Shown here: positions 1-64,000 of the stretch, one piece after another
Numbering within the stretch: the first letter of the stretch is position 1
How the letters are laid out: each line of letters begins with the position of its first letter
NCBI GenBank assembly: GCA_009694185.1
Contig: SHVR01000009.1
Span: 1 to 64,000 of the forward strand
Origin: Alphaproteobacteria bacterium
Lineage (GTDB): Bacteria > Pseudomonadota > Alphaproteobacteria > SHVR01
Reading direction: 5' to 3'
Length of the DNA stretch: 64,000 nucleotides
Notes under the pieces: generated by a model
The model's database searches: none
What the model saw: the letters and a program-made list of their open reading frames with translations, nothing else
Told to the model about the DNA's origin: nothing
Made by a program: the position numbers and the translations under genes

Positions 1-153
1 CCGGAGGGAACGGAGATGGTGATGCCGGGCGACAATATCAGCATGGAAGTGACGCTGATCTCGCCGATCGCCATGGATGAGGGGCTGCGTTTCGCCATCC
101 GCGAGGGCGGTCGCACCGTCGGCGCCGGCGTCGTCGCCAAGATCGTCCAGTAA
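1..153 (+). CDS. tuf: Elongation factor Tu, 3' end only
   Basis: The window opens inside this gene; 50 C-terminal residues are visible, read in frame from base 1 to the TAA at 151-153. They match the end of EF-Tu domain III (GDNISMEV, then [16 protein letters not shown] and the terminal [11 protein letters not shown]). EF-Tu is the GTPase that delivers aminoacyl-tRNA to the ribosome in the cytoplasm. It lies 46 bases before rpsJ, the usual end of the str operon next to the S10 operon. Start and GTPase domain lie outside the window. Confidence 0.95.
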
Positions 154-199
154 AGCACCTCGAACGCGAGAGCCGATGGAACGCCGGGATTGATGGATC

Positions 200-508
200 A
201 TGGATAATCAGAACATACGCATTCGCCTGAAGGCGTTCGATCATCGGGTACTGGACCAGTCGACGAGCGAGATCGTCAGCACGGCGAAGCGGACCGGTGC
301 CAGAGTGCGCGGTCCGATCCCGCTGCCGAGCAATATGCAGCGCTACACCGTCTTGCGCGGGCCTCATGTCGACAAGAAGTCGCGCGAACAGTTCGAGATC
401 CGCACCCACAAACGCCTCCTCGATATCATCGACCCGACGTCTCAAACGGTGGACGCGCTGATGAAGCTCGATCTTGCCGCCGGCGTCGATGTCGAGATCA
501 AGCTCTGA
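200..508 (+). CDS. rpsJ: 30S ribosomal protein S10 (NusE)
   Basis: 102 residues, the normal family length, with the conserved S10 segments [19 protein letters not shown] and [14 protein letters not shown] that form the ribosome-binding loop and the following strand. S10 sits in the head of the small subunit and also acts as NusE with NusB in antitermination. It is the first gene of the S10 block, 46 bases after tuf and 10 bases before rplC. No promoter is obvious in the short gap, so readthrough from tuf is likely. Confidence 0.98.
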
Positions 509-518
509 GGGCGGGGTC

Positions 519-1235
519 ATGCGAACCGGATTGATCGCTCGCAAACTCGGCATGAGCCGCGTCTTCACGGAGACGGGCGAGCATGTGCCGGTGACCGTGC
601 TCCATGTCGAGGGCTGCCAGGTGGTGGCCCAGCGCACGATGGAAACCGATGGCTATACGGCCCTGCAACTCGGCGCCGGCACGCCCAAGGTCAAGAATGT
701 GACCAAACCCATGCGCGGGCATTTCGCCAAGGCAAAGGTCGAGCCGAAGCGCCGGTTGGTGGAATTTCGCGTGCCGCCCGAGGCGCTGGTCGAGGTCGGC
801 GCCGAGCTGGCGGCCAATCATTTTACCGCTGGCCAAAAGGTCGACGTGACCGCGACCAGTATCGGCAAGGGCTTCGCCGGCGCCATGAAGCGGTATAATT
901 TCGCCGGCCTCGAGGCCTCCCATGGCGTCTCGGTCTCGCACCGCAGCCATGGATCGACCGGTAACCGCCAGGATCCGGGGCGAACCTTCAAGGGCAAGAA
1001 GATGGCCGGGCACATGGGCGACCGGCGCGTGACGACCCAGAACATCCAGGTGGTCTCGACCGACGTCGAACGCGGCCTGATCCTGGTGCGCGGCTCGGTG
1101 CCGGGTGCTCCCGGGGGCTGGGTGCTGGTGCGCGACGCGGTCAAGCGCCCGGCTCCCGAGGGCCTGCCATTCCCCGCGGCACTCAAGGGCGGAACGGCGG
1201 CCCCCGACGGCGCGCCGGCCGGGCAAGAGGGCTGA
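519..1235 (+). CDS. rplC: 50S ribosomal protein L3
   Basis: 238 residues from ATG 519. An in-frame upstream start at 474 lies inside rpsJ and is rejected because the family begins [12 protein letters not shown]. The central [17 protein letters not shown] segment reaches the peptidyl-transferase region; Gln151 is the position methylated by PrmB in this family. The C-terminus carries a Pro/Ala/Gly-rich tail after about residue 205, common in alphaproteobacteria. It is followed after 6 bases by rplD. L3 is an early large-subunit assembly protein. Confidence 0.97.
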
Positions 1236-1241
1236 TCCGCC

Positions 1242-1862
1242 ATGCAGGTCACGATCAAGAATTTGCGCAACGAGGATGTGGGCACGCTGGAACTCGCGGA
1301 TTCCGTGTTCGCGGTTCCGGTGCGCGAAGACATCCTGCACCGCGTCATCAATTGGCAGCTCGCCAAGCGGCGCGCCGGCACCCACAAGGTGAAGGAACGC
1401 GGCGAGACGTCGCACTCCACCGCCAAGATCTATCGCCAGAAGGGCACCGGCCGAGCGCGCCACGGCAATCGGGCGGCGGTTCAATTCCGGGGCGGCGGCG
1501 TGGTGCATGGGCCGCGCGTGCGCGACCACGGGTTCGATTTGCCGAAGAAGGTTCGCAAGCTCGGCCTCAAGACGGCGCTCGCGGCCAAGCAGCGCGCGGG
1601 GAAGCTGATCGTCCTCGACGGGCTCGCCGTCGAGACGGCCAAGACCAAGGATCTCGCCACGCGCCTAAAGGGGTTCGGATGGCCGTCGGTGCTCTTTATC
1701 GACGGTCCGAACCTCGACGCGAATTTCGAGCGCGCGGCCCGCAACCTGGTAGGCGTCGACGTCCTGCCGCATCAAGGCGCCAACGTCTACGACATCATCC
1801 GGCGCGATGCCTTGGTTTTGACGCGCGCCGCCGTCGAACATTTGGAGGCGCGGCTCAAATGA
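1242..1862 (+). CDS. rplD: 50S ribosomal protein L4
   Basis: 206 residues, standard length. The long exit-tunnel loop is visible at about residues 45-95 ([15 protein letters not shown] and [15 protein letters not shown]). L4 binds 23S rRNA near the tunnel constriction; in enterobacteria it also represses its own operon, but no such leader structure is evident here. The stop overlaps the rplW start by 4 bases (ATGA), indicating translational coupling. Confidence 0.98.
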
Positions 1863-2191
1863 GTAGGGCACGTCCGATCAAGCCGCCGAACACCGTGCTG
1901 AGCCGCAACCAGATGCTCGAGATCATCCGGGCGCCGGTCATTACCGAGAAGGCGACGCTGATCTCGGAGCATAACCAGGTGACGTTCCGCGTGCCGCTCG
2001 ATGCGACCAAGCCCCTGATCAAGGCGGCGGTCGAGGGCTTGTTTTCGGTCAAAGTCAAACATGTCAACACTATCCGCACGAAGGGTAAGCTGACGCGCTT
2101 CAAGGGCGTCAAGGGCCGGCACTCGGATCGCAAGAAGGCGATCGTGACGCTGGCGGCCGGCCAGTCCATCGATGTCACCACGGGAATCTAG
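1859..2191 (+). CDS. rplW: 50S ribosomal protein L23
   Basis: 110 residues from the ATG that overlaps the rplD stop; GGAGG lies 11 bases upstream. The recognisable L23 fold begins later at [15 protein letters not shown] (residue 19; internal ATG at 1913), so the protein either has an 18-residue extension or starts internally at about 92 residues. I favour 1859 because of the overlap and ribosome-binding site. L23 lies at the tunnel exit and docks trigger factor and SRP. The loop [13 protein letters not shown] is typical. Confidence 0.95.
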
Positions 2192-2194
2192 ACG

Positions 2195-3022
2195 ATGGCG
2201 CTCAAATCCTATCGCCCCACATCGCCCGCCCGGCGCGGTCTCGTCCTGATCGACAGGACCGGGCTGCACAAGGGCCGGCCCGTCAAGGCGCTGACCGAGG
2301 GCAAATCGTCGGCCGGCGGTCGCAACAATCACGGCCATATCACCGTGCGCTGGCGGGGCGGCGGGCATAAGCGGCTCTACCGGATCGTCGATTTCAAGCG
2401 CCGCCAATACGATGTGCCGGCGACGGTCGAGCGGTTGGAATACGACCCGAACCGCTCGGCGTTCATCGCGCTCGTGCGCTATCAGGACGGCGGGCAAGCC
2501 TATATCCTGGCGCCGCAACGTCTCCAGGTGGGCGACCAGGTCGTGGCTGGCGAGCGCGTGGATATTCGCCCCGGCAACGCCATGCCGATGAAGAACATCC
2601 CGCTTGGTACCATCATCCACAATGTCGAGATGAAGCCGGGCCGCGGTGGCCAGATGGCGCGGGCGGCGGGGTCCTATGTGCAGTTGATCGGTCGCGACGC
2701 CGGCCAGGCATTGCTTCGCCTCGCCTCGGGCGAAGTCCGCTATGTCTCGTCCGAATGCATGGCGACCATCGGCGCCGTCTCCAATCCCGACCATGGCAAT
2801 GAGAAGATCGCCAAGGCCGGGCGCAATCGCTGGAAAGGCAAGAAGCCTAGTGTGCGCGGCGTTGCCATGAACCCTGTCGACCATCCCCATGGTGGTGGCG
2901 AGGGCCGTACCTCCGGTGGGCGGCATCCGGTGACGCCCTGGGGCAAGCCGACAAAGGGCGCGCGCACGCGCACAAAGAAGCCGTCCGATCGCCTGATCGT
3001 GCGCCGTCGTTACGCGAAGTAG
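2195..3022 (+). CDS. rplB: 50S ribosomal protein L2
   Basis: 275 residues, usual length, only 3 bases after rplW. The C-terminal signature [17 protein letters not shown] contains the conserved His needed for peptidyl-transferase assembly, and [16 protein letters not shown] marks the N-terminal OB-like domain. L2 bridges the subunits and binds domain IV of 23S rRNA. It lies in the S10 block between rplW and rpsS. Confidence 0.98.
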
Positions 3023-3032
3023 GGGAGGGGTC

Positions 3033-3311
3033 GTGGCGCGCTCCGTTTGGAAGGGACCGTTCATCGACGGCTATCTGCTGCGCAAGGCGGAGAAGTCGCG
3101 TGAGTCGGGTCGCAAGGAAATCATTCGCACCTGGTCGCGACGCTCGACCATCCTGCCCCAGTTCGTGGGACTGACGTTCGGTGTCCACAACGGGCACAAA
3201 TTCCTGCCCGTGCTGGTGACCGAGAACATGGTCGGGCACAAGTTCGGCGAATTCTCGCCGACCCGCACGTTTTACGGCCACGCGGCCGATCGCAAGGCGA
3301 AGAGGACCTGA
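3033..3311 (+). CDS. rpsS: 30S ribosomal protein S19
   Basis: 92 residues with the family start [10 protein letters not shown] and the diagnostic [16 protein letters not shown] near the C-terminus. The start is GTG at 3033, preceded by GGGGAGGGG. S19 forms a complex with S13 in the small-subunit head and contacts the A-site tRNA region. The stop and the next ATG share one base (TGATG), coupling it to rplV. Confidence 0.97.
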
Positions 3312-3712
3312 TGGGTAAACCCTCCCAGCCACGCCGTCTGCCCGAGACGGAGGCGCGCGCCTACCTGCATCAGCTGCGCACGAGCGCGCGCAAGCTCAAT
3401 CTGGTTGCCCAGGCCATTCGCGGTCTCAAGGCCGGGGCGGCACTGACCGAGCTCGAGTTCTCGAAGCGGCGCATTGCCCGGGACGTGCGCAAGGTCCTCC
3501 AGTCGGCGATCGCCAACGCCGAAAACAACCATCAGCTCGATGTCGACCGCTTGATCGTCGCCGAGGCGACGGTTGGCCGCACCATGGTGATGAAGCGCTT
3601 TCACGCGCGTGGCCGCGGCCGGTCGGCCAGGGTCGAGAAGCCGTTCAGCAATTTGACCGTCATCGTGCGCGAGATGCCCGAGGCAAGCGAGACGGCGGAG
3701 GAGAAATCGTAA
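3311..3712 (+). CDS. rplV: 50S ribosomal protein L22
   Basis: 133 residues. [17 protein letters not shown] and [13 protein letters not shown] are the core alpha/beta signature; the extended beta-hairpin [18 protein letters not shown] lines the exit tunnel, where macrolide-resistance changes usually occur. The last 15 residues form an acidic tail ([10 protein letters not shown]), a little longer than in enterobacteria. Start and stop each overlap the neighbouring gene by one base. Confidence 0.97.
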
Positions 3713-4395
3713 TGGGCCAGAAGGTCAATCCGACCGGGCTCAGGCTCGGCATCAACCGCACCTGGGATAGCCGCTGGTATGCCGACAAGATCTACGGCAA
3801 GTTGCTACATGAAGATCTGAAGATTCGCGACTTTCTGCAAACCCGTCTGGCGCAGGCTGGTGTCGCGCGGATCGTCATCGAGCGGCCGGCCAAGAAGGCG
3901 CGCATCACCATCCACACGGCCCGGCCCGGCGTCGTCATCGGCAAAAAGGGCGCGGATATCGAAAAGCTCCGCTCCGAAATTGGCAAGCTGACCGACAGCG
4001 ACGTTAATTTGAACATTGTCGAGATCCGGAAGCCCGAGATCGATGCCAAACTGGTCGCCGAAAACATCGCCCAGCAGTTGGAGCGCCGCGTGGCGTTCAG
4101 GCGGGCGATGAAGCGGGCGGTACAGTCGGCCATGCGTCTGGGCGCCCTCGGCATTCGCATCAATGTGGGCGGCCGATTGGGCGGCGCGGAGATCGCGCGC
4201 ACCGAATGGTATCGCGAGGGCCGGGTGCCGCTGCACACCCTGCGCGCCGACGTCGATTACGGCCGGGCCACCGCCAATACCACATACGGAACATGCGGCG
4301 TCAAGGTTTGGGTGTTCAAGGGCGAAATCTTGGCCCACGACCCCATGGCGCTCGACAAGCGCATCGCCGATCAGCAGCAGCAACTCGGCCGCTAG
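3712..4395 (+). CDS. rpsC: 30S ribosomal protein S3
   Basis: 227 residues. The type II KH domain has its GXXG-type loop at [14 protein letters not shown] (about residues 73-86), and the C-terminal domain shows [30 protein letters not shown] split across the S3 signature. S3 lies at the mRNA entry channel and has helicase activity with S4 and S5. The start overlaps the rplV stop by one base; 33 bases separate it from rplP. Confidence 0.98.
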
Positions 4396-4428
4396 GCCGG
4401 GACCGGGGAACAGGGGACAGAGCGGGCC

Positions 4429-4851
4429 ATGCTCTCACCGTCGCGAACCAAGTACCGCAAGGCCCACAAGGGTCGAATTCACGGCGTGGCCAAGGGCGGC
4501 ACGCAGCTTAATTTCGGCACCTATGGCCTGAAAGCCACGGAGCCGGCCAGGATTTCCGCGCGCCAGATCGAGGCCGCGCGCCGGGCACTCACCCGGCATA
4601 TGAAGCGCGCCGGGCGGGTTTGGGTGCGCCTCTTTCCGGACGTACCGGTGTCGACCAAGCCGGCCGAGGTGCGCATGGGCAGCGGCAAGGGCACGCCCGA
4701 ATTCTGGGTCTGCCGCGTGAAGCCCGGACGTATCCTCTTCGAGGTTGACGGCGTCAGCGGCGAGATCGCGGGCCAGGCATTTGCGCTCGCCGCCGCCAAG
4801 TTGCCCATCTCGACCCGGGTGGTCAGCCGCATGGAAGGGATTAGCCCATGA
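4429..4851 (+). CDS. rplP: 50S ribosomal protein L16
   Basis: 140 residues beginning [16 protein letters not shown], the standard L16 start. Arg82 in [14 protein letters not shown] corresponds to the arginine hydroxylated by the RoxA/YcfD oxygenase in some bacteria. L16 positions the A-site tRNA on the large subunit. The last 4 bases overlap the start of rpmC. Confidence 0.98.
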
Positions 4852-5060
4852 AGGTCGCCGACGTTCGCGCCAAAAGCGACGATGAACTGGTCGACAATCT
4901 GGCCGCCCTGCGCAAGGAGGCGTTCAACCTGCGCTTTCAGCAGGCGAGCGGCCAGTTGGCGGGAACGTCGCGGGTGCGCCAGGTCCGCCGCGACGTGGCG
5001 CGCATCATGACCATTCTCGGCCAGCGGCAAAGTCAGGCCGGCCAAGCGAAGAAGGCGTAG
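4848..5060 (+). CDS. rpmC: 50S ribosomal protein L29
   Basis: 70 residues forming the two-helix hairpin typical of L29 ([20 protein letters not shown], then [16 protein letters not shown]). It starts within the rplP stop (ATGA). L29 lies at the tunnel exit beside L23. The Gln/Lys-rich tail after residue 57 is within normal variation. rpsQ follows after 8 bases. Confidence 0.96.
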
Positions 5061-5068
5061 GGAACCAG

Positions 5069-5311
5069 ATGCCGAAGAGAGTCCTCCAAGGAGTCGTCGT
5101 CAGCGACAAGGCCGAGAAGACCATCGTGGTCCGTGTCGACCGGCGAGTGGCCGACCCGGTCTACAAGAAGTTCATCACGCGCTCGAAGAAGTTCATGGCG
5201 CACGATCCGGACAACAGCTTCAAGCCGGGCGACCGGGTGCGCATCCGGGAGTGCCGCCCTCTTTCCAAGCGCAAGCGGTGGGAAGTGTTGGGCCGGGTCG
5301 GCGAAGCCTGA
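5069..5311 (+). CDS. rpsQ: 30S ribosomal protein S17
   Basis: 80 residues with an OB-fold: [28 protein letters not shown] and [20 protein letters not shown] are all S17 hallmarks. S17 is a primary 16S rRNA binder. It is the last gene of the classical S10 operon; rplN follows after 22 bases with no terminator between, so S10 and spc blocks appear continuous. Confidence 0.97.
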
Positions 5312-5333
5312 GCGGCAAAAGGAATATTGAGCC

Positions 5334-5702
5334 ATGATCCAGGTGGAGACCAATCTCGAAGTGGCGGACAATTCGGGCGCCAGGCGCGTCCAGTGCATCC
5401 GCGTGCTCGGGGGATCGCGCCGGCGCTATGCCTCGGTCGGCGATGTGATCGTCGTGTCCGTCAAGGAGGCGATCCCGCGCGGTCGCGTGAAGAAGGGCGA
5501 CGTGCACAAGGCGGTCGTGGTGCGCACCGCCAAGGACGTCCACCGGCCGGACGGGACAACCATCCGCTTCGACAGCAATGCCGCCGTGCTGATCAACCCG
5601 CAGGGAGAGCCGATCGGCACCCGAATCTTCGGCCCGGTGACCCGGGAACTGCGCGGCAAGCAGTTCATGAAGATCATCTCGCTGGCACCCGAGGTGCTGT
5701 GA
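5334..5702 (+). CDS. rplN: 50S ribosomal protein L14
   Basis: 122 residues, exactly the family length. [35 protein letters not shown] and the C-terminal [19 protein letters not shown] are diagnostic. L14 forms part of the subunit interface and binds the silencing factor RsfS. The stop overlaps the rplX ATG by one base. Confidence 0.98.
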
Positions 5703-6025
5703 TGGCGCAAAAGTTGAAGATCCGCAAAGGAGACCGGGTGGTCGTGATCGCGGGCAAGGACAAGGGCAAGTCGGGTGAGGTGATTCGTGTGCTGCCCAAG
5801 GACGAACGGGTGCTGGTTCAGGGCGTCAACATGGTGAAGCGCCACCAGAAGGCGAGCGCGCGCCAGGCGGGCGGCATCGAGGAACGCGAGGCCACCCTGC
5901 ACATTTCGAACGTGGCGCATATCGACCCGGCCAGCAACAAGCCGACCCGAGTCTCCTTCAAGCTGCTGGCCGACGGTCGCAAGGTGCGGGTCGCTCGGCG
6001 TTCCGGCGAAACCATCGATCGTTAG
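5702..6025 (+). CDS. rplX: 50S ribosomal protein L24
   Basis: 107 residues from ATG 5702, which overlaps the rplN stop; a much earlier in-frame start at 5327 lies antisense to sense and is rejected. The KOW motif is at residues 5-30 ([18 protein letters not shown]). The central [20 protein letters not shown] and the C-terminal [21 protein letters not shown] fit L24, an assembly initiator on 23S rRNA. Confidence 0.97.
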
Positions 6026-6033
6026 GTCAGGAC

Positions 6034-6573
6034 ATGACGCGACAATATGAGTATTACGAGACCGTGGTGCGGCCGGCGCTGCTGGCGCAATTCGGCTACG
6101 GCAATCCCATGCAGGTGCCCCGCCTCGACAAGATCGTGGTCAACATGGGTGTGGGCGAAGCGGTCGCGGATGGCAAGAAGATCGAGGCCGCGGTGAACGA
6201 CATGACCTTGATCACCGGCCAGAAGCCGGTGGTGACGCACTCCAAGAAGGCGATCGCGACTTACAAGCTCAGGGAAGGCATGGCCATCGGCTGCAAGGTC
6301 ACGTTGCGCCGCCGGCGCATGTATGAATTCTTCGACCGGCTGGTGACGATCGCGTTGCCGAGGGTGCGCGATTTCCGGGGCCTCTCCACGCGCAGCTTCG
6401 ACGGGCGCGGCAATTTCGCCCTGGGCTTGAAGGAACAGTTGGTGTTCCCGGAAGTCAACTACGACAAGATCGACGAAATACGCGGCATGGACATCGTCAT
6501 TTGCACGACGGCGAAAACCGATGCGGAAGCCAGGGCGCTTCTTGCCGGGTTGCGCATGCCGTTCGCCACTTGA
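6034..6573 (+). CDS. rplE: 50S ribosomal protein L5
   Basis: 179 residues. [36 protein letters not shown] and [17 protein letters not shown] are family signatures. L5 binds 5S rRNA with L18 and L25 in the central protuberance. It lies 8 bases after rplX and 18 bases before rpsN. Confidence 0.98.
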
Positions 6574-6591
6574 CCAGCGGAGGTTCGGTAT

Positions 6592-6897
6592 ATGGCCAAG
6601 ACGAGCGCGGTTGAACGCAACAAGCGTCGCATCAGGCTCACGAAACGTTATGCGGGCCGGCGAGCGGCCCTCAAAGAGACCATTCGGGATCGCGGCTTAC
6701 CGATCGAGGAGCGTTTCGCGGCGCAGTTGAAGCTGTCGACGCTACCGCGCAACAGCTCGAAGTCGCGGATTCGCAATCGCTGCGAACTGACCGGGCGGCC
6801 GCGCGGCTACTATCGCAAATTCCGCCTCTCGCGCATCGCGTTCCGCGATCTTGCGTCGGCCGGGCAGATTCCGGGCGTGGTCAAGTCGAGTTGGTAA
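6592..6897 (+). CDS. rpsN: 30S ribosomal protein S14, zinc-free form
   Basis: 101 residues, the long C-minus type. The C-terminal block [20 protein letters not shown] has one cysteine only, so the CXXC pairs of the zinc-binding short form are absent. S14 assembles late in the 30S head. Its place between rplE and rpsH is standard for the spc block. An AAAGAG-like site is not evident, but AGCGGAGG lies 8 bases before the ATG. Confidence 0.97.
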
Positions 6898-6910
6898 GGA
6901 GAGTTTGAAT

Positions 6911-7309
6911 ATGGTGATGACCGATCCGCTCGCTGACATGCTGACCCGCATACGCAACGGGCAGCGCGCGCAGTTGGCGGTAATAAAGTCGCCCGCGTCC
7001 AGGCTTCGCGAGAACGTGCTCGAGGTCCTCCAACGCGAAGGCTATATCCGGGGCTTTACCCGGGCCGACGTGGAGGCGGGCCAAGCCACGCTCAGCATCG
7101 AGCTGAAATATCACGAGGGCGAGCCGGTGATCCGGACGATCACGCGCATCTCGAAGCCGGGCCGCCGGGTCTATGCGAAGACGCGCGATCTGAAGCCATT
7201 TCACGGCGGCCTGGGGATCAGCGTCCTGTCGACGCCGCGCGGTGTCATGTCGGATCAGGAAGCACGCGCGCAAAATGTCGGCGGCGAAGTTTTGTGTCAG
7301 GTGTTCTAG
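6911..7309 (+). CDS. rpsH: 30S ribosomal protein S8
   Basis: 132 residues from ATG 6911 (AAGGAGAG 10 bases upstream); the in-frame start at 6851 lies in rpsN and is rejected. MTDPLADMLTRIRNGQ and the C-terminal GGLGISVLSTPRGVMSDQEARAQNVGGEVLCQVF are classic S8. In E. coli S8 represses the spc operon by binding the rplE region; whether that holds here cannot be judged by eye. Confidence 0.97.
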   Translation: MVMTDPLADMLTRIRNGQRAQLAVIKSPASRLRENVLEVLQREGYIRGFTRADVEAGQATLSIELKYHEGEPVIRTITRISKPGRRVYAKTRDLKPFHGGLGISVLSTPRGVMSDQEARAQNVGGEVLCQVF

Positions 7310-7341
7310 CGAGGGTGTCCGATCGCTAGGTGGAGAGAGTC

Positions 7342-7890
7342 ATGGCCAGCGTTAGAGTGTCGCGCGTCGGCAAGGTGCCGGTCCGGATTCCGGATGGGGT
7401 GACGATAGAGGTCACCGGCGCCGAGATACGCGTCAAGGGCAGGCTGGGCGAGCAACGCCTGCCGCTCGCCCAGGATGTCGAGGCGACGATGGTGGAAAAG
7501 ACCGTCGAGCTGCGCCCGCGCTCGAATTCGGCGCGCGCCAGAACCATGCAGGGCACCATGCGGGCGCTGCTCGGCAACATGGTGACGGGGGTTTCGCAAG
7601 GTTTTACCCGCCAGCTCGAGATCACCGGTGTCGGCTATCGCGCGGCCATCGACGGCAAGGCGTTGAAATTGCAACTAGGCCTCAGCCACGACGTCCTCTA
7701 CCCCATACCGCCCGGCATCGACATCAAGTGCGATCGGCCGACGCAGATCACGGTCAGCGGTGCCGATAAGCAGCGCGTGGGCCAGGTGGCGGCGGAATTG
7801 CGCGCCTACAAGAAGCCGGAGCCTTACAAGGGCAAAGGCATCCGCTATAGCGACGAGACTGTCCGCCGTAAGGAAGGCAAGAAGAAGTAA
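7342..7890 (+). CDS. rplF: 50S ribosomal protein L6
   Basis: 182 residues from ATG 7342 with GGAGAG 6 bases upstream; an in-frame start at 7330 (MERV) is less likely. [18 protein letters not shown] opens the first L6 repeat domain and [25 protein letters not shown] is the universal C-terminal signature. L6 contacts the sarcin-ricin loop. rplR follows after 13 bases. Confidence 0.97.
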
Positions 7891-7903
7891 GCGAGGCCGG
7901 GCG

Positions 7904-8266
7904 ATGCTATCCAACAGGGAGTTGTTCGATCGACGCAAGACGCGCACCCGCGCGGCAATCCGCCGCAACTCGGGCGGCCGGGTCCGGCTCAGCGTCTTTC
8001 GGTCGAGCAAGCATATCTATGCGCAGGTGATCGACGACGGCGGCGGTGTCACGCTGGTGGCGGCGTCGAGCCTGGAGAAGGCCGTGCGTGAGCGCCTCAA
8101 GACCGGTGCCGACAGGGCGGCCGCGTCGGAGATCGGCAAGCTCATCGCGGCGCGCGCCATCGAGGCGGGTATACGCGAGGTCGTATTCGATCGCGGCGGC
8201 TATCGCTACCACGGCCGTGTCGAGGCTTTGGCGGCGGCGGCGCGCGAGGGCGGACTATCCTTCTAG
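7904..8266 (+). CDS. rplR: 50S ribosomal protein L18
   Basis: 120 residues from ATG 7904; the open frame extends back into rplF, but L18 starts [41 protein letters not shown], and the C-terminal [24 protein letters not shown] with the terminal F, are diagnostic. L18 binds 5S rRNA. rpsE follows after 26 bases. Confidence 0.97.
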
Positions 8267-8292
8267 ACGAGCTATTTAGTTAGGAAATTGCG

Positions 8293-8874
8293 ATGGCACG
8301 AGGTCCCAGGGGAGAACGCGGCGAACGATCCGATCGCGGCGGCAGTCGCGAGGAAAGCGATCTGGTCGAACGGTTGGTGTCGATCAATCGCGTGGCCAAG
8401 GTGGTCAAGGGTGGGCGGCGCTTTGGCTTCGCGGCGCTGGTGATTACGGGCGATGGGCGTGGCCGGGTCGGGATCGGCGCCGGCAAGGCGCGCGAGGTGC
8501 CGGAGGCGATCCGCAAGGCGACGGATCAGGCGAAGCGCGGCATGGTTCGCATTCCATTGCGTGAGGGTCGCACGCTCCATCACGACGTGCAGGGCAACTT
8601 CGGCGCCGGCTCGGTGGTGCTCCGGGCGGCGGTTCCGGGCACCGGGATCATCGCGGGCGGACCCATGCGCGCCGTCTTCGAGGCGCTGGGTGTCCAGGAC
8701 GTGGTGGCGAAGTCGGTCGGCACGTCCAACCCGCATAATATGGTGAAGGCGACGTTCGACGCCTTGAAGCGCATGCAGTCGCCGCGCCTGGTGGCGCTGC
8801 GCCGCGGCAAGAAGGTGAGCGACGTGATCGCCCGCCGCGAGGGCGACGGCCAGCGGGGAGAGGCGCATGACTGA
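8293..8874 (+). CDS. rpsE: 30S ribosomal protein S5
   Basis: 193 residues. The double-stranded RNA-binding-like N-domain is seen as [20 protein letters not shown] and the C-domain as [21 protein letters not shown] and [16 protein letters not shown]. The first 25 residues are Arg/Gly-rich, and the tail after residue 180 is charged. S5 acts in decoding accuracy and mRNA entry. The last 8 bases overlap rpmD. Confidence 0.98.
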
Positions 8875-9061
8875 GTCGGGAAAAAAGCTCCGCGTGACGC
8901 AAACCGGTAGTCCGATTCGCCGTCCCAAGGAGCAGCGCCAGACCCTGGTCGGGCTCGGCCTCAACAAGCTGCACCGCAGCCGTGTTCTCGAAGACACGCC
9001 GGCGGTGCGCGGCATGATTACCAAAGTGCACCATATGGTGCGCGTGGAAGAGGTCGGCTGA
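8867..9061 (+). CDS. rpmD: 50S ribosomal protein L30
   Basis: 64 residues; [30 protein letters not shown] and the terminal [15 protein letters not shown] match L30, an optional protein found in many proteobacteria. The start lies 8 bases inside rpsE, which couples translation of the two. rplO follows after 23 bases. Confidence 0.96.
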
Positions 9062-9084
9062 GCCCCGCCGATCGGGAGTTAGGT

Positions 9085-9579
9085 ATGCAGCTCAACGATA
9101 TGTCCGATAATCCCGGCGCCCGCAAGCCGCCGCGGCGGCTGGGCCGCGGCATCGGCTCGACCAAGGGCAAGACCGCCGGCCGGGGGCACAAGGGCGCCAA
9201 GGCGCGCGCCGGCAGCTCCGTCCAGGGGTTCGAGGGCGGTCAGATGCCCATCTACCGCCGGGTGCCGAAGCGCGGCTTCAATGTGCCGTTCGCGCCGATT
9301 TTCGTCGAGGTGAACTTGGACCGCCTGCAGCAGGCCATCGACCGCGGCCGGCTCGATCCGGCCCAGCTGGTGGATGGCGCCGCCTTGAAGGCGGCCGGCC
9401 TCGCGCGGCGCCTCCATGACGGCGTCCGGCTGCTCGGCCGCGGCACCATCAAGAGGGCGCTGACGATCGAGGTGGCGGGCGCCAGCAAATCGGCCATTGC
9501 CGCCATCGAGGCGGCCGGCGGCAAGGTCATCGTCAAGGCCAGGGAGACGGCCGCCGGCGCCCAGGGCGCCGAGGCCTGA
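9085..9579 (+). CDS. rplO: 50S ribosomal protein L15
   Basis: 164 residues. The glycine/arginine-rich extended N-terminus (RLGRGIGSTKGKTAGRGHKG, KARAGSSVQGFEGGQMP) and the YRRVPKRGFN motif are diagnostic; the globular part ends at about residue 150, followed by an alanine-rich tail. L15 is a late 50S assembly protein. secY begins 5 bases after the stop. Confidence 0.97.
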   Translation: MQLNDMSDNPGARKPPRRLGRGIGSTKGKTAGRGHKGAKARAGSSVQGFEGGQMPIYRRVPKRGFNVPFAPIFVEVNLDRLQQAIDRGRLDPAQLVDGAALKAAGLARRLHDGVRLLGRGTIKRALTIEVAGASKSAIAAIEAAGGKVIVKARETAAGAQGAEA

Positions 9580-9584
9580 CAGCC

Positions 9585-10928
9585 ATGGTCTCGGCCGTAG
9601 AGCGGCTGGCGCAGAACATCAATCTCGGCGCCTTCGGCAAGGCGACCGACCTCAAGAAGCGCATCTGGTTCACGCTGGGCGCTCTGGTGGTCTACCGCTT
9701 CGGAACCTATGTGCCCATCCCGGGCGTCGATCCCGGTGTGCTCGCGGAGCTGTTCCGCACCCAGGGCGGCGGCCTCTTGGGCATGTTCGACATGTTTGCG
9801 GGCGGCGCCCTCGGGCGCATGTCGGTGTTCGCCATGAACATCATGCCCTACATCTCGTCCGCCATCATCATGCAGTTGATGACGGCCGTGGTGCCGCATC
9901 TCGAAGCCTTGAAGAAGGAAGGCGAATCGGGGCGCAAGAAGATCAACCAGTATACCCGCTACGGCACGGTGATGCTGGCGACCGTGCAGGCCTACGGCCT
10001 GGCCGTGGGTGTCGAGGGCATGCGCGGCCCGACCGGCGGCGCCGTCGGCGATCCGGGTTTCTTTTTCCGCTTCACCACGGTCGTCACCATCGTCGGCGGG
10101 ACCATGTTCCTGATGTGGCTCGGCGAGCAGATCACGGCCCGGGGCGTCGGCAACGGCATCTCGCTGATCATCTTTGCCGGCATCGTCGCCAACTTGCCGT
10201 CGGCCTTCGCCAGCACCTTGGAACTCGGCCGCACCGGGGCACTTGGCGCCGGCTTCATCCTGTTCCTGTTGATCATGTCGGTCGGCGTGGTGACGGCGGT
10301 GGTGTTCATGGAGCGGGCGCAGCGCCGCATCCTGGTCCAGTATCCCAAGCGCCAGCAAGGCAGCCGGATGTATGGCGGCGAAAGCTCGCACTTGCCGTTG
10401 AAGCTCAATACGTCGGGCGTCATACCGCCCATCTTCGCGAGCTCGCTGTTGCTGCTGCCGACCACCATCGCCGGCTTTGGCCAGGGACAGGGGCCCGACT
10501 GGCTGAACCAGATAGTTGCCTTGCTCGGGCTCGGGCAGCCGCTACACATGCTGCTCTATGTGAGCATGATCGTGTTCTTTTGCTTCTTTTATACCGCCAT
10601 CGTCTTTAACCCCGAGGAGACGGCGGACAATCTCCGCAAATATGGCGGCTTCATCCCGGGTATCCGGCCGGGCAAGAACACGGCGGTCTATCTCGACCAT
10701 GTGTTGACCCGCCTGACGGTCGTCGGCGCGGCATATTTGTCGGTTGTTTGTCTGATTCCGGAGATCTTAATTTACCATTATTCGGTGCCATTCTACTTTG
10801 GCGGGACCAGCCTCTTGATCGTGGTCAGTGTCACCATGGATACCGTGGCCCAAATCCAGTCCCACCTGCTGGCGCACCAGTATGAGGGGTTGATTCGCAA
10901 GTCCAAGCTGCGCGGGCGGCGTGGATGA
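9585..10928 (+). CDS. secY: Preprotein translocase subunit SecY
   Basis: 447 residues with ten predicted transmembrane helices. SVFAMNIMPYISSAIIMQL is the plug and TM2 region, GGESSHLPLKLNTSGVIPPIF is the TM7 region, and the cytoplasmic C-terminus GLIRKSKLRGRRG binds SecA and the ribosome. SecY forms the inner-membrane channel with SecE and SecG (not in this window). It is in its usual place after rplO and overlaps adk by 4 bases. Confidence 0.98.
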   Translation: MVSAVERLAQNINLGAFGKATDLKKRIWFTLGALVVYRFGTYVPIPGVDPGVLAELFRTQGGGLLGMFDMFAGGALGRMSVFAMNIMPYISSAIIMQLMTAVVPHLEALKKEGESGRKKINQYTRYGTVMLATVQAYGLAVGVEGMRGPTGGAVGDPGFFFRFTTVVTIVGGTMFLMWLGEQITARGVGNGISLIIFAGIVANLPSAFASTLELGRTGALGAGFILFLLIMSVGVVTAVVFMERAQRRILVQYPKRQQGSRMYGGESSHLPLKLNTSGVIPPIFASSLLLLPTTIAGFGQGQGPDWLNQIVALLGLGQPLHMLLYVSMIVFFCFFYTAIVFNPEETADNLRKYGGFIPGIRPGKNTAVYLDHVLTRLTVVGAAYLSVVCLIPEILIYHYSVPFYFGGTSLLIVVSVTMDTVAQIQSHLLAHQYEGLIRKSKLRGRRG

Positions 10929-11584
10929 AACTGATCCTGCTTGGGCCTCCGGGGGCGGGTAAGGGCACCCAGGCGAAACGCCTGGAGGACCGATTTGGCC
11001 TGATGCAGCTCTCGACCGGCGACATGCTGCGGGCGGCGGTGGCATCGGGCAGCGGCCTCGGCCAACAAGCCAAGCAGGTGATGGATTCGGGCCGCTTGAT
11101 GCCCGACAGCGTCATGATCGACATCATCAAGGAGCGGGTCGGCGAGCCGGATTGCGCCAAGGGGTTCATCCTGGACGGCTTTCCCCGCACCCAACGGCAG
11201 GCCGAGGTGCTGGACAAGCTGCTGACCAGCCTGGGGGCCAAGCTCGACCATGTGATCGAGCTGAAAGTCGACGAGGAGGCGTTGGTCGACCGGATCACCG
11301 GCCGGTTCACTTGCGCGGCCTGCGGCGAGGGCTATCACGACCGCCACAAGCAGCCGAAGGCGGCCGGGCGTTGCGATGTATGCGGCGGTAGCCAATTCAC
11401 CCGCCGTTCCGACGATAAGGCCGAGACGGTCCGCGAAAGGCTGATGGCCTACCGCGCCCAGACCAAGCCGATCCTGCCCTATTATCGCCGGAAGGGCATT
11501 CTGCGCGACGTGGACGGGATGGCGGACATGGACCATGTAACGCAAGCGATCGAAAGCATCGTCGAGCCATCTCGAAGTATTTGA
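10925..11584 (+). CDS. adk: Adenylate kinase with zinc-type LID
   Basis: 219 residues. The P-loop GPPGAGKGT is at 7-15, the AMP-binding GFPRTQRQAE at about 84-93, and the LID carries CAAC and CDVCGG, four cysteines that form a structural zinc site, as in many Gram-positive and some alphaproteobacterial enzymes but not in E. coli. It interconverts ATP + AMP and 2 ADP. The start overlaps the secY stop (ATGA); the stop codon overlaps the -35 box of the next promoter. Confidence 0.97.
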   Translation: MKLILLGPPGAGKGTQAKRLEDRFGLMQLSTGDMLRAAVASGSGLGQQAKQVMDSGRLMPDSVMIDIIKERVGEPDCAKGFILDGFPRTQRQAEVLDKLLTSLGAKLDHVIELKVDEEALVDRITGRFTCAACGEGYHDRHKQPKAAGRCDVCGGSQFTRRSDDKAETVRERLMAYRAQTKPILPYYRRKGILRDVDGMADMDHVTQAIESIVEPSRSI

Positions 11585-11608
11585 CTTCGGGCGGTGGGTT
11601 TCTATAAT
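11581..11608 (+). promoter_or_regulatory. Sigma-70-type promoter for rpsM-rpsK-rpoA-rplQ
   Basis: TTGACT (11581-11586) and TATAAT (11603-11608) are separated by 16 bases, a near-consensus housekeeping promoter. The -35 box overlaps the adk stop codon. Expected transcription start is near 11615, giving a leader of about 60 bases before rpsM. Confidence 0.75.
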
Positions 11609-11613
11609 TCGAG

Positions 11614-11637
11614 CCCCTGTTTCCGGCGGAAGCGGGG
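11614..11637 (+). promoter_or_regulatory. 5' leader hairpin of the alpha operon
   Basis: CCCC-T-GTTTCC pairs with GGAAGC-GGGG around a GGC loop, with one bulged T and one G-U pair. It begins within a base or two of the expected transcript start, so the mRNA would carry a hairpin at its 5' end. No T-run follows, so it is not an intrinsic terminator. Role (mRNA stability or ribosomal-protein autoregulation) is inference. Confidence 0.5.
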
Positions 11638-11674
11638 TCCCACACTTTTCCACTGACCAGCGCGGAGACCGAAC

Positions 11675-12052
11675 GTGGCGCGTATCGCCGGGGTCAATAT
11701 CCCCACCCAGAAGCGCGTCGAAGTCGCGCTCACCTATATTCACGGTATCGGCCGCGGCAAGGCGCGAGAGCTCTGCTCGATGACGCAGGTCCCCGTCGAC
11801 CGCCGGGTCAATGACCTGACGGAAGAGGAGGTCATCCGCATCCGCGAAGCGATCGACCGGGAATATGATGTCGAAGGCGATTTGCGGCGCGACGTTGCGA
11901 TGAATATCAAGCGGTTGATGGATCTCGGCTGCTATCGCGGCCTGCGCCATCGGCGCGGCTTGCCGGTGCGCGGACAGCGGACCCACACCAATGCGCGCAC
12001 GCGCAAAGGCAAGGCACGGCCCATCGCGGGCAAGAAAAAAGTGACGAAGTAG
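11675..12052 (+). CDS. rpsM: 30S ribosomal protein S13
   Basis: 125 residues from a GTG start at 11675 with CGCGGAGA upstream. [22 protein letters not shown] split by the helix-hairpin-helix, and the C-terminal [23 protein letters not shown], are diagnostic. S13 contacts the P-site tRNA and L5 across the subunit interface. It heads the alpha block here; rpmJ, which precedes it in E. coli, is not present, as is normal in alphaproteobacteria. Confidence 0.97.
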
Positions 12053-12063
12053 CAAGGCGATTC

Positions 12064-12459
12064 ATGGCAAAAGCTGCCGCTCCAGCGCGGGTTCGGCGCC
12101 GCGAACGTAAGAACATCACGTCGGGCGTCGCCCATGTGAATGCGAGTTTCAACAATACGGTCATTACCGTGACCGACGTCCAAGGCAACACCATTGCCTG
12201 GTCGTCGTCGGGCAGCATGGGCTTTAAGGGCTCGCGCAAATCGACGCCGTTCGCGGCCCAGATGGCGGGCGAGGACGCGGCCCGCAAGGCGCAGGAACAT
12301 GGCATGCGGACCATCGAGGTCGAGGTTCGGGGGCCTGGTTCCGGGCGGGAATCGGCTTTGCGCGCCCTGCAGTCGGCGGGTTTTTCCATCACGTCGATCC
12401 GTGACGTGACGCCGATACCGCACAATGGTTGCCGCCCGCCGAAACGGCGGCGCGTCTGA
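12064..12459 (+). CDS. rpsK: 30S ribosomal protein S11
   Basis: 131 residues. [36 protein letters not shown] and the C-terminal [18 protein letters not shown] are signature stretches. S11 sits on the 30S platform near the Shine-Dalgarno helix. It lies 11 bases after rpsM. The following 98-base gap to rpoA contains two GC hairpins (about 12489-12505 and 12526-12540) but no rpsD, which is placed elsewhere in this lineage. Confidence 0.97.
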
Positions 12460-12557
12460 CAAAGGGCATTGCCTTGTCGGGATGACGAGCCGCCCCGGAG
12501 CGGCCTCGCCGGCACGAACGGATACGGCCGCAAGCGGCCAGACCAAGAGGAATATCG

Positions 12558-13574
12558 GTGATTAAAAGCAATTGGCAGGACTTGATCAAGCCGAGCTCGC
12601 TCGGCATCGAGCCGGGCGACGACCAGAGCCGTCTTGCGACCATTGTCGCGGAACCGCTTGAGCGGGGCTTCGGACTGACGCTCGGCAACGCGCTCCGGCG
12701 CGTGCTGCTGTCGGCTTTGCATGGCGCGGCGGTGACGTCGGTGAAGATCGACGGGGTGTTACACGAATTCTCTTCCATTCCGGGCGTCCTCGAGGACGTG
12801 ACGGACATCGTGCTCAACATCAAGTCCATGGGCTTGCGCATGCATGCCGAGGGGCAGAAGCGTATCTATCTGGAAGCCAAGGGCCCAGGCGTTGCGACCG
12901 CCGGCATGATCGAGGCCAGCGCCGACATTGAGATCATGGATCCAGACTTGGTCATCTGCACGCTCGACGAAGGTGCCTCGGTGCGCATGGAAATGACGGT
13001 CGAGACCGGCAAGGGCTATGTGCCCGCCGTCCTCAATCGGCCCGAGGACGCGACCATCGGCCTGATCCCGATCGATGCGATCTACAGCCCGGTCCGGCGG
13101 GTGACATACCGGGTGGACAACACCCGCGTCGGCCAGGCGACCGACTATGACAAGCTGTCGCTGGTCGTCGAGACCAATGGCGCCCTCAAGCCGGACGATG
13201 CCGTGGCCTACGCGGCTCGCATCTTGCAGGAACAGCTCCAGCTCTTCATCAACTTCGAGGAGCCGAAGATCGCGGTCGAATCCGAGCTGCCGACCGAACT
13301 CCCCTTCAACAAGAACTTGCTACGTCGGGTGGAAGAGCTTGAATTGTCGGTACGTTCCGCCAATTGCCTGAAGAACGACAATATCGTCTATATCGGCGAT
13401 CTGGTGCAGAAGAGCGAAGGCGAGATGTTGCGCACGCCGAACTTCGGGCGCAAATCCCTGAACGAGATCAAGCAAGTGCTTGAACATATGGGGCTACATC
13501 TCGACATGGAGATTCCGAACTGGCCGCCCGAAAATATCGAGGAACTGGCCAAGAAGCTCGAAGAGCCCTATTAG
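12558..13574 (+). CDS. rpoA: RNA polymerase alpha subunit
   Basis: 338 residues from GTG 12558. The N-terminal dimerisation domain shows [23 protein letters not shown] broken by the assembly motif, and the C-terminal domain (about 255-330) carries [15 protein letters not shown], including the Arg that binds UP elements, and [12 protein letters not shown]. It assembles the core polymerase and contacts activators. It follows rpsK by 98 bases and precedes rplQ by 42 bases. Confidence 0.98.
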
Positions 13575-13616
13575 CTTTAATTCCCGGGCCGAAGCGACAG
13601 ATAAGGAAAGAGTGCC

Positions 13617-14039
13617 ATGCGTCACCGCGTCAGTGGCCGCAAACTCAATCGGACCAGCAGCCACCGCAAGGCGATGTTCGCCAACATGGCGACGGCGCTC
13701 CTCAAGCATGAGCAAATTAAGACGACCCTGCCCAAGGCCAAGGAGCTGCGCGGCATCGTCGACGGGCTGATCACGCTGGGCAAGCGCGGCAATCTGCACG
13801 CCCGTCGTCAGGCCCTCACCGTGGTGCGCGACGAGACCATCGTGGGCAAGCTGTTCGGCCTGCTCGCCGAGCGTTACCGAACCCGCCAGGGCGGCTACAC
13901 CAGGGTTCTCAAGGCGGGCTTCCGGTATGGCGACGCCGCACCCCTCGCGGTGATCGAGCTGGTCGAGCGCGATCCGGCCGCCAAGGGCCTGGACTCCGGT
14001 CCGAAGCCGGACGCCAAAGACGCGGCGGAGGCCGCCTGA
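13617..14039 (+). CDS. rplQ: 50S ribosomal protein L17
   Basis: 140 residues: [44 protein letters not shown] and [25 protein letters not shown] are L17 hallmarks. AAGGAAAG lies 8 bases before the ATG. It is the last gene of the ribosomal cluster. No intrinsic terminator is visible in the 52 bases before rarA. Confidence 0.98.
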
Positions 14040-14091
14040 AGCACCTCGTTCCGGGCTGCCTTCGCGCGTCCAATTTTACTGGGATGGGTTG

Positions 14092-15423
14092 ATGCGTACG
14101 CCAACCCTCTTCGAGGCGGGGCGTTTGCGGGAAAAGGCACCGCGCCCGCTCGCGGACCGGCTGCGTCCGGCCGAACTCGCCGATGTGGTGGGGCAGGGCC
14201 ATTTGCTCGGGCCCGCCGCGCCGATCGCCCGCATGGTGGCCGACCGGCGGCTCGCCTCGATGGTCTTCTGGGGGCCGCCCGGCTCCGGCAAGACCACCAT
14301 CGCGCGCCTGCTGGCGGATGCCACGGACTTGCATTTCGAGCCCTTGTCGGCGGTGTTCTCGGGTGTCGCCGATCTCCGCCGGCTGTTCGAGGCGGCGCGG
14401 CTGAGGCGCGACACCGGCCAGGGCACGCTGTTGTTCGTCGATGAAATTCACCGCTTCAACCGTGCCCAGCAGGACGGTTTCCTCCCCTATGTCGAGGATG
14501 GCACGGTGACGCTGGTGGGGGCCACCACCGAGAACCCGTCTTTCGAGCTGAACGCGGCCTTGCTGTCGCGTTGCCAAGTGTTCGTGCTCAACCGGCTCGA
14601 CGAGGCGGCGCTCGAGACATTGCTCGGCCGCGCCGAGGCGGAGATCGGCCGTCCGGTGCCCCTAGACGGGAATGCGCGCGCTGCCCTCAAGGCGCTCGCC
14701 GACGGTGACGGCCGCTATCTCCTCAACATGGTGGAGGAGATCGGCCATCTGCCGGGCGAGCCCGCGCTCGACGTGGCGGGCCTGACCCGGGCGGTGCAGC
14801 GCCGCGCTCCCGTCTACGACAAGGGCCAGGAAGGCCATTACAATCTCATCAGCGCGCTGCACAAATCGTTGCGCGGCTCGGATGCAAACGCCGCGCTCTA
14901 TTGGCTGGCACGCATGCTGGATGGTGGTGAGGACCCGCATTATATCGCCCGCCGCCTGCTGCGCTTCGCGGTCGAGGATGTGGGGCTCGCCGATCCGACG
15001 GCACTCACCCAGGCGATTGCCGCCTGGCAGGCCTATGAGCGCCTGGGTTCGCCCGAGGGCGAACTGGCACTCGCCCAACTCGTCATCTTTCTGGCGACGG
15101 CGCCCAAATCGAATGCCGCCTATGTGGCGCTCGGCGCTGCCATGCGCCGAGCGCGCGCGACCGGGTCCTTGATGCCGCCCAAGCACATTCTCAACGCGCC
15201 GACCCGCCTGATGCGCGACCTGGGCTATGGCGCGGGCTATGAGTATGACCATCACGCCGAGGAGGCCTTCTCCGGCCAGAACTATTTTCCCGACGGCATG
15301 GCGCCGGAGGCCTTCTACCAGCCGGTCGCGCGCGGCTTCGAGCGCGACTTGCAAAAGCGCATGGAATATTGGGCGAAGCTCCGGGCGCGGCGCGCCGGCG
15401 AACCGCCGTCGGACGAGTCATGA
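14092..15423 (+). CDS. rarA: Replication-associated recombination protein A (AAA+ ATPase)
   Basis: 443 residues from ATG 14092 (a TTG codon just before it is ignored). Walker A GPPGSGKTT at 61-69, Walker B LLFVDEIH at 113-120, and GATTENPSFELNAALLSRCQVF as sensor and arginine-finger region. RarA/MgsA acts on stalled replication forks with SSB and RecA. The last 4 bases overlap the next gene, so it is co-translated with the pseudouridine synthase. In many alphaproteobacteria a DegP-like protease gene lies before rarA; it is absent here. Confidence 0.93.
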   Translation: MRTPTLFEAGRLREKAPRPLADRLRPAELADVVGQGHLLGPAAPIARMVADRRLASMVFWGPPGSGKTTIARLLADATDLHFEPLSAVFSGVADLRRLFEAARLRRDTGQGTLLFVDEIHRFNRAQQDGFLPYVEDGTVTLVGATTENPSFELNAALLSRCQVFVLNRLDEAALETLLGRAEAEIGRPVPLDGNARAALKALADGDGRYLLNMVEEIGHLPGEPALDVAGLTRAVQRRAPVYDKGQEGHYNLISALHKSLRGSDANAALYWLARMLDGGEDPHYIARRLLRFAVEDVGLADPTALTQAIAAWQAYERLGSPEGELALAQLVIFLATAPKSNAAYVALGAAMRRARATGSLMPPKHILNAPTRLMRDLGYGAGYEYDHHAEEAFSGQNYFPDGMAPEAFYQPVARGFERDLQKRMEYWAKLRARRAGEPPSDES

Positions 15424-16403
15424 GCGGCGTCGAAACGCGGGTGGTGGGATCCGAGGAGGGGGAACTCCGCCTCGACCGCTGGTTCCGGCGGCACTTTCCC
15501 GGTCTCTCCCATGTCGGCTTGCAGAAGCTCTTGCGCGGCGGCCAGGTGCGGGTCGACGGCAAGCGGGCGAAGAGCGGCGACCGCCTGGCGCCGGGCCAGG
15601 AAGTGCGGGTGCCGCCCATGGACTCCCAGCCGGCGCGGCCCGAAAAACGTCGGGCGCAAGCGAGCGAAGCCGACCTCCGGGCCTTGCGCGCCGCCATTCT
15701 CTATCGCGACGGCGAACTCATCGCCATCAACAAGCCGCCCGGACTCGCGGTGCAAGGCGGCACGGGTACGGAATTTCATCTCGACCTGATGCTGGATGCG
15801 ATCGCCGCCGAGATGGGCGAGCGGCCGCGCCTGGTGCATCGCCTCGACCGGGACACCAGCGGTGTCCTCTTGCTGGCGGCGACCGTGGCCGCCGCCGCCA
15901 GGCTCGGCAAGGTCTTGCGCGACCGGCGGGCGCGCAAGCTCTACTGGGCCTTGATTGTCGGCGTGCCGCCCATTCGCCAGGGGCGGATCGATTTGCCGCT
16001 TGGCAAAGGCGGTGACGCGGGCCGCGAGCGCATGCGCGTCGATCCCGAGGCGGGCAAATCGGCGGTGACGTTCTACCGGGTGTTGGAGACCGCGGGCTCC
16101 CGGCTTGCCTGGGTGGCGCTCTGGCCGCGGACCGGCCGCACCCACCAGCTCCGCGCCCACATGGCGGCAATCGGCACGCCGATCCTGGGTGACGGCAAAT
16201 ATGGCGGCAAGGATGCCGTCCTGCCTGGTTTGGCAACTGGGCGCGGCCTGCATCTGCATGCCCGCGCTATCACCTTGCCGCGGCCCTCGGGTGGTGGGAC
16301 GATCCACGTCGCGGCGCCGCTGCCGCCCGAAATGGCCGAGACGTTTCGCCTCTTTGGCTTCGATGCGGCGCGTGACGACGACCCATTCCCGGACCTGGAA
16401 TAA
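15420..16403 (+). CDS. RluC/RluD-family pseudouridine synthase
   Basis: 327 residues from the ATG overlapping the rarA stop. An S4 RNA-binding domain spans about residues 16-62 (LRLDRWFRRHFPG, LQKLLRGGQVRVDGKRAKSGD). The catalytic motif RLVHRLDRDTSGVLLLA lies at 137-153 with nucleophile Asp143; RTGRTHQLRAHMAAIG is the second family motif. It converts specific uridines of 23S rRNA to pseudouridine; position in alphaproteobacteria suggests RluC-like (955/2504/2580) but the target is inferred. Stop and next ATG share one base. Confidence 0.88.
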   Translation: MSGVETRVVGSEEGELRLDRWFRRHFPGLSHVGLQKLLRGGQVRVDGKRAKSGDRLAPGQEVRVPPMDSQPARPEKRRAQASEADLRALRAAILYRDGELIAINKPPGLAVQGGTGTEFHLDLMLDAIAAEMGERPRLVHRLDRDTSGVLLLAATVAAAARLGKVLRDRRARKLYWALIVGVPPIRQGRIDLPLGKGGDAGRERMRVDPEAGKSAVTFYRVLETAGSRLAWVALWPRTGRTHQLRAHMAAIGTPILGDGKYGGKDAVLPGLATGRGLHLHARAITLPRPSGGGTIHVAAPLPPEMAETFRLFGFDAARDDDPFPDLE

Positions 16404-17092
16404 TGGCGCCGCCGCCGCGTCTCGCCATGTTCGATTGCGACGGCACGCTGGTCGATAGCCAGCAGGCGATCGTCGCCGCCATGGTCGCGGCCTGCGCGGC
16501 CTTCGATCTGCCGGTGCCGTCGACGACATCCATACTCAGGGTCGTCGGCCTGCCGATCGAGGCGGGGTTGGCGGCGCTGCTGCCCGAACATGGCCCCCGG
16601 ATGCACGGCCGGGTGATCGACTTTTTCCGCGCTCGCGCCCGGGAACGCCACGGGCTTCGGGAGCAGAGCGACGAGCCGCTCTATCCGGGGGTCGTGGCTG
16701 TCTTGGAGGCGCTGGGCGAGGCGGGCGTGCTGTTGGGCATCGCCACCGGCAAGCCGCGCCGGGGCCTCCTGGCGACCCTCGATCGGCACACGCTTGGACA
16801 CCATTTCGTCACCCTCAAGACGGCGGACGACGGTCCCGGCAAGCCCAATCCGGACATTCTGCTAGCCGCCATGGCGGAAGTCGGTGTCGCGGCGGAGAAC
16901 ACCGTCATGATCGGCGACACCAGCTTCGACATGGCCATGGCCCGGAGCGCCGGCACCCACGCGCTCGGTGTCGCCTGGGGCTATCACCCATCGGACGAGC
17001 TGGTGGCCGCCGGGGCGAGCCATGTGGTCGAGACCGGGGGCGGTCTCTTGCTGGTCGCGCGGCAATTGCTTCGAATCGGCGTTGTGGAGTAG
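16403..17092 (+). CDS. HAD-family hydrolase, phosphoglycolate phosphatase-like
   Basis: 229 residues. Motif I FDCDGTLVDS (nucleophile Asp11, acid-base Asp13), motif II/III region GIATGKPRRGL and GKPNPDIL, motif IV MIGDTSFDMAMARSAG. The helical cap follows motif I, as in subclass IA phosphatases such as Gph. It hydrolyses a small phosphate ester in the cytoplasm; the substrate cannot be read from sequence. Overlaps the pseudouridine synthase stop by one base (TAATG), and lies in the same transcription unit as the downstream ATP12 gene only if the small gene and repeat between do not stop transcription. Confidence 0.85.
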   Translation: MAPPPRLAMFDCDGTLVDSQQAIVAAMVAACAAFDLPVPSTTSILRVVGLPIEAGLAALLPEHGPRMHGRVIDFFRARARERHGLREQSDEPLYPGVVAVLEALGEAGVLLGIATGKPRRGLLATLDRHTLGHHFVTLKTADDGPGKPNPDILLAAMAEVGVAAENTVMIGDTSFDMAMARSAGTHALGVAWGYHPSDELVAAGASHVVETGGGLLLVARQLLRIGVVE

Positions 17093-17102
17093 GGCGAGCC
17101 AG

Positions 17103-17324
17103 ATGCCGATGATGTTGAGAATGAGCAGGACTTATCGAGTTAAGGTGCCCGAGCAGGTACGCCAGCGTCTCGGGCTCAGGCCCGGCGACTTCCTTCGCTA
17201 CCGCGTCGTCGGAAAGCGGGTTGCCCTGGAGCGGGTCGAAGCGGACGATCGGTTGGAGGACCCATTCACGAGCTTTGGCGAGTGGGCCGGAGAAGCCGAT
17301 AGAAAGGCTTATGCCGGCCTCTAG
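17103..17324 (+). CDS. PrlF-like AbrB/SpoVT-fold antitoxin, orphan
   Basis: 73 residues from ATG 17103 (other in-frame ATGs at 17109, 17112 and 17121). A swapped-hairpin AbrB domain is visible as YRVKVPEQVRQRLGLRPGDFLRYRVVGKRVALERV, in two halves, and the tail DPFTSFGEWAGEADRKAYAGL-like ending is typical of the PrlF/SohA antitoxins that pair with YhaV RNases. No toxin gene follows: a foldback repeat begins one base after the stop codon. It may be a solitary regulator or the remains of a toxin-antitoxin pair. Confidence 0.7.
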   Translation: MPMMLRMSRTYRVKVPEQVRQRLGLRPGDFLRYRVVGKRVALERVEADDRLEDPFTSFGEWAGEADRKAYAGL

Positions 17325-17325
17325 A

Positions 17326-17474
17326 AGGCTGCTGACAAACCCGTTTTTGTCATTACGAGGAGGCCGGCGGCCGACGTGGCAATCCATAAATCTGAAGATT
17401 TACGGCATTTGTCTGGATCGCCACGGACGCTGCGCGTCCTCGCGACGACGGTTGGGAGGGTTTTTCAGCAACCT
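17326..17474 (+). repeat. 149-base foldback repeat, copy 1 (intact)
   Basis: Imperfect terminal inverted repeats of 17 bases match at 15 positions (AGGCTGCTGACAAACCC at 17326-17342; the reverse complement at 17458-17474). Inside, the left half (GTCATTACGAGGA, then GTGGCAATCCA) mirrors the right half (TGGATCGCCAC, then TCCTCGCGACGAC), and the centre is a perfect small hairpin TAAATC-TGAA-GATTTA. A second, interrupted copy lies at 41240-41532. Both sit just 3' of a stop codon, like REP or MITE elements. Confidence 0.75.
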
Positions 17475-17518
17475 TCAAGCACCGCCCTTTTCGAGGCGGA
17501 CGCTGTCGGCCGGCGCCC

Positions 17519-18214
17519 ATGAAGCGCTTCTACAAGCGGGTCGCGGTCGAGGCGGGCGAGGGCGGCTTTGCCATCACCCTCGACAGCCGCGTGCTCATGA
17601 GCGCCGCCAAGGGGCATCTGCCGTTGCCGACCGAGGCGCTCGCCTCCGCCATTGCCGAAGAATGGTCGAGCCAAGGCGAATCCATCCGGCCGCACACCAT
17701 GCCGCTGATGCAGCTTGCCAGCACGACCGCCGATTGGTCGATGGCCAAACGTCCCGAGGCGCTCGCCGCCGTTACCCGTTATGCCATCTCGGATCTGCTC
17801 TGCTACCGGGCCGTGGCGCCCCGGGAATTGGTCGCCCGTCAGCAACAGGCCTGGGACCCGTTGCTCGATTGGCTGGCCGACCGGCACGGCGCGCGTCTCG
17901 AGGTGACCGAGGGCATCGTGCCCGTGGCGCAGCCGCCGGCGGCACTTAGGGCGCTCGCATTGGCGGTCGGGGGCCTCGACCCCTTCGCGCTCACGACGCT
18001 CCATGTCTGGACGGCCGGCAGCGGCTCGCTGGTGCTGGGGCTGGCGCTGGTCGCGGGCCATTTGTACAGTGACGAGGCCTGGGCCCTCGCCGACCTCGAC
18101 GGCACCTATCAGCGCGAGCGCTGGGGCGAGGAGCCCGAAGCCCAGCGCCGCCAGGCGAACCTCAAGGCCGATCTGGTGCTGGCGGAGCGGTTCTGGCGGA
18201 TGACCCGGCACTAG
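17519..18214 (+). CDS. ATP12-family F1-ATPase assembly chaperone
   Basis: 231 residues. The family signature is seen in [16 protein letters not shown], the [30 protein letters not shown] region split by a conserved Glu-Trp, the SDLLCYRA motif, and [15 protein letters not shown] near the C-terminus. ATP12 binds the F1 alpha subunit before assembly; alphaproteobacterial members are the likely ancestors of the mitochondrial chaperone. It starts 44 bases after the foldback repeat and lies just upstream of pccB, a gene order common in Rhodospirillales. Confidence 0.88.
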
Positions 18215-18269
18215 CGCGCCGCCAGGGGCAATGCTATCAGCAAGGCCGGATCGCAGCAGGGAAGTGCCG

Positions 18270-19802
18270 ATGCAGGACATTCTCCGCGAGCTCGAAGCGC
18301 GCCGCGAGGCCGCCCGCCTAGGCGGCGGCGCCAGGCGCATCGCCGCCCAGCACGCGCGCGGCAAGCTGACCGCCCGCGAGCGGATCGAGCTCCTGCTCGA
18401 TGTCGGCAGTTTCGAGGAATACGACATGTTCGTCGAACATCGCAGCCACGATTTCGGCATGGCCGACCAGCGCATCCCGGGCGACGGCGTCGTCACCGGC
18501 CATGGCACGGTCAATGGCCGCCTGATGTTCGTCTTCAGCCAGGACTTCACCGTGTTCGGCGGCTCGCTCTCCGAAGCCCATGCCGAGAAGATCTGCAAGA
18601 TCATGGACCAGGCGATGAAGGTGGGGGCGCCGGTCATCGGCATCAATGATTCGGGCGGCGCCCGCATCCAGGAAGGGGTGGCCTCGCTCGGCGCCTATGC
18701 CGAAGTCTTTCAGCGCAATGTGCTGGCCTCGGGCGTGGTGCCGCAAATCTCACTGGTCATGGGACCCTGCGCCGGAGGTGCGGTCTATTCGCCGGCCATG
18801 ACCGACTTCATCTTGATGGTGAAAGACACCTCCTACATGTTCGTGACGGGCCCCGACGTGGTGAAGACCGTGACCCACGAAACGGTGACCCACGAGCAGC
18901 TCGGCGGTGCCGTGACCCACACGACGAAGTCGGGCGTGGCCGACCTCGCCTTCGAAAACGACGTCGAGGCGCTCCTGGAGGTGCGCCGGCTGATGGATTT
19001 CCTGCCGGCCTCCAACCGCGAGCCGCCGCCGACCCGCGAGACCGCCGATGCCATCGACCGGCCGGAGCCCTCCCTCGACACGCTGGTGCCAAGCAGTCCG
19101 AACAAGCCCTACGACATCAAGGAACTGATCCTGAAAGTGGTGGACGAGGGCGATTTCTTCGAGCTGCAACCGAACTATGCCGCCAACATCGTCATCGGCC
19201 TGGCGCGCATCGGCGGCTCCACCATCGGCATCGTCGCCAACCAGCCGCTGGTGCTGGCGGGCTGCCTCGATATCGATTCCGCGCGGAAGGCCGGCCGCTT
19301 CGTGCGCTTCTGCGACTGCTTCAACGTCCCCATCGTGACCTTCGTCGACGTGCCCGGATTCCTCCCCGGCACTGGCCAGGAATATGGCGGTATCATCAAG
19401 CATGGCGCCAAGCTGTTGTTTGCGTTTGCCGAGGCCACCGTGCCCAAGGTCACCGTTATCACCCGCAAGGCCTATGGCGGCGCCTATGACGTGATGAGTT
19501 CCAAGCATCTCAGGGGCGACATGAATTATGCCTGGCCCCAGGCCGAGATCGCGGTCATGGGGCCGAAGGGTGCTGTCGAGATCATCTTTCGCGAGGATAT
19601 CGGCGACGCCGCGAAGATCGCCCAGCGGACGGAAGAATATCGCCAAAAATTCGCCAATCCGTTCGTTGCCGGCAGCCGGGGCTATATCGACGATGTGATC
19701 ATGCCGCGCAACACCAGGCGGAGGATCGGGGGCGCGCTCGCCATGCTGGCCAACAAGCGGCTCGAAAACCCCTGGAAGAAGCACGACAATATCCCGCTGT
19801 AA
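18270..19802 (+). CDS. pccB: Propionyl-CoA carboxylase beta subunit (carboxyltransferase)
   Basis: 510 residues, the expected PccB length; ATG 18270 is chosen over an upstream frame extension because of the family start MQDILRELE. The N-half contains [18 protein letters not shown] and [16 protein letters not shown] (oxyanion and biotin pocket), the C-half [20 protein letters not shown] and [16 protein letters not shown]. With PccA it transfers CO2 from carboxybiotin to propionyl-CoA to give methylmalonyl-CoA. pccA lies 656 bases downstream, separated by a GST gene. Confidence 0.95.
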
Positions 19803-19822
19803 CCAACCCGGGAGCGACGAAA

Positions 19823-20440
19823 ATGCTGAAGATTTTGGGCCGCGCGTCGTCAAGTAATGTCGCGAAGACCGTCTGGGTATGTCGCGAACTGAAGCTCGCC
19901 TTCGAGCGCAATGACATCGGCGGTGAGTTCGGCGGCAACGACAAGCCCGACTATCTGGCGCTCAACCCCAATGGCGTGGTGCCCACCATCGACGATGCGG
20001 GCTTCATCCTCTGGGAATCCAACGCCATCGTCCGGTATTTGGCGAGGAAGCACGGCTTGGGCACCCTCTGTCCGGTTGATGCCAAGGCGGCGGCCGACGC
20101 CGACCGCTGGATGGACTGGCAGCAGACGACGCTGGGGCCGGCCTTTGGCCCGTTGTTCATGCAGATCGCCCGCACGCCCGCCGACAAGCGCGATCCCGCG
20201 ATCATCCGGCAAGCGACCGAGCGCACCGGCCAGATGCTGGCCCGCCTCGACGCCAATCTCGCTAAGCGGCCCTATGTGGCGGGCGAGCAATTGACCATGG
20301 GCGATATCCCGTTCGGGCCGGTGGTGCATCGCTGGTTCGGCTTTGACCTCGAACGGCCGGCGCTGCCGCATCTGGAGGCTTGGCACAAGCGGGTCGGCGC
20401 CCGCGACGCCTTCAAGCAGGCCATTCCACCGACATTGTGA
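19823..20440 (+). CDS. Glutathione S-transferase family protein
   Basis: 205 residues: an N-terminal thioredoxin-like domain (about 1-78) with LGRASSSNVAKTVWVCRELKL, NGVVPTID and WESNAIVRYLA (glutathione gamma-glutamyl contact), then an all-helical C-domain with YVAGEQLTMGDIPFGPVVHRW. It resembles the beta/YfcG-like bacterial GSTs. The Ser-Ser-Asn stretch takes the place of the catalytic Tyr/Ser position. It lies between pccB and pccA and is probably cotranscribed; its link to propionate metabolism is unknown. Confidence 0.85.
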   Translation: MLKILGRASSSNVAKTVWVCRELKLAFERNDIGGEFGGNDKPDYLALNPNGVVPTIDDAGFILWESNAIVRYLARKHGLGTLCPVDAKAAADADRWMDWQQTTLGPAFGPLFMQIARTPADKRDPAIIRQATERTGQMLARLDANLAKRPYVAGEQLTMGDIPFGPVVHRWFGFDLERPALPHLEAWHKRVGARDAFKQAIPPTL

Positions 20441-20458
20441 GAACCCCCGGGAGCGTCG

Positions 20459-22530
<2,072 letters not shown>

Positions 22531-22534
<4 letters not shown>

Positions 22535-22983
22535 CTGGAGGCCCAAGCCCCGCCACCCAGGTCTGTGCCGATTGCGGCCAGTTATGGGTTTGCGATCCGG
22601 CTGGCGATTGCTGGTGCATGCAATTACCGCCAGTGGGTCCGGCGGCGCCGGTCGCGGGCATGGTCTGTCTGTGCCCCTGCAAACTCGACGCGTTGACCAG
22701 GCCGGCTCGCAAATGCGTATCGGTGCGGGTCGAGGGCCGGGTGCAGGGGGTTGGCTTTCGCGCCTGGGTCGTCCGCGAGGCCGTGGCGCGTGGCCTCGAT
22801 GGCTGGGTACGCAACCAAGGCGATGGCCGCGTCGAGGCGCTTCTGGCCGGCCCCGGCGCCGCGGTGGACGCCATGCTGGCGCGCTGCGGGCGAGGTCCCC
22901 GGCTGGCACTTGTGTCGGGCGTTACGACTTCCCAGGGCGACGACCCGGGCCCGGTCGGTTTTCGCCAGCAGGCGGATGCCTGA
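22531..22983 (+). CDS. CWC cysteine-rich domain fused to acylphosphatase
   Basis: 150 residues in two parts. Residues 12-50 hold eight cysteines in the pattern of the Cys_rich_CWC family ([19 protein letters not shown]), a probable zinc site. Residues 61-147 are an acylphosphatase: [11 protein letters not shown] with catalytic Arg77 and [12 protein letters not shown] with catalytic Asn95. Acylphosphatase hydrolyses acyl phosphates such as 1,3-bisphosphoglycerate or acetyl phosphate. The ATG sits in the pccA stop, so translation is coupled. Its 3' end overlaps convergent lipB by 62 bases. Confidence 0.85.
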
Positions 22984-23707
22984 GCGTATCTCGGACGGGG
23001 GACGGTTGGGCGGGATCGCAAGCAGCGCCGAAGCGTGCCTCGGCCATGCCGCCCGGACCGAATACCGCCTCGAAACCGAGCTGGAGTGCCACGTCCACCT
23101 CGGGCATGGTCACGGGCAGGCCCAGATCCACCAACGACGTGACCCCATGCCCCCGCACGCCGCAAGGCACGATGCCGGCGAAGTGGGCGAGGTCGGGTTC
23201 GACGTTGAGGGCGATGCCATGATAGCTGACCGACCGGCGGATGCGCACGCCGAGTGCCCCGATCTTGTCCTCGCGGCCATGGCCCCGGTCGACCCAGATA
23301 CCGATCCGCCCGGGCCGCCGTTCGCCCTTCACATTGAACCGGGCGAGGGTCCAGATCATCCAGTCTTCGAGCGCGCAGACGAAATTCCTGACATCGGCCC
23401 GGCGCGCCTTGAGGTCGAGCATCACATAGGCAATGCGCTGGCCCGGCCCGTGATAGGTGTAGCGACCGCCCCGGCCCGCGCGATGCACGGGAAGGCGGCC
23501 GGGGTCGAGGAGTTCCTTCGGATCGGCGCTGGTGCCGGCCGTATACAGGGGTGGATGCTCGATCAGCCAGACGAGCTCCGGCGCCCGGTGCTCGGCAATG
23601 GCCAGCACCCGGCATTCCATGGCCGCCACCGCCTCGTCATAAGGCACGGGGCTATCGGATATTCTCCATTCGACATCAGGCACGGGTGAGGTGCTCCCTC
23701 GGGCCAT
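22922..23707 (-). CDS. lipB: Octanoyltransferase LipB
   Basis: 261 residues from ATG at 23707 (an earlier in-frame start at 23761 would add 18 residues). The family motifs are present: [21 protein letters not shown] in two overlapping parts, GIWV and [16 protein letters not shown], and [15 protein letters not shown] with the acyl-thioester Cys. LipB moves octanoate from ACP to lipoyl domains, the first step of lipoate synthesis. The C-terminal 35 residues are Pro/Arg-rich and lie antisense to the acylphosphatase end; homologues are often shorter, so the tail may be nonessential. Confidence 0.93.
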
Positions 23708-23713
23708 GGCCGC

Positions 23714-23742
23714 TTGAACCGGGTCGTGCAATTTGGTATTCC
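23714..23742 (+). promoter_or_regulatory. Possible promoter of tRNA-Leu
   Basis: TTGAAC (23714-23719) and TATTCC (23737-23742) are 17 bases apart, about 48 bases upstream of the mature tRNA. It lies just upstream of lipB and points the other way. Confidence 0.4.
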
Positions 23743-23789
23743 CCGCGTGGCCCTCTGGCAAGCGCCCAGACGGGCTTCTAGTGGTGCAT

Positions 23790-23876
23790 GCGGTCGTGGC
23801 GGAATTGGTAGACGCGCAGCGTTGAGGTCGCTGTGGAGGAAACTCCGTGGAAGTTCGAGTCTTCTCGACCGCACCA
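23790..23876 (+). tRNA. tRNA-Leu (anticodon GAG)
   Basis: 87 bases with CCA encoded. The acceptor arms GCGGTCG and CGACCGC pair perfectly, the D arm contains AATTGGTAGACGC, the anticodon stem CAGCG/CGCTG encloses loop TTGAGGT with GAG at 23824-23826, a long variable arm (GGAGGAAACTCC) is present as expected for leucine, and the T arm is AAGTTCGAGTCTT-like with TTCGAGT. It reads CUC and CUU codons. Confidence 0.97.
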
Positions 23877-23904
23877 GCACCAAAAACCTGAACTGGCCGG
23901 ATGC

Positions 23905-23939
23905 GGCGGAACCGGGCCGGGACAAGGCGACGTTCCGCC
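23905..23939 (+). other. Stem-loop in the tRNA-mgtE gap
   Basis: GGCGGAAC pairs perfectly with GTTCCGCC around a 19-base loop, 40 bases before mgtE. No T-run follows, and none of the features of an M-box or mgtA-type magnesium leader can be recognised. It may affect tRNA processing or mgtE translation; this is inference. Confidence 0.3.
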
Positions 23940-23979
23940 TGAGCCCTGAGGACATGCTTGCCGGGAGAGGAAAGTCGCC

Positions 23980-25359
23980 ATGACCATCCCGGCCGCGAGC
24001 CAAGACCCCGAAGAGACCGTCTATGTGGTGACCCCCCAGCTCATCGGCGAGGTCGCCGATGCGCTTAGGGACCGGGACGACGCGCGCGCGCGGACCCTGA
24101 TCCGGCCGCTCGAGGCACCGGAGCTCGCCGACCTCTTGGAGGCGCTGGGCCCGGACGCCCGCGGCGACTTGATCCGGCTCATCAGACCGGACTTCGATCC
24201 GGAGTTGCTGCCGGAACTCGACGAGACGGTCCGCGACGAGGTGGTGGCCCAGCTACCGCCCGGGGAACTCGCCGCCGCGGTGCACGAACTCGACAGCGAC
24301 GACGCGGTCTATGTCGTGGGCGAACTGGAGGAAGGGCAACGCCGCGCCGTTCTCGACGAGCTGCCGGCGGAAGACCGCATCGCGGTAGAGCAGGGCCTCT
24401 CTTACCTGGAATATACCGCCGGCCGCCTGATGCAGCGCGAACTGGTGGCGCTGCCCGCGTTCTGGACCGTGGGCAATGCCATCGACCATATGCGCGGCGA
24501 GTCGGACCTGCCGGAGGAATTCTACGACATCTTCCTGGTCGACCCCCGCAATCACCCGGTCGGCACCCTGGCGCTGAGCGGCCTGGTGCGCAACCGGCGG
24601 GGTGTCCGGCTGAGCGACATCATGGATCCCGATCTCACCGTGGTTCCCGTCACCATGGACCAGGAGGAGCTCGCCTTCCTGTTTCGCCAGCAGGATTTGA
24701 CCTCGGCTCCCGTGGTCGATCCCGACGGCCGGCTGATCGGTGTCATCACCATCGACGACGTGGTGGACGTGATCGACGAGGAGGCGGAAGACGATTTGAT
24801 GAAGCTGGGCGGCGTGAACGAGGACGACCTTTATCGCGCCACCATGGCCACCATGCGCGCGCGCTTCACCTGGTTGTTTGTCAATCTGTGGACGGCGGTG
24901 CTGGCCTCGCTGGTTATCTCCCAGTTCGAAGCGACCATCGAGAAGATCGTGGCGCTCGCCGTGCTGATGCCGATCGTGGCGTCCATGGGCGGCAACGCGG
25001 GGACCCAGACGCTGACGGTCGCGGTCAGGGCGCTGGCGACCCACGAGCTCACCCCGGCCAACGCGCTCCGGATCGTCTGGAAAGAAGTTCTGGTCGGCGG
25101 GTTCAACGGCCTTCTGTTCGCGGCCATCATCGGCATGATTGCCTGGGCCTGGTTCTCCGCCCCGGCGATCGGCGGGGTCATCGCGCTCGCCATGGTTTCG
25201 AACATGTTGATCGCCGGCTTTTGCGGCATCGCGATCCCGCTCGGCCTCGACCGCATCGGCATCGACCCGGCCGTCGCCTCGACGGTGCTGTTGACGACGG
25301 TCACCGACGTGATCGGCTTCTTCCTGTTTCTCGGGCTCGCCACATGGATTTTGATCTGA
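23980..25359 (+). CDS. mgtE: Magnesium transporter MgtE
   Basis: 459 residues. N-terminal superhelical domain (about 20-135, [25 protein letters not shown] in two repeats), paired CBS domains (about 140-265, with [24 protein letters not shown]), a plug helix, and five transmembrane helices from about 285. The pore motif [15 protein letters not shown] is present. MgtE is a Mg-gated Mg2+ channel in the inner membrane; the acidic cytosolic part closes it when Mg is plentiful. The stop overlaps the following GNAT gene (TGATG). Confidence 0.95.
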
Positions 25360-25826
25360 TGCCGATTATCCGCGACGCCCGCGACGCCGACGGGCTCGTT
25401 GCCCTGATCCACGGCTGTTGGGCGGAATATCCGGGCTGCGTCATGGACGTGGCGGAAAACCCGGAGCTGCTCCAGATCGCGACTTGGTCGGCGGCCCGGG
25501 GCGGCCGGTTCTGGGTCGCGGAGGCCGAGGGCTGGATCGTGGGCAGTGCCGGCATCGTTCCGGCCGTCGACCCGGCCGGCCAGGAAATGGTCAAGCTCTA
25601 TGTGGCGCGGGCCGCCCGGCGACAAGGGCTCGGTGCCCGGTTCATCCGGATGGTCGAAGCCGAGGCGCGCCAACGCGGCGCCCGCTCAGTCGAACTCTGG
25701 TCGGATGCGCGTTTTTTCGACGCCCACCGGCTGTATCGGCGAAACTTCTATGTCCAGCGCGCCGATAGCCGCGCTTTGGGCGACCTATCCCATAGCGTCG
25801 AATACCACTTCGCGAAGCGCCTGTAA
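25359..25826 (+). CDS. GNAT-family N-acetyltransferase
   Basis: 155 residues from the ATG overlapping the mgtE stop (an in-frame ATG at 25344 is also possible). GNAT motif A is KLYVARAARRQGLGARFIRMVEAEA with the acetyl-CoA pyrophosphate loop RRQGLG, and motif B is ELWSDARFFDAHRLYRRNFYVQ. The substrate is not predictable. Coupling to mgtE is suggestive only. The 86 bases downstream contain a TATACT box at 25876 and a strong AAGGAGG site for the thiolase. Confidence 0.8.
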   Translation: MPIIRDARDADGLVALIHGCWAEYPGCVMDVAENPELLQIATWSAARGGRFWVAEAEGWIVGSAGIVPAVDPAGQEMVKLYVARAARRQGLGARFIRMVEAEARQRGARSVELWSDARFFDAHRLYRRNFYVQRADSRALGDLSHSVEYHFAKRL

Positions 25827-25912
25827 GCCGCGGTCGGGGTGGGCAAATTGGGAAAGTCAGCCCGACGGCGGGTGCTATACTGCGAGCCGAGATTGCTTGA
25901 AGGAGGAACCGC

Positions 25913-27100
25913 ATGCTTTCCGATCCCATCGTCATCGTCGGCATGGCCCGCACGCCCATGGGCAGTTTCCAGGGCGAGCTGTCGGAGGTCTCGGGCCCCG
26001 ATCTCGGCGCCGTCGCCATCAAGGGCGCGCTGGCGCGGGCCGGCATCAAGCCCGAGGATGTGGACGAGGTCATCCTTGGCTGCGTCCTCCCCCACGGCCA
26101 GCGCCAGGGTCCGGCGCGCCAGGCGGCGGCCTTCGCCGGCATCCCCATGTCGACCGGCGCGACGACCATCAATAAGCTCTGCGGCTCGGGCATGAAGGCG
26201 GCCATGCTGGCCCATGACCTGCTCGCGGCGGACACCAACAAGGTCATGGTGGCGGGCGGCTTCGAGAGCATGAGCAACATCCCCTACATGATGCTGAAGG
26301 CGCGCGCCGGCGCCCGCATGGGCCATACCGACATGCTCGACGCCATGTTCTGGGACGGCCTGGAAGATGCCTATGAGAAGGGCAAGCTGATGGGACATTT
26401 CGCCGAGGACACGGCAACCCATTACCAGTTCACCCGCGAAGCGCAGGACGCCTTCGCGGTGCGCTCATTGGCCCGGGCGAAGAAGGCCAACGAGGATGGC
26501 AGCTTCAAGAATGAAATGGTGCCGGTGACGGTCAAGGGCCGGCGCGGCGAGAAGATCGTCGACCGGGACGAGCAGCCGTTCACCGCGGTTATCGAGAAGA
26601 TCCCGACCCTCAAGCCGGCCTTTGCCAAAGACGGCACGGTGACGCCGGCCAATTCCAGCTCGATCTCCGACGGTGCCGCGGCGCTGGTGCTGATGCGCCG
26701 TTCCGAGGCCGAGCGCCGCGGCCTGACGCCGCTCGCCACCATCGTCGGCCATAGCACCCACAGCCAGGAGCCGCGCTGGTTCACCACGGCGCCTATCGGC
26801 GCCATCGGCAAGGTGCTGGACAAGGCCGGCTGGAAGGCGAGCGACGTCGGTCTCTATGAGGTGAACGAGGCATTTGCCGTCGTCACCATGGCGGCCATGC
26901 GCGACTGCGGCCTCTCGGCCGACAAGGTGAATGTGCATGGCGGCGCCTGTGCCCTCGGCCATCCCGTCGGTGCTTCGGGTGCCCGGATCGTCGCCACCCT
27001 GATCAATGCCATGCACAAATATGGCGTCGAGCGGGGTGTCGCCAGCCTCTGCATCGGCGGCGGCGAGGCGACGGCCATGGCGATCGAGCGGGTGAATTGA
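25913..27100 (+). CDS. Thiolase (acetyl-CoA C-acetyltransferase family)
   Basis: 395 residues. The acylated Cys90 lies in TTINKLCGSGMKAAM, the His of NEAFAVV, the CALGHPVGASGAR loop, and the second catalytic Cys380 in SLCIGGGEA. These match biosynthetic and degradative acetoacetyl-CoA thiolases. It condenses or cleaves acyl-CoA in the cytoplasm; with the downstream crotonases and carboxylase, a catabolic role is likely. AAGGAGG lies 6 bases before the ATG. Confidence 0.92.
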   Translation: MLSDPIVIVGMARTPMGSFQGELSEVSGPDLGAVAIKGALARAGIKPEDVDEVILGCVLPHGQRQGPARQAAAFAGIPMSTGATTINKLCGSGMKAAMLAHDLLAADTNKVMVAGGFESMSNIPYMMLKARAGARMGHTDMLDAMFWDGLEDAYEKGKLMGHFAEDTATHYQFTREAQDAFAVRSLARAKKANEDGSFKNEMVPVTVKGRRGEKIVDRDEQPFTAVIEKIPTLKPAFAKDGTVTPANSSSISDGAAALVLMRRSEAERRGLTPLATIVGHSTHSQEPRWFTTAPIGAIGKVLDKAGWKASDVGLYEVNEAFAVVTMAAMRDCGLSADKVNVHGGACALGHPVGASGARIVATLINAMHKYGVERGVASLCIGGGEATAMAIERVN

Positions 27101-27110
27101 GGGCGGGCGT

Positions 27111-27494
27111 ATGACCCGGCGGCTGATCTCGTCCGGTTCCGACTTCGAGAAAGCGTGGGGTTATTCGCGCGCCGTGGTGGACGGCGACATGATCTTTGTC
27201 GCCGGTACCACCGGCTTCGATTATGCGGCCGGCACCATCGCCGACGATGTCGTCAGCCAGGCGCGGCAATGTTTCAAGACCATCCAGGCGGCCTTGGCGG
27301 AGGCTGGATCGAGCCTCGCGGACGTCGTGCGCGTCACCTATTATTTGACGAGCCGCGAGGATTGGCAGCGTTGCGGCCCGGTCTTCGGCGAGGTCTTCGG
27401 CAACATCCGTCCGGCCGCGACCGGACTGATCTGCCAGATGATCGACCCGCGCATGAAGATCGAGATCGAAGTGACCGCCAAGTGCCGGTCCTAG
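27111..27494 (+). CDS. RidA/YjgF-family protein
   Basis: 127 residues. The family features are GYSRAVVDGDMIFVAGTTG, RVTYYLTSREDW and the C-terminal MIDPRMKIEIEVTAKC; the conserved Arg of the imine-binding site in archetypal RidA is replaced by Lys or Met-flanking residues (RMKIEIEVTA), so deaminase activity is uncertain. It begins 10 bases after the thiolase and is read in the same direction as the acyl-CoA genes. Confidence 0.85.
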   Translation: MTRRLISSGSDFEKAWGYSRAVVDGDMIFVAGTTGFDYAAGTIADDVVSQARQCFKTIQAALAEAGSSLADVVRVTYYLTSREDWQRCGPVFGEVFGNIRPAATGLICQMIDPRMKIEIEVTAKCRS

Positions 27495-27508
27495 CGGGGA
27501 GTTGGCTA

Positions 27509-28189
27509 TTGCCGACAGTCCTGATCACCGGCGCCAATCGCGGCATCGGCCTGGCGCTTGCCACGCAATATGCGGGCGCGGGCTGGCGCGTGCATGCCAC
27601 GGCGCGCGATCCCAAGTCGGCGCGCGAGCTTCGGGCGCTTGCGGGCGATGTGCATGTGCTGGCGCTGGATGCCAATGATGACGGCTCGATCCGGACGCTC
27701 GCCGGCAACCTCAAGGGCGAGGCCATCGACGTGCTGTTCAACAATGCCGGCATCGCGGCGCGCCAGGCGTCGAGCCTCGGCCACCTCGACGCGGCTGCCT
27801 GGGCCGAGGCCTTCCGGGTGAACGCCATCGCGCCGGTGCTGATCGCCGAGGCGCTCGCGAATAGCGTAGCCGCCAGCCGGCAGAAGAAGATGGCCATGGT
27901 CTCGACCCAACTCGGCAGCATCGCGCTCAATGGCGGCGGACGCTATGCCTATGGCTCCAGCAAGGCGGCCCTCAACATGGCCGGCGTGTCGCTCGCCCGC
28001 GACCTGAGAGGCCGGGGCATCGCCGTCGTGCTGTTGCATCCGGGCCATGTGCGCACCGACATGGGCGGTTCGTCGGCGCCGGTGTCGCCCGCCGCGAGCG
28101 CCACCGGCATGCGCCGGGTCGTGGACGACCTGACGCTCGCGGGCAGCGGCCAGTTCATCAATTACGATGGGATGAAAATTCCCTGGTAA
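27509..28189 (+). CDS. Short-chain dehydrogenase/reductase
   Basis: 226 residues from a TTG start at 27509, with GGGGAG 7 bases upstream and no suitable ATG. TGANRGIGLAL is the cofactor loop, NNAGIA the structural motif, and YAYGSSKAALN holds the catalytic Tyr and Lys. Arg after the glycine loop (TARDPKSA) suggests NADP. It resembles the C-factor-like SDRs of about 225 residues. The substrate is unknown; it lies within the acyl-CoA gene run. Confidence 0.85.
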   Translation: MPTVLITGANRGIGLALATQYAGAGWRVHATARDPKSARELRALAGDVHVLALDANDDGSIRTLAGNLKGEAIDVLFNNAGIAARQASSLGHLDAAAWAEAFRVNAIAPVLIAEALANSVAASRQKKMAMVSTQLGSIALNGGGRYAYGSSKAALNMAGVSLARDLRGRGIAVVLLHPGHVRTDMGGSSAPVSPAASATGMRRVVDDLTLAGSGQFINYDGMKIPW

Positions 28190-28203
28190 GGAGCCGTGTG
28201 GTT

Positions 28204-28971
28204 ATGTCCCGGACGGTGCAAGTCGATCGCGACGGCGCCATTGCCATTGTCGTCTTGAACCGTCCCGAGGTTCTGAACGCGGTCAATGAGGAATTGCGAG
28301 ACGCCTTTGTGGCGACGCTCGGCGCCTTGAACGCCGACCCCACCGTGGCGGCCGTCGTGATCACGGGGGCGGGCGAACGGGCGTTTTCGGCGGGCCAGGA
28401 TATCGCGGTCTCACTGCGTCTCAGGGCGGACACTGTCGGCGACTGGTTTCGGGGGATGCGACGCTTCTATCAGGCGATCCGCGAGATGGATAAGCCCGTG
28501 GTGGCGGCACTCAACGGCTTGGCGGCCGGCGCCGGCTTCCAGGTGGCGCTGCACGGCGACATGCGCATTGCCCATGCCGGCGTGTCCTTGAGCCAGCCCG
28601 AGGTGGATGCCGGGCTCCCCAGTATTCTCGGCTCCATGATCATGCGCGAGGTCATGGGCCTCTCGCGCACAGTCGAGATGGCGCTGTCGTGTCGCCAGGT
28701 GCCGGCGGAGGAGGGGCACCGCCATGGCTTGATCAGCGAGATCGTGCCGGCAGGCGAGGTGCTGCCGCGCGCGGTCGGGCTCGCGCGCTCGCTCGCCGAG
28801 AAGCCGCCCATCGCCCTTAAGCTCATCAAGCGGCGGGTGCGCGAGGCGACCCAAGCCGCCTTCGACGATGCCATCGACGCTTCGCTTCGCCTGCAACGCC
28901 AGGCCTTTGCGTCCGGCGAACCGCGCCAAGCCGCCGAGGCGTTCCTGGCCCGGCGCCGGGCCAGGGCGTAA
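28204..28971 (+). CDS. Crotonase (enoyl-CoA hydratase/isomerase), paralogue 1
   Basis: 255 residues from ATG 28204, ten bases after AAGGAG (GTG 28198 is an alternative). The oxyanion motif GERAFSAGQDI is at 58-67. The second catalytic Glu of hydratases is kept (SQPE, Glu133), but the first is Gln113 in GAGFQVAL. That suggests an isomerase or other crotonase reaction rather than simple hydration. It is the first of three tandem paralogues before mccB, a place where LiuC-type methylglutaconyl-CoA hydratases occur. Confidence 0.88.
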   Translation: MSRTVQVDRDGAIAIVVLNRPEVLNAVNEELRDAFVATLGALNADPTVAAVVITGAGERAFSAGQDIAVSLRLRADTVGDWFRGMRRFYQAIREMDKPVVAALNGLAAGAGFQVALHGDMRIAHAGVSLSQPEVDAGLPSILGSMIMREVMGLSRTVEMALSCRQVPAEEGHRHGLISEIVPAGEVLPRAVGLARSLAEKPPIALKLIKRRVREATQAAFDDAIDASLRLQRQAFASGEPRQAAEAFLARRRARA

Positions 28972-28978
28972 GTCGGCG

Positions 28979-29760
28979 ATGGACAAGGCCGTCCTTCTCG
29001 GCCATGCGGGCGACGTGGCCATCGTCACCCTCAATCGGCCCGAGGTGTTGAACGCCCTCGACGAACGGCTGCTTGAGGATTTCATCGCCGCACTTCGGGC
29101 GGTCAACGCCGATGAACGGGTCGGGGCGGTGGTGTTGACGGGGGCGGGGACGCGCGCTTTTTCCGCCGGCCAAGACCTCGCCATGGCGACCGAGCTCACG
29201 GCCGAGACCGTCGGACCCTGGTCCGGCGGCTGGGCGGCCTCTATCAGTCGGTGCGCGATCTCGACAAGCCATCGGTCGCTTCGCTCAACGGTGTGGCGGC
29301 CCGTTTCGGGTTTCAGGTGGCGCTTCATGCCGACGTCAGGGTCAGCCATCCCGGTGTCCGCATGAGCCAGCCCGAAGTCGCGGCCGGCATCCCCAGCGTC
29401 GTCGGCATGTGGATCATGAAGGAAGTGATCGGCCTCGCCCGCGCCATCGAAATGTCGCTGACCTGCCGCTTCCTGACGGCGGCCGAATGTCTCGATTGGG
29501 GCTTGATCGACTATCTTGTCCCCCAAGACCAAGTCATGGATAAAGCCCTCGAGATCGCGCGCGGGCTGGCATCCAAGCCGGCCTTGGCGATGCGGCTCTC
29601 CAAGCAGCGCATGCGGGCACTCACCCAGCCAGGCTATGACGCGACCATCGAGGCGGCCGTTCGCATCCAAAGCGAGGCCTTCGCGACCGGCGAGCCCGGG
29701 CGCGTGGCCGCGACGTTCCTGGCCGAGCGCGCGGCGCTGAAGTCGGGCGGGAAGACCTGA
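28979..29760 (+). pseudogene. Crotonase paralogue 2, frameshifted
   Basis: Reading starts at ATG 28979 and matches the paralogues through AETVGPW (oxyanion motif GTRAFSAGQDL present). After the Trp codon at 29219-29221 the frame is lost and would run to a stop at 29365; the family sequence resumes one frame over as RRLGGLYQSVRDLDKP at 29224 and continues to 29760. One base appears to be missing in 29222-29226. The rebuilt protein would have about 260 residues with Gln and Glu (GFQVAL, SQPE) like its neighbours. It may be a real mutation or a sequencing error. Confidence 0.85.
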
Positions 29761-29764
29761 GGCC

Positions 29765-30541
29765 ATGCAGGCGCCGCTCGACATTCGCCACCTTGACGGC
29801 ATCGCCATCGTGACCCTCAACCGCCCGGCGGTGCTCAACGCCATCGACCGGGAGCTCCGACTTGCCTTGACCGAGGCGCTCCGCGCCCTTAACGCCGAAC
29901 ATGGGGTGCGCGCCATCGTGCTGACCGGCGCGGGCGAGCGGGCGTTCACCGCTGGCCAAGACCTGGCGGAGCTGGCTGGCCTCGATGCGGAAGGCGGCGC
30001 CGAATGGCTCCGTTCGCTTGGCGATCTCTATCAGGCGATCCGCGACCTCGATAAAGGCTGTGTCGTGGCCCTGAATGGCCTGGCGTCGGGCGCGGGATTG
30101 CAGATCGCGGGCCATGCCGACATGGCGCTGGCCCATCCCGACGTTCGTCTCGGCCAGCCGGAGATCGACGCGGGCCTGCCCAGCGTTCTGGGTCCCTGGA
30201 TCATGCGCCAGGCGATGGGTCTGGCGCGCGCCCAGGAAATGTCGCTCTCGGCCCGCTTCGTGACGGCCGAGGCGTGCCTGCATTATGGCCTGGTGAACGA
30301 AATTGTGCCGCGCGCGGACTTGGTCCGTATCGCCATCGTCCGTGCCGCGACGATTGGCGCCAAGCCGAAGATGGCACTTCGCCTCACCAAGCAGCGCTTC
30401 CGCCAGACGACCCAGGCAAGCTGGGATGCGACGGTCGCGGCCGGCGTCGATCTGGTCCGACAAGCCTTCGCAACCGGCGAGCCGCAACGGGTGGGGGCGG
30501 CATTCCTCGCTCGAGCCAAGACAAAATCACGTCAGGGATAG
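29765..30541 (+). CDS. Crotonase (enoyl-CoA hydratase/isomerase), paralogue 3
   Basis: 258 residues. Oxyanion motif [11 protein letters not shown] (58-68), Gln113 in GAGLQIAG at the place of the first catalytic Glu, Glu133 in GQPE kept. The C-terminal trimerisation helices are present, ending [10 protein letters not shown]. Close to paralogue 1 in length and residue numbering, so the array arose by tandem duplication. It lies 4 bases after paralogue 2 and 4 bases before mccB. Confidence 0.9.
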
Positions 30542-30545
30542 GGCC

Positions 30546-32153
30546 ATGGCCATTCTCGAAAGCAACATCAACCCGCGCGCCGATGAATTCCGCGCCAACG
30601 CCGCCGCCATGCGCGGGTTGATCGACGACCTGGCGCGGAAGCTCGTCCAGGTCAAAGAGGGTGGCGGCGCGCGCGCGCGGGATCGTCATGTGGCGCGCGG
30701 CAAGCTCTTGCCGCGCGAGCGGGTGCGGGCCGTCCTCGATCCGGGCACGCCGTTTCTCGAACTCTCGCAGCTTGCCGCCCACGGCATGTATGGCGACGAA
30801 GTCCCGGCCGCCGGCATCATCACCGGGGTCGGCCGCGTCTCGGGGCGGGAATGCGTCATCGTCGCCAACGACGCCACGGTCAAGGGCGGCACCTACTACG
30901 CCATGACCGTGAAGAAGCATCTCCGGGCCCAGGAGATCGCCATAGCGAACCGCCTGCCCTGCATCTACATGGTGGATTCGGGTGGCGCCAACCTGCCCGA
31001 ACAGGACCAGGTGTTTCCCGACCGCGACCATTTCGGCCAAATCTTCTTCAATCAGGCCAACATGTCGGCGGCCAACATCCCGCAGATCGCGGCGGTCATG
31101 GGCTCGTGCACGGCCGGCGGCGCCTATGTGCCGGCCATGTCCGACGAGGCGATCATCGTCAAGGGCAAGGGCACGATCTTCCTCGGCGGGCCGCCCCTCG
31201 TGAAGGCCGCGACCGGCGAGGTGGTGAGCGCCGAAGAGCTGGGCGGCGCCGACGTGCACAGCCGAACGTCGGGGGTCACGGACCATTATGCCCTCGACGA
31301 TCGCCATGCCCTTGCCCTGGTGCGCCGGATCGTCGCCAATTTGAACCGGCGGAAGCCCATGACATTGGATGTCCGGCCGCCCCGCGAGCCTGGCGCCGAT
31401 GCGCGTGAGATCTATGGCGTCGTACCCACGGACACGCGCAAGCCCTATGACGTGCGCGAGGTGATCCTGCGCATCGTCGACGGCAGCGAGTTCGACGAAT
31501 TCAAGCGGCTATACGGGACGACGCTGGTCACGGGCTTCGCCCGTATCCACGGCTATCCTGTCGGCATCGTCGCCAATAACGGCATTCTGTTTTCTGAGTC
31601 GGCGCTCAAGGGCGCGCATTTCATCGAACTTTGCGCGCAACGCGGCATCCCGCTCGTCTTCCTGCAGAACATCACCGGGTTCATGGTGGGTCGCAAATAC
31701 GAGGCGGGCGGCATTGCCAAGGACGGCGCCAAGATGGTGACCGCCGTCGCCTGCGCCCGGGTGCCGAAATTCACGGTCATCATTGGCGGCAGTTTCGGGG
31801 CCGGCAATTACGCCATGTGCGGGCGCGCCTACCGGCCGCGTTTCCTCTTTATGTGGCCGAACGCGCGCATTTCCGTCATGGGCGGCGACCAGGCGGCGCA
31901 TGTTCTGGCCCAGGTGCGGCGCGACGGGATCGAGGGGCAGGGCAAGACCTGGTCCGAGGACGAGGAGGCGGCTTTCAAGGCGCCGGTCCGCGCCCAATAC
32001 GAGACCCAGGGCCATCCCTATTACGCGACCGCCAGGCTGTGGGATGACGGGATCATCGATCCGGCGGATACGCGCATGGTGCTGGGCCTCGGTATATCGG
32101 CGGCCCTCAACGCGCCCGTGGAAGAAACCCGCTTCGGCGTCTTCCGCATGTGA
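30546..32153 (+). CDS. mccB: Methylcrotonyl-CoA carboxylase beta subunit (carboxyltransferase)
   Basis: 535 residues, the classical MCC-beta length. [23 protein letters not shown] is the diagnostic segment separating MCC/GCC from PCC, here as [10 protein letters not shown] followed by [14 protein letters not shown]; also [16 protein letters not shown] and [16 protein letters not shown]. With MccA it carboxylates 3-methylcrotonyl-CoA in leucine breakdown; a geranyl-CoA substrate cannot be excluded. mccA is 973 bases downstream, after an ion-channel gene. Confidence 0.92.
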
Positions 32154-32186
32154 TCCGGTGGTCCCAGGTTCGATAGAGAGGGGCGA

Positions 32187-33116
32187 ATGATTGCAGCGAT
32201 CCGCAGCCGGTTCGGACCGCTCCTCTTCACCGGTGCGTTGCTGCTGTTGATCTCGGTCGCGGTGACGGATCGAATCGGCAGTTGGTTTCATCTTGTGATG
32301 CTGGCGAGTGTGGGCGCCAGCGCGGCGGCGATCCAGGTTATGTATCCGGAGAACCGCCTGTTCACCCTCGCTTTCGCCAATCTGCTCGGTGTCTACACCT
32401 TGATCTTCACATTTTTCGTGCAGGCGAATTTCGCCGCCCTCGCCACCTGGGCGCAGAATGTGGGTTTCGTGCTGCCGATCGGGGCTTTTCTTGGCGGCAT
32501 CTGGCTCAGGCGCCTATCCATCCGGGCGATCGTCATGTCCGAACGACTGCGGGACGAACGGCATCTCGGCCATGTCTTTCTTTGGCTGGTGCCGGTCTTC
32601 GCCATCGGCGGATTGACCTTCTGGATACCGGGCCGGGGGATTGCTCCGCAAACGGCCGATCTCCTGTTCGTCCTGGCGATGGCCGGAATCGCCGCCATCG
32701 TGTTCTGGGTCAGCCGAGATGTCTCGACGTTCATGATCGACACGGGCCTGTTGTTCGAGGAACTCTTCCATCGGGTGCGGGCTCTCGTCGCGCCGGCCTT
32801 CGCCTTCTTCACCTTTTATTCCTTGCTGATCATCCTGTTTGCTTGCCTATACAGGGTCATCGACCGCTATTCGGAATTGCCGCAATTCATGCGCGCCGGC
32901 GAGCCCTATCATGTGTCGTTTCAGGATAGCCTCTATTTTTCGCTGATCACGCTCGCCACCGTCGGCTATGGGGATATTGTGCCGCGCACCGCCTTGATGC
33001 AGGTTCTGGTCGCGACCCAGGTCGTCTCCGGCCTGTTGCTGCTCTTGTTCGGCTTCTACGAGATTGTTAGCTATGCGCGCGAGCGGCGGCACCGTCGCGG
33101 CGACACCGATTCCTGA
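32187..33116 (+). CDS. Potassium channel-like membrane protein
   Basis: 309 residues, about eight hydrophobic helices plus a pore loop. The K+ selectivity filter TVGYGD is at 258-263 (SLITLATVGYGDIVP), followed by the inner helix VLVATQVVSGLLLLLFG. The N-terminal six helices are not an obvious voltage sensor. A short basic C-terminal tail (RERRHRRGDTD) lacks an RCK domain. It sits between mccB and mccA, 33 bases after one and 10 before the other, which is odd for an ion channel. K+ conduction is inferred from the filter only. Confidence 0.8.
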   Translation: MIAAIRSRFGPLLFTGALLLLISVAVTDRIGSWFHLVMLASVGASAAAIQVMYPENRLFTLAFANLLGVYTLIFTFFVQANFAALATWAQNVGFVLPIGAFLGGIWLRRLSIRAIVMSERLRDERHLGHVFLWLVPVFAIGGLTFWIPGRGIAPQTADLLFVLAMAGIAAIVFWVSRDVSTFMIDTGLLFEELFHRVRALVAPAFAFFTFYSLLIILFACLYRVIDRYSELPQFMRAGEPYHVSFQDSLYFSLITLATVGYGDIVPRTALMQVLVATQVVSGLLLLLFGFYEIVSYARERRHRRGDTDS

Positions 33117-33126
33117 GGTCGCGTCC

Positions 33127-35133
33127 ATGCTCGAAAGCCTGTTGATTGCCAACCGTGGCGAGATCGCCTGCCGGATCGCCCGGACATCCCGGCGGCTGGG
33201 CATCCGCACGATCGCCGTCTATTCACAAGCCGACCGGGAGGCGCTGCATCTGGCGAGCGCCGACCAGGCGGTCTGCATCGGACCGGCGCCCGCCCGCGAG
33301 AGCTATTTGAACGGCGCGGCCATCATCCGGGCGGCGCGGGCCATCGGGGCGGCGGCGATCCATCCGGGTTACGGGTTTCTCTCGGAGAATGCCGACTTCG
33401 CCGAAGCCTGTTTGGCGGCGGGTCTCGTCTTCGTTGGTCCGCCACCCGCGGCCATCCGCGCCATGGGCTCCAAGAGTGCGTCCAAAGACATCATGCGCCA
33501 GGCGGGTGTGCCGCTGGTGCCCGGTTATCACGGCGACGACCGCTCGATGGCGGTCTGGGCCGAGGCCGCCGATGCCATCGGCTATCCGGTCCTGGTCAAG
33601 GCGTCCGCCGGTGGCGGCGGGCGCGGCATGCGCATTGTCGATCGGCCCGAGGCCCTTGGCCGCGCCGTCGAGGGCGCGCGCCGCGAGGCCATGGCCGCCT
33701 TTGCCGACGACAGCCTGTTGCTCGAGAAATATCTGCCCCGCCCGCGCCATGTCGAGGCGCAAGTGTTCGCCGACAGCCATGGCAATGTGGTGCATCTCTT
33801 CGAGCGCGATTGCTCGATCCAGCGCCGCCATCAGAAGATCGTCGAGGAGGCGCCGGCGCCGGGTCTCGCCCCCCGGACGCGCCAGGCGCTCGTCGAGGCG
33901 GGTGTCGCCGCGGCCCGGGCGATTGGCTATGTGGGCGCCGGGACGGTCGAATTTCTGGTCGACCCGGCGGGCGCCTTCTATTTCATCGAGATGAACACGC
34001 GGCTCCAGGTCGAACACCCGGTCACCGAGTTCATTACCGGCCGCGACCTAGTGGAGTGGCAGCTTCGGGTCGCGTCGGGCGAGCGGCTGCCGGTGGACCA
34101 GGCGGGCCTGACCCAGACCGGCCACGCCATCGAGGTTCGCCTCTGCGCCGAGGACCCGGCGCGCAAGTTCCTGCCCCAGACCGGCGTCCTCAGGCACCTC
34201 AGATATCCCGAGGCGAGCACCCATGTGCGGGTCGATAGCGGTGTGCGCCAGGGCGACGCCATCGGCATGCATTACGATCCGATGTTCGCGAAGCTGATCG
34301 TCTGGGACCACGACCGGCCGGCGGCCTTGCGCCGGCTGCGCCGCGCCTTGGCGGACACCCAGATCGCCGGGGTGGTGACCAATCTCGGCATCTTGCAGGC
34401 GATTGCGGGCCATCCCGCGTTTGCGGCTGGCGATGTCCACACCCACTTCATCGAGCAGCACACGACCGACCTGATACCCACGGCGAGCCCGGCGCCCGAC
34501 CGAGTTCTGGCATTGGCGACGCTCTATCTGCTGGCCGGACGAAGTGCCGCCGCCAGGGTCCAAGCGGCGGCATCGCCCGATCCCTATTCGCCCTGGCACG
34601 ATGTGGGCGGCTGGCGCGTCAACGACCGGGGTCGGGACCCGATCCATTTGCTCGACGGCGCCAGGCGGGTCGATGTGGGTGTCGCTTACGAAGCGCCGGG
34701 TTATCGCCTGACTTTGCCGGAGGGAGACGTGGTGGCGTCGGCGGAGATCGACCGGAATGGCGATCTGGTCGCCGATCTCGATGGCGTGCGGTTGACGGCC
34801 GCCATCGTCAGTGACGGCGCCGAACTGGTGCTGATGGTGGACGGCGCCAGTCACCGTCTCACGGTGCATGATCCGATGGCCGCCGCCGCTGGCCCGGAAG
34901 TGGACAGCGGCGCGTTGACCGCGCCGATGCCGGGCAAGATCGTCAAGGTGCTGGTCAAGGCGGGCGATGAGGTCAAGCGTGGCGCGCCGCTGATCGTGCT
35001 CGAGGCGATGAAGATGGAGCACACCATCAACGCGCCCGCCGATGGCCGGGTGCGGTTGGTTGCCTTTGCCGTGGGGGATGTGGTGGAGGAGGGCGTCGAG
35101 CTGGTTGCCTTCGGCGACGGCGAGGCCGCGTGA
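33127..35133 (+). CDS. mccA: Methylcrotonyl-CoA carboxylase alpha subunit (biotin carboxylase + BCCP)
   Basis: 668 residues from ATG 33127. MLESLLIANRGEIACRIART, ATP-grasp KASAGGGGRGMR, EMNTRLQVEHPVTEF; a BT domain in the middle; biotinyl domain TAPMPGKIVKVLVKAGD with EAMKMEH, biotinylated Lys629. It supplies carboxybiotin to MccB. Length and the MEHTI biotin site fit MccA rather than PccA, which lies at 20459. The nearby start inside the channel gene (33064) is rejected. Confidence 0.93.
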   Translation: MLESLLIANRGEIACRIARTSRRLGIRTIAVYSQADREALHLASADQAVCIGPAPARESYLNGAAIIRAARAIGAAAIHPGYGFLSENADFAEACLAAGLVFVGPPPAAIRAMGSKSASKDIMRQAGVPLVPGYHGDDRSMAVWAEAADAIGYPVLVKASAGGGGRGMRIVDRPEALGRAVEGARREAMAAFADDSLLLEKYLPRPRHVEAQVFADSHGNVVHLFERDCSIQRRHQKIVEEAPAPGLAPRTRQALVEAGVAAARAIGYVGAGTVEFLVDPAGAFYFIEMNTRLQVEHPVTEFITGRDLVEWQLRVASGERLPVDQAGLTQTGHAIEVRLCAEDPARKFLPQTGVLRHLRYPEASTHVRVDSGVRQGDAIGMHYDPMFAKLIVWDHDRPAALRRLRRALADTQIAGVVTNLGILQAIAGHPAFAAGDVHTHFIEQHTTDLIPTASPAPDRVLALATLYLLAGRSAAARVQAAASPDPYSPWHDVGGWRVNDRGRDPIHLLDGARRVDVGVAYEAPGYRLTLPEGDVVASAEIDRNGDLVADLDGVRLTAAIVSDGAELVLMVDGASHRLTVHDPMAAAAGPEVDSGALTAPMPGKIVKVLVKAGDEVKRGAPLIVLEAMKMEHTINAPADGRVRLVAFAVGDVVEEGVELVAFGDGEAA

Positions 35134-35137
35134 GGGC

Positions 35138-35575
35138 ATGCCCCTGCATTTGATCAAAATGGCCGTGGGCGTCGACGACGTGGCGACGCTGGCCGCCTGG
35201 CAGCGCCGCCGCCGGAGCGAGGCGAAGGCGCGCGGCGACCAGCCCGTCACGCGCCACCTCACGCGCAATACCCCGCGCCGTGGCGACGAAATCCTCGATG
35301 GCGGCTCGCTCTATTGGGTTTTTCGCGGCCAAGTTCAGGTGCGTCAGAAAATTGTCGGTATCACGACGGCCGAGAACGCCGAGGGCGAGAAAAGGTGCGC
35401 CATCATGTTGGCGGCCCGCTTGCACCGGGTGGTGCCGCGGCGCCATCGGCCATTCCAGGGTTGGCGTTATCTGGATGCGACCCTGGCACCGCCCGATATC
35501 GCGGACATGGCGGCCGGCCCGGGCAAGCTGCCGCCGGCGCTGGCCGCCGAACTCCGCGACCTTGGCTTGATCTGA
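35138..35575 (+). CDS. DUF1489 family protein
   Basis: 145 residues from ATG 35138, 4 bases after mccA. MPLHLIKMAVGVDDVATLAAW, GGSLYWVFRGQVQVRQKIVGI and GWRYLDATLAPPDI are the conserved blocks of this alphaproteobacterial family of unknown function. No signal peptide or membrane segment. It is convergent with the next gene (gap 19 bases) and is the last gene of the mcc transcription unit. Confidence 0.85.
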   Translation: MPLHLIKMAVGVDDVATLAAWQRRRRSEAKARGDQPVTRHLTRNTPRRGDEILDGGSLYWVFRGQVQVRQKIVGITTAENAEGEKRCAIMLAARLHRVVPRRHRPFQGWRYLDATLAPPDIADMAAGPGKLPPALAAELRDLGLI

Positions 35576-35594
35576 TCCGAGCCGCGCGACCCGA

Positions 35595-36194
35595 TCAGGC
35601 GGCCAACGCCCGCTCCAGAAAGTCCAACCGGTCCTGGCCCCACAATAACGTGTCGCCGGAGACATAGGTCGGGATGCCGAAGACGTCGCGCCGGATTGCC
35701 TCGTCGGTGTTCATCTCGAACTGTTCGCGCACGGCCTTGTCTTCCGAGGCGGCGAGCAGGATGTCGCCCGCATAGCCGTTTTCGTCGGCAATCGCCTGCA
35801 ACGTCTCGCTGTCGTTGATGTTGCGATCCTCGGCCCAGACGGCGCGGGGGAGTGCGAAGACCAGCGGCGCCGGGTCGGCGCCAAAGCGCTCCGCCGCGAT
35901 GACGAGGCGCGCCGCCCGGCTCTGGGCCACCGGGTAGTAGCGCGGCTTGTCGCTGATGGCGAGGCCGCGAAACTCGGCCCAGCGCCGCATCTCCAGCTTG
36001 CCGTATTTGCGGTGCGAGTCGGAGCGCTCCGGCGGATCGTCGCTGCCCAAGAGGCGCAGCATCATCTCCTTCAAATCGACCGGGTGGTAGCGAATGGTGG
36101 CGCCGGCATTCAGCGCGATCTCTTCGAGCCGCTTCTGGCCGAGATAGACCCAGGGCGAGTTGAGGCAGAAATAATAGTCGATGGTCTTGCTCAT
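35595..36194 (-). CDS. 2-hydroxychromene-2-carboxylate isomerase-like (DsbA/kappa-GST fold)
   Basis: 199 residues. [20 protein letters not shown] carries the Ser of the glutathione site in place of the DsbA CXXC, with a helical insertion in the middle and a C-terminal [26 protein letters not shown]. These enzymes use glutathione to isomerise aromatic ring-cleavage intermediates; many members have other roles. The start overlaps the FAD gene stop by 4 bases, so the two are cotranslated. Confidence 0.87.
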
Positions 36195-37318
36195 GGGCCT
36201 TGTCCTTTTTCGAACGATCGGTTGAGGCGCCGCGCCACTTCCTCGGCGATGGCGGGCGAGGCGGTGAGCCCCGGCGACTCGATGCCGAAGAGATTGATCA
36301 GGCCGGGGACCCCGTGCGCTTCCGGCCCCTGGATCATGAAGTCGGGCTGCGGTTCGCCGGGGCCGTGGATCTTGGGTCGGATGCCGGCATAGGCGGGCAC
36401 CAGGGCGTTGTCCGCCAAGTCCGGATAGTAGGTGCGCACCGCCGCGTAGAACTTGTCGGCGCGCGCCGGGTCGACTTCATAATCGAGCGCCTCCACCCAT
36501 TCCAGGTCGGGGCCGAACTTGCACTGGCCGCCCATGTCGAGGGTCACATGCACGCCCAGCACCGCCGGCCCGGGCATGGGGTAAACCAGGCAGCCGAATG
36601 GCTGCCGACCGCTCATGGAAAAATAGCTGCCCTTGGCCAGGTGGCGAGGCGGAATCGAGGCGGGGCGCAGTCCCTTGATGGCGGTCGCTATGTTCTGGGC
36701 GTGGAGACCGGCGCTATTGATCACGGTTCGAGCGACGAGCGACATGGGCTCGGCCCCGCCGACATCGAGGCGGATGCCGTCGTCCCGGACGGCGCCGCCT
36801 TGGACCGGGCTCAAGAAGGCGAGCATGGCGCCATGGGCCTCGGCGTCGCCCTGATAGGCGAGCATCAGCAGGTGGCTGTCGATGATGCCGGTCGAGGGTG
36901 AGAGCATCGCGGCGACGCAGCGCACCGCCGGTTCCATGCCGCTTACGTCTTGGGAACTAAGCATGCGGAGGTCGCCAACGCCGCTCTTCGCCGCCTGCTC
37001 TTTCAAGGCATGGAGCTTTGCGATCTCATCCCAGGCGCAGGCGACGATCAATTTACCGCAGTTGCGGTGCGGCACACCATGTTCGGCACAGTAATCATAG
37101 AGAAATCGCTTGCCCTCGACACAAGCCCGTGCCTTGAAACTACCGGGGGGATAATAGATACCGGCATGAATGACCTCGCTATTGCGCGAACTGGTCTCGG
37201 TACCGATCGTGTCCGCCGCCTCGAGTACGATCACCTCGCGCCCGGCGATCGCGAGGCGGCGGGCCACCGCCAACCCGACGACGCCCGCCCCGATAACGAT
37301 GCAATCTACCCTCTCCAT
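36191..37318 (-). CDS. FAD-dependent oxidoreductase, L-2-hydroxyglutarate oxidase-like
   Basis: 375 residues from ATG at 37318 (a TTG 12 bases earlier is less likely). [19 protein letters not shown] is the FAD dinucleotide loop, [21 protein letters not shown] the DAO-family LhgO hallmark, and the C-terminal [30 protein letters not shown] the flavin-contact region (split by Gly). It oxidises a 2-hydroxy acid or amine. It is the first gene of a two-gene minus-strand unit. Confidence 0.87.
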
Positions 37319-37485
37319 TGCGCCACCCAAGACCCTGTGTCCCGTTCGCGAGCTTGCCAGTGGCTCAATCTGCGGACAGCGACCGGGGCGGTCAACCCGC
37401 TCGGATCGCTCGGATCACATGGAAGTGACGGCCGCTTACCCGATGACGGGTTGAGCGCGTCCCCCGCAATCGGCGATGATGGAGC

Positions 37486-38571
37486 ATGACAGTTTGGTTG
37501 CATGCCCGCTTGGTCGATCCGATCGTCCCGCTGCTTTGCTTGATCCTGTACTGCGGCACCGCCACCGCCGCGCGGGCGAGCGGCGACGTGCCGGCGCAGT
37601 GGCTGGGCGCTTGGCCGCACACCGACTTTAGCCGCCGGCTGACGCCGCAGATGGACATGGTCAGCGGTGGCCGGCCGCGTGACGCCATCCCGCCGATCGA
37701 CGCGCCGACTTTCGTGGCGGCCGGCGATGCCGGCAGCTTCCTCCGCGCGAAGGATTCGGTGGTGAGCGTTGCCATCGGTGGCGAGCGCCGGGCCTATCCG
37801 CTCAGCGTGCTGCTCTGGCATCAGGTGGTGAACGACACGGTCGCGGGGGCTGCGATCGCCGTCACCTATTGCCCGCTCACCGACGCCGCCCAGGTCTTCG
37901 AGCGGCGGGTCAACGGCCGGGACGTGAGTTTCGGCACGTCGGGCATGCTGGGGCGCTCCAACACCATCCTCTGGGACCGGGCGGGCGAGAGCTGGTGGCA
38001 GCAATACACCGGCGAGGCGATCGTGGGCGCGGCGGTCGGCCAGCGCCTGGTGGCGGTTGCCGCCCGGGTCGAGGCTTTTGGGCAATTCCTTGTCCAGGCG
38101 CCCGCGGGCCAGGTGCTGGCGCCACCCAACCCCAGCCTCGGCCAATATGGCGTCAATCCATTCACCGGTTACGATCAGGCGCAATGGCCATTCCTCTACC
38201 GCGGCACCTTCCCCAAGGGTCTGGCGCCCATGATGCGCGTCGTGGCCGTGGATGGCGAAGCGTGGAGCTGGAGTTTGTTGCGCGCGCGCGGGCGAACCGA
38301 GGCGGGCGATCTGGTCATCAAGTGGGAGGCGGGCCGCGCATCCGCCCTGGACAAGGCCGCCGTGTCGGAAGGCCGGGACATCGGCAGTATTGTCGTTCAG
38401 CGCCGTGGGCTCCAGGGTTGGGAAGATGCCCGGCATATGGTCAGCTTTGCATTCGCGTTCCACGCCTTTCACCCGACAGCGCCCATCCATGTCAATTGCG
38501 CCGCGGGGGCGAGCGGTTGGGACGTGGAGCCGCCGCTCGCCTGCACTCCGGGGCCAAGCGGCACGCGCTGA
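37486..38571 (+). CDS. DUF3179 domain protein, exported
   Basis: 361 residues. A signal sequence is likely at 1-30 (IVPLLCLILYCGTATAARA). The DUF3179 body shows GGERRAYPLSVLLWHQVVND, VTYCPLTDAAQVFER with a conserved Cys-Pro-Leu, TLWD-like ILWDRAGESWWQQYTG and a final FAFAFHAFHP. Function is unknown. It is divergent from the FAD gene across 167 bases, which contain a direct repeat CGCTCGGATC at about 37400-37420, and it converges with the next gene (gap 21). Confidence 0.82.
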   Translation: MTVWLHARLVDPIVPLLCLILYCGTATAARASGDVPAQWLGAWPHTDFSRRLTPQMDMVSGGRPRDAIPPIDAPTFVAAGDAGSFLRAKDSVVSVAIGGERRAYPLSVLLWHQVVNDTVAGAAIAVTYCPLTDAAQVFERRVNGRDVSFGTSGMLGRSNTILWDRAGESWWQQYTGEAIVGAAVGQRLVAVAARVEAFGQFLVQAPAGQVLAPPNPSLGQYGVNPFTGYDQAQWPFLYRGTFPKGLAPMMRVVAVDGEAWSWSLLRARGRTEAGDLVIKWEAGRASALDKAAVSEGRDIGSIVVQRRGLQGWEDARHMVSFAFAFHAFHPTAPIHVNCAAGASGWDVEPPLACTPGPSGTR

Positions 38572-38592
38572 AGGCTGCGCCGCCACCCGGGC

Positions 38593-39120
38593 TCAGCGCG
38601 CGAGCGGGCGCTTCACCATGGCCACGAACGCCGGCTCGCACGCTTGGGCGAGCTTGTCGGTGGCCACGCAACGCACGAACACATGGCCGCCCGGGCTCTC
38701 CAGCACCGCGCCCAAGAGTGTGTGGCCCGGCAGGGGCGACTGCGGGCCGCCCGGCATGCCGGAGAGGAACGTGCCGCTCGCCCGGAAGAGATGCAGCCTG
38801 GTGCCGCCCACCTCTTCGACGCTCACCCGCGCGCCGAGCCGCTCGCGCGGCTCCTGGAATTGGCCATACCAACGCTCGATATTGGCCGCCGCCGTCCCGC
38901 CCTGCCCGGCGCCGAAATGGAAGAAGCTGCATTGGCCTTCGGGCCCGCCGCTTGGATCGGCGATGGCGAGCTCGGCCTTGCGCATGGCCGAGGTGGGTGC
39001 CGTCGCCCGCCAGCCCGGCGGTACCTGGAACGTAAACTCGCCGACCGTAACAGGCGTCTGGGCACGCCCCGCACTCGCCACCATCGCCAGCAACATGAAC
39101 AACAGCATAGGTAGGCGCAC
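38593..39120 (-). CDS. Small exported protein of unknown function
   Basis: 175 residues from GTG 39120 (GAGAGG about 9 bases upstream; ATG 39108 is an alternative). Signal peptide MRLPMLLFMLLAMVASAGRA then a mature beta-rich domain with FQVPPGWRATAP and QCSFFHFGAGQGG. It resembles unnamed periplasmic proteins with a PsbP-like start; I do not recognise a function. A 216-base segment coding for 72 central residues occurs again at 62168-62383. It lies 30 bases after the methyltransferase-glycosyltransferase gene. Confidence 0.75.
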   Translation of the reverse strand: MRLPMLLFMLLAMVASAGRAQTPVTVGEFTFQVPPGWRATAPTSAMRKAELAIADPSGGPEGQCSFFHFGAGQGGTAAANIERWYGQFQEPRERLGARVSVEEVGGTRLHLFRASGTFLSGMPGGPQSPLPGHTLLGAVLESPGGHVFVRCVATDKLAQACEPAFVAMVKRPLAR

Positions 39121-39150
39121 GGACTTTACCTCTCTAGCGCGGGGGCCGGG

Positions 39151-40860
39151 TTATGCGCTAGCCGCGAAAATTTCGGGCTCGCGGTCGGCGAGTTCCCGGT
39201 TCAAGCGCTCGCGATCGCCAACCAGTTCACGATACCACTCGATGCGGGCGCCATAATGCTGGGCGAGGAGACGCTTCTCGCGCACATAGCGGCGCCCGGC
39301 CGCCCCCAGCTCGCGCCGCCGGGCGCCGTCCTCGATGAGATCGCGAAGCTGCCGGCGGAGTTCGTCGCGCCCGCCGAATAGCACCCCGCCGCCGCTCTCG
39401 GTGACGGTCCGCCCGTAGACCGTGGGCGAGGCGAGTACGGCGACCGAATGGGCCGCCGCCTCGATGAATTTGAGGTCCGACTTGGTCCGGTTGAACTCGG
39501 TGTCGGCAAGCGGCATGAAGCTGATATGCGAGCGGCCCAGGATCTGCCCATAGGTGGCATAGTCGCACATCGCCGTGAAATTCTTGTTGGCCGTCGCCAG
39601 CGCCTCGAAGAATCGCCGGTCATGGACGACCTCGACACGCACATGGCCGCGGCGGCGCAGAACCTCGTTCAAGACCTCCATATAGGGCGCCCAATCTGGC
39701 GCCCGGTTCAAGGCGCCGAAAAAGAGCGTCACATCGACGTCGCCGTCGAGATCGCGCGGCGGCGGCAATTGGGCGATCTGGTTCTCGAACACCCGCACGT
39801 TTGGATTATATGGCCGGATCAGCGCCGCCAGGGGCTCGGTCGAGACTTGCACGGCATGGACGCCGGTGTAGCTCAAATAGCCACCCTCGGCGATGGCCGG
39901 CCAGCGGTTCGGGTGATCGTCCCAGTCGGCGACCGCGACATAGCCTTCCGTGGCCAAGCGGCCGAGGAACCCATAGGTGTCGGGGCGCCCATAGATGCGC
40001 CGGCTGAGGATTGCCACCTTGTCTTGGGGGTTCCTGAGCACGGGGAGCGTTTCCAGGGTCACGGTCGATTGCACGCCCGGCCGGGTGGCGAGGAACGCCG
40101 CCGGCTGGTGAACGCGGATGTCGTTCACGGCCGCCTGCGGCGCGATGCAGACATGCTGGATGGTGAGCGGCCGCACCGGCCGGCGGGTCGCGCGGATGAC
40201 GAACTGCAAGGCGCTCGCCCGCGCCTGGAACCGCGCCGTGTCGACGCCAAACGCGCTCAATGCCGGTGCCACGGACTTCAGGAACGCATCGAAGGCCGGC
40301 CGGTCGAACACCCGGGGAAAAGCGTCGACCACGCTAAGCCCGGCCTCGCGAAACATCGCGACCATTGAATCGAGGGTGAAGAAGCGGAGATGGGTGCGAT
40401 CCAGCAGCCCCGAATCGGCATAGGTCCAGCGGCCATGCAGCAGGTCCTGGAGGATCGAGAAATGCTGCACGTTCGGGATGCAGGCGAGCATCAGCCCGTC
40501 GTCGCCGAGATGGCTGGCATGCGCCTTCACCACCGCCCAGGGATCGCGGAGATGCTCCAAGAGGTCGCCATAGACGAGGCAGTCGGCGCGCTCGCCGGTT
40601 GCCAGCACCGTGTCGAGGGCGACGCTCTCCACGTCGACCCGCACCACCCGGTCGAGGCGCGTCTGGGCGACCTCGGCCGCCGCCGCGTCCAGTTCGATGC
40701 CGATATAGCGGGCATCCGGGTTCAGGCGCTTGTAGGCCGCGCCCAGCGCCCCGGCGCCGCAGCCCACTTCCACCACCGTCGCCGCGTCGCGCGGCAGCAG
40801 GCGCAGCAGATCGCCATTCACCTGCTCGTAATAGTCCGGCACCGAACTCTTTTCGGTCAC
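39151..40860 (-). CDS. Methyltransferase-glycosyltransferase fusion protein
   Basis: 569 residues from GTG 40860, ten bases after AAGGGA; a TTG at 40881 would add 7 residues. Residues about 10-220 are a class I SAM methyltransferase ([29 protein letters not shown]). Residues about 235-550 form a GT-B-like domain ([44 protein letters not shown] near the sugar-nucleotide site). Such fusions act on surface polysaccharide or glycopeptide. An AT-rich region lies upstream, suggesting acquired DNA or a strong regulated promoter. Confidence 0.8.
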
Positions 40861-41239
40861 TGAAGCCGATTCCCTTGCCAAAGCCCGCGCCTCGCTTGCC
40901 TACAGGATTAGGGCCGCCGAGTGAACCGGGTCGGATCGCCGCGCCGCCTCGGCGCCACCTTCGAAGTTGCTTTTGCGGAAAATATTGGCTTCGGATACAC
41001 CCGAGCAAACCCAATAAGTGTGTGATAATACGATAAACACGAAAAATAATGAAAAAATGGTTCGCACCTTATATATTGTATCGAAATATAATTCGATAAT
41101 CACTATATCCGATTGCTACCAGCTTGTCACGCTCCACGTAGGGTCGTGGCCGCCCTGAAAATTGGCTTCGTTCGGTAAAAATGACTTTGCGGAAATCAAA
41201 CACATCAGGGTCATGTAATTATGTATTATGTCCCCTTAA
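40861..41239. other. AT-rich intergenic island
   Basis: No convincing gene. Bases about 40975-41240 are far richer in A+T than anything else in the window. Short direct repeats occur: TTTGCGGAAA at about 40972 and 41186, and ATTGGCTTCG at about 40984 and 41161. A 67-codon frame (40900-41103, minus) has no family resemblance. The region probably holds the promoter and control sites of the methyltransferase-glycosyltransferase gene, or is the edge of transferred DNA. Confidence 0.5.
41079..41098. promoter_or_regulatory. Operator-like inverted repeat
   Basis: TATCGAA (41079-41085) and TTCGATA (41092-41098) are perfect mirror arms across a 6-base AT spacer, about 220 bases upstream of the methyltransferase-glycosyltransferase start. 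Binding by a dimeric regulator is inference. Confidence 0.4.
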
Positions 41240-41532
41240 TTCCCTAAAACCCTTTTTGTCTTTGCGACGAGCCGGTAGGCCGACGGGGCAATCCAGAGAT
41301 CGGCGGATTTATACTAAGCCTCGATGAGCTTGACTCATCGAGGCTTGGCCGGCGCGACCACGCCGCGCCGCCGATGCGGCGACAGCCAAGCGCGCGGAGC
41401 TCGCGCCCGGCGTTTGAGGGCGTCTCGATGATCGGTTTCGATCATCGAGACCTGGTATTACGCCATTTTTCTGGATCGCCACGGACGCTGCGGGTCCTCG
41501 CGAAGACGATTGGGAGGGTTTTTCAGCGGCCT
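41240..41532 (+). repeat. Foldback repeat, copy 2 (split by an insertion)
   Basis: The left part (TTTTTGTCTTTGCGACGA to GGATTTA at 41311) and right part (CGCCATTTTTCTGGATCGCC to TTTTTCAGCGGCCT at 41532) align with the intact copy at 17326-17474, including the right terminal repeat. They are separated by the 146-base element at 41312-41457. The left terminus has diverged. The right end lies 15 bases beyond the dgdA-like stop codon on the opposite strand. Confidence 0.7.
41312..41457. mobile_element. 146-base MITE-like element inserted in the foldback repeat
   Basis: The ends are inverted repeats (TACTAAGCCTCGATGA against the reverse complement of TCATCGAGACCTGGTA, 13 of 16 matching). Each end carries a perfect 13-base hairpin: 41316-41328 with 41334-41346, and 41422-41434 with 41439-41451. 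TTA flanks both sides (41309-41311 and 41458-41460), consistent with a 3-base target duplication, and the intact repeat has a single TTA there. No coding capacity, so it would need a transposase in trans. Confidence 0.7.
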
Positions 41533-41547
41533 GCTACGGGTCGGCGG

Positions 41548-42858
41548 TCACCCCGTCAACTCGCCCAGCGCGCGGTCGATGATGTCGAGCCCCTGGTCCA
41601 TCTCGGCGCGGGTCACGGTCAAGGGCGGGGCGAGCTTCCAGACCGTGCCGCTGGCCGGGTCGCGGGCGGCACCCGAGAGCGTCGTTTGCAGGCCCAGCTC
41701 GAAGCAGCGGCGCACGAGGTTGGCGCCAAGCGCCGGGTCGGCCGTCTTGCTCGCCCGGTCGCGCACCAGCTCGACGCCGACCAGAAGCCCGAGGCCGCGC
41801 ACATCGCCGATCGCCTCATAGCGCTGCTGGAAGCCGCGCAAGCTGGCCATGAAATAGGCGCCATCCTGCTTGGCTTTCTCGACCAGCCGCTCGGCCTCGA
41901 TCAGCTTCAGGATGCGGAGTGCGACGCGCGCCGGATAGGGGTCGGAGACATGGGAGGTGTAGAAGTGGAAGCCCTTGGCGTGCACCGACTCTTCGATGGC
42001 GGCACTCGTCACCGTGGCGGCAAGGGGGAGACCGCCGCCGAGCGACTTGGAGAGGGTCAAGATGTCCGGTGTCACAGCCATCTGCTCGAAGCAGAACATG
42101 GAGCCCAGCCGGCCGAAGGCCGTCTGCGCCTCGTCGAAGATCAACAAGAGGCCGCGTTTCTCGCAATGCGCCCTGAGGCGTTGCATATAGCCCTCCGGCG
42201 GCACGACGATGCCGCCCGCCGCCAGCACCGGCTCGCAGATCACCGCCGCGTAGGCGCCAACCGATTGCATGTCGGCCATCTCGAAGCCGACATCGAGGCA
42301 GGTGGAATCGCAAACGCCGGCGCAGTGACGGATCGGACAGCGATAGGCATTGGGCGGCGGCAAGGCCATGGTGCCGGGCATGGTCGGGCCATAGCCCTTG
42401 CGCGCACCCGCATAGGTGCTGGCGTTGGAGCCGGCGGTCATGCCATGCCAGGCATTGCCCATGGCGATCACCTCGAAGCCGCCGGTCTGGAGCTTGGCGA
42501 TGCGAATGGCCGCCTCGTTGGACTCGCTGCCCGTCGAGAGAAACATGGCCTTTTGCAGATTGGGCGGTAACAGGCGGGCGAGGTCGACGGCGAGCTCGAC
42601 CACGGCGGGCGACAGCATGTTGGAATAGAGATGCAGCGGCTCGGCCATGGCTTGGCGCATGGCCGCCAGCACGTCGGGGTGACTATGGCCGACCGTGGCG
42701 CACATCTGCCCCGAGGCAAAGTCGAGGATCGCGCGCCCATCGGCGTCATAGACATAAGCGCCCTCGGCGCGGGTGATCATGGCCGGCAGGAAGCCCTTGC
42801 TGTAGCGCATGATATGCTGAGCCACATCGTCGCTCCAGCGGCCGAAGGGATCGCTCAT
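41548..42858 (-). CDS. Class III PLP enzyme, 2,2-dialkylglycine decarboxylase-like
   Basis: 436 residues. ILDFASGQMCATVGHSHPDV, STGSESNEAAIRIAKL, GNAWHGMT, FDEAQTAFGRLG and TLSKSLGGGLPLAA with Schiff-base Lys271. The closest family I recognise is dialkylglycine decarboxylase: Gln51, Trp137 and Lys271 match its key residues, but the carboxylate-binding Arg near the C-terminus is Lys408 (WKLAPPLTV). A four-Cys loop lies at 174-187. It could be a transaminase or decarboxylating transaminase. The start overlaps hyuB by 4 bases. Confidence 0.8.
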   Translation of the reverse strand: MSDPFGRWSDDVAQHIMRYSKGFLPAMITRAEGAYVYDADGRAILDFASGQMCATVGHSHPDVLAAMRQAMAEPLHLYSNMLSPAVVELAVDLARLLPPNLQKAMFLSTGSESNEAAIRIAKLQTGGFEVIAMGNAWHGMTAGSNASTYAGARKGYGPTMPGTMALPPPNAYRCPIRHCAGVCDSTCLDVGFEMADMQSVGAYAAVICEPVLAAGGIVVPPEGYMQRLRAHCEKRGLLLIFDEAQTAFGRLGSMFCFEQMAVTPDILTLSKSLGGGLPLAATVTSAAIEESVHAKGFHFYTSHVSDPYPARVALRILKLIEAERLVEKAKQDGAYFMASLRGFQQRYEAIGDVRGLGLLVGVELVRDRASKTADPALGANLVRRCFELGLQTTLSGAARDPASGTVWKLAPPLTVTRAEMDQGLDIIDRALGELTG

Positions 42859-44630
42859 CGCCCGGCTCCTGGCGCCATGGTGGCAGTCTTCTTGCGAGCG
42901 GCCGTCTTGGCGGCGGCGGGGCGTTTCGCGGCCGTCTTCGGCTTGGACTTGGCCGTGCGGCGAACCACCGTTCCCTGGCGCGGATCGACGGTCACGCCAT
43001 AGTCGCCGAGCGCCCCCTTGACGGTGACGAACCCGTTCTCGACATCGGCCAGCACGGCGGCGGGTGCCCGGCGCGCGGGCGGGCCAAAGCCGCCGCCGCC
43101 CGCCTCGCGGATGGTGATCCGCGCACCCGGAGGCAATTCCACGCGCGCCTTGGCGTTGACCGGCTTGCCATCGACGGAATGGGCGCGGAGCCGGCCCTCG
43201 CCGCCGCCGAACATGCCACGCGCCGGAAAGCGGGTGCGGCTACCCATGCCGAGCATGGTCATCAAACTGCCGCTGGTATTGCGCAGCACCACTTCCTGGC
43301 CGAGGCCGCCGCGCTGCTTGCCGGGGCCGCCGGAATCCGGCATCAGATGCTTGGTTTCGATAGTCATGCCGGTGATGGTCTCCCAGATCTCGACGGGCAC
43401 CACCGCCATGTTGGAGGGGTGCGGCGTGGTGGACGCGCCGTCGATGCCGTCGAGGGCGCCATAGCCGCCGGCCGCGAAATAGATGGTCGAGACACCGCGC
43501 CCATTGGGATGACGGCCCTGGAAGGTCACCAAATTCATCATGCCCGATTCTGCCTGTACGCGATCCGGGGCGGCCTTGGCAAGGGCGCCATAGACGAGCG
43601 GTGTGACGAAATGGCCCATGGCATGGCGGCCGCCGGTGGCGAAGGGCGACTGGGCGTTGAGGATGCAACCCGCCGGCGCCGAGACGCTAATGGGCGCCAC
43701 CATGCCGGCATTGTTGGGGAGTGTCGGCAGGGTCAGAGTCTTCACCGAATAGAGCGCCATGGCGCGGGCATAGCAGAAGGGTACGTTGACGCCGGCGCGC
43801 ACACAAGGCCCGGTGCCGTCGAAATCGACCGCGACACTGTCGCGCTTCACGTCGACCCGGCAGACGAAGCGGATCGGCCCGTCGAAACCCTCCAGATCGA
43901 TCGAGTTGCGATAGGTGCCGGGCTTGAGGGTGCCGATTTTCTCGCGCATGGCCCGTTCCGACTGCTCGCGGATGGCGCGCGAGAGGGGCATCAGGTCGTC
44001 GAAGCCATATTCCGCCATGAACTCCAGCACCTGCCGCCCGCCCACTTCATTGCAGGCGATGTTGGCCATGATGTCGCCCACCACCTGTTCCGGCACCCTG
44101 ACATTGGTGCGGATGATATCGATCAAGCCCTCATTCAGCTTGCCGGCCTCGACCAGCTTGCAGATCGGGAAGCGAAATCCCTCCTGATAGATCTCGGCCG
44201 CCGCCGAGCCGAAGCCGATGCCGCCCACGTCCGGCAGATGGGTGATGCTCATGGTGTAGGCGACGATGCGGCCATTGAGGAACACGGGCCGCATCATGGT
44301 GATGTCGTAGAGATGGCCGGTGCCGAGCCAGGGATCGTTGGTGACGATCACGTCGCCGGGCGCGAGGGTCGCGGCCGGGAAGCGGTCCAGCATGTGGCGC
44401 GCCGTCACCGGCGCGCTGCCGATAAAGATCGGCACGCTCATAGTGCCCTGGGCGATCGAGTTCGCCTCCGCGTCGAGGACGACACAAGAGAGGTCGTAGC
44501 TTTCGGAGACAATGGTCGAGAACGACGTGCGCACCAACGTCGATACGATCTCGTCGGTCAGCGAGATCAGCCGGTCCCAGAGGATACCGAGGCTGACCGC
44601 GTCGAATTCCTGGCGTTTCATGCCGTCCAT
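42855..44630 (-). CDS. hyuB: Hydantoinase/oxoprolinase subunit B
   Basis: 591 residues from ATG at 44630 (ATG 44621 also possible). SYDLSCVVLDAEANSIAQG, PGDVIVTNDPWLGTGHLYD, GGIGFGSAAAEIYQEG and GGPGKQRGGLGQEVVL are HyuB signatures. With HyuA it forms an ATP-dependent amide or imide hydrolase or a related carboxylase. The last 35 residues (AKSKPKTAAKRPAAAKTAARKK) resemble a histone H1 tail and are absent from ordinary HyuB. It starts 19 bases after hyuA ends. Confidence 0.9.
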   Translation of the reverse strand: MDGMKRQEFDAVSLGILWDRLISLTDEIVSTLVRTSFSTIVSESYDLSCVVLDAEANSIAQGTMSVPIFIGSAPVTARHMLDRFPAATLAPGDVIVTNDPWLGTGHLYDITMMRPVFLNGRIVAYTMSITHLPDVGGIGFGSAAAEIYQEGFRFPICKLVEAGKLNEGLIDIIRTNVRVPEQVVGDIMANIACNEVGGRQVLEFMAEYGFDDLMPLSRAIREQSERAMREKIGTLKPGTYRNSIDLEGFDGPIRFVCRVDVKRDSVAVDFDGTGPCVRAGVNVPFCYARAMALYSVKTLTLPTLPNNAGMVAPISVSAPAGCILNAQSPFATGGRHAMGHFVTPLVYGALAKAAPDRVQAESGMMNLVTFQGRHPNGRGVSTIYFAAGGYGALDGIDGASTTPHPSNMAVVPVEIWETITGMTIETKHLMPDSGGPGKQRGGLGQEVVLRNTSGSLMTMLGMGSRTRFPARGMFGGGEGRLRAHSVDGKPVNAKARVELPPGARITIREAGGGGFGPPARRAPAAVLADVENGFVTVKGALGDYGVTVDPRQGTVVRRTAKSKPKTAAKRPAAAKTAARKKTATMAPGAGR

Positions 44631-44649
44631 CTTATTCACCGGTCCGCTG

Positions 44650-46740
44650 TCAGTTTGCCAATTCCGCCACCAGATTGTAGCGCTCGTCCACCGTCGCCCG
44701 ATCGCCCGTGCCGATGAGGCAGGTGGATTCACGCTCCTCCACGATGGCGGGCCCGGTCAAGCTGGCGCCGGGCGCGAGCCCATAGCGGTCGAGGACCGGG
44801 ACATCCACATAGCCGGCGGGGCCCGGCAGGTAGATCGGCCGGCTCCCCTTGCGGGCACTCCGGGCATCGCCGGTCGGGATGGTACCCAAGCTGTAGCCAG
44901 CGGTAAAGTTCGGCGCGGGACCGGTCACCTCCACCTTCCAATTGATGATCTCGACCGGCTCCTCGATGAAGCTCACCAGATAGGTCTCGGCATAGCTTTC
45001 CGCGAAGAGGCGCGGCAGATCGCAGAAGAGTGCCGCCAAATCGTCGGTCCGGGGCAGTGTCAACTCGATGTCGTGGTTCTGGCCCTGATAACGCATGTCG
45101 AGGCGAATAGTCATGGCTATATCCGGCGTGCCGACTCCGGCCCGCTTCAGGAAACCCGACGCCTCGTCGCCGAGCCGGCCGAGTTGCTCGGCGAACGCGC
45201 CCGCCGTCAGATCGTCCACATAGACGCGCTTCGAATGCGCCACTTCGAACGAGAGCGGGCTGACCAACAGCCCCAAGGCGGACATGACGCCGGCGCCCAC
45301 CGGAAAGACCACCCGCGGGATCTTCAATTTGCGGGCGATCGCCATGGCATGCACCGGTCCCGAGCCGCCAAAGGCGACCATGGTGGCACCGCGATAATCG
45401 AAGCCGCGTTCGGAGGCGTGGATACGGAAGGCGCGCGCCACGTCCTCGTTGATGACCTCGTGCATGCCCCAGGCGGCGCGCGCCAGGTTGAGGGATAGCG
45501 GTGTCGCGACAGTGGCGGCGATGGCGCGCTCGGCGGCGGTCTTGTCCAGGCGCATGCCGCCGCCGAGGAAGAAGCCGGCATCCAGATAGCCCAGGACGAG
45601 ATTGGCGTCGGTCAGCGTCGCGCCGGCGCCGCCCCGGCCATAGCAGGCGGGACCCGGGTCCGCGCCGGCACTCTTCGGCCCAACCCGAAGGAGGCCGCGA
45701 TCGTCCACCCCGGCGAGGCTGCCGCCGCCGGCGCCGATCTCGATCATGTCGATCACCGGAATGCGCACCGGCAGGCCACTGCCGCGCTTGAACTCATGCA
45801 CCCGCGCCACTTCCATCATGTATTTCTTGAGCGGTGCTCCGGCCCGGATGAGTGCGCCCTTGGCCGTCGTGCCACCCATGTCGAAGGCCAGCAGATTGTC
45901 GATCTGGAGCGTGCGCCCGTGATAGGCGCTCATCAAGGCGCCCGCCGCCGGACCCGATTCGAGAGAGCGCACCGGAAAGCGCCGCGCCGTCTCGGTGGTC
46001 ACCGTGCCGCCGCTCGACGTCATGATGTCGATGCGTCCCGTGAACCCGAGTTGGGCCAACCCTTCTTCGAGGCGCTTCAGATAGCGGTCGAACATCGGCT
46101 GGGTGTAGGCGTTGACCGTGGTCGTCGTCCAGCGCTCGAACTCGCGCATATTGGGGAAAACGTCCGCCGAGGTGGAGACGTAAAGGTCGGGATGTTCCTT
46201 CAGGACCAGCTTCCGTATGGCCTGCTCATGGGCCGGGTTGGCATAGGCATGCAGCAGGCAGACGGCGAGCGCCTCGATCTTGGCCTTGCGGCGCAAGCCG
46301 GTGACGGCTTTCTGCACCGATGCCTTGTCAAGGCGGCGCGCGACCGTACCATCGCCGCGCACCCTCTCCACCACCTCGGCCCGGAGCCGGCGCGGCACCA
46401 GGGGGGCCGGAAAGCGCAGGCGCAGGTCGTAAAGGTCGTAGCGGCTCTCATAGCCCATATCGAGGATGTCGCGGAAGCCTTCGGTCACCAGCATGCCGGT
46501 GACCGCCCCCTTGCGCTCGATGACCAAATTGGTGACCAGGGTCGTGCCATGCACCACATCGCCGACCCGGTCGATCGGTACCGCATTCCGGGTGAGCAGG
46601 GCGCCAATGCCGTCGAGCACCGCCTCGGACGGGTCGCGGGGCGTGGTGAGCTGCTTGTGGATTGCCATGCGACCGCCCAGCGCATCAAACAGCGCGAAAT
46701 CGGTGAACGTGCCGCCAATATCAACGCCGATGCGGTACAT
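44650..46740 (-). CDS. hyuA: Hydantoinase/oxoprolinase subunit A
   Basis: 696 residues. The actin-like ATPase start YRIGVDIGGTFTDFALFD, GTTLVTNLVIERKGA, SGPAAGALMSAYHGR and DMGGTTAKGALI are hallmarks. HyuA binds and hydrolyses ATP to activate the cyclic amide or ketone substrate; relatives include N-methylhydantoinase, 5-oxoprolinase and acetone/acetophenone carboxylases, so the reaction is not fixed by sequence. It follows the binding-protein gene by 92 bases containing a strong hairpin. Confidence 0.92.
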   Translation of the reverse strand: MYRIGVDIGGTFTDFALFDALGGRMAIHKQLTTPRDPSEAVLDGIGALLTRNAVPIDRVGDVVHGTTLVTNLVIERKGAVTGMLVTEGFRDILDMGYESRYDLYDLRLRFPAPLVPRRLRAEVVERVRGDGTVARRLDKASVQKAVTGLRRKAKIEALAVCLLHAYANPAHEQAIRKLVLKEHPDLYVSTSADVFPNMREFERWTTTTVNAYTQPMFDRYLKRLEEGLAQLGFTGRIDIMTSSGGTVTTETARRFPVRSLESGPAAGALMSAYHGRTLQIDNLLAFDMGGTTAKGALIRAGAPLKKYMMEVARVHEFKRGSGLPVRIPVIDMIEIGAGGGSLAGVDDRGLLRVGPKSAGADPGPACYGRGGAGATLTDANLVLGYLDAGFFLGGGMRLDKTAAERAIAATVATPLSLNLARAAWGMHEVINEDVARAFRIHASERGFDYRGATMVAFGGSGPVHAMAIARKLKIPRVVFPVGAGVMSALGLLVSPLSFEVAHSKRVYVDDLTAGAFAEQLGRLGDEASGFLKRAGVGTPDIAMTIRLDMRYQGQNHDIELTLPRTDDLAALFCDLPRLFAESYAETYLVSFIEEPVEIINWKVEVTGPAPNFTAGYSLGTIPTGDARSARKGSRPIYLPGPAGYVDVPVLDRYGLAPGASLTGPAIVEERESTCLIGTGDRATVDERYNLVAELAN

Positions 46741-46780
46741 GCGGGACTGCCTGGAATGGGTGTCTTAGTCTTAGAAGAAT

Positions 46781-46806
46781 CCAGCCCCGGGCGACGCCGG
46801 GGCTGG
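46781..46806 (-). promoter_or_regulatory. Intercistronic hairpin between binding protein and hyuA
   Basis: A perfect 10-base stem (CCAGCCCCGG with CCGGGGCTGG) closes a 6-base loop. On the minus strand it is followed by ATTCTTCT, too weak for a full terminator. Such structures protect the 3' end of binding-protein mRNA and reduce readthrough, giving more binding protein than enzyme. Confidence 0.6.
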
Positions 46807-46832
46807 GGGATAGCGGTTCAGCGGCGCGGGGT

Positions 46833-47888
46833 TCAGTCGCCTTTGCCTTTGGCGTGTCGTTCGGCCGATTCCTGAATGAACTCGAAGGTCTTGCGGGCCG
46901 GCAGGCCCTTCGCCTCGAACTCGGCGACCCAGGCGTCCCAGACCGGCTTGGCAGCCTTTTCCTGGAACTCCTTGAGCTGGGCCGGGCTGATCACGATCTT
47001 CTCCAGGCCCTTCGCCTCGTAGATCGGGATCCACTTCTTGTCCTCGGCCTCGTAGGCATCGAACATGGCCTTGTAATAGCCGGCCTTGTTGTCGACCAGT
47101 AGCTGCTGATATTCCGCCGGCAGCTTGTTGAAGGCCTTGTCGCTGACCACCATCGTGTTGTGCACGGTGCCGATGATGATGCCCTGGGTGTACCATTTCG
47201 ACAGTTCATGCAGCTTGTAGACGCCGAAGCCGTAAGAAAACGGGAATGCCACCGCATGGAACACGCCGCGCTCGAGCGCCCCGTAGACCTCGGGTGCGGG
47301 GACCGACGTGGGAATGGCGCCCAATTGGCGCATGGCGTCGCCCGAACCGCCCAGCGCCCGCACCCGCAAGCCCTTATAATCGTCGAGGGTGCGCGGCGGC
47401 TTGCCCACGCCCATCAATTCATAGGGCGGTAGCGGAACGCCCACCAGGGCTTTGCCGTTCCAGCGCTTCAACTCGTCGATCAGCGGCTGGAACGTATAGG
47501 CGTCTTCCATGACCTTGGCGATCACCCGCGGCGATGGCAGGGGGAGGAACGGCATGTCGAGCGCCGTCATCAGCGGTGTCTTGCCCGGCGCGTAATTGTA
47601 GGCGGTGAAGGCCGCCTGGAAAGATTCGGCGAGGATGCCGTCCAGATGGTCCTTGGCGTCGGAAAGCTGCTCGTTATAGTGCAGGCGGATGGTGAACTTG
47701 CCGCCGGTCTTCTCCTCCACCAGCTTGGCATAGAACTCGTAGCCGCGGGTCACGGCGCGCGAAGGTCCGTAGATCGCCATGCGCCAGGTGATCTTTTCCT
47801 GCGCCTCCGCCGCGGCGGCGGCCAAGACCATCCCGGCGGCGGCGAACGCGCCCCACGCCAGGGCCTTGTTCATGGTTCCGAATGGCAT
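46833..47888 (-). CDS. TRAP-type solute-binding protein, second of a tandem pair
   Basis: 351 residues from ATG at 47888, with GAGGAGAG 10 bases upstream. Signal peptide 1-29 (LAWGAFAAAGMVLAAAAAEA). DctP-family body: AIYGPSRAVTRGYEFYAKLVEE, LHYNEQLSDAKD, DYKGLRVRALGGSGDAMRQLGA with the ligand-carboxylate Arg, and LSKWYTQG. It would capture an organic acid in the periplasm. No DctQ or DctM membrane subunit is in the window. Very similar to the preceding gene throughout. Confidence 0.9.
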   Translation of the reverse strand: MPFGTMNKALAWGAFAAAGMVLAAAAAEAQEKITWRMAIYGPSRAVTRGYEFYAKLVEEKTGGKFTIRLHYNEQLSDAKDHLDGILAESFQAAFTAYNYAPGKTPLMTALDMPFLPLPSPRVIAKVMEDAYTFQPLIDELKRWNGKALVGVPLPPYELMGVGKPPRTLDDYKGLRVRALGGSGDAMRQLGAIPTSVPAPEVYGALERGVFHAVAFPFSYGFGVYKLHELSKWYTQGIIIGTVHNTMVVSDKAFNKLPAEYQQLLVDNKAGYYKAMFDAYEAEDKKWIPIYEAKGLEKIVISPAQLKEFQEKAAKPVWDAWVAEFEAKGLPARKTFEFIQESAERHAKGKGD

Positions 47889-47931
47889 CGTTGTTCTCTC
47901 CTCGTCGGTTGTAGGAAGCGTGTGCGGCCGG

Positions 47932-48987
47932 TTACGAACCCTTGGAATATTTCGTGCCGGCGGCGAAGACGAAGTCGAATGTCTTGCGGCCCGGCAGGCC
48001 CTTCTGCTCCATCTCGGCGATCCACTTGTCCCACACCGGCTTGGCCGCCTTTTCCTGGAACTGAACCAGCATGTCGGGCGTAATGGTGATCCGCTCGAGC
48101 CCGACCTTCTCGAATATGGGAATCCATTTCCGGTCCTCGCTCTCATAGGCTTCGCGCAAGGCGATGTAATACTGCGCCTTGACGTCGATCATGAGCTGAC
48201 GGTACTCGGCCGGGAGCTTTTGGAACGCGGTATGGCTCAGGGTGAAGGCGTTATGGATGGTGCCGAGTTGCAGGCCGAAAGTGTACCACTTCGACACCTC
48301 ATGCAGTTTGTAGGACCCGAAAGTGTAGCTGAAGGGAAATGAAGCCGCCTGGAAGACGTTGCGCTCCAGAGCCGCGTAGACCTCGGGCGCCGGCACCGAG
48401 GTCGGGATGGCGCCGAGCGTTTTCATGGCCTCGCCGGAGCCGCCCACGGCGCGAACCCGCATGCCCTTCCAATCGTCGAGGGTGCGCGGCGGCTTGCCGG
48501 TGCCCATGAATTCATAAAGCGGCAGCGGCACGCCGACGATCGCATAGGCGTTCCAGCGGTCCAGTTCTTCCTTGGCCGGCGGGAATTGGTAGAAATCCTC
48601 CATGACGCGCGCGATGGCGTCGATGCCCTTCATCGGCAGATAAGGCAGATCGATCACACTGTTCAGCGGCGCCTTGCCCGGCGAATAACCGAAGGCCGTC
48701 AGCGAGCCTTGGAACGAGTCGACCTTGATGCCGTCGAGATGGTCCTTCGCGTCCGAGAGCTGCTCGTTATAGTGCAGGCGCAGGGTGAACTTGCCGGCGG
48801 TTTTTTCCTCGACATGCTTGGCCATGAACTCGATGCCCTTGGTCACGGCTCGAGGCGGCCCATAAATGGCGATGCGCCAGGCGATCTTCTCCTGCGCCTC
48901 GGCGATGGCCGCCGGGCCAAGGATGAGACTCAAAGCGAGCGCCAAAATCCCGCCGACTTCGGTCGCCGGCCGTGTCAAAAATTCCAT
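47932..48987 (-). CDS. TRAP-type solute-binding protein, first of a tandem pair
   Basis: 351 residues from ATG 48987. Signal peptide about 1-31 (GGILALALSLILGPAAIAEA). The mature part shares LHYNEQLSDAKDHLDGI, GKPPRTLDDWKG, RAVGGSGEAM and GAIPTSVPAPEVYAALER with its neighbour, so the two arose by duplication. It is the first gene of the minus-strand operon SBP-SBP-hyuA-hyuB-dgdA-like. The pair differ mainly in the distal pocket region, so they may bind related ligands. Confidence 0.9.
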   Translation of the reverse strand: MEFLTRPATEVGGILALALSLILGPAAIAEAQEKIAWRIAIYGPPRAVTKGIEFMAKHVEEKTAGKFTLRLHYNEQLSDAKDHLDGIKVDSFQGSLTAFGYSPGKAPLNSVIDLPYLPMKGIDAIARVMEDFYQFPPAKEELDRWNAYAIVGVPLPLYEFMGTGKPPRTLDDWKGMRVRAVGGSGEAMKTLGAIPTSVPAPEVYAALERNVFQAASFPFSYTFGSYKLHEVSKWYTFGLQLGTIHNAFTLSHTAFQKLPAEYRQLMIDVKAQYYIALREAYESEDRKWIPIFEKVGLERITITPDMLVQFQEKAAKPVWDKWIAEMEQKGLPGRKTFDFVFAAGTKYSKGS

Positions 48988-49776
48988 CGTCGCTTTGCCT
49001 CTTCAATCGCGCCCCTTGAGCGGGAGCCAGAAGTCGGCGGCAGATTAGCCGCGATAACCGGCGGCGTCGAGAATGGCGCCGCATGCGCTATAATGAAAAC
49101 AATAATCGGTAGGGATCGCCACAGGCCCCGGTATGGGCCGAGGCGAGGGCCTTTAAGCAATTGATATATAAACGTTTTGGCGCGCCTGACACGAGTGCGC
49201 GGCGGACCTGGAGTGGTTTCCCGAGTCGGAACCCCTGAGGGACGAACGGGCGGTGAGCGATGTATTTGGTAAATTTGAGTTTTGCCCCGCGACAGTTGCC
49301 CGTGGGCGTACCCAAGGGGCCATCGGAAAGTCGAATTTCCCGGCGCCGCTTGTTGTTGGGGCAGCCAGGACTACTTGTTCTTTACGGGCTCGTTAACGTT
49401 GACGGCCTATGTTTGGCATTGCTCTTGCACAGGTTTCGGTGACACCCGTTGTAGGAGCCAAGAACGGCCCGACCCGGAAAGGGCGGGCCTATGAGACACG
49501 GTTTGATGTGAGGTGCGCGTACGCGGTTGAGAGTTGGCAATCGATTGGCCCGTATGGGCCGAATTGTAGGTCGGTGGGCTGTTAGCCGCGACTTCGCCTC
49601 TGAGGCGGATACGCGAAAGCTAGAGGTAGATCGTCCATGTTGGCGATGTCCCATACCTTCCGGCAAACGCCGATCCCTCGGGACTCGACGCCAGAATGGC
49701 AGCGCCCCACGCCGCCCCATCCCCTTGTTGGCCAAAACCCGGAATTTTCGGCGACCGATCGACCGGAGGAACCCTC
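48988..49776. other. Long intergenic region before prkA
   Basis: Nearly 800 bases with no convincing protein gene; the short frames here resemble nothing. Features seen: TATAAT at 49089-49094; an AT-rich patch at about 49150-49172; hairpins GGCCC-CGGTAT-GGGCC (about 49124) and GGCCC-GTAT-GGGCC (about 49547); and a strong stem GGCCCG-A-CCC/GGG-CGGGCC near 49466-49489. It must hold the divergent promoters of the TRAP/hyu operon and prkA. A long 5' leader or small RNA ending at the terminator below is likely. Confidence 0.5.
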
Positions 49777-49809
49777 GCCGCGTGCGACGGTTTCCGTCGC
49801 GGCTTTTTT
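49777..49809 (+). terminator. Rho-independent terminator 27 bases before prkA
   Basis: Stem GCGACGG (49784-49790) with CCGTCGC (49794-49800), loop TTT, extended outward by GCC/GGC, followed by TTTTTT at 49804-49809. Only 27 bases separate it from the prkA ATG, so it must stop a leader transcript or a small RNA coming from the upstream region; prkA expression would need antitermination or a promoter within the terminator region. Confidence 0.8.
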
Positions 49810-49836
49810 CCCCCATTGCGAGAGCCAAGGTGTGTC

Positions 49837-51783
49837 ATGACGCAATCCGCGGATGTCTTTGATCTTTATGCGAACATCTTCGAGAGCCGCAAGCAGACGG
49901 AGCTCTCGCTTCGGGAATATCTGCGGCTCTGCCGCGACGAGCCCAAAACGTTCGCGACCGCGGCCGAGCGCATGGTCAGCGCCATTGGCGAGCCGGAGAT
50001 TGTCGACACGGCCCAGGATCCACAGCTCGGCCGCGTCTTCATGAATCGCTCGATCAAGCGCTATCCCACCTTTGCCGATTTCTACGGCATGGAGGAAACC
50101 ATCGAGCGCATCGTGGGTTTCTTCAAGCACGCGGCCCAGGGCCTCGAGGAGCGCAAGCAGATTCTCTATTTGCTCGGCCCGGTCGGCGGCGGCAAGTCGT
50201 CGCTCGCCGAACGGCTGAAGACGCTCATGGAGAAGCTGCCGATCTATGTGCTGAAGGCGGGCGATCATGTCAGCCCGGTCTTTGAGTCGCCCCTCGGTCT
50301 CTTCGATCCCGACCGCATGGGCCCGGTGCTGGAGGAAAAGTACCGCATTCCGGGGCGCTATCTGACCGGTCTCACATCGCCTTGGGCGATGAAGCGCATC
50401 CAGGAGTTCGACGGCGATCTGTCGCGGTTCTCGGTGGTCAAACTGTTTCCCTCGAAGCTCGACCAAATCGGTATCACCAAGACCGAGCCGGGCGACGACA
50501 ATAACCAGGACATCTCGTCCCTGGTCGGCAAGGTCGACATTCGCAAGCTCGAATTTTTCAGCCAGAACGATCCCGACGCCTATTCCTATAGCGGCGGCCT
50601 CAACCGCACGACCCAGGGCCTGCTCGAATTCGTCGAGATGTTCAAGGCACCGATCAAAATGCTGCACCCGCTGCTGACCGCGACCCAGGAAAGCAACTAT
50701 GTCGGCACCGAGAGCGTCGGCACCATCCCCTTCCAGGGCATCGTGCTGGCCCACTCGAACGAGGCCGAGTGGCAGAGCTTCAAGAACAACAAGAACAACG
50801 AGGCGTTTATCGATCGCATCTGCGTCGTCAAGGTGCCCTATTGCTTGCGCGCCAACGAGGAGCGCGAAATCTACACCAAATTGTTGCAGTCGAGCGACCT
50901 TTCGAGCGCGCCCTGCAGCCCGTCCACGCTCGATATGCTGGCCCAGTTCTGCGTCCTCTCCCGCCTCAAGGAGCACGAGAACTCCAATCTGTATTCCAAG
51001 ATGCGCGTCTATAATGGCGAGAACCTGAAGGACGTCGATCCGAAGGCGAAATCCATGCAGGAATATCGCGACGTCGCCGGCGTCGACGAGGGCATGACCG
51101 GCGCCTCGACCCGCTTCGCCTTCAAGGTGTTGTCGGAGACGTTCAATTTCGACAATGAGGAAGTGGCGGCCGATCCCGTCCACCTGATGTATGTCCTGGA
51201 GCAGTCAATTCGCCGCACCCAGTTTCCGGAGGCGACCGAGAAGCAGTATATCGACTTCATCAAGAGCGAACTGGCGCCGCGTTATGCCGAATTTATCGGC
51301 AACGAGATCCAGAAAGCCTATTTGGAGAGCTATGGCGATTACGGACAGAACCTGTTCGACCGCTATGTGGCGTATGCCGATGCCTGGGTCGAGGACCAGG
51401 ATTTCAAGGACCCGGATACCGGCCAGATGTTCGACCGCAAGATGCTCGACCAGGAGATGTCGAAGATCGAGAAGCCGGCCGGTATCGCCAATCCCAAGGA
51501 CTTCCGCAACGAGGTGGTGAAATTTTCGCTCCGGGCGCGGGCCGCCAACAACGGCAAGAACCCGTCCTGGACCTCCTACGAGAAGATCCGCGAAGTGATC
51601 GAAAAGCGGATGTTCTCCCAGGTCGAGGACCTGCTCCCCGTGATCAGCTTCACCAGCAAGCGCGACAAGGAGAGTGAGAAGAAACACTCCGAATTCGTCG
51701 CCCGCATGATGACCCGCAGCTACACGGCGCGCCAGACGCGCCGGCTGGTCGAATGGTACATGCGCGTCAACAAGGCCGGGTGA
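49837..51783 (+). CDS. prkA: PrkA (YeaG) AAA+ serine protein kinase
   Basis: 648 residues from ATG 49837; the frame extends 47 codons upstream through the terminator, which is unlikely to be translated. Walker A GPVGGGKSS at 114-122, PrkA N-terminal AAA domain to about 400, kinase-like C-domain after it (RTQFPEATEKQYIDFI; DQEMSKIEKPAGI). In E. coli yeaG-yeaH with ycgB respond to stress and starvation; in Bacillus PrkA affects sporulation. It heads the prkA-yeaH-spoVR unit. Confidence 0.95.
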   Translation: MTQSADVFDLYANIFESRKQTELSLREYLRLCRDEPKTFATAAERMVSAIGEPEIVDTAQDPQLGRVFMNRSIKRYPTFADFYGMEETIERIVGFFKHAAQGLEERKQILYLLGPVGGGKSSLAERLKTLMEKLPIYVLKAGDHVSPVFESPLGLFDPDRMGPVLEEKYRIPGRYLTGLTSPWAMKRIQEFDGDLSRFSVVKLFPSKLDQIGITKTEPGDDNNQDISSLVGKVDIRKLEFFSQNDPDAYSYSGGLNRTTQGLLEFVEMFKAPIKMLHPLLTATQESNYVGTESVGTIPFQGIVLAHSNEAEWQSFKNNKNNEAFIDRICVVKVPYCLRANEEREIYTKLLQSSDLSSAPCSPSTLDMLAQFCVLSRLKEHENSNLYSKMRVYNGENLKDVDPKAKSMQEYRDVAGVDEGMTGASTRFAFKVLSETFNFDNEEVAADPVHLMYVLEQSIRRTQFPEATEKQYIDFIKSELAPRYAEFIGNEIQKAYLESYGDYGQNLFDRYVAYADAWVEDQDFKDPDTGQMFDRKMLDQEMSKIEKPAGIANPKDFRNEVVKFSLRARAANNGKNPSWTSYEKIREVIEKRMFSQVEDLLPVISFTSKRDKESEKKHSEFVARMMTRSYTARQTRRLVEWYMRVNKAG

Positions 51784-51793
51784 GAAACGAACC

Positions 51794-53092
51794 ATGAACA
51801 TCGTCGACCGCCGGCCGAACCCCAAGGGCAAGAGCCACGCGAACCGGCAGCGCTTCATCCGCCTGGCGCGCGAGACGCTGAAGGAAGCGGTCGTGCGCTC
51901 GATCAAGGATCGGGCGCTCGGAGACGTCGACACCCGCGAGGTCGTCGATATCCCGGTCAAGCGGATCCAGGAGCCGCGCCTGCGCCATGCCGGCAAGGGT
52001 GGCAACCGCGAGCATGTGCTGCCCGGCAATCGCGAGTATGTCGAGGGCGACACGCTGCCGAAGCCCAAGTCGGCGGCCGGCAAGGGCGGCGGGCGCGAGG
52101 GCAGCCCGGACGGCGAAGGCGAAGACAGCTTCCAGTTCACCCTGAGCCGCGAGGAATATCTCGACATCCTGTTCGAGGAACTCGAGCTGCCGAACCTCGC
52201 CAAGACCTATCTGAAAGAGACACCCCGTATGCGCACCACGCGGGCGGGCTTCACCATGTCCGGGGCGCCTTCGAATTTGAACCTGGTGCGGACCATGCGC
52301 AACAGCCTGGCGCGCCGGATCGCCCTCAGCCGGCCGAAACCCGCCGCCCTCGCCGATCTCGAGGCCGCGATCGTGGACGCCACCGGTGACGCCGAAGGTG
52401 CCGCCCGCCTCGCCGACCTCATCGCCCGGCGCGACCGGCTGGTCCGCCGCGCCAAGGCGATCGCCTTCATCGATCCGCTCGACTTGCGCTACAACCGCTT
52501 CGAGCCCACGCCGCAGCCGAACGCCCAGGCCGTGATGTTCTGCCTGATGGATGTGTCGGGCTCGATGAGCGAATATATGAAGGACCTGGCGAAGCGGTTC
52601 TTCTTGCTGCTGCACCTCTTCCTCGACCGAAAATACGAGCATGTTGAAGTGGTTTTCATCCGGCATACGTCGCGGGCACAGGAGGTCGACGAGGAGACGT
52701 TCTTCCGCAGCCAAGAGACCGGCGGTACCGTCGTCTCGACGGCGCTCGAAGAGATGCATCGCATCGTCGCCGAACGCTATCCGGTCGCGGAGTGGAACAT
52801 TTACGGCGCCCAGGCTTCCGACGGCGACAATTATTCGAGCGACAGCGAGACTTGCATCGAATTGCTGCGCAACCAGCTCCTTCCGCTCTGCCAATTCTTC
52901 GCCTATATCGAAGTGCTCGACGAGCGCGAGATCGGCGTCTTCCGCTCGGAAGCCAATGCCAGCGTGCTGTGGCGCGACTACAAGACCATCGTCGACCGTT
53001 TCGGGAATTTCGCGATGACCCGGGTGTTCTCCAAGGCCGACATTTTCCCGGTCTTCCACCAGCTCTTCGCCAAATCGCGCCATGCCGCGTGA
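51794..53092 (+). CDS. yeaH: YeaH/DUF444 protein with VWA domain
   Basis: 432 residues, 10 bases after prkA. N-terminal NIVDRRPNPKGKSHANRQRF, a Gly/Lys-rich stretch at 90-112, then a von Willebrand A-like domain with the metal site DVSGSMSEYMKDLAKRFF (Asp253, Ser255, Ser257). It is the usual partner of PrkA and SpoVR; its molecular role is not established. The 3' end overlaps spoVR by 11 bases. Confidence 0.94.
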   Translation: MNIVDRRPNPKGKSHANRQRFIRLARETLKEAVVRSIKDRALGDVDTREVVDIPVKRIQEPRLRHAGKGGNREHVLPGNREYVEGDTLPKPKSAAGKGGGREGSPDGEGEDSFQFTLSREEYLDILFEELELPNLAKTYLKETPRMRTTRAGFTMSGAPSNLNLVRTMRNSLARRIALSRPKPAALADLEAAIVDATGDAEGAARLADLIARRDRLVRRAKAIAFIDPLDLRYNRFEPTPQPNAQAVMFCLMDVSGSMSEYMKDLAKRFFLLLHLFLDRKYEHVEVVFIRHTSRAQEVDEETFFRSQETGGTVVSTALEEMHRIVAERYPVAEWNIYGAQASDGDNYSSDSETCIELLRNQLLPLCQFFAYIEVLDEREIGVFRSEANASVLWRDYKTIVDRFGNFAMTRVFSKADIFPVFHQLFAKSRHAA

Positions 53093-54647
53093 ACCGTCGC
53101 GCACCCGCGCCAAGAGCGCCGAGGCCAAGCTGCTTTATACCAGCGGCGAGTGGACGTTCGAGACTCTGAAGGCGACCTACGACGCCATCGAGGCGATCGC
53201 GGTGGGCGAGCTCGGCCTCGACCCCTATGCCAACCAAATCGAGCTCATCAACTCCGAGCAGATGCTGGACGCCTATTCCTCGATTGGCATGCCGGTCTTC
53301 TATCACCACTGGTCGTTCGGCAAGAAATTTGCCCGTGACGAGAAATCGTACCGCAAGGGCTATAGCGGCTTGGCTTACGAGATCGTCATCAACTCGAATC
53401 CCTGCATCTCCTACATCATGGAAGAAAACACCATGACCATGCAGGCCCTGGTCATGGCGCACGCGGCGTTCGGTCACAATCATTTCTTCAAGAACAACTA
53501 CCTGTTCCGGGAATGGACCGACGCCGAAGGCATCCTGGATTATCTGAGCTTCGCCCGGAGTTTCGTGATGCGCGCCGAGGAGCAGCATGGCATCGCCCAG
53601 GTCGAGCGCGTGCTCGACGCCGGACATGCCTTGATGGATCAAGGCGTCAACCGCTATGGCCGCCGGCCGCGCCTCAGCCTGGCGAACGAACGCCGGCGCG
53701 CCGAATCCCGGCGCGAGTACCGGCGCGAGACCTATAACGACCTCTGGCGCACGCTGCCCGCATCGACATCGCCGGCGGCAACGCCCGACGAAGGTGCCGA
53801 GATCGACCAAGGTACCCATCGCCTCGGCCTGCCCGAGGAAAACCTGCTCTATTTCATCGAGAAGTTTTCGCCGCGCCTGAAAGGCTGGGAGCGCGAGCTC
53901 CTGCGCATCGTTCGCAACATCGGTCAGTATTTCTATCCGCAGAAACAAACCAAGATGATGAACGAGGGCTGCGCCACCTACGTTCACTACCGGATCATGA
54001 ACCGGCTCTACGACACCGGCCGGATCGGCGAGGGGGCGATGCTGGAGTTCCTTGCCAGTCACGCGAACGTCGTTTTCCAACCGGCCTTCGACGATCCGCG
54101 CTATTCCGGGATCAACCCCTATGCGCTCGGCTTCGCCATGATGTGCGATATCGAGCGTGTCGTGACCGAGCCGGGCGACGAGGATCGAGCCTTCCTGCCG
54201 GAGATCGCCGGTACGGGCGACGTGATGGGCACGCTCCGGACCGCCTGGGCCAACTACCGCGACGATTCCTTCGTCGCCCAGTATCTGAGCCCGCATTTGA
54301 TGCGCAAGCTTCGGCTTTTTCAACTCGTCGACCGGCCCGACACGCCGGACTATCGCGTCGAGGCTATCCATGACGAACGCGGCTATCGGCGGCTGCGGCG
54401 TGCGTTGGCGCGGCAATACGATCCGGGATTGCGCGATCCCAACATCCAGGTGAGCGACGTCGATATGGCCGGAAGCCGCCGCCTCGTGCTGACCCATCGC
54501 ATGAACAATGCCGTGCCGCTCGCCGAGGCCGACGCGCGGGCGGTGCTCGCTTATGTCGCGGATCTGTGGGGGTATGACGTGGCGTTGCGCGGCGTCGGCG
54601 ATGACGACGGAATCGCGTATACCTACGAAGCTGCGGTGCCAGCTTGA
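53082..54647 (+). CDS. SpoVR family protein (YcgB)
   Basis: 521 residues, starting 11 bases inside yeaH. QIELINSEQMLDAYSSIGMP, YHHWSFGKKFARDE, YEIVINSNPCISYIMEENT, MAHAAFGHNHFFKNN and EGCATYVHY are SpoVR signatures, including conserved His and Glu residues that could bind a metal. In Bacillus it acts in spore cortex formation; in non-spore-formers it belongs to the PrkA stress unit. A perfect hairpin CAGGCGAA-T-TTCGCCTG follows the stop at 54661-54677. Confidence 0.94.
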   Translation: MPREPSRTRAKSAEAKLLYTSGEWTFETLKATYDAIEAIAVGELGLDPYANQIELINSEQMLDAYSSIGMPVFYHHWSFGKKFARDEKSYRKGYSGLAYEIVINSNPCISYIMEENTMTMQALVMAHAAFGHNHFFKNNYLFREWTDAEGILDYLSFARSFVMRAEEQHGIAQVERVLDAGHALMDQGVNRYGRRPRLSLANERRRAESRREYRRETYNDLWRTLPASTSPAATPDEGAEIDQGTHRLGLPEENLLYFIEKFSPRLKGWERELLRIVRNIGQYFYPQKQTKMMNEGCATYVHYRIMNRLYDTGRIGEGAMLEFLASHANVVFQPAFDDPRYSGINPYALGFAMMCDIERVVTEPGDEDRAFLPEIAGTGDVMGTLRTAWANYRDDSFVAQYLSPHLMRKLRLFQLVDRPDTPDYRVEAIHDERGYRRLRRALARQYDPGLRDPNIQVSDVDMAGSRRLVLTHRMNNAVPLAEADARAVLAYVADLWGYDVALRGVGDDDGIAYTYEAAVPA

Positions 54648-54805
54648 ACGGCGACCCAGGCGAATTTCGCCTGCGCTGGTCCGGGCCACCATGTTCCTCG
54701 CCATGCTCCGCCGCTTGACCCGGCCAATCGCGTGGACTTCAATCGCAACGTCCGGGATTGGGGTGTCGATTGGTTCGATATCCGTCAAGTGGGTGGCGCG
54801 TTGAT

Positions 54806-55543
54806 ATGGCGGGCGATCGCAAACTTCCAACGACACCGGGCGGGAACCGGTCCGCGGCCGGCGAGGTGGACGCGTTCCTGCGCCGGGTAGCCGCCATGCC
54901 GGTCGTCCGGCCGGCGGCTGGCCGTGGCCGGCTGATGTTCGCCCTGGACGCCACCGCCAGTCGCGAGCCCACCTGGGACCGAGCCTGCCAGCTCCAAGGC
55001 GAAATGTTCCAGGAGGCGGGCGCGCTGGGCGGCCTCGACATTCAGCTCGTCTACTATCGGGGTTTCGGCGAATTCAAGGCGAGTCGCTGGTATTCCGACG
55101 CGGTCGCCTTGTTGGGGCGCATGACGGGGGTGGGTTGCCTCGGTGGCCAGACCCAGATCGAAGCCATGTTGACCCATGCCATCGCCGAGACCCGCCGCCA
55201 GCGGGTCAACGCCCTGGTGTTCGTGGGCGATGCCTTCGAGGAAGACGTGGATGGCGTATCCCGGTTGGCGGGCGAACTCGGCGTGCTGGGCGTGCCGGCC
55301 TTCCTGTTTCACGAGGGCGACGATGCGGTGGCGAGCCGTGCTTTCAGGCAAATCGCCCGGTTGACAGGTGGTGCCTATTGCCGCTTCGACGCCAATAGCG
55401 CCCAGCAGCTCCGCGATCTTCTGCGTGCCGTGGCGGCGTTCGCGGCCGGCGGCCGGCGCGCTCTCGAAGACTTGAGCCGGCGCAAGGGTGGCGTGGCGGC
55501 GACGCTCGCCTCCCAGCTCAAGGCCTTGCCATACAAGGGCTAG
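54806..55543 (+). CDS. VWA-domain protein
   Basis: 245 residues from ATG 54806. A minimal von Willebrand A domain with MIDAS-like DATAS (Asp48, Thr50, Ser52) in LMFALDATASREPTWDRA, then QTQIEAMLTHAI and VNALVFVGDAFEEDVDG, the usual VWA beta strands. No signal peptide or helix anchor. It lies 158 bases after spoVR and 4 bases before the J-domain gene, so those two are a pair; alphaproteobacteria often carry them together. Function unknown. Confidence 0.8.
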   Translation: MAGDRKLPTTPGGNRSAAGEVDAFLRRVAAMPVVRPAAGRGRLMFALDATASREPTWDRACQLQGEMFQEAGALGGLDIQLVYYRGFGEFKASRWYSDAVALLGRMTGVGCLGGQTQIEAMLTHAIAETRRQRVNALVFVGDAFEEDVDGVSRLAGELGVLGVPAFLFHEGDDAVASRAFRQIARLTGGAYCRFDANSAQQLRDLLRAVAAFAAGGRRALEDLSRRKGGVAATLASQLKALPYKG

Positions 55544-55547
55544 TCGG

Positions 55548-56273
55548 GTGATCGCCTATGTCTTTCTCGGTCTCAGTCTGCTGATCGGCGGCATCCTGGC
55601 CGTGCGCTGGTTCGCCGGCGCCGATCCAAAGACGCTGGCCAGGGTCGCGCGCGTTGTTCTCGGCCTCGTCGCGGTCGTCGGCTTGATCTTGTTTCTGGCC
55701 TCCGGCCAGCTCGGCCTGGCGGTCATGGCGATCGGCGCGCTGCTGCCGATGTTGCTACGCTGGCGGACTCTGGCGCGCCTGGCGCGGACCACGGGCGGGC
55801 CGCGCCCCGGTCAGGAATCGACCATCGAAACGCGCTTCCTGCGCATGAGCCTCGACCATGACACGGGTGTGATGACCGGCATTGTGCTGGAAGGCGTCCA
55901 TCGCGGGCGCGGACTGCACGAACTCCACCAAGCCAACCTGCTCGACTTGCTGCGCGAGTGCCGCGTGGCGGACGCGGAGTCGGCGAGCGTGCTCGAAGCC
56001 TATCTCGATCGCACGCAGCAAGAGGACTGGCGCCAGGCCGCCGGCGAGACGGGCGAGGGCCGGGCGGCTGGTGAAGGCGGCGCCGCCAGCCCGAGCGCGG
56101 CCATGACAAGAAACGAAGCCTACCGGGTCCTCGGTCTCGAGGAGGGCGCCGGTGTCGACGCCATCAAGGCCGCCCATCGCCGCCTCATGCGCCAGCTCCA
56201 CCCCGATCACGGCGGCTCAACGTGGATTGCCGCAAAAATAAATCAGGCCAAGGACTTACTTCTGAAATCCTAA
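55548..56273 (+). CDS. Membrane-anchored J-domain protein, Pam18/Tim14-like
   Basis: 241 residues from GTG 55548. Two or three N-terminal transmembrane helices within residues 2-72, a linker, then a TerB-like helical stretch and a C-terminal J domain with HPD at 218-220 (MRQLHPDHGGS, then AAKINQAKDLLL). A J domain at the extreme C-terminus after a membrane anchor is the layout of mitochondrial Pam18. It would recruit DnaK to the inner membrane. Confidence 0.82.
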   Translation: MIAYVFLGLSLLIGGILAVRWFAGADPKTLARVARVVLGLVAVVGLILFLASGQLGLAVMAIGALLPMLLRWRTLARLARTTGGPRPGQESTIETRFLRMSLDHDTGVMTGIVLEGVHRGRGLHELHQANLLDLLRECRVADAESASVLEAYLDRTQQEDWRQAAGETGEGRAAGEGGAASPSAAMTRNEAYRVLGLEEGAGVDAIKAAHRRLMRQLHPDHGGSTWIAAKINQAKDLLLKS

Positions 56274-56366
56274 GCTGGGCAGGGCGCCGCGGCCTTGTAT
56301 TCATGGCCTCCCCGTGCCACAAGACCACCCACGCCGAGGTGAGCGCGCGCCAAGTTGAGGATGACG

Positions 56367-57269
56367 ATGCAAGCAACGCGTCCCCGGGATCCGTCGGCGC
56401 CGCGCCGGCCGGTACGCAAGGCCGTGTTTCCCGTGGCGGGGCTCGGCACACGGTTTTTGCCGGCGACCAAGGCCATGCCGAAGGAGATGCTGCCCATCGT
56501 CGACAAGCCGCTGATCCAGTACGCGGTCGAGGAAGCACGCGCCGCCGGAATCGAGGAATTCATCTTCGTCACCGGTCGCGGCAAGGCGGCGATCGAGGAC
56601 CATTTCGACTACAGCTATGAACTGAACGACGTGTTGACCGTTCGCAACCGGACCGACGCGCTCGCCATGGTGACGGACATGATTTTGCCGCCGGGCGCCA
56701 CCGCCTATGTGCGCCAGCAATCGCCGCTCGGCCTCGGGCACGCGGTCTGGTGCGCGCGCAACCTGGTGGGCAACGAACCGTTTGCCATTCTCCTCGCCGA
56801 CGATCTGGTGATGTCCGAGACACCTTGCCTTGGCCAACTCATCGCGGCCCACTACGAGACGGGCGGCAATGTGGTCGCGGTCATGGATGTGCCGCGCGAG
56901 CATACCGAGCGCTATGGCGTGCTCGCGGTCGGCGGCGACGATGGCCGGCTGGCGGAAGTGACGGGTCTGGTGGAGAAGCCGAAACCGGCGGTGGCGCCGT
57001 CTACGCTCTCGATCATTGGCCGGTATGTATTGTTGCCGGAGGTTTTCGCGATGCTCGACCGGCAAAAGACCGGCTCGGGCAGTGAAATCCAGTTGACCGA
57101 CGCGATGGCCGATATGCTCGGCGATAAGCCGTTTCACGGGTTACGGTTCGAGGGACGGCGGTTCGATTGCGGTGACAAGGCGGGCTATCTCGAAGCCAAT
57201 GTGGCGTTTGCCTTGCAACGTCCGGACCTCGGCCGCGCCATGCGCGACATCCTTCGCCGCTACGCCTGA
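56367..57269 (+). CDS. galU: UTP-glucose-1-phosphate uridylyltransferase
   Basis: 300 residues from ATG 56367, six bases after GAGG (ATG 56361 is an alternative). KAVFPVAGLGTRFLPATKAMPKEMLPIVDKPLIQYAVEEA, read in two parts, is the nucleotide-binding signature; VEKPKP and GDKAGYLEANVAFAL complete it. It makes UDP-glucose, the substrate of Ugd 25 bases downstream. Start of a plus-strand sugar-nucleotide cluster. Confidence 0.95.
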   Translation: MQATRPRDPSAPRRPVRKAVFPVAGLGTRFLPATKAMPKEMLPIVDKPLIQYAVEEARAAGIEEFIFVTGRGKAAIEDHFDYSYELNDVLTVRNRTDALAMVTDMILPPGATAYVRQQSPLGLGHAVWCARNLVGNEPFAILLADDLVMSETPCLGQLIAAHYETGGNVVAVMDVPREHTERYGVLAVGGDDGRLAEVTGLVEKPKPAVAPSTLSIIGRYVLLPEVFAMLDRQKTGSGSEIQLTDAMADMLGDKPFHGLRFEGRRFDCGDKAGYLEANVAFALQRPDLGRAMRDILRRYA

Positions 57270-57294
57270 CGCCCGCCACCCGAGGAGACAGGCG

Positions 57295-58620
57295 ATGCGC
57301 GTGGCGATGATCGGCAGTGGTTATGTGGGCCTCGTGTCGGGGGCCTGTTTTTCCGAGTTCGGCGTCGATGTGACCTGCGTCGACTTGGACGCCGACAAGA
57401 TAGCTCGTCTGTCACGCGGCGAGATTCTGATCTACGAGCCGGGCCTTGACGCGCTGGTGGCGAAGAATGTGGCAGCCGGGCGGCTCACCTTCTCGACGGA
57501 CCTGCCCAAGGCGGTCGCGGGCGCCGACATCGTTTTCATCGCCGTCGGCACGCCGGCCAGGCGCGGCGAAGGTCATGCCGACCTCCGCTATGTCTATGCG
57601 GCGGCCGAGGCGATCGCGGCGGCCCTGACGGGCTATACGGTGGTCGTCACCAAATCGACGGTGCCGGTCGGAACCGGCCGGCAGGTCGAGGCGATCCTCC
57701 GCCGCATGCGGCCCGACACCGCCGTCGATGTGGCGTCCAACCCGGAGTTCTTGCGCGAGGGTGCCGCCATCGGCGACTTCATGCGACCGGACCGGGTGGT
57801 GATCGGCGTCGAAAGCGAGCGGGCGCGCCAGGTCCTGAGCGAGCTCTATCGTCCGCTCTATCTGATCGAAACGCCGATCGTGCACACCTCGCTGGAATCG
57901 GCCGAACTCATCAAATATGCCGCCAACAGTTTTCTCGCCGTGAAGATCACCTTCATCAACGAGATGGCGGATCTGTGCGAGAAGGTGGGCGCCGACGTGC
58001 ATGACGTGGCGCGTGGCATGGGCCTCGACGGGCGCATCGGCCGCAAGTTCCTGCACCCCGGCCCGGGTTATGGCGGCTCATGCTTTCCCAAGGACACGCT
58101 CGCCATCACCCGGACCGCGCGCGAGGCGGGGGCGCCACTGCGTATCGTCGAGACCGTCGTCGACATCAACGAGACACGCAAGCGTGCCGTCGTCGACCGT
58201 GTTGTCGCCATGCTCGGCGGCTCGGCCGAGGGTCGGACCGTCGGCATTCTCGGCCTGACATTCAAGCCCAACACCGACGATATGCGCGACGCGCCGAGCC
58301 TGGTGATCATCCCGGCCTTGATCGAGGCGGGAGCGAGCGTGCAGGTCTTCGATCCCCAGGGCATGGCGGGCGCGCGCGCCATGCTTGACGGCGTGACCTG
58401 GTGCGGCGACGCCTATGCGGTGGGGCGGGGCGCCGACGCGGTTGTCATCCTGACCGAGTGGAACGAATTCCGCGCCCTCGACCTGGTGCGGTTGCACCAA
58501 CAGATGCGGCGGCCGGTGCTCATCGACATGCGTAACATCTACAGCCCGGCCGTTGTCGCGGCGGCGGGATTTCATTATTCCTCGGTCGGCCGGGCGACGG
58601 TGGGAGTGCCCTTGCCATGA
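57295..58620 (+). CDS. ugd: UDP-glucose 6-dehydrogenase
   Basis: 441 residues. Rossmann loop IGSGYVGLVSGAC (residues 6-18), TKSTVPVGTG (119-128), catalytic Cys263 in PGYGGSCFPKDT, and the C-terminal GLTFKPNTDDMRDAPS. It oxidises UDP-glucose twice to UDP-glucuronate for exopolysaccharide or lipid A modification. A GAGGAG site lies 9 bases upstream. The stop overlaps the next gene by 4 bases. Confidence 0.95.
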   Translation: MRVAMIGSGYVGLVSGACFSEFGVDVTCVDLDADKIARLSRGEILIYEPGLDALVAKNVAAGRLTFSTDLPKAVAGADIVFIAVGTPARRGEGHADLRYVYAAAEAIAAALTGYTVVVTKSTVPVGTGRQVEAILRRMRPDTAVDVASNPEFLREGAAIGDFMRPDRVVIGVESERARQVLSELYRPLYLIETPIVHTSLESAELIKYAANSFLAVKITFINEMADLCEKVGADVHDVARGMGLDGRIGRKFLHPGPGYGGSCFPKDTLAITRTAREAGAPLRIVETVVDINETRKRAVVDRVVAMLGGSAEGRTVGILGLTFKPNTDDMRDAPSLVIIPALIEAGASVQVFDPQGMAGARAMLDGVTWCGDAYAVGRGADAVVILTEWNEFRALDLVRLHQQMRRPVLIDMRNIYSPAVVAAAGFHYSSVGRATVGVPLP

Positions 58621-60002
58621 GCGGCGGGCCCTATCGATTCGATCCGACGATCCTGCGCGAATACGATATTCGCGGCATCGTCGGCAAGACGCTCTCCGTC
58701 GACGACGCGCGGGCGATCGGCTCGGCCTTCGGCGCCATGGTCTGGAACGATGGCGGAAGGCGGGTGGCCGTCGGCTATGACGGACGCCATAGTTCGCCCA
58801 GCCTCGAGGCGGCGCTGGTGGCGGGCTTGGTGGCCGCCGGCCTGGATGTGTCGCGCATCGGCCTCGGACCAACCCCGATGCTCTATTTCAGCGTGTTCAA
58901 TGAAGGTCTCGACGGCGGCGTGATGGTGACGGGGTCGCACAACCCGCCGGATTATAACGGCTTTAAAATGATGCTGGGGCTGAAACCCTTCTATGGGGAA
59001 GCGATCCAGGAACTCGGCCGGATCAGTGCCGGCGGCCCCGGCGGCCGGACGGGTGGCCGGTCCCGGGCGCTTGCCATCGACGCGGCCTATATCGACCGGG
59101 TGGTGCGGGACCATGGCGGCGGCCGGCCGCTCAAGGTCGCTTGGGACGCGGGCAACGGTGCCGGGGGCACCGTCCTTCGCCGCATCACCGACCGGCTGCC
59201 GGGCACCCATGTGCTGTTGAACGATACGGTGGACGGCGACTTCCCCGCCCACCATCCGGACCCGACGGTGGCGGAGAATCTGGTCCAGCTCCAGGCGGCG
59301 GTCCGGCGCGAGGGCTGCGACCTCGGCATCGCCTTCGATGGCGACGGCGACCGCATCGGCGTTGTCGATGGCGAGGGGCATATCCTCTGGGCCGACCAGC
59401 TTCTCGTGCTGCTCGCCCGCGATGTGCTCGGCGGCCGGCCGGGTGCGACCATCATCTCGGACGTGAAGGCGAGCCAGGTCCTGTTCGATGCCATTGCCGA
59501 GGCGGGTGGCCAGCCCCTGATGTGGCGCACCGGCCATTCGCTCATCAAGGCGAAGATGGCTGAGACCAAGTCGCCCTTGGCCGGCGAGATGAGCGGCCAT
59601 ATCTTCTTCGCCGACCGCTATTACGGCTATGACGACGCGTTCTATGTGGCGGTGCGTACCCTCGATATATTGAGCCGCTCGAGCGGGAGCCTGGCGGATT
59701 TCCGCCGCCGCCTGCCGCCGGTTGTCAACACGCCCGAACTCCGGTTTCCCTGCCCCGAGACCCGCAAGTTCGCCGTGCTGGCCGAGGTCAAGGCCCGGCT
59801 CAAGGCGGCGGGTGCCACGGTCGACGACACCGATGGTGTCAGGGTGAAGACGGCCGACGGCTGGTGGCTGTTGCGCGCTTCCAACACCCAGGACGTGTTG
59901 GTGGCGCGCTGCGAGGCGGGGGACGAGGCGGGCCTCGGGAGGCTCCGCGCCAGTCTGTTGGCCGAGCTCCATGCCTCGGACGTCGAAGCGCCGAAATTTT
60001 GA
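58617..60002 (+). CDS. Phosphomannomutase/phosphoglucomutase
   Basis: 461 residues. N-terminal FDPTILREYDIRGIVG, phosphoserine loop VTGSHNPPDYNGFK (Ser107), Mg loop AFDGDGDRIGVV, and sugar-binding GEMSGHIFFADRYYGYDDAFY. The arrangement fits AlgC/ManB-type enzymes that interconvert hexose 1- and 6-phosphates. It supplies glucose-1-phosphate to GalU, so galU-ugd-algC-like form a pathway. The stop region overlaps a possible TTG start of the next gene. Confidence 0.92.
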   Translation: MSGGPYRFDPTILREYDIRGIVGKTLSVDDARAIGSAFGAMVWNDGGRRVAVGYDGRHSSPSLEAALVAGLVAAGLDVSRIGLGPTPMLYFSVFNEGLDGGVMVTGSHNPPDYNGFKMMLGLKPFYGEAIQELGRISAGGPGGRTGGRSRALAIDAAYIDRVVRDHGGGRPLKVAWDAGNGAGGTVLRRITDRLPGTHVLLNDTVDGDFPAHHPDPTVAENLVQLQAAVRREGCDLGIAFDGDGDRIGVVDGEGHILWADQLLVLLARDVLGGRPGATIISDVKASQVLFDAIAEAGGQPLMWRTGHSLIKAKMAETKSPLAGEMSGHIFFADRYYGYDDAFYVAVRTLDILSRSSGSLADFRRRLPPVVNTPELRFPCPETRKFAVLAEVKARLKAAGATVDDTDGVRVKTADGWWLLRASNTQDVLVARCEAGDEAGLGRLRASLLAELHASDVEAPKF

Positions 60003-60037
60003 GCGCGCCCGCAACCACCGCCACGCTTGCGGCTGTC

Positions 60038-60730
60038 ATGGAAGAGCTGCCGATCGCGGTCCGGGCCTATGATTTGGCCGGCCGACGGGCGGGCCTCGTG
60101 ATCGTCGACGAGGTGAACGGCTTCGCGACCGTGGGCGCCGGGGCGCTGGCACCGGTGGCTCCCAATGCCCAGGTCATGGCCATGGTCCGGGAGACCGATC
60201 GCCTGGCCCGGCACTTCGCGGGCGAGGGTCGCCCGATTGCCGTCTTCCTCGATACCCACGAGCCGGGTAAGCCGGAGCCGCCCTATCCGCCGCATTGCGA
60301 ACGGGGTAGCGGCGAGGAGAAGCTGGTGCCGGCCCTCGCTTGGCTCGAAACTTGTCCGCAAGCGACGCTGATCGCCAAGGATTGCATCAACGGCTTCATC
60401 GGCGCCATGGAGGGTGGCCGCAACCGGATCGTCGACTGGGTTAACCGCGAGCGGCTCGATGCGGTGATCGTGGTCGGCATCTGCACCGACGTTTGCGTCA
60501 TGGATTTCGTGTTGACGTTTCTCTCGGCTCGCAATCACGGCCTGATGCCAAGCCTGGTCGATATCGTGGTCTATGAGCCCGCCTGCGCCACCTATGACTT
60601 GCCGCGCGAGACCGTGGCGAGTTTGGGCCTGCCGGCGACCGCCGCCCACCCCCAGGCGTTGACCCATCACCTCGGGCTCTACTTCATGGCGGCGCGGGGC
60701 GCCGTGCTCGCCGTCTCGCTCTCGGGCTGA
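60038..60730 (+). CDS. Isochorismatase-family cysteine hydrolase, nicotinamidase-like
   Basis: 230 residues from ATG 60038; a TTG at 59999 overlapping the preceding stop would add 13 residues. Catalytic Asp in GLVIVDEVNGF, Lys region LIAKDCINGF, and nucleophile Cys in VVGICTDVCVMDFV. These fit nicotinamidases and related amide hydrolases in NAD salvage; the substrate is inferred. It follows the mutase closely but is not an obvious polysaccharide gene. Confidence 0.82.
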   Translation: MEELPIAVRAYDLAGRRAGLVIVDEVNGFATVGAGALAPVAPNAQVMAMVRETDRLARHFAGEGRPIAVFLDTHEPGKPEPPYPPHCERGSGEEKLVPALAWLETCPQATLIAKDCINGFIGAMEGGRNRIVDWVNRERLDAVIVVGICTDVCVMDFVLTFLSARNHGLMPSLVDIVVYEPACATYDLPRETVASLGLPATAAHPQALTHHLGLYFMAARGAVLAVSLSG

Positions 60731-60732
60731 GC

Positions 60733-60855
60733 GTGCGGTTCTTCTTTTATGGCTCGTTGCTGGATGGGCGCGTCCGCCGCGGCGAACAGCGGCCGGGGAT
60801 TGGGACCGGGCGTCAGCGCGCCGCCCGCGCCCTGGCCGGCGTGGCCGGCCGGTGA
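60733..60855 (+). pseudogene. Remnant of a gamma-glutamylcyclotransferase-type gene
   Basis: A 40-codon frame from GTG 60733. It opens MRFFFYGSLLDGRVRR, the classic beginning of AIG2/GGCT proteins (FYGTLLDPDVR type), then degenerates into GC-rich nonsense and stops at 60855, about a quarter of family length. The isochorismatase stop is 2 bases before it and the thioesterase start 19 bases after it, so a deletion has removed the rest. Could in principle be a chance peptide. Confidence 0.6.
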
Positions 60856-60874
60856 ACACACCATAGGGGGGAGC

Positions 60875-61300
60875 ATGCCTGACGTCGGATTTCGCAAATG
60901 GCTCAATCTGGATTACGCGGTGATGCGGGCCGGCCATGCGGTGGTCAAGATGCCGCTCGGCCCCGACACGCGCAATGTGCGCCACGTGGCCCATGGCGGC
61001 ATCGTCGACGCGCTGATCGACATCGCCATGGGGACCGCCGCCTCGGGCGGCAATTACGATACCCGCCTGAAGACGGTCGTGACCCTGGAGATGAAGGTCA
61101 ATTACCTGGCGCCCGCCCGGGGCGACATGCTGATCGCGACGGCCGACACGGTGCGCGAGGGCTCGCGCACCGCTGTCGTGCGCTGCGACGTGGTGACCGA
61201 TCGGGGCGAGCTTTGCGCCACCGGCCTCGGCACCTTCATCGCCCGCCACCCCCACCCCAACGACCCCGGGCAGTGCAGGGGTGACGCGGAAGAGGCCTAA
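60875..61300 (+). CDS. PaaI-family acyl-CoA thioesterase (hotdog fold)
   Basis: 141 residues from ATG 60875 with GGGGGGAG just upstream. The hotdog signature HVAHGGIVDALIDIAMGTAAS has the catalytic HGG and Asp/Glu helix; EMKVNYLAPARGDMLIATA and TGLGTFIA complete the fold. It hydrolyses acyl-CoA, often phenylacetyl-type or hydroxybenzoyl-CoA. The 3' end overlaps convergent class II aldolase by 4 bases. Confidence 0.87.
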   Translation: MPDVGFRKWLNLDYAVMRAGHAVVKMPLGPDTRNVRHVAHGGIVDALIDIAMGTAASGGNYDTRLKTVVTLEMKVNYLAPARGDMLIATADTVREGSRTAVVRCDVVTDRGELCATGLGTFIARHPHPNDPGQCRGDAEEA

Positions 61301-62094
61301 TCGCGGAACGAGGGATCGAGCTTGTCGAGGCGGCGCATGAGCGCCGGCCAGGCAAGCTTCGCGGCATAGGTCTCGGTCTCGTCGCCCGCCATCTGGCTCG
61401 ATTGCCGGTTCTGTTGGGCGACCTTCTCGGCGGCACCCGGCGCGGGCCAGTTGATGGCGACGCCGCCCGCCAGCGCCCGCACCTGCATGGTGCAGGCGCG
61501 CTCGAGCCCAAAGATGCGCACGAAGGCTTCGGCACAGGTCCGCCCGACCGTCAGCGTGCCGTGATTGCGCAAGATCATCGACGTCTTGGCGCCGAGGTCG
61601 GCCACCAGCCGCTCGCGCTCGTCGAAGTCGAAGGCGATGCCTTCATAGTCGTGATATGCCAAGTCATAGCCGGCGTTCATGGCCGTCTGGGTGATCATCA
61701 AAAGCCCATCCTTCTGGGCCGAGACGGCGGTGCCGTCGTCGGTGTGCAGGTGAATGACGGCATGGGCATCCTCGCGCGCCATATGGATGGCGCTGTGGAT
61801 CACGAAGCCCGCGGCGTTGACGCCATAGGGGCTCTCCAGCACCACATTACCCTCGAGGTCGACCTTGACCAGGCTCGAGGCCGTGATCTCGTCGAACATC
61901 AGCCCATAGGGATTGATGAGGAAATGCTGCTCCGGCCCCGGCACCCGCGCCGAGAGATGGGTGAACACCAGATCGTCCCAGCCATAATGGGCGACCAGGC
62001 GGTATAGCGCGGCGAGGTCGACACGCACCCGCCATTCGGCGGCGCTCACCTGGTCGCGGACGGCGGGAAAGGACAGCGGCTGATCGAGAGCCAT
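61297..62094 (-). CDS. Class II aldolase/adducin family protein
   Basis: 265 residues. Zinc ligands appear as VIHLHTDDGTAVSAQ (two His) and ILRNHGTLTVG (third His); NPYGLMFDEITASSLVKVD is the substrate loop and VLESPYGVNAAGFVIHSAIH the family core. Members include fuculose-phosphate aldolases and short adducin-like proteins of unknown substrate. No sugar kinase is nearby, so substrate is unassigned. Confidence 0.88.
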   Translation of the reverse strand: MALDQPLSFPAVRDQVSAAEWRVRVDLAALYRLVAHYGWDDLVFTHLSARVPGPEQHFLINPYGLMFDEITASSLVKVDLEGNVVLESPYGVNAAGFVIHSAIHMAREDAHAVIHLHTDDGTAVSAQKDGLLMITQTAMNAGYDLAYHDYEGIAFDFDERERLVADLGAKTSMILRNHGTLTVGRTCAEAFVRIFGLERACTMQVRALAGGVAINWPAPGAAEKVAQQNRQSSQMAGDETETYAAKLAWPALMRRLDKLDPSFRD

Positions 62095-62167
62095 CGGGTA
62101 CTCCGCGTTCGAGTTTCTAAAGGTTGCCCGGAGAATGCCGTCAAGAGTCGCGGCGTGTCAAACATTC

Positions 62168-62383
62168 GCCGATCCAAGCGGCGGGCCCGAAGGCCAATGC
62201 AGCTTCTGCCATTTCGGCGCCGGGCAGGGCGGCACGGCGGCGGCCAATATCGAGCGCTGGTACGGCCAGTTCCAGGAACCGCGCGAGCGGCTGGGCGGCC
62301 GGGTGAGCGCCGAGGAGGTGGGCGGCGCCCGGCTGCATCTCTTCCCGGCGAGCGGCACGTTCCTCTCCGGCATGCCGGGCGGC
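62168..62383 (+). pseudogene. Copied fragment of the exported-protein gene at 38593-39120
   Basis: 72 codons translate to a segment identical at 67 of 72 residues to the middle of that gene (from ADPSGGPEGQCSF to TFLSGMPGG). It has no start, signal peptide or natural end, so it is a truncated duplicate. It lies between the aldolase start and the stop codon of the PEP-CTERM-like gene (62395); the 300 bases around it hold nothing else. Confidence 0.85.
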
Positions 62384-62394
62384 GAGCAGCGCCG

Positions 62395-62985
62395 TCAGCC
62401 GTTACGGCGGCGGCGGACGAAACCGAGTGCCGCGAGGCCGATGCCGAGCATGGCGAGCGACGCCAGCTCGAGTATGACATTCACAGTGAACGGGAAGAAA
62501 GCCACAGGGCAAGAGGGTATACCACTTGGGTCACTGAGATCACATGGGTCCGACCCGTCCAGTGGGACATAGTAGTGGTGGCCCAGTGGCGGATAATCTG
62601 GTCCGACAATATTACCAAAGGTAGCGTAGATACTGCCAATCCAGTTACCCATCGTAGGGATGAAATGGGAGAACGATAATGTGGTGCCGTCTACCCCGTC
62701 GAAAGTAATCGCTTCCGAAGTTAGTGCCGGCAACGAACCCATGTCCTGATAAAAGGAAAAGAAAAGTGTGCCGGGATCGCCGAACGCGACGACCGAGTAG
62801 GTGAGACTTTCACCAGCTTCGATTGTGAAAACCGGATCGGTCAGCCCGCCGGAGCTGTCGAGCGCGATGCCGTTGATGCGGATGTCCTCGAAGAAAATGT
62901 GCAACGCCAGGGCTTGTCCCGCACCCAGAGCGAGTGTGGCGGTTGCCGCTATGGCCAAGAGTAATTTCCGCATGCCAGACCCCAT
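62395..62985 (-). CDS. PEP-CTERM-like exported protein
   Basis: 196 residues from ATG 62985, five bases after GGAGAG. Signal peptide LLLAIAATATLALGAGQALA; the mature part is Gly/Ser/aromatic-rich with no known domain. The C-terminus ELASLAMLGIGLAALGFVRRRRNG is the helix plus Arg cluster of PEP-CTERM sorting signals, but the usual PEP motif reads VILELAS. It would be exported and handled by exosortase/EpsH if that is encoded elsewhere. The gene is visibly less GC-rich than its neighbours. Confidence 0.75.
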   Translation of the reverse strand: MGSGMRKLLLAIAATATLALGAGQALALHIFFEDIRINGIALDSSGGLTDPVFTIEAGESLTYSVVAFGDPGTLFFSFYQDMGSLPALTSEAITFDGVDGTTLSFSHFIPTMGNWIGSIYATFGNIVGPDYPPLGHHYYVPLDGSDPCDLSDPSGIPSCPVAFFPFTVNVILELASLAMLGIGLAALGFVRRRRNG

Positions 62986-63113
62986 GATACTCTCCGGCCG
63001 GCGCCCCAATCGAGGGTCACCGGTCGCCAATTACCGAGCAAGTCGCGTGCCAACAAATTATTTATTGCATAATCAACCAGTTAGCTCGATCGAGTGGAGC
63101 GAGCATGGAAAAT

Positions 63114-63133
63114 CTGTAAAGTAAAGTTTACAG
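63114..63133. promoter_or_regulatory. Operator-like inverted repeat, site 1
   Basis: CTGTAAA-N6-TTTACAG, perfect arms. It fits the TGT-N12-ACA pattern bound by PpsR/CrtJ-type regulators, among others. It lies 128 bases from the PEP-CTERM-like start and 218 from msrA in the 366-base divergent gap. A GCATAATCAA repeat precedes each site (63067-63076 and 63184-63193). Confidence 0.6.
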
Positions 63134-63215
63134 ATGACAAGCGGCCTTGAACCGCACCCACTCGCAGTTTCAACAAAAATTACGCATAATCAATGGCTTA
63201 AATCACGGTTACCGA

Positions 63216-63235
63216 CTGTAAAGATAATTTTACAG
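63216..63235. promoter_or_regulatory. Operator-like inverted repeat, site 2
   Basis: CTGTAAA-N6-TTTACAG with the same arms as site 1, centre to centre 102 bases apart, about ten helical turns, so dimers could face the same side. A further half site TTTACAG lies at 63252-63258. It is 116 bases before the msrA start. Confidence 0.6.
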
Positions 63236-63262
63236 GTTGGACTGACGCCGGTTTACAGTCTT

Positions 63263-63280
63263 TTGGCGCGGCCGCGCCAA
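63263..63280. promoter_or_regulatory. 18-base perfect palindrome
   Basis: TTGGCGCGGCCGCGCCAA reads the same on both strands with no loop. It is 71 bases before the msrA start. An uninterrupted palindrome suggests a protein-binding site (a TetR-like regulator, for example) more than a terminator. Confidence 0.4.
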
Positions 63281-63351
63281 GCCAGCCGTTCCCGGCTTGT
63301 TGGCGGCCGGGCGAATGGCTAGGCTGCTGGCACTCTGACTGGAGGTGGTCC

Positions 63352-64000
63352 ATGTGGTTCTCGTCCAAATCCGCCAAGCAGCACCTACCGGCGCGGGATC
63401 AGGCGTTGCCGGGTCGCGGGAAGCGCATGCCGGTTCCCGATGCCCATTTCGTCAATGGGGCGCCCCTGGTGGCGCCGTTCGCCGCCGGCTGCGAGCGGAT
63501 CATGGTCGGCATGGGCTGTTTCTGGGGTGCGGAGCGCATATTCTGGCAGGCGCCGGGCGTCTTCACCACCGCCGTCGGCTACGCGGCGGGCGTCACGCCC
63601 AACCCCACCTATGAAGAAGTTTGTTCGGGCCAGACCGGCCACAACGAAGTGGTGCTCGCGGTGTTCGATGCCCAGAACACCGACTTTGCCGCCATGCTGA
63701 AGCTCTTTTGGGAGAACCACAATCCGACCCAGGGCATGCGCCAGGGCAACGATATGGGCACCCAATATCGCTCCGGCATCTATGTCTATTCGCCGGCACA
63801 GCGCCAGGCGGCCGAGGCCTCGCGCGACGCCTACCAGGCGGCGCTCGCCAAGGCGGGCCATGGCCCCATCACCACCGAAATCCTCGCGGCACCGGAATTC
63901 TATTACGCCGAGCATTATCACCAGCAATATCTGGCCAAGGTGCCGAACGGCTATTGCGGCCTCGGCGGCACGGGCGTCGCCTGTCCGGTCGCCATCGCGG
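63352..64000 (+). CDS. msrA: Peptide methionine sulfoxide reductase MsrA, truncated by the window end
   Basis: 216 codons visible from ATG 63352, GGAGG 7 bases upstream; the stop lies beyond base 64000. [16 protein letters not shown] holds the catalytic Cys in [48 protein letters not shown] and AEHYHQQYL are the other MsrA motifs. It reduces the S epimer of methionine sulfoxide with thioredoxin. The N-terminal 45 residues precede the domain, as in long MsrA forms. It shares its control region with the PEP-CTERM-like gene. Confidence 0.95.

Follow-up and report, generated by a model that had tools for sequence, protein, structure and literature searches.

The locus lies at positions 48987-41548 on the minus strand of the window, i.e. 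the whole stretch of 64,000 nucleotides that was analysed, itself part of contig C18 of an alphaproteobacterial assembly of 2.81 Mb (78 contigs, 77% complete). It comprises five intact genes, transcribed in the order DctP1, DctP2, HyuA, HyuB and class III PLP enzyme, the first two being tandem genes for DctP-type binding proteins. Their coordinates and Pfam matches bore out the original prediction of five same-strand genes from these families, with an overlap or short gaps between the enzyme genes. The features are as follows:

47932-48987, minus strand: DctP1, TRAP DctP-family binding protein, 351 aa (Pfam DctP, 8e-35)
46833-47888, minus strand: DctP2, tandem paralogue of DctP1, 351 aa (Pfam DctP, 2.5e-36)
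46781-46806, minus strand: stem-loop between DctP2 and HyuA, 10 pairs, GC-rich, with a partial T tail
44650-46740, minus strand: HyuA, ATP-binding alpha subunit, 696 aa (Pfam Hydant_A_N, Hydantoinase_A and Hydant_A_C)
42855-44630, minus strand: HyuB, metal-binding beta subunit, about 590 aa (Pfam Hydantoinase_B, 8e-142)
41548-42858, minus strand: class III PLP enzyme resembling dialkylglycine decarboxylase (DGD), 436 aa (Pfam Aminotran_3, 4e-82)
41451-41422 and 41346-41316, minus strand: two near-perfect stem-loops 3' of the PLP enzyme gene (fold z = -6.3 over 41300-41550)

DctP1 and DctP2 are separated by 43 bp, and DctP2, which has a ribosome-binding site of its own, is separated from HyuA by 92 bp. 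The HyuA-HyuB spacing is about 20-28 bp, with HyuB beginning from an ATG (44630 or 44621) and not from the GTG at 44732, and the HyuB and PLP enzyme genes share a 4-base ATGA overlap. The stem-loop at 46806-46781 is possibly an attenuator or a processing stem, through which binding proteins and enzymes may differ in amount, the former possibly being in excess; it carries little weight, since the total of terminator-like stem-loops is at chance level. The pair at 41451-41316 is likely the end of the transcript or a REP-like element. Upstream, a divergent PrkA-type gene starts at about 49833 (plus strand), and downstream the next gene is 667 bp away, beyond the stem-loops, so that the block stands alone and no dctQM pair, which would have refuted the original prediction, belongs to its transcript. 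An operon that reads from its sequence as PrkA kinase-YeaH-SpoVR type runs divergently from the HyuAB operon at 49696-54647 (plus strand). Elsewhere in the window, at 35595-37330 (minus strand), a gene for an L-2-hydroxyglutarate-oxidase-like FAD enzyme is followed, with a 4-base overlap, by one for a DsbA-fold protein.

Among 190 related genomes, the HyuA-HyuB-PLP enzyme triple was found in the same order in two, G181 (80, 79 and 81% identity, respectively) and G066 (68, 65 and 65%), each from a different family and with different gene neighbours; 385 sampled genomes of the class yielded zero additional copies. Neither triple adjoins DctP genes, hence the link to DctP is not obligatory, and it is HyuA-HyuB-PLP enzyme that forms the conserved unit. 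The co-occurrence search put forward with the original prediction thus recovered the enzyme core in other genomes, and the full five-gene set with two DctPs at this locus alone. An independent pairing of DGD and Hyu genes occurs in G183 (L074, 4985-9992): there, HyuA and HyuB of a distant lineage (28% identity) are fused into one gene, with which a DGD-family gene shares an 8-bp overlap. The association of DctP with HyuAB also recurs: the nearest relative of DctP1 and DctP2 (contig C13 of G094, 63% identity) adjoins its own class III PLP enzyme, HyuA and HyuB, whose lineages differ from those of the present operon. Our literature search found no paper tying dialkylglycine decarboxylase to a hydantoinase operon.

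DctP1 and DctP2 are 66% identical to each other and are sisters in the tree (support 100/99). Both display the features of TRAP DctP proteins, namely the DctP domain, a signal peptide (of Sec type in DctP1, ..AIAEAQEK) and the conserved ligand Arg. This Arg, known in the family to hold the carboxylate of the ligand, is conserved in all aligned DctP rows. Queried against named bacterial genomes, DctP1 gave a single match, a distant one from Chloroflexi. Pyroglutamate is a substrate of 5-oxoprolinase, a relative of HyuAB. Two Bordetella DctPs have been crystallised with this carboxylated lactam (PMC5812351) which, together with the conserved Arg and the C13 neighbourhood of G094, favours a carboxylated cyclic amide as the ligand of DctP1 and DctP2.

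The genome encodes 11 DctP genes, together with eight DctQ and eight DctM sets, of which one DctM is divided between two matches. No DctQ or DctM lies beside the operon, as had been predicted, all eight sets being located on other contigs. Seven of these have an adjoining P gene; the eighth, on contig C16, has none, and is bordered by a tRNA-Lys just upstream and by opposite-strand genes downstream. Four P genes, all of one subfamily, are without QM: DctP1, DctP2, C59:46777 (50% identical to DctP1) and C38:4208 (34%). The C38 gene (L010, 4199-5233) has no obvious adjoining catabolic operon, and a transporter-like gene lies next upstream on the same strand. Relatives of DctP1 in 12 further genomes stand in P-Q-M operons with a C16-type DctM (50-70% identical), a range to be compared with the 29-35% identity between the C16 DctM and the other DctMs of the present genome; identities alone were used, because long branches in the DctM tree make deep joins unsafe. 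DctP1-type genes and C16-type DctM are one to one in G181 and G066, and in G094 (99% complete) there is a single C16-type DctM at 55% for eight DctP1-type genes, the next DctM being at 41%; P-to-QM counts in 12 genomes covered the DctP1-type subfamily only. The DctQM pair of C16 most likely serves DctP1 and DctP2, which supports the predicted capture-and-degrade logic with a permease encoded elsewhere and gives it a specific candidate.

With an assembly that is 77% complete, permease sharing is something we infer, and a dedicated QM could be absent from the assembly. The corresponding explanation, in which a QM dedicated to DctP1 and DctP2 sits in the unassembled part and sharing is an artefact, draws on this incompleteness and on the division into 78 contigs, but we deem it unlikely: the operon does not reach an end of its contig and no QM accompanies it, the same excess of DctPs over matching DctM is found in the near-complete G094, and the C16 pair lacks a P gene within assembled sequence, a tRNA standing in its place. 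The failed exchange of SiaP between species argues against loose pairing of P with QM, and shared permeases have been proposed, unproven, for the unrelated TTT family (PMC5812351). For TRAP transporters of the DctP type, no report of a shared permease was found in a literature search that covered few subscription journals. The present case resembles the orphan Bug/TctC binding proteins of the TTT family in having several binding proteins per membrane unit and orphan genes near catabolic genes; it differs in that TRAP DctP is an unrelated family and in that the permease type can be named here from neighbouring genomes.

The best solved relative of the PLP enzyme is the DGD of B. cepacia, DgdA (1d7r; 441 bits, the next family scoring 215 bits), for which the substrate contacts have been listed as Q52, W138, M141, S215, K272 and R406 (PMC10169451). 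The enzyme of the operon keeps Q52, W138, M141 and the PLP lysine K272, whereas S215 is replaced by Ala and R406 by Lys. When 24 family members were aligned with B. cepacia DGD, R406K was present in only 3 of the 25 proteins, all from HyuA-HyuB operons (this one, G181 and G066), and the same three share S214A, S215A, N394T and an insert of 3-4 residues before position 404. R406 is kept in the 22 others, and S215 is variable in some of them. As the three Hyu-linked enzymes are mutually related, these substitutions count as one evolutionary change and not three. Judging from the alignment, the R406K set marks an operon-specific subclass and cautions against presuming 2-aminoisobutyrate as the substrate; the changes at the carboxylate site (R406K, S215A) suggest another. 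The predicted DGD-like label hence holds for the nearest solved relative, DgdA, and not for the two changed contacts, one of which is kept in the rest of the family. The enzyme further bears a C-x4-C-x3-C-x3-C motif, CPIRHCAGVCDSTC, which is absent from B. cepacia DGD, occurs in 15 of the 25 aligned DGD-family proteins (also L067, L068, L069-L074, L155-L160) and may be a site for a metal or an iron-sulfur cluster in a PLP enzyme of class III. The closest PLP enzyme among plasmid records, from Leptolyngbya sp. BL0902 (61%), keeps R406 and has no Hyu neighbour.

The kinship with B. cepacia DGD and the four kept contacts would fit a pathway for dialkylhydantoins and 2-aminoisobutyrate, in which HyuAB opens a 5,5-dialkylhydantoin, a carbamoylase encoded elsewhere releases the dialkylglycine, and a true DGD forms ketone, CO2 and alanine. 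We regard this as improbable, because R406 and S215 are both altered in the Hyu-linked copies, a carbamoylase gene is absent from all three operons, and a plain dialkylhydantoin would offer the DctP Arg no carboxylate.

HyuA keeps the phosphate and adenosine motifs GVDIGGTFTD, DMGGT and GADPGP. The metal ligands of caprolactamase CapB are Asp41, His99, Asp102 and His124 (PMC8453981), and all four are aligned and kept in HyuB. The pair thereby displays the sequence features of the ATP-dependent hydantoinase/oxoprolinase/caprolactamase group, i.e. the ATP motifs in HyuA and the Asp-His-Asp-His site in HyuB. Beside the phosphorylation site, HyuA carries a Lys (DMGGTTAK) at the position of CapA Asp302, a position occupied by Asp in all four aligned solved relatives, hydrolases and carboxylases included, and by Lys in 20/20 clade members read. 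Cyclic-amide hydrolases score 390 and 342 bits against HyuA and ketone carboxylases 254 and 212, the corresponding values for HyuB being 199 and 193 versus 70 and 69. On these scores, the two subunits fall clearly closer to the hydrolases N-methylhydantoinase and caprolactamase than to the carboxylases of acetone and acetophenone. The nearest NCBIfam models are CapA for HyuA (483.7 bits) and CapB for HyuB (228 bits), both below the equivalog cut-off of 1000 bits. N-methylhydantoinase and 5-oxoprolinase have the same subunit make-up, ATP motifs and metal ligands; unlike them, the HyuA described here belongs to the DMGGTTAK subfamily, and the operon has no carbamoylase or racemase gene.

This HyuAB clade is present in 23 of the 385 sampled genomes of the class. 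It adjoins a beta-eliminating lyase in three (G055, G086, G121), a class V aminotransferase in five (G193, G230, G286, G028, G014), in several cases together with RidA, and, as read from sequence alone, amidases in two (G195, G080); other members have neighbours outside this PLP/amidase theme. PLP enzymes and amidases are the neighbours expected if the HyuAB product is an amino acid, and the pattern suggests a general theme across the clade in which ring opening releases an amino acid for later use by a PLP enzyme, the order of the steps being one we infer. Repeated proximity to RidA and to PLP enzymes of other kinds was also seen in clade members L131-L148.

The same observations bear on the reverse order, in which the DGD-like enzyme would make a ketone and HyuAB would then carboxylate it with ATP and bicarbonate. 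Ketones are products of DGD, the acetone and acetophenone carboxylases are relatives of HyuAB, and the Lys of HyuA matches the position of Lys281 in the bicarbonate-activating Apc alpha' subunit. We nonetheless rate such a carboxylase slightly below even the dialkylhydantoin pathway, given that both subunits score nearer to the hydrolases, that HyuB is some 590 aa long versus 776 aa for the alpha subunit of acetone carboxylase, that no gamma subunit gene lies beside HyuAB, and that the same clade adjoins non-decarboxylating PLP enzymes and amidases. The gamma subunit (PF08882 in acetone carboxylase) gave no match genome-wide, and likewise none in the control genomes. Least probable of all is that DctP1 and DctP2 are sensors, as the original prediction had allowed, or periplasmic buffers, in either case without a transport role: a signalling role is suspected for orphan binding proteins in the TTT family (PMC5812351), but no histidine kinase, regulator or chemoreceptor gene adjoins the pair, their relatives in 12 genomes belong to ordinary P-Q-M operons, and the genome itself contains an orphan QM of the matching type.

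The reading that we favour, with confidence evenly balanced for and against, is that the operon serves the catabolism of a carboxylated cyclic amide of the lactam, imide or hydantoin type, using a permease encoded elsewhere, ring opening by HyuAB and a PLP step. DctP1 and DctP2, duplicated in the lineage, would bind the substrate in the periplasm and pass it to a DctQM encoded elsewhere, most likely the C16 pair. In the cytoplasm, the amide would be phosphorylated with ATP in HyuA and its ring opened at the metal site of HyuB, and the freed amino acid would be decarboxylated and/or transaminated by the DGD-like enzyme. What the sequences establish directly is which genes are present and in what order, the motifs kept, the syntenic core and, within this assembly, that the DctPs and the C16 QM are both orphans; the partnership, the chemistry, the succession of steps and the substrate class are proposals.

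The closest described logic is that of caprolactam degradation in Pseudomonas jessenii, where CapAB, of the HyuAB family, opens the ring with ATP before the class III aminotransferase PjAT acts (PMC6061476, PMC8453981). In view of this combination of CapAB with a class III aminotransferase, the claim that no described pathway has the present combination was too strong; the original observation is real and was correctly read, and its interpretation was partly overdone. The two systems share ATP-dependent ring opening by a HyuAB-family enzyme followed by a class III PLP enzyme. They differ in the CapA and CapB scores, far below cut-off here, in the replacement of CapA Asp302 by Lys, in the omega-aminotransferase and ABC binding proteins of the caprolactam cluster versus a DGD-like enzyme and TRAP-type proteins, and in the semialdehyde dehydrogenase, absent from the present operon. 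By the measure of these low scores and of a PLP enzyme from another subfamily, the operon resembles the caprolactam pathway but is not a member of it.

TRAP transporters are described as having one binding protein per permease, with the failed cross-species exchange as support. A more tentative proposal, to which we give somewhat less than even credence, is a hub-and-spoke arrangement in which one DctQM would serve several DctPs, each with its own catabolic operon, and in which the Lys-type HyuAB and the R406K DGD-like enzyme would form an uncharacterised cyclic-amide pathway. With one orphan permease that can be named in this genome, four orphan DctPs to match it, and a ratio of eight to one in a second genome, permease sharing is directly testable. 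The substitutions in the PLP enzyme and the Lys subfamily of HyuA mean that neither "hydantoinase" nor "DGD" gives the substrate. Since the operon joins two subfamilies with altered active sites, the ligand of its DctPs would help to assign substrates across the HyuAB clade.

Follow-up and report, generated by a model that had tools for sequence, protein, structure and literature searches.

A candidate leaky terminator at the end of a probable sigma-54 leader of the prkA-yeaH-spoVR operon

The region upstream of prkA in the window, by which we mean the whole 64-kb stretch of DNA analysed here, is best read as carrying a probable sigma-54 promoter followed by a leader terminator specific to this lineage, and the terminator may limit the widely conserved starvation-response operon prkA-yeaH-spoVR. 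PrkA (YeaG) is a conserved starvation kinase whose function is poorly known. In front of its gene lie a promoter-like site, a non-coding leader, and a hairpin followed directly by a T run (Table 1). From this arrangement we predict promoter use, a start site, termination and read-through. The operon would be transcribed from the sigma-54 promoter with a leader of ≈395 nt, and an intrinsic terminator near the leader end would stop a fraction of the polymerases at ≈49809. A start near 49441 would place the hairpin at the end of the leader and make read-through a requirement for prkA expression. The output of the locus would be a leader RNA of roughly 370 nt plus the read-through operon mRNA, and the terminator would be a leaky brake on genes needed chiefly under starvation; the short leader RNA may or may not act elsewhere. 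We assign a probability of about 0.5 to the proposal that the hairpin, as a leaky terminator within a sigma-54 leader, ends part of the transcripts early.

Table 1. Positions of the features of the prkA locus in the window.
Feature	Position	Strand	Details
dctP family TRAP-type solute-binding protein gene	47932..48987	-	divergent, far border of the gap; PF03480
Sigma-54 type promoter (putative)	49414..49429	+	TGGCATTGCTCTTGCA; TGGCAT-N5-TTGCA (-24/-12); start expected near 49441
Predicted 5' leader of prkA	49441..49836	+	≈395 nt, non-coding; inferred from the promoter
Only candidate competitor of the hairpin	49584..49592	+	AGCCGCGAC; perfect 9-nt complement of the hairpin 3' arm (49796-49804)
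Intrinsic-terminator-like hairpin	49777..49809	+	GCCGCGTGCGACGGTTTCCGTCGCGGCTTTTTT; 7-bp stem, three-pair extension with 4-nt bulge, T6
prkA (PrkA family AAA+/serine kinase)	49837..51783	+	PF08298, PF06798, NF011999
yeaH/DUF444	51794..53092	+	operon gene 2; PF04285
spoVR	53082..54647	+	operon gene 3; PF04293

The hairpin stem is formed by GCGACGG (49784-49790) and CCGTCGC (49794-49800) around a TTT loop, and GGC (49801-49803) can pair with GCC (49777-49779) over the bulge. This extension puts the T run (49804-49809) directly behind the stem; five C follow, and 27 nt separate T6 from the prkA ATG. The 7-base stem, three-base extension, six T and 27-base distance described in the original prediction were all confirmed, and the element has the G+C-rich hairpin and subsequent T run that characterize intrinsic terminators. 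Assignment of the hairpin to a neighbouring gene was rejected, since dctP points the other way, as was a terminator for the opposite strand, which carries no T run.

Hairpins with T6 that were at least as stable as this one arose in 1.2% of leader shuffles, and equally compact ones in 0.18%; a stricter count gave 8 in 1000 shuffles at an energy cut-off slightly beyond that of this hairpin, for which 1.2% is the matched figure. In 1.39 Mb of stretches sampled from this genome, fully Watson-Crick 7-bp hairpins with T6 occurred twice, compared to 0.28 times in shuffles. The whole hairpin-plus-T5 class numbered 17 in the same 1.39 Mb compared to 10.3 expected, and 7 compared to 1.7 without G-U pairs. 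With this class barely above chance, terminators of this kind seem to be few in the organism, which appears to rely little on intrinsic termination. The hairpin is probably not due to chance, and the excess is not overwhelming.

The main rival to a leader terminator is a chance, weak or recently arisen hairpin of little effect, through which prkA transcription passes. We regard this alternative as possible, if on the unlikely side. It is favored by the scarcity of intrinsic terminators in this genome and by a terminator scan with loose rules, which was at chance level (2 sites in 3 kb compared to 2.7 expected). Moreover, the reading that turned up the hairpin took in 64 kb and many gene starts, and a p of 0.2-1% per leader is therefore not strong. 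Chance does not readily account, however, for an exact, G+C-rich 7-bp stem with T6 adjoining the extended stem, given that the genome shuffles predict ≈0.013 fully Watson-Crick hairpins of this kind per 64-kb window.

The promoter assignment rests on several lines of evidence. TGGCATTGCTCTTGCA is the best plus-strand sigma-54 match in the window, with a score of 21.5 of 23.5 under a scheme whose weights we set ourselves, and its score was equalled in 0.5% of leader shuffles. It has GG at -24 and GC at -12 in the fixed spacing of TGGCAC-N5-TTGC, and it lies 423 nt upstream of the prkA ATG. This site had been missed by the original prediction. Earlier reports describe RpoN (sigma-54) control of the R. 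etli prkA operon (PMC3188799) and NtrC/sigma-54 promoters of yeaG in E. coli (PMC4664914) and Salmonella (PMC3844500); the Salmonella site given there, TGGCATGAGAGTTGCTTT, agrees with TGGCATTGCTCTTGCA at TGGCAT-N5-TTGC. Likewise, B. cenocepacia prkA is listed in a table of NtrC-regulated genes (PMC5491218).

Of 88 relatives, 22 have a site that scores at least 20.5 upstream of prkA, compared to 3.2 in shuffles, 4 with such a site on the reverse strand, and none with one inside prkA itself, an enrichment of ≈7 fold in which related species are counted singly and are not fully independent. The closest relative found (L092, 87% PrkA identity) has the site TGGCATCCTTCGTGCA at -437, compared to -423 here; in L002, the next closest, the only site is weaker and lies at -51. 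Among relatives, the distance from site to prkA varies widely, between about 50 and 500 nt. An NtrC-like activator that carries the GAFTGA sigma-54 contact motif is encoded in the genome. The assembly, which is 77% complete, yielded no rpoN, and the gene was present in all three relatives tested. An EcfG promoter for prkA was rejected, as the two pattern matches in the window are not near prkA.

Two further candidate elements of this type were seen. A perfect sigma-54 consensus (TGGCACGCGACTTGCT, 63037-63052, minus strand) lies just upstream of an ORF (62395-63030, minus strand) whose product looks secreted and has a PEP-CTERM-like C terminus; the best NCBIfam match of this protein (E 0.00015) is below cut-off. 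This second site in the window suggests that sigma-54 is in use. In addition, the Rhodopila-type loci L047, L054, L055, L059, and L060 have a conserved TTGCACCCATCTTGCA or similar sequence ≈75 nt upstream of prkA, possibly a sigma-54 variant in which TG replaces GG at -24.

The prkA start at 49837 is consistent with the PrkA proteins of relatives, which can be aligned from the first residue onwards, and the gap between it and the dctP start (48987) is 849 nt. With gene borders from a crude in-house gene caller, the corresponding gap has a median of 493 nt over 85 loci, and the two closest relatives have gaps of 864 and 1045 nt. Long gaps are thus ordinary and common to prkA loci, and the one seen here most likely houses regulatory DNA. 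What was originally called a long unexplained leader is indeed gene-free and holds no coding-like ORF, but its length is usual for prkA, and it is less unexplained because the distal sigma-54 promoter accounts for it at least partly. The gap also contains two imperfect repeat pairs (49128-49141 / 49549-49562 and 49033-49054 / 49570-49591), possibly by chance. At the other end of the operon, two genes lie directly 3' of spoVR (54758-56273), one without a Pfam match and the other with a C-terminal DnaJ domain.

The leader does not appear to encode a peptide. Its ORFs of at least 20 aa have a flat G+C content by codon position (e.g. 0.63/0.59/0.66, compared to 0.57/0.37/0.84 in prkA), on which grounds a leader peptide or small gene of this size was rejected, and they gave no Pfam or other family match; the frame that spans the terminator (49637-49840) does not look coding. 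The leader is also no more folded than its shuffles (z-score -0.95 for 49441-49770). In the predicted fold of 49441-49809, for which energies are rough at this RNA length, the hairpin forms and belongs to the most stable structure.

These results bear on regulated attenuation, in which a signal would shift the leader between terminator and antiterminator, for instance by pairing of 49584-49592 with the 3' arm of the hairpin. The placement of the terminator just before the first gene and the presence in the leader of a 9-nt perfect complement of the 3' arm would suit such a switch. However, a match of this length occurs in 3% of shuffles, and the forced alternative is predicted to be about 8 kcal/mol less stable than the hairpin fold, which leaves the leader without an antiterminator of comparable stability. 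Furthermore, 49584-49592 would pair with the last-made arm, unlike classic antiterminators. An Rfam search of the window and leader returned no family, and no coding leader peptide, folding beyond that of shuffles, or conservation of the leader was found that would speak for attenuation, which we consider unlikely. A literature search for prkA together with transcription attenuation gave no more than a passing mention. Because the sole competing pairing is so much worse and is matched in shuffles, we favor a leaky terminator and claim no signal that sets the ratio of termination to read-through. A more elaborate proposal, in which a sigma-54 leader RNA ends at a regulated terminator, the operon is controlled at both initiation and read-through, and the leader RNA is a nitrogen-starvation sRNA, seems quite improbable to us. 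The choice first offered for this locus, a small RNA or attenuation, stands in part: the hairpin and sigma-54 site are compatible with a leader transcript of which some copies terminate at 49809, but positive support for regulated attenuation is lacking, as there is no Rfam family, leader peptide or comparable competitor, and the closest relatives have neither a similar leader nor a similar terminator.

Leader similarity was not detectable to any of 80 prkA loci, nor was a similar leader found in 385 genomes of the class, which leaves no leaders to compare for covariation; together with the Rfam search, these comparisons revealed neither a known aptamer nor a conserved covarying leader. Three hairpin-like matches among the 385 genomes lie in one conserved stretch with no T run. 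Terminators within the last 150 nt before prkA occur in 1 of 89 loci compared to 0.9 expected, and none proximal to prkA was found in the three closest relatives; all relatives compared come from outside the order. As far as seen, the leader terminator looks restricted to this lineage, as a local variation and not a widespread switch, and this restriction weakens both the functional claim and its general interest. The lack of a counterpart in close relatives is likewise in line with a chance hairpin. Among the leaders of five groups of relatives, conservation was seen in some groups and was confined to the 100-150 nt nearest prkA. The last 130 nt before prkA are strongly conserved in L038, L041, L048, and L056, with up to 45 of 50 columns invariant, and this proximal region is likely a promoter or leader element in Acetobacteraceae.

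The position of the hairpin allows two other explanations. If a free-standing small RNA gene ended at the hairpin, prkA transcription would start between the hairpin and the ATG or overlap the hairpin. The terminator is compatible with such a gene, and a sigma-70-like site (TCGAGA-N16-TATAAT, 49067-49094) could serve it, but the mere 27 nt from T6 to the ATG contain no sigma-70, EcfG or sigma-54 site, and no conserved RNA was found, which makes this arrangement very unlikely. A start downstream of 49809 had been named as the case that would refute the original prediction; this short interval with no recognisable promoter speaks against it. Alternatively, the hairpin, which is no more than about 30 nt from the start codon, could stabilise the 5' UTR, bind a protein or serve as a processing site close to the ribosome-binding site of prkA, instead of terminating transcription. 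This would leave the exactly placed T6 unexplained, and we judge it highly improbable.

If the leader terminator is real, it would add a second control layer after a sigma-54 promoter and extend the list of alphaproteobacterial 5'-leader RNAs, in a case that rests on the sequence of one uncultured lineage. The wider gain is that sigma-54 control of prkA now has computed support among alphaproteobacterial relatives.

The prkA leader shares a terminator just before the first gene with trp-type attenuators and riboswitches, but unlike in these, no leader peptide, known aptamer or competitive antiterminator was found in it. The yeaGH genes of E. coli and Salmonella and the prkA operon of R. etli, the latter with the same three-gene order, comprise the same genes under sigma-54 (RpoN) control, whereas the available portions of their descriptions mention no leader terminator; in E. 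coli, the yeaG 5'UTR is instead a target of the sRNA SdsR, which regulates it near the ribosome site (PMC10954441). In the dcw leader of R. sphaeroides (Rhodobacter sphaeroides), which gives rise to UpsM, a terminator lies within a long 5' leader and read-through is about 1% (PMC5089854). UpsM differs in its operon and promoter type, and it is conserved in its family with a measured 268-nt leader and read-through (PMC5089854), whereas the prkA leader is known from sequence and lacks conservation. At that level, the prkA locus has the same set of elements, a promoter, a non-coding leader and a terminator before the first gene of the operon. Both are alphaproteobacterial operons with a long leader and an intrinsic terminator ahead of the first gene, and in both the terminator is crossed by an open frame; the read-through that the dcw operon needs for its expression (PMC5089854) would likewise be needed in the proposed prkA leader.
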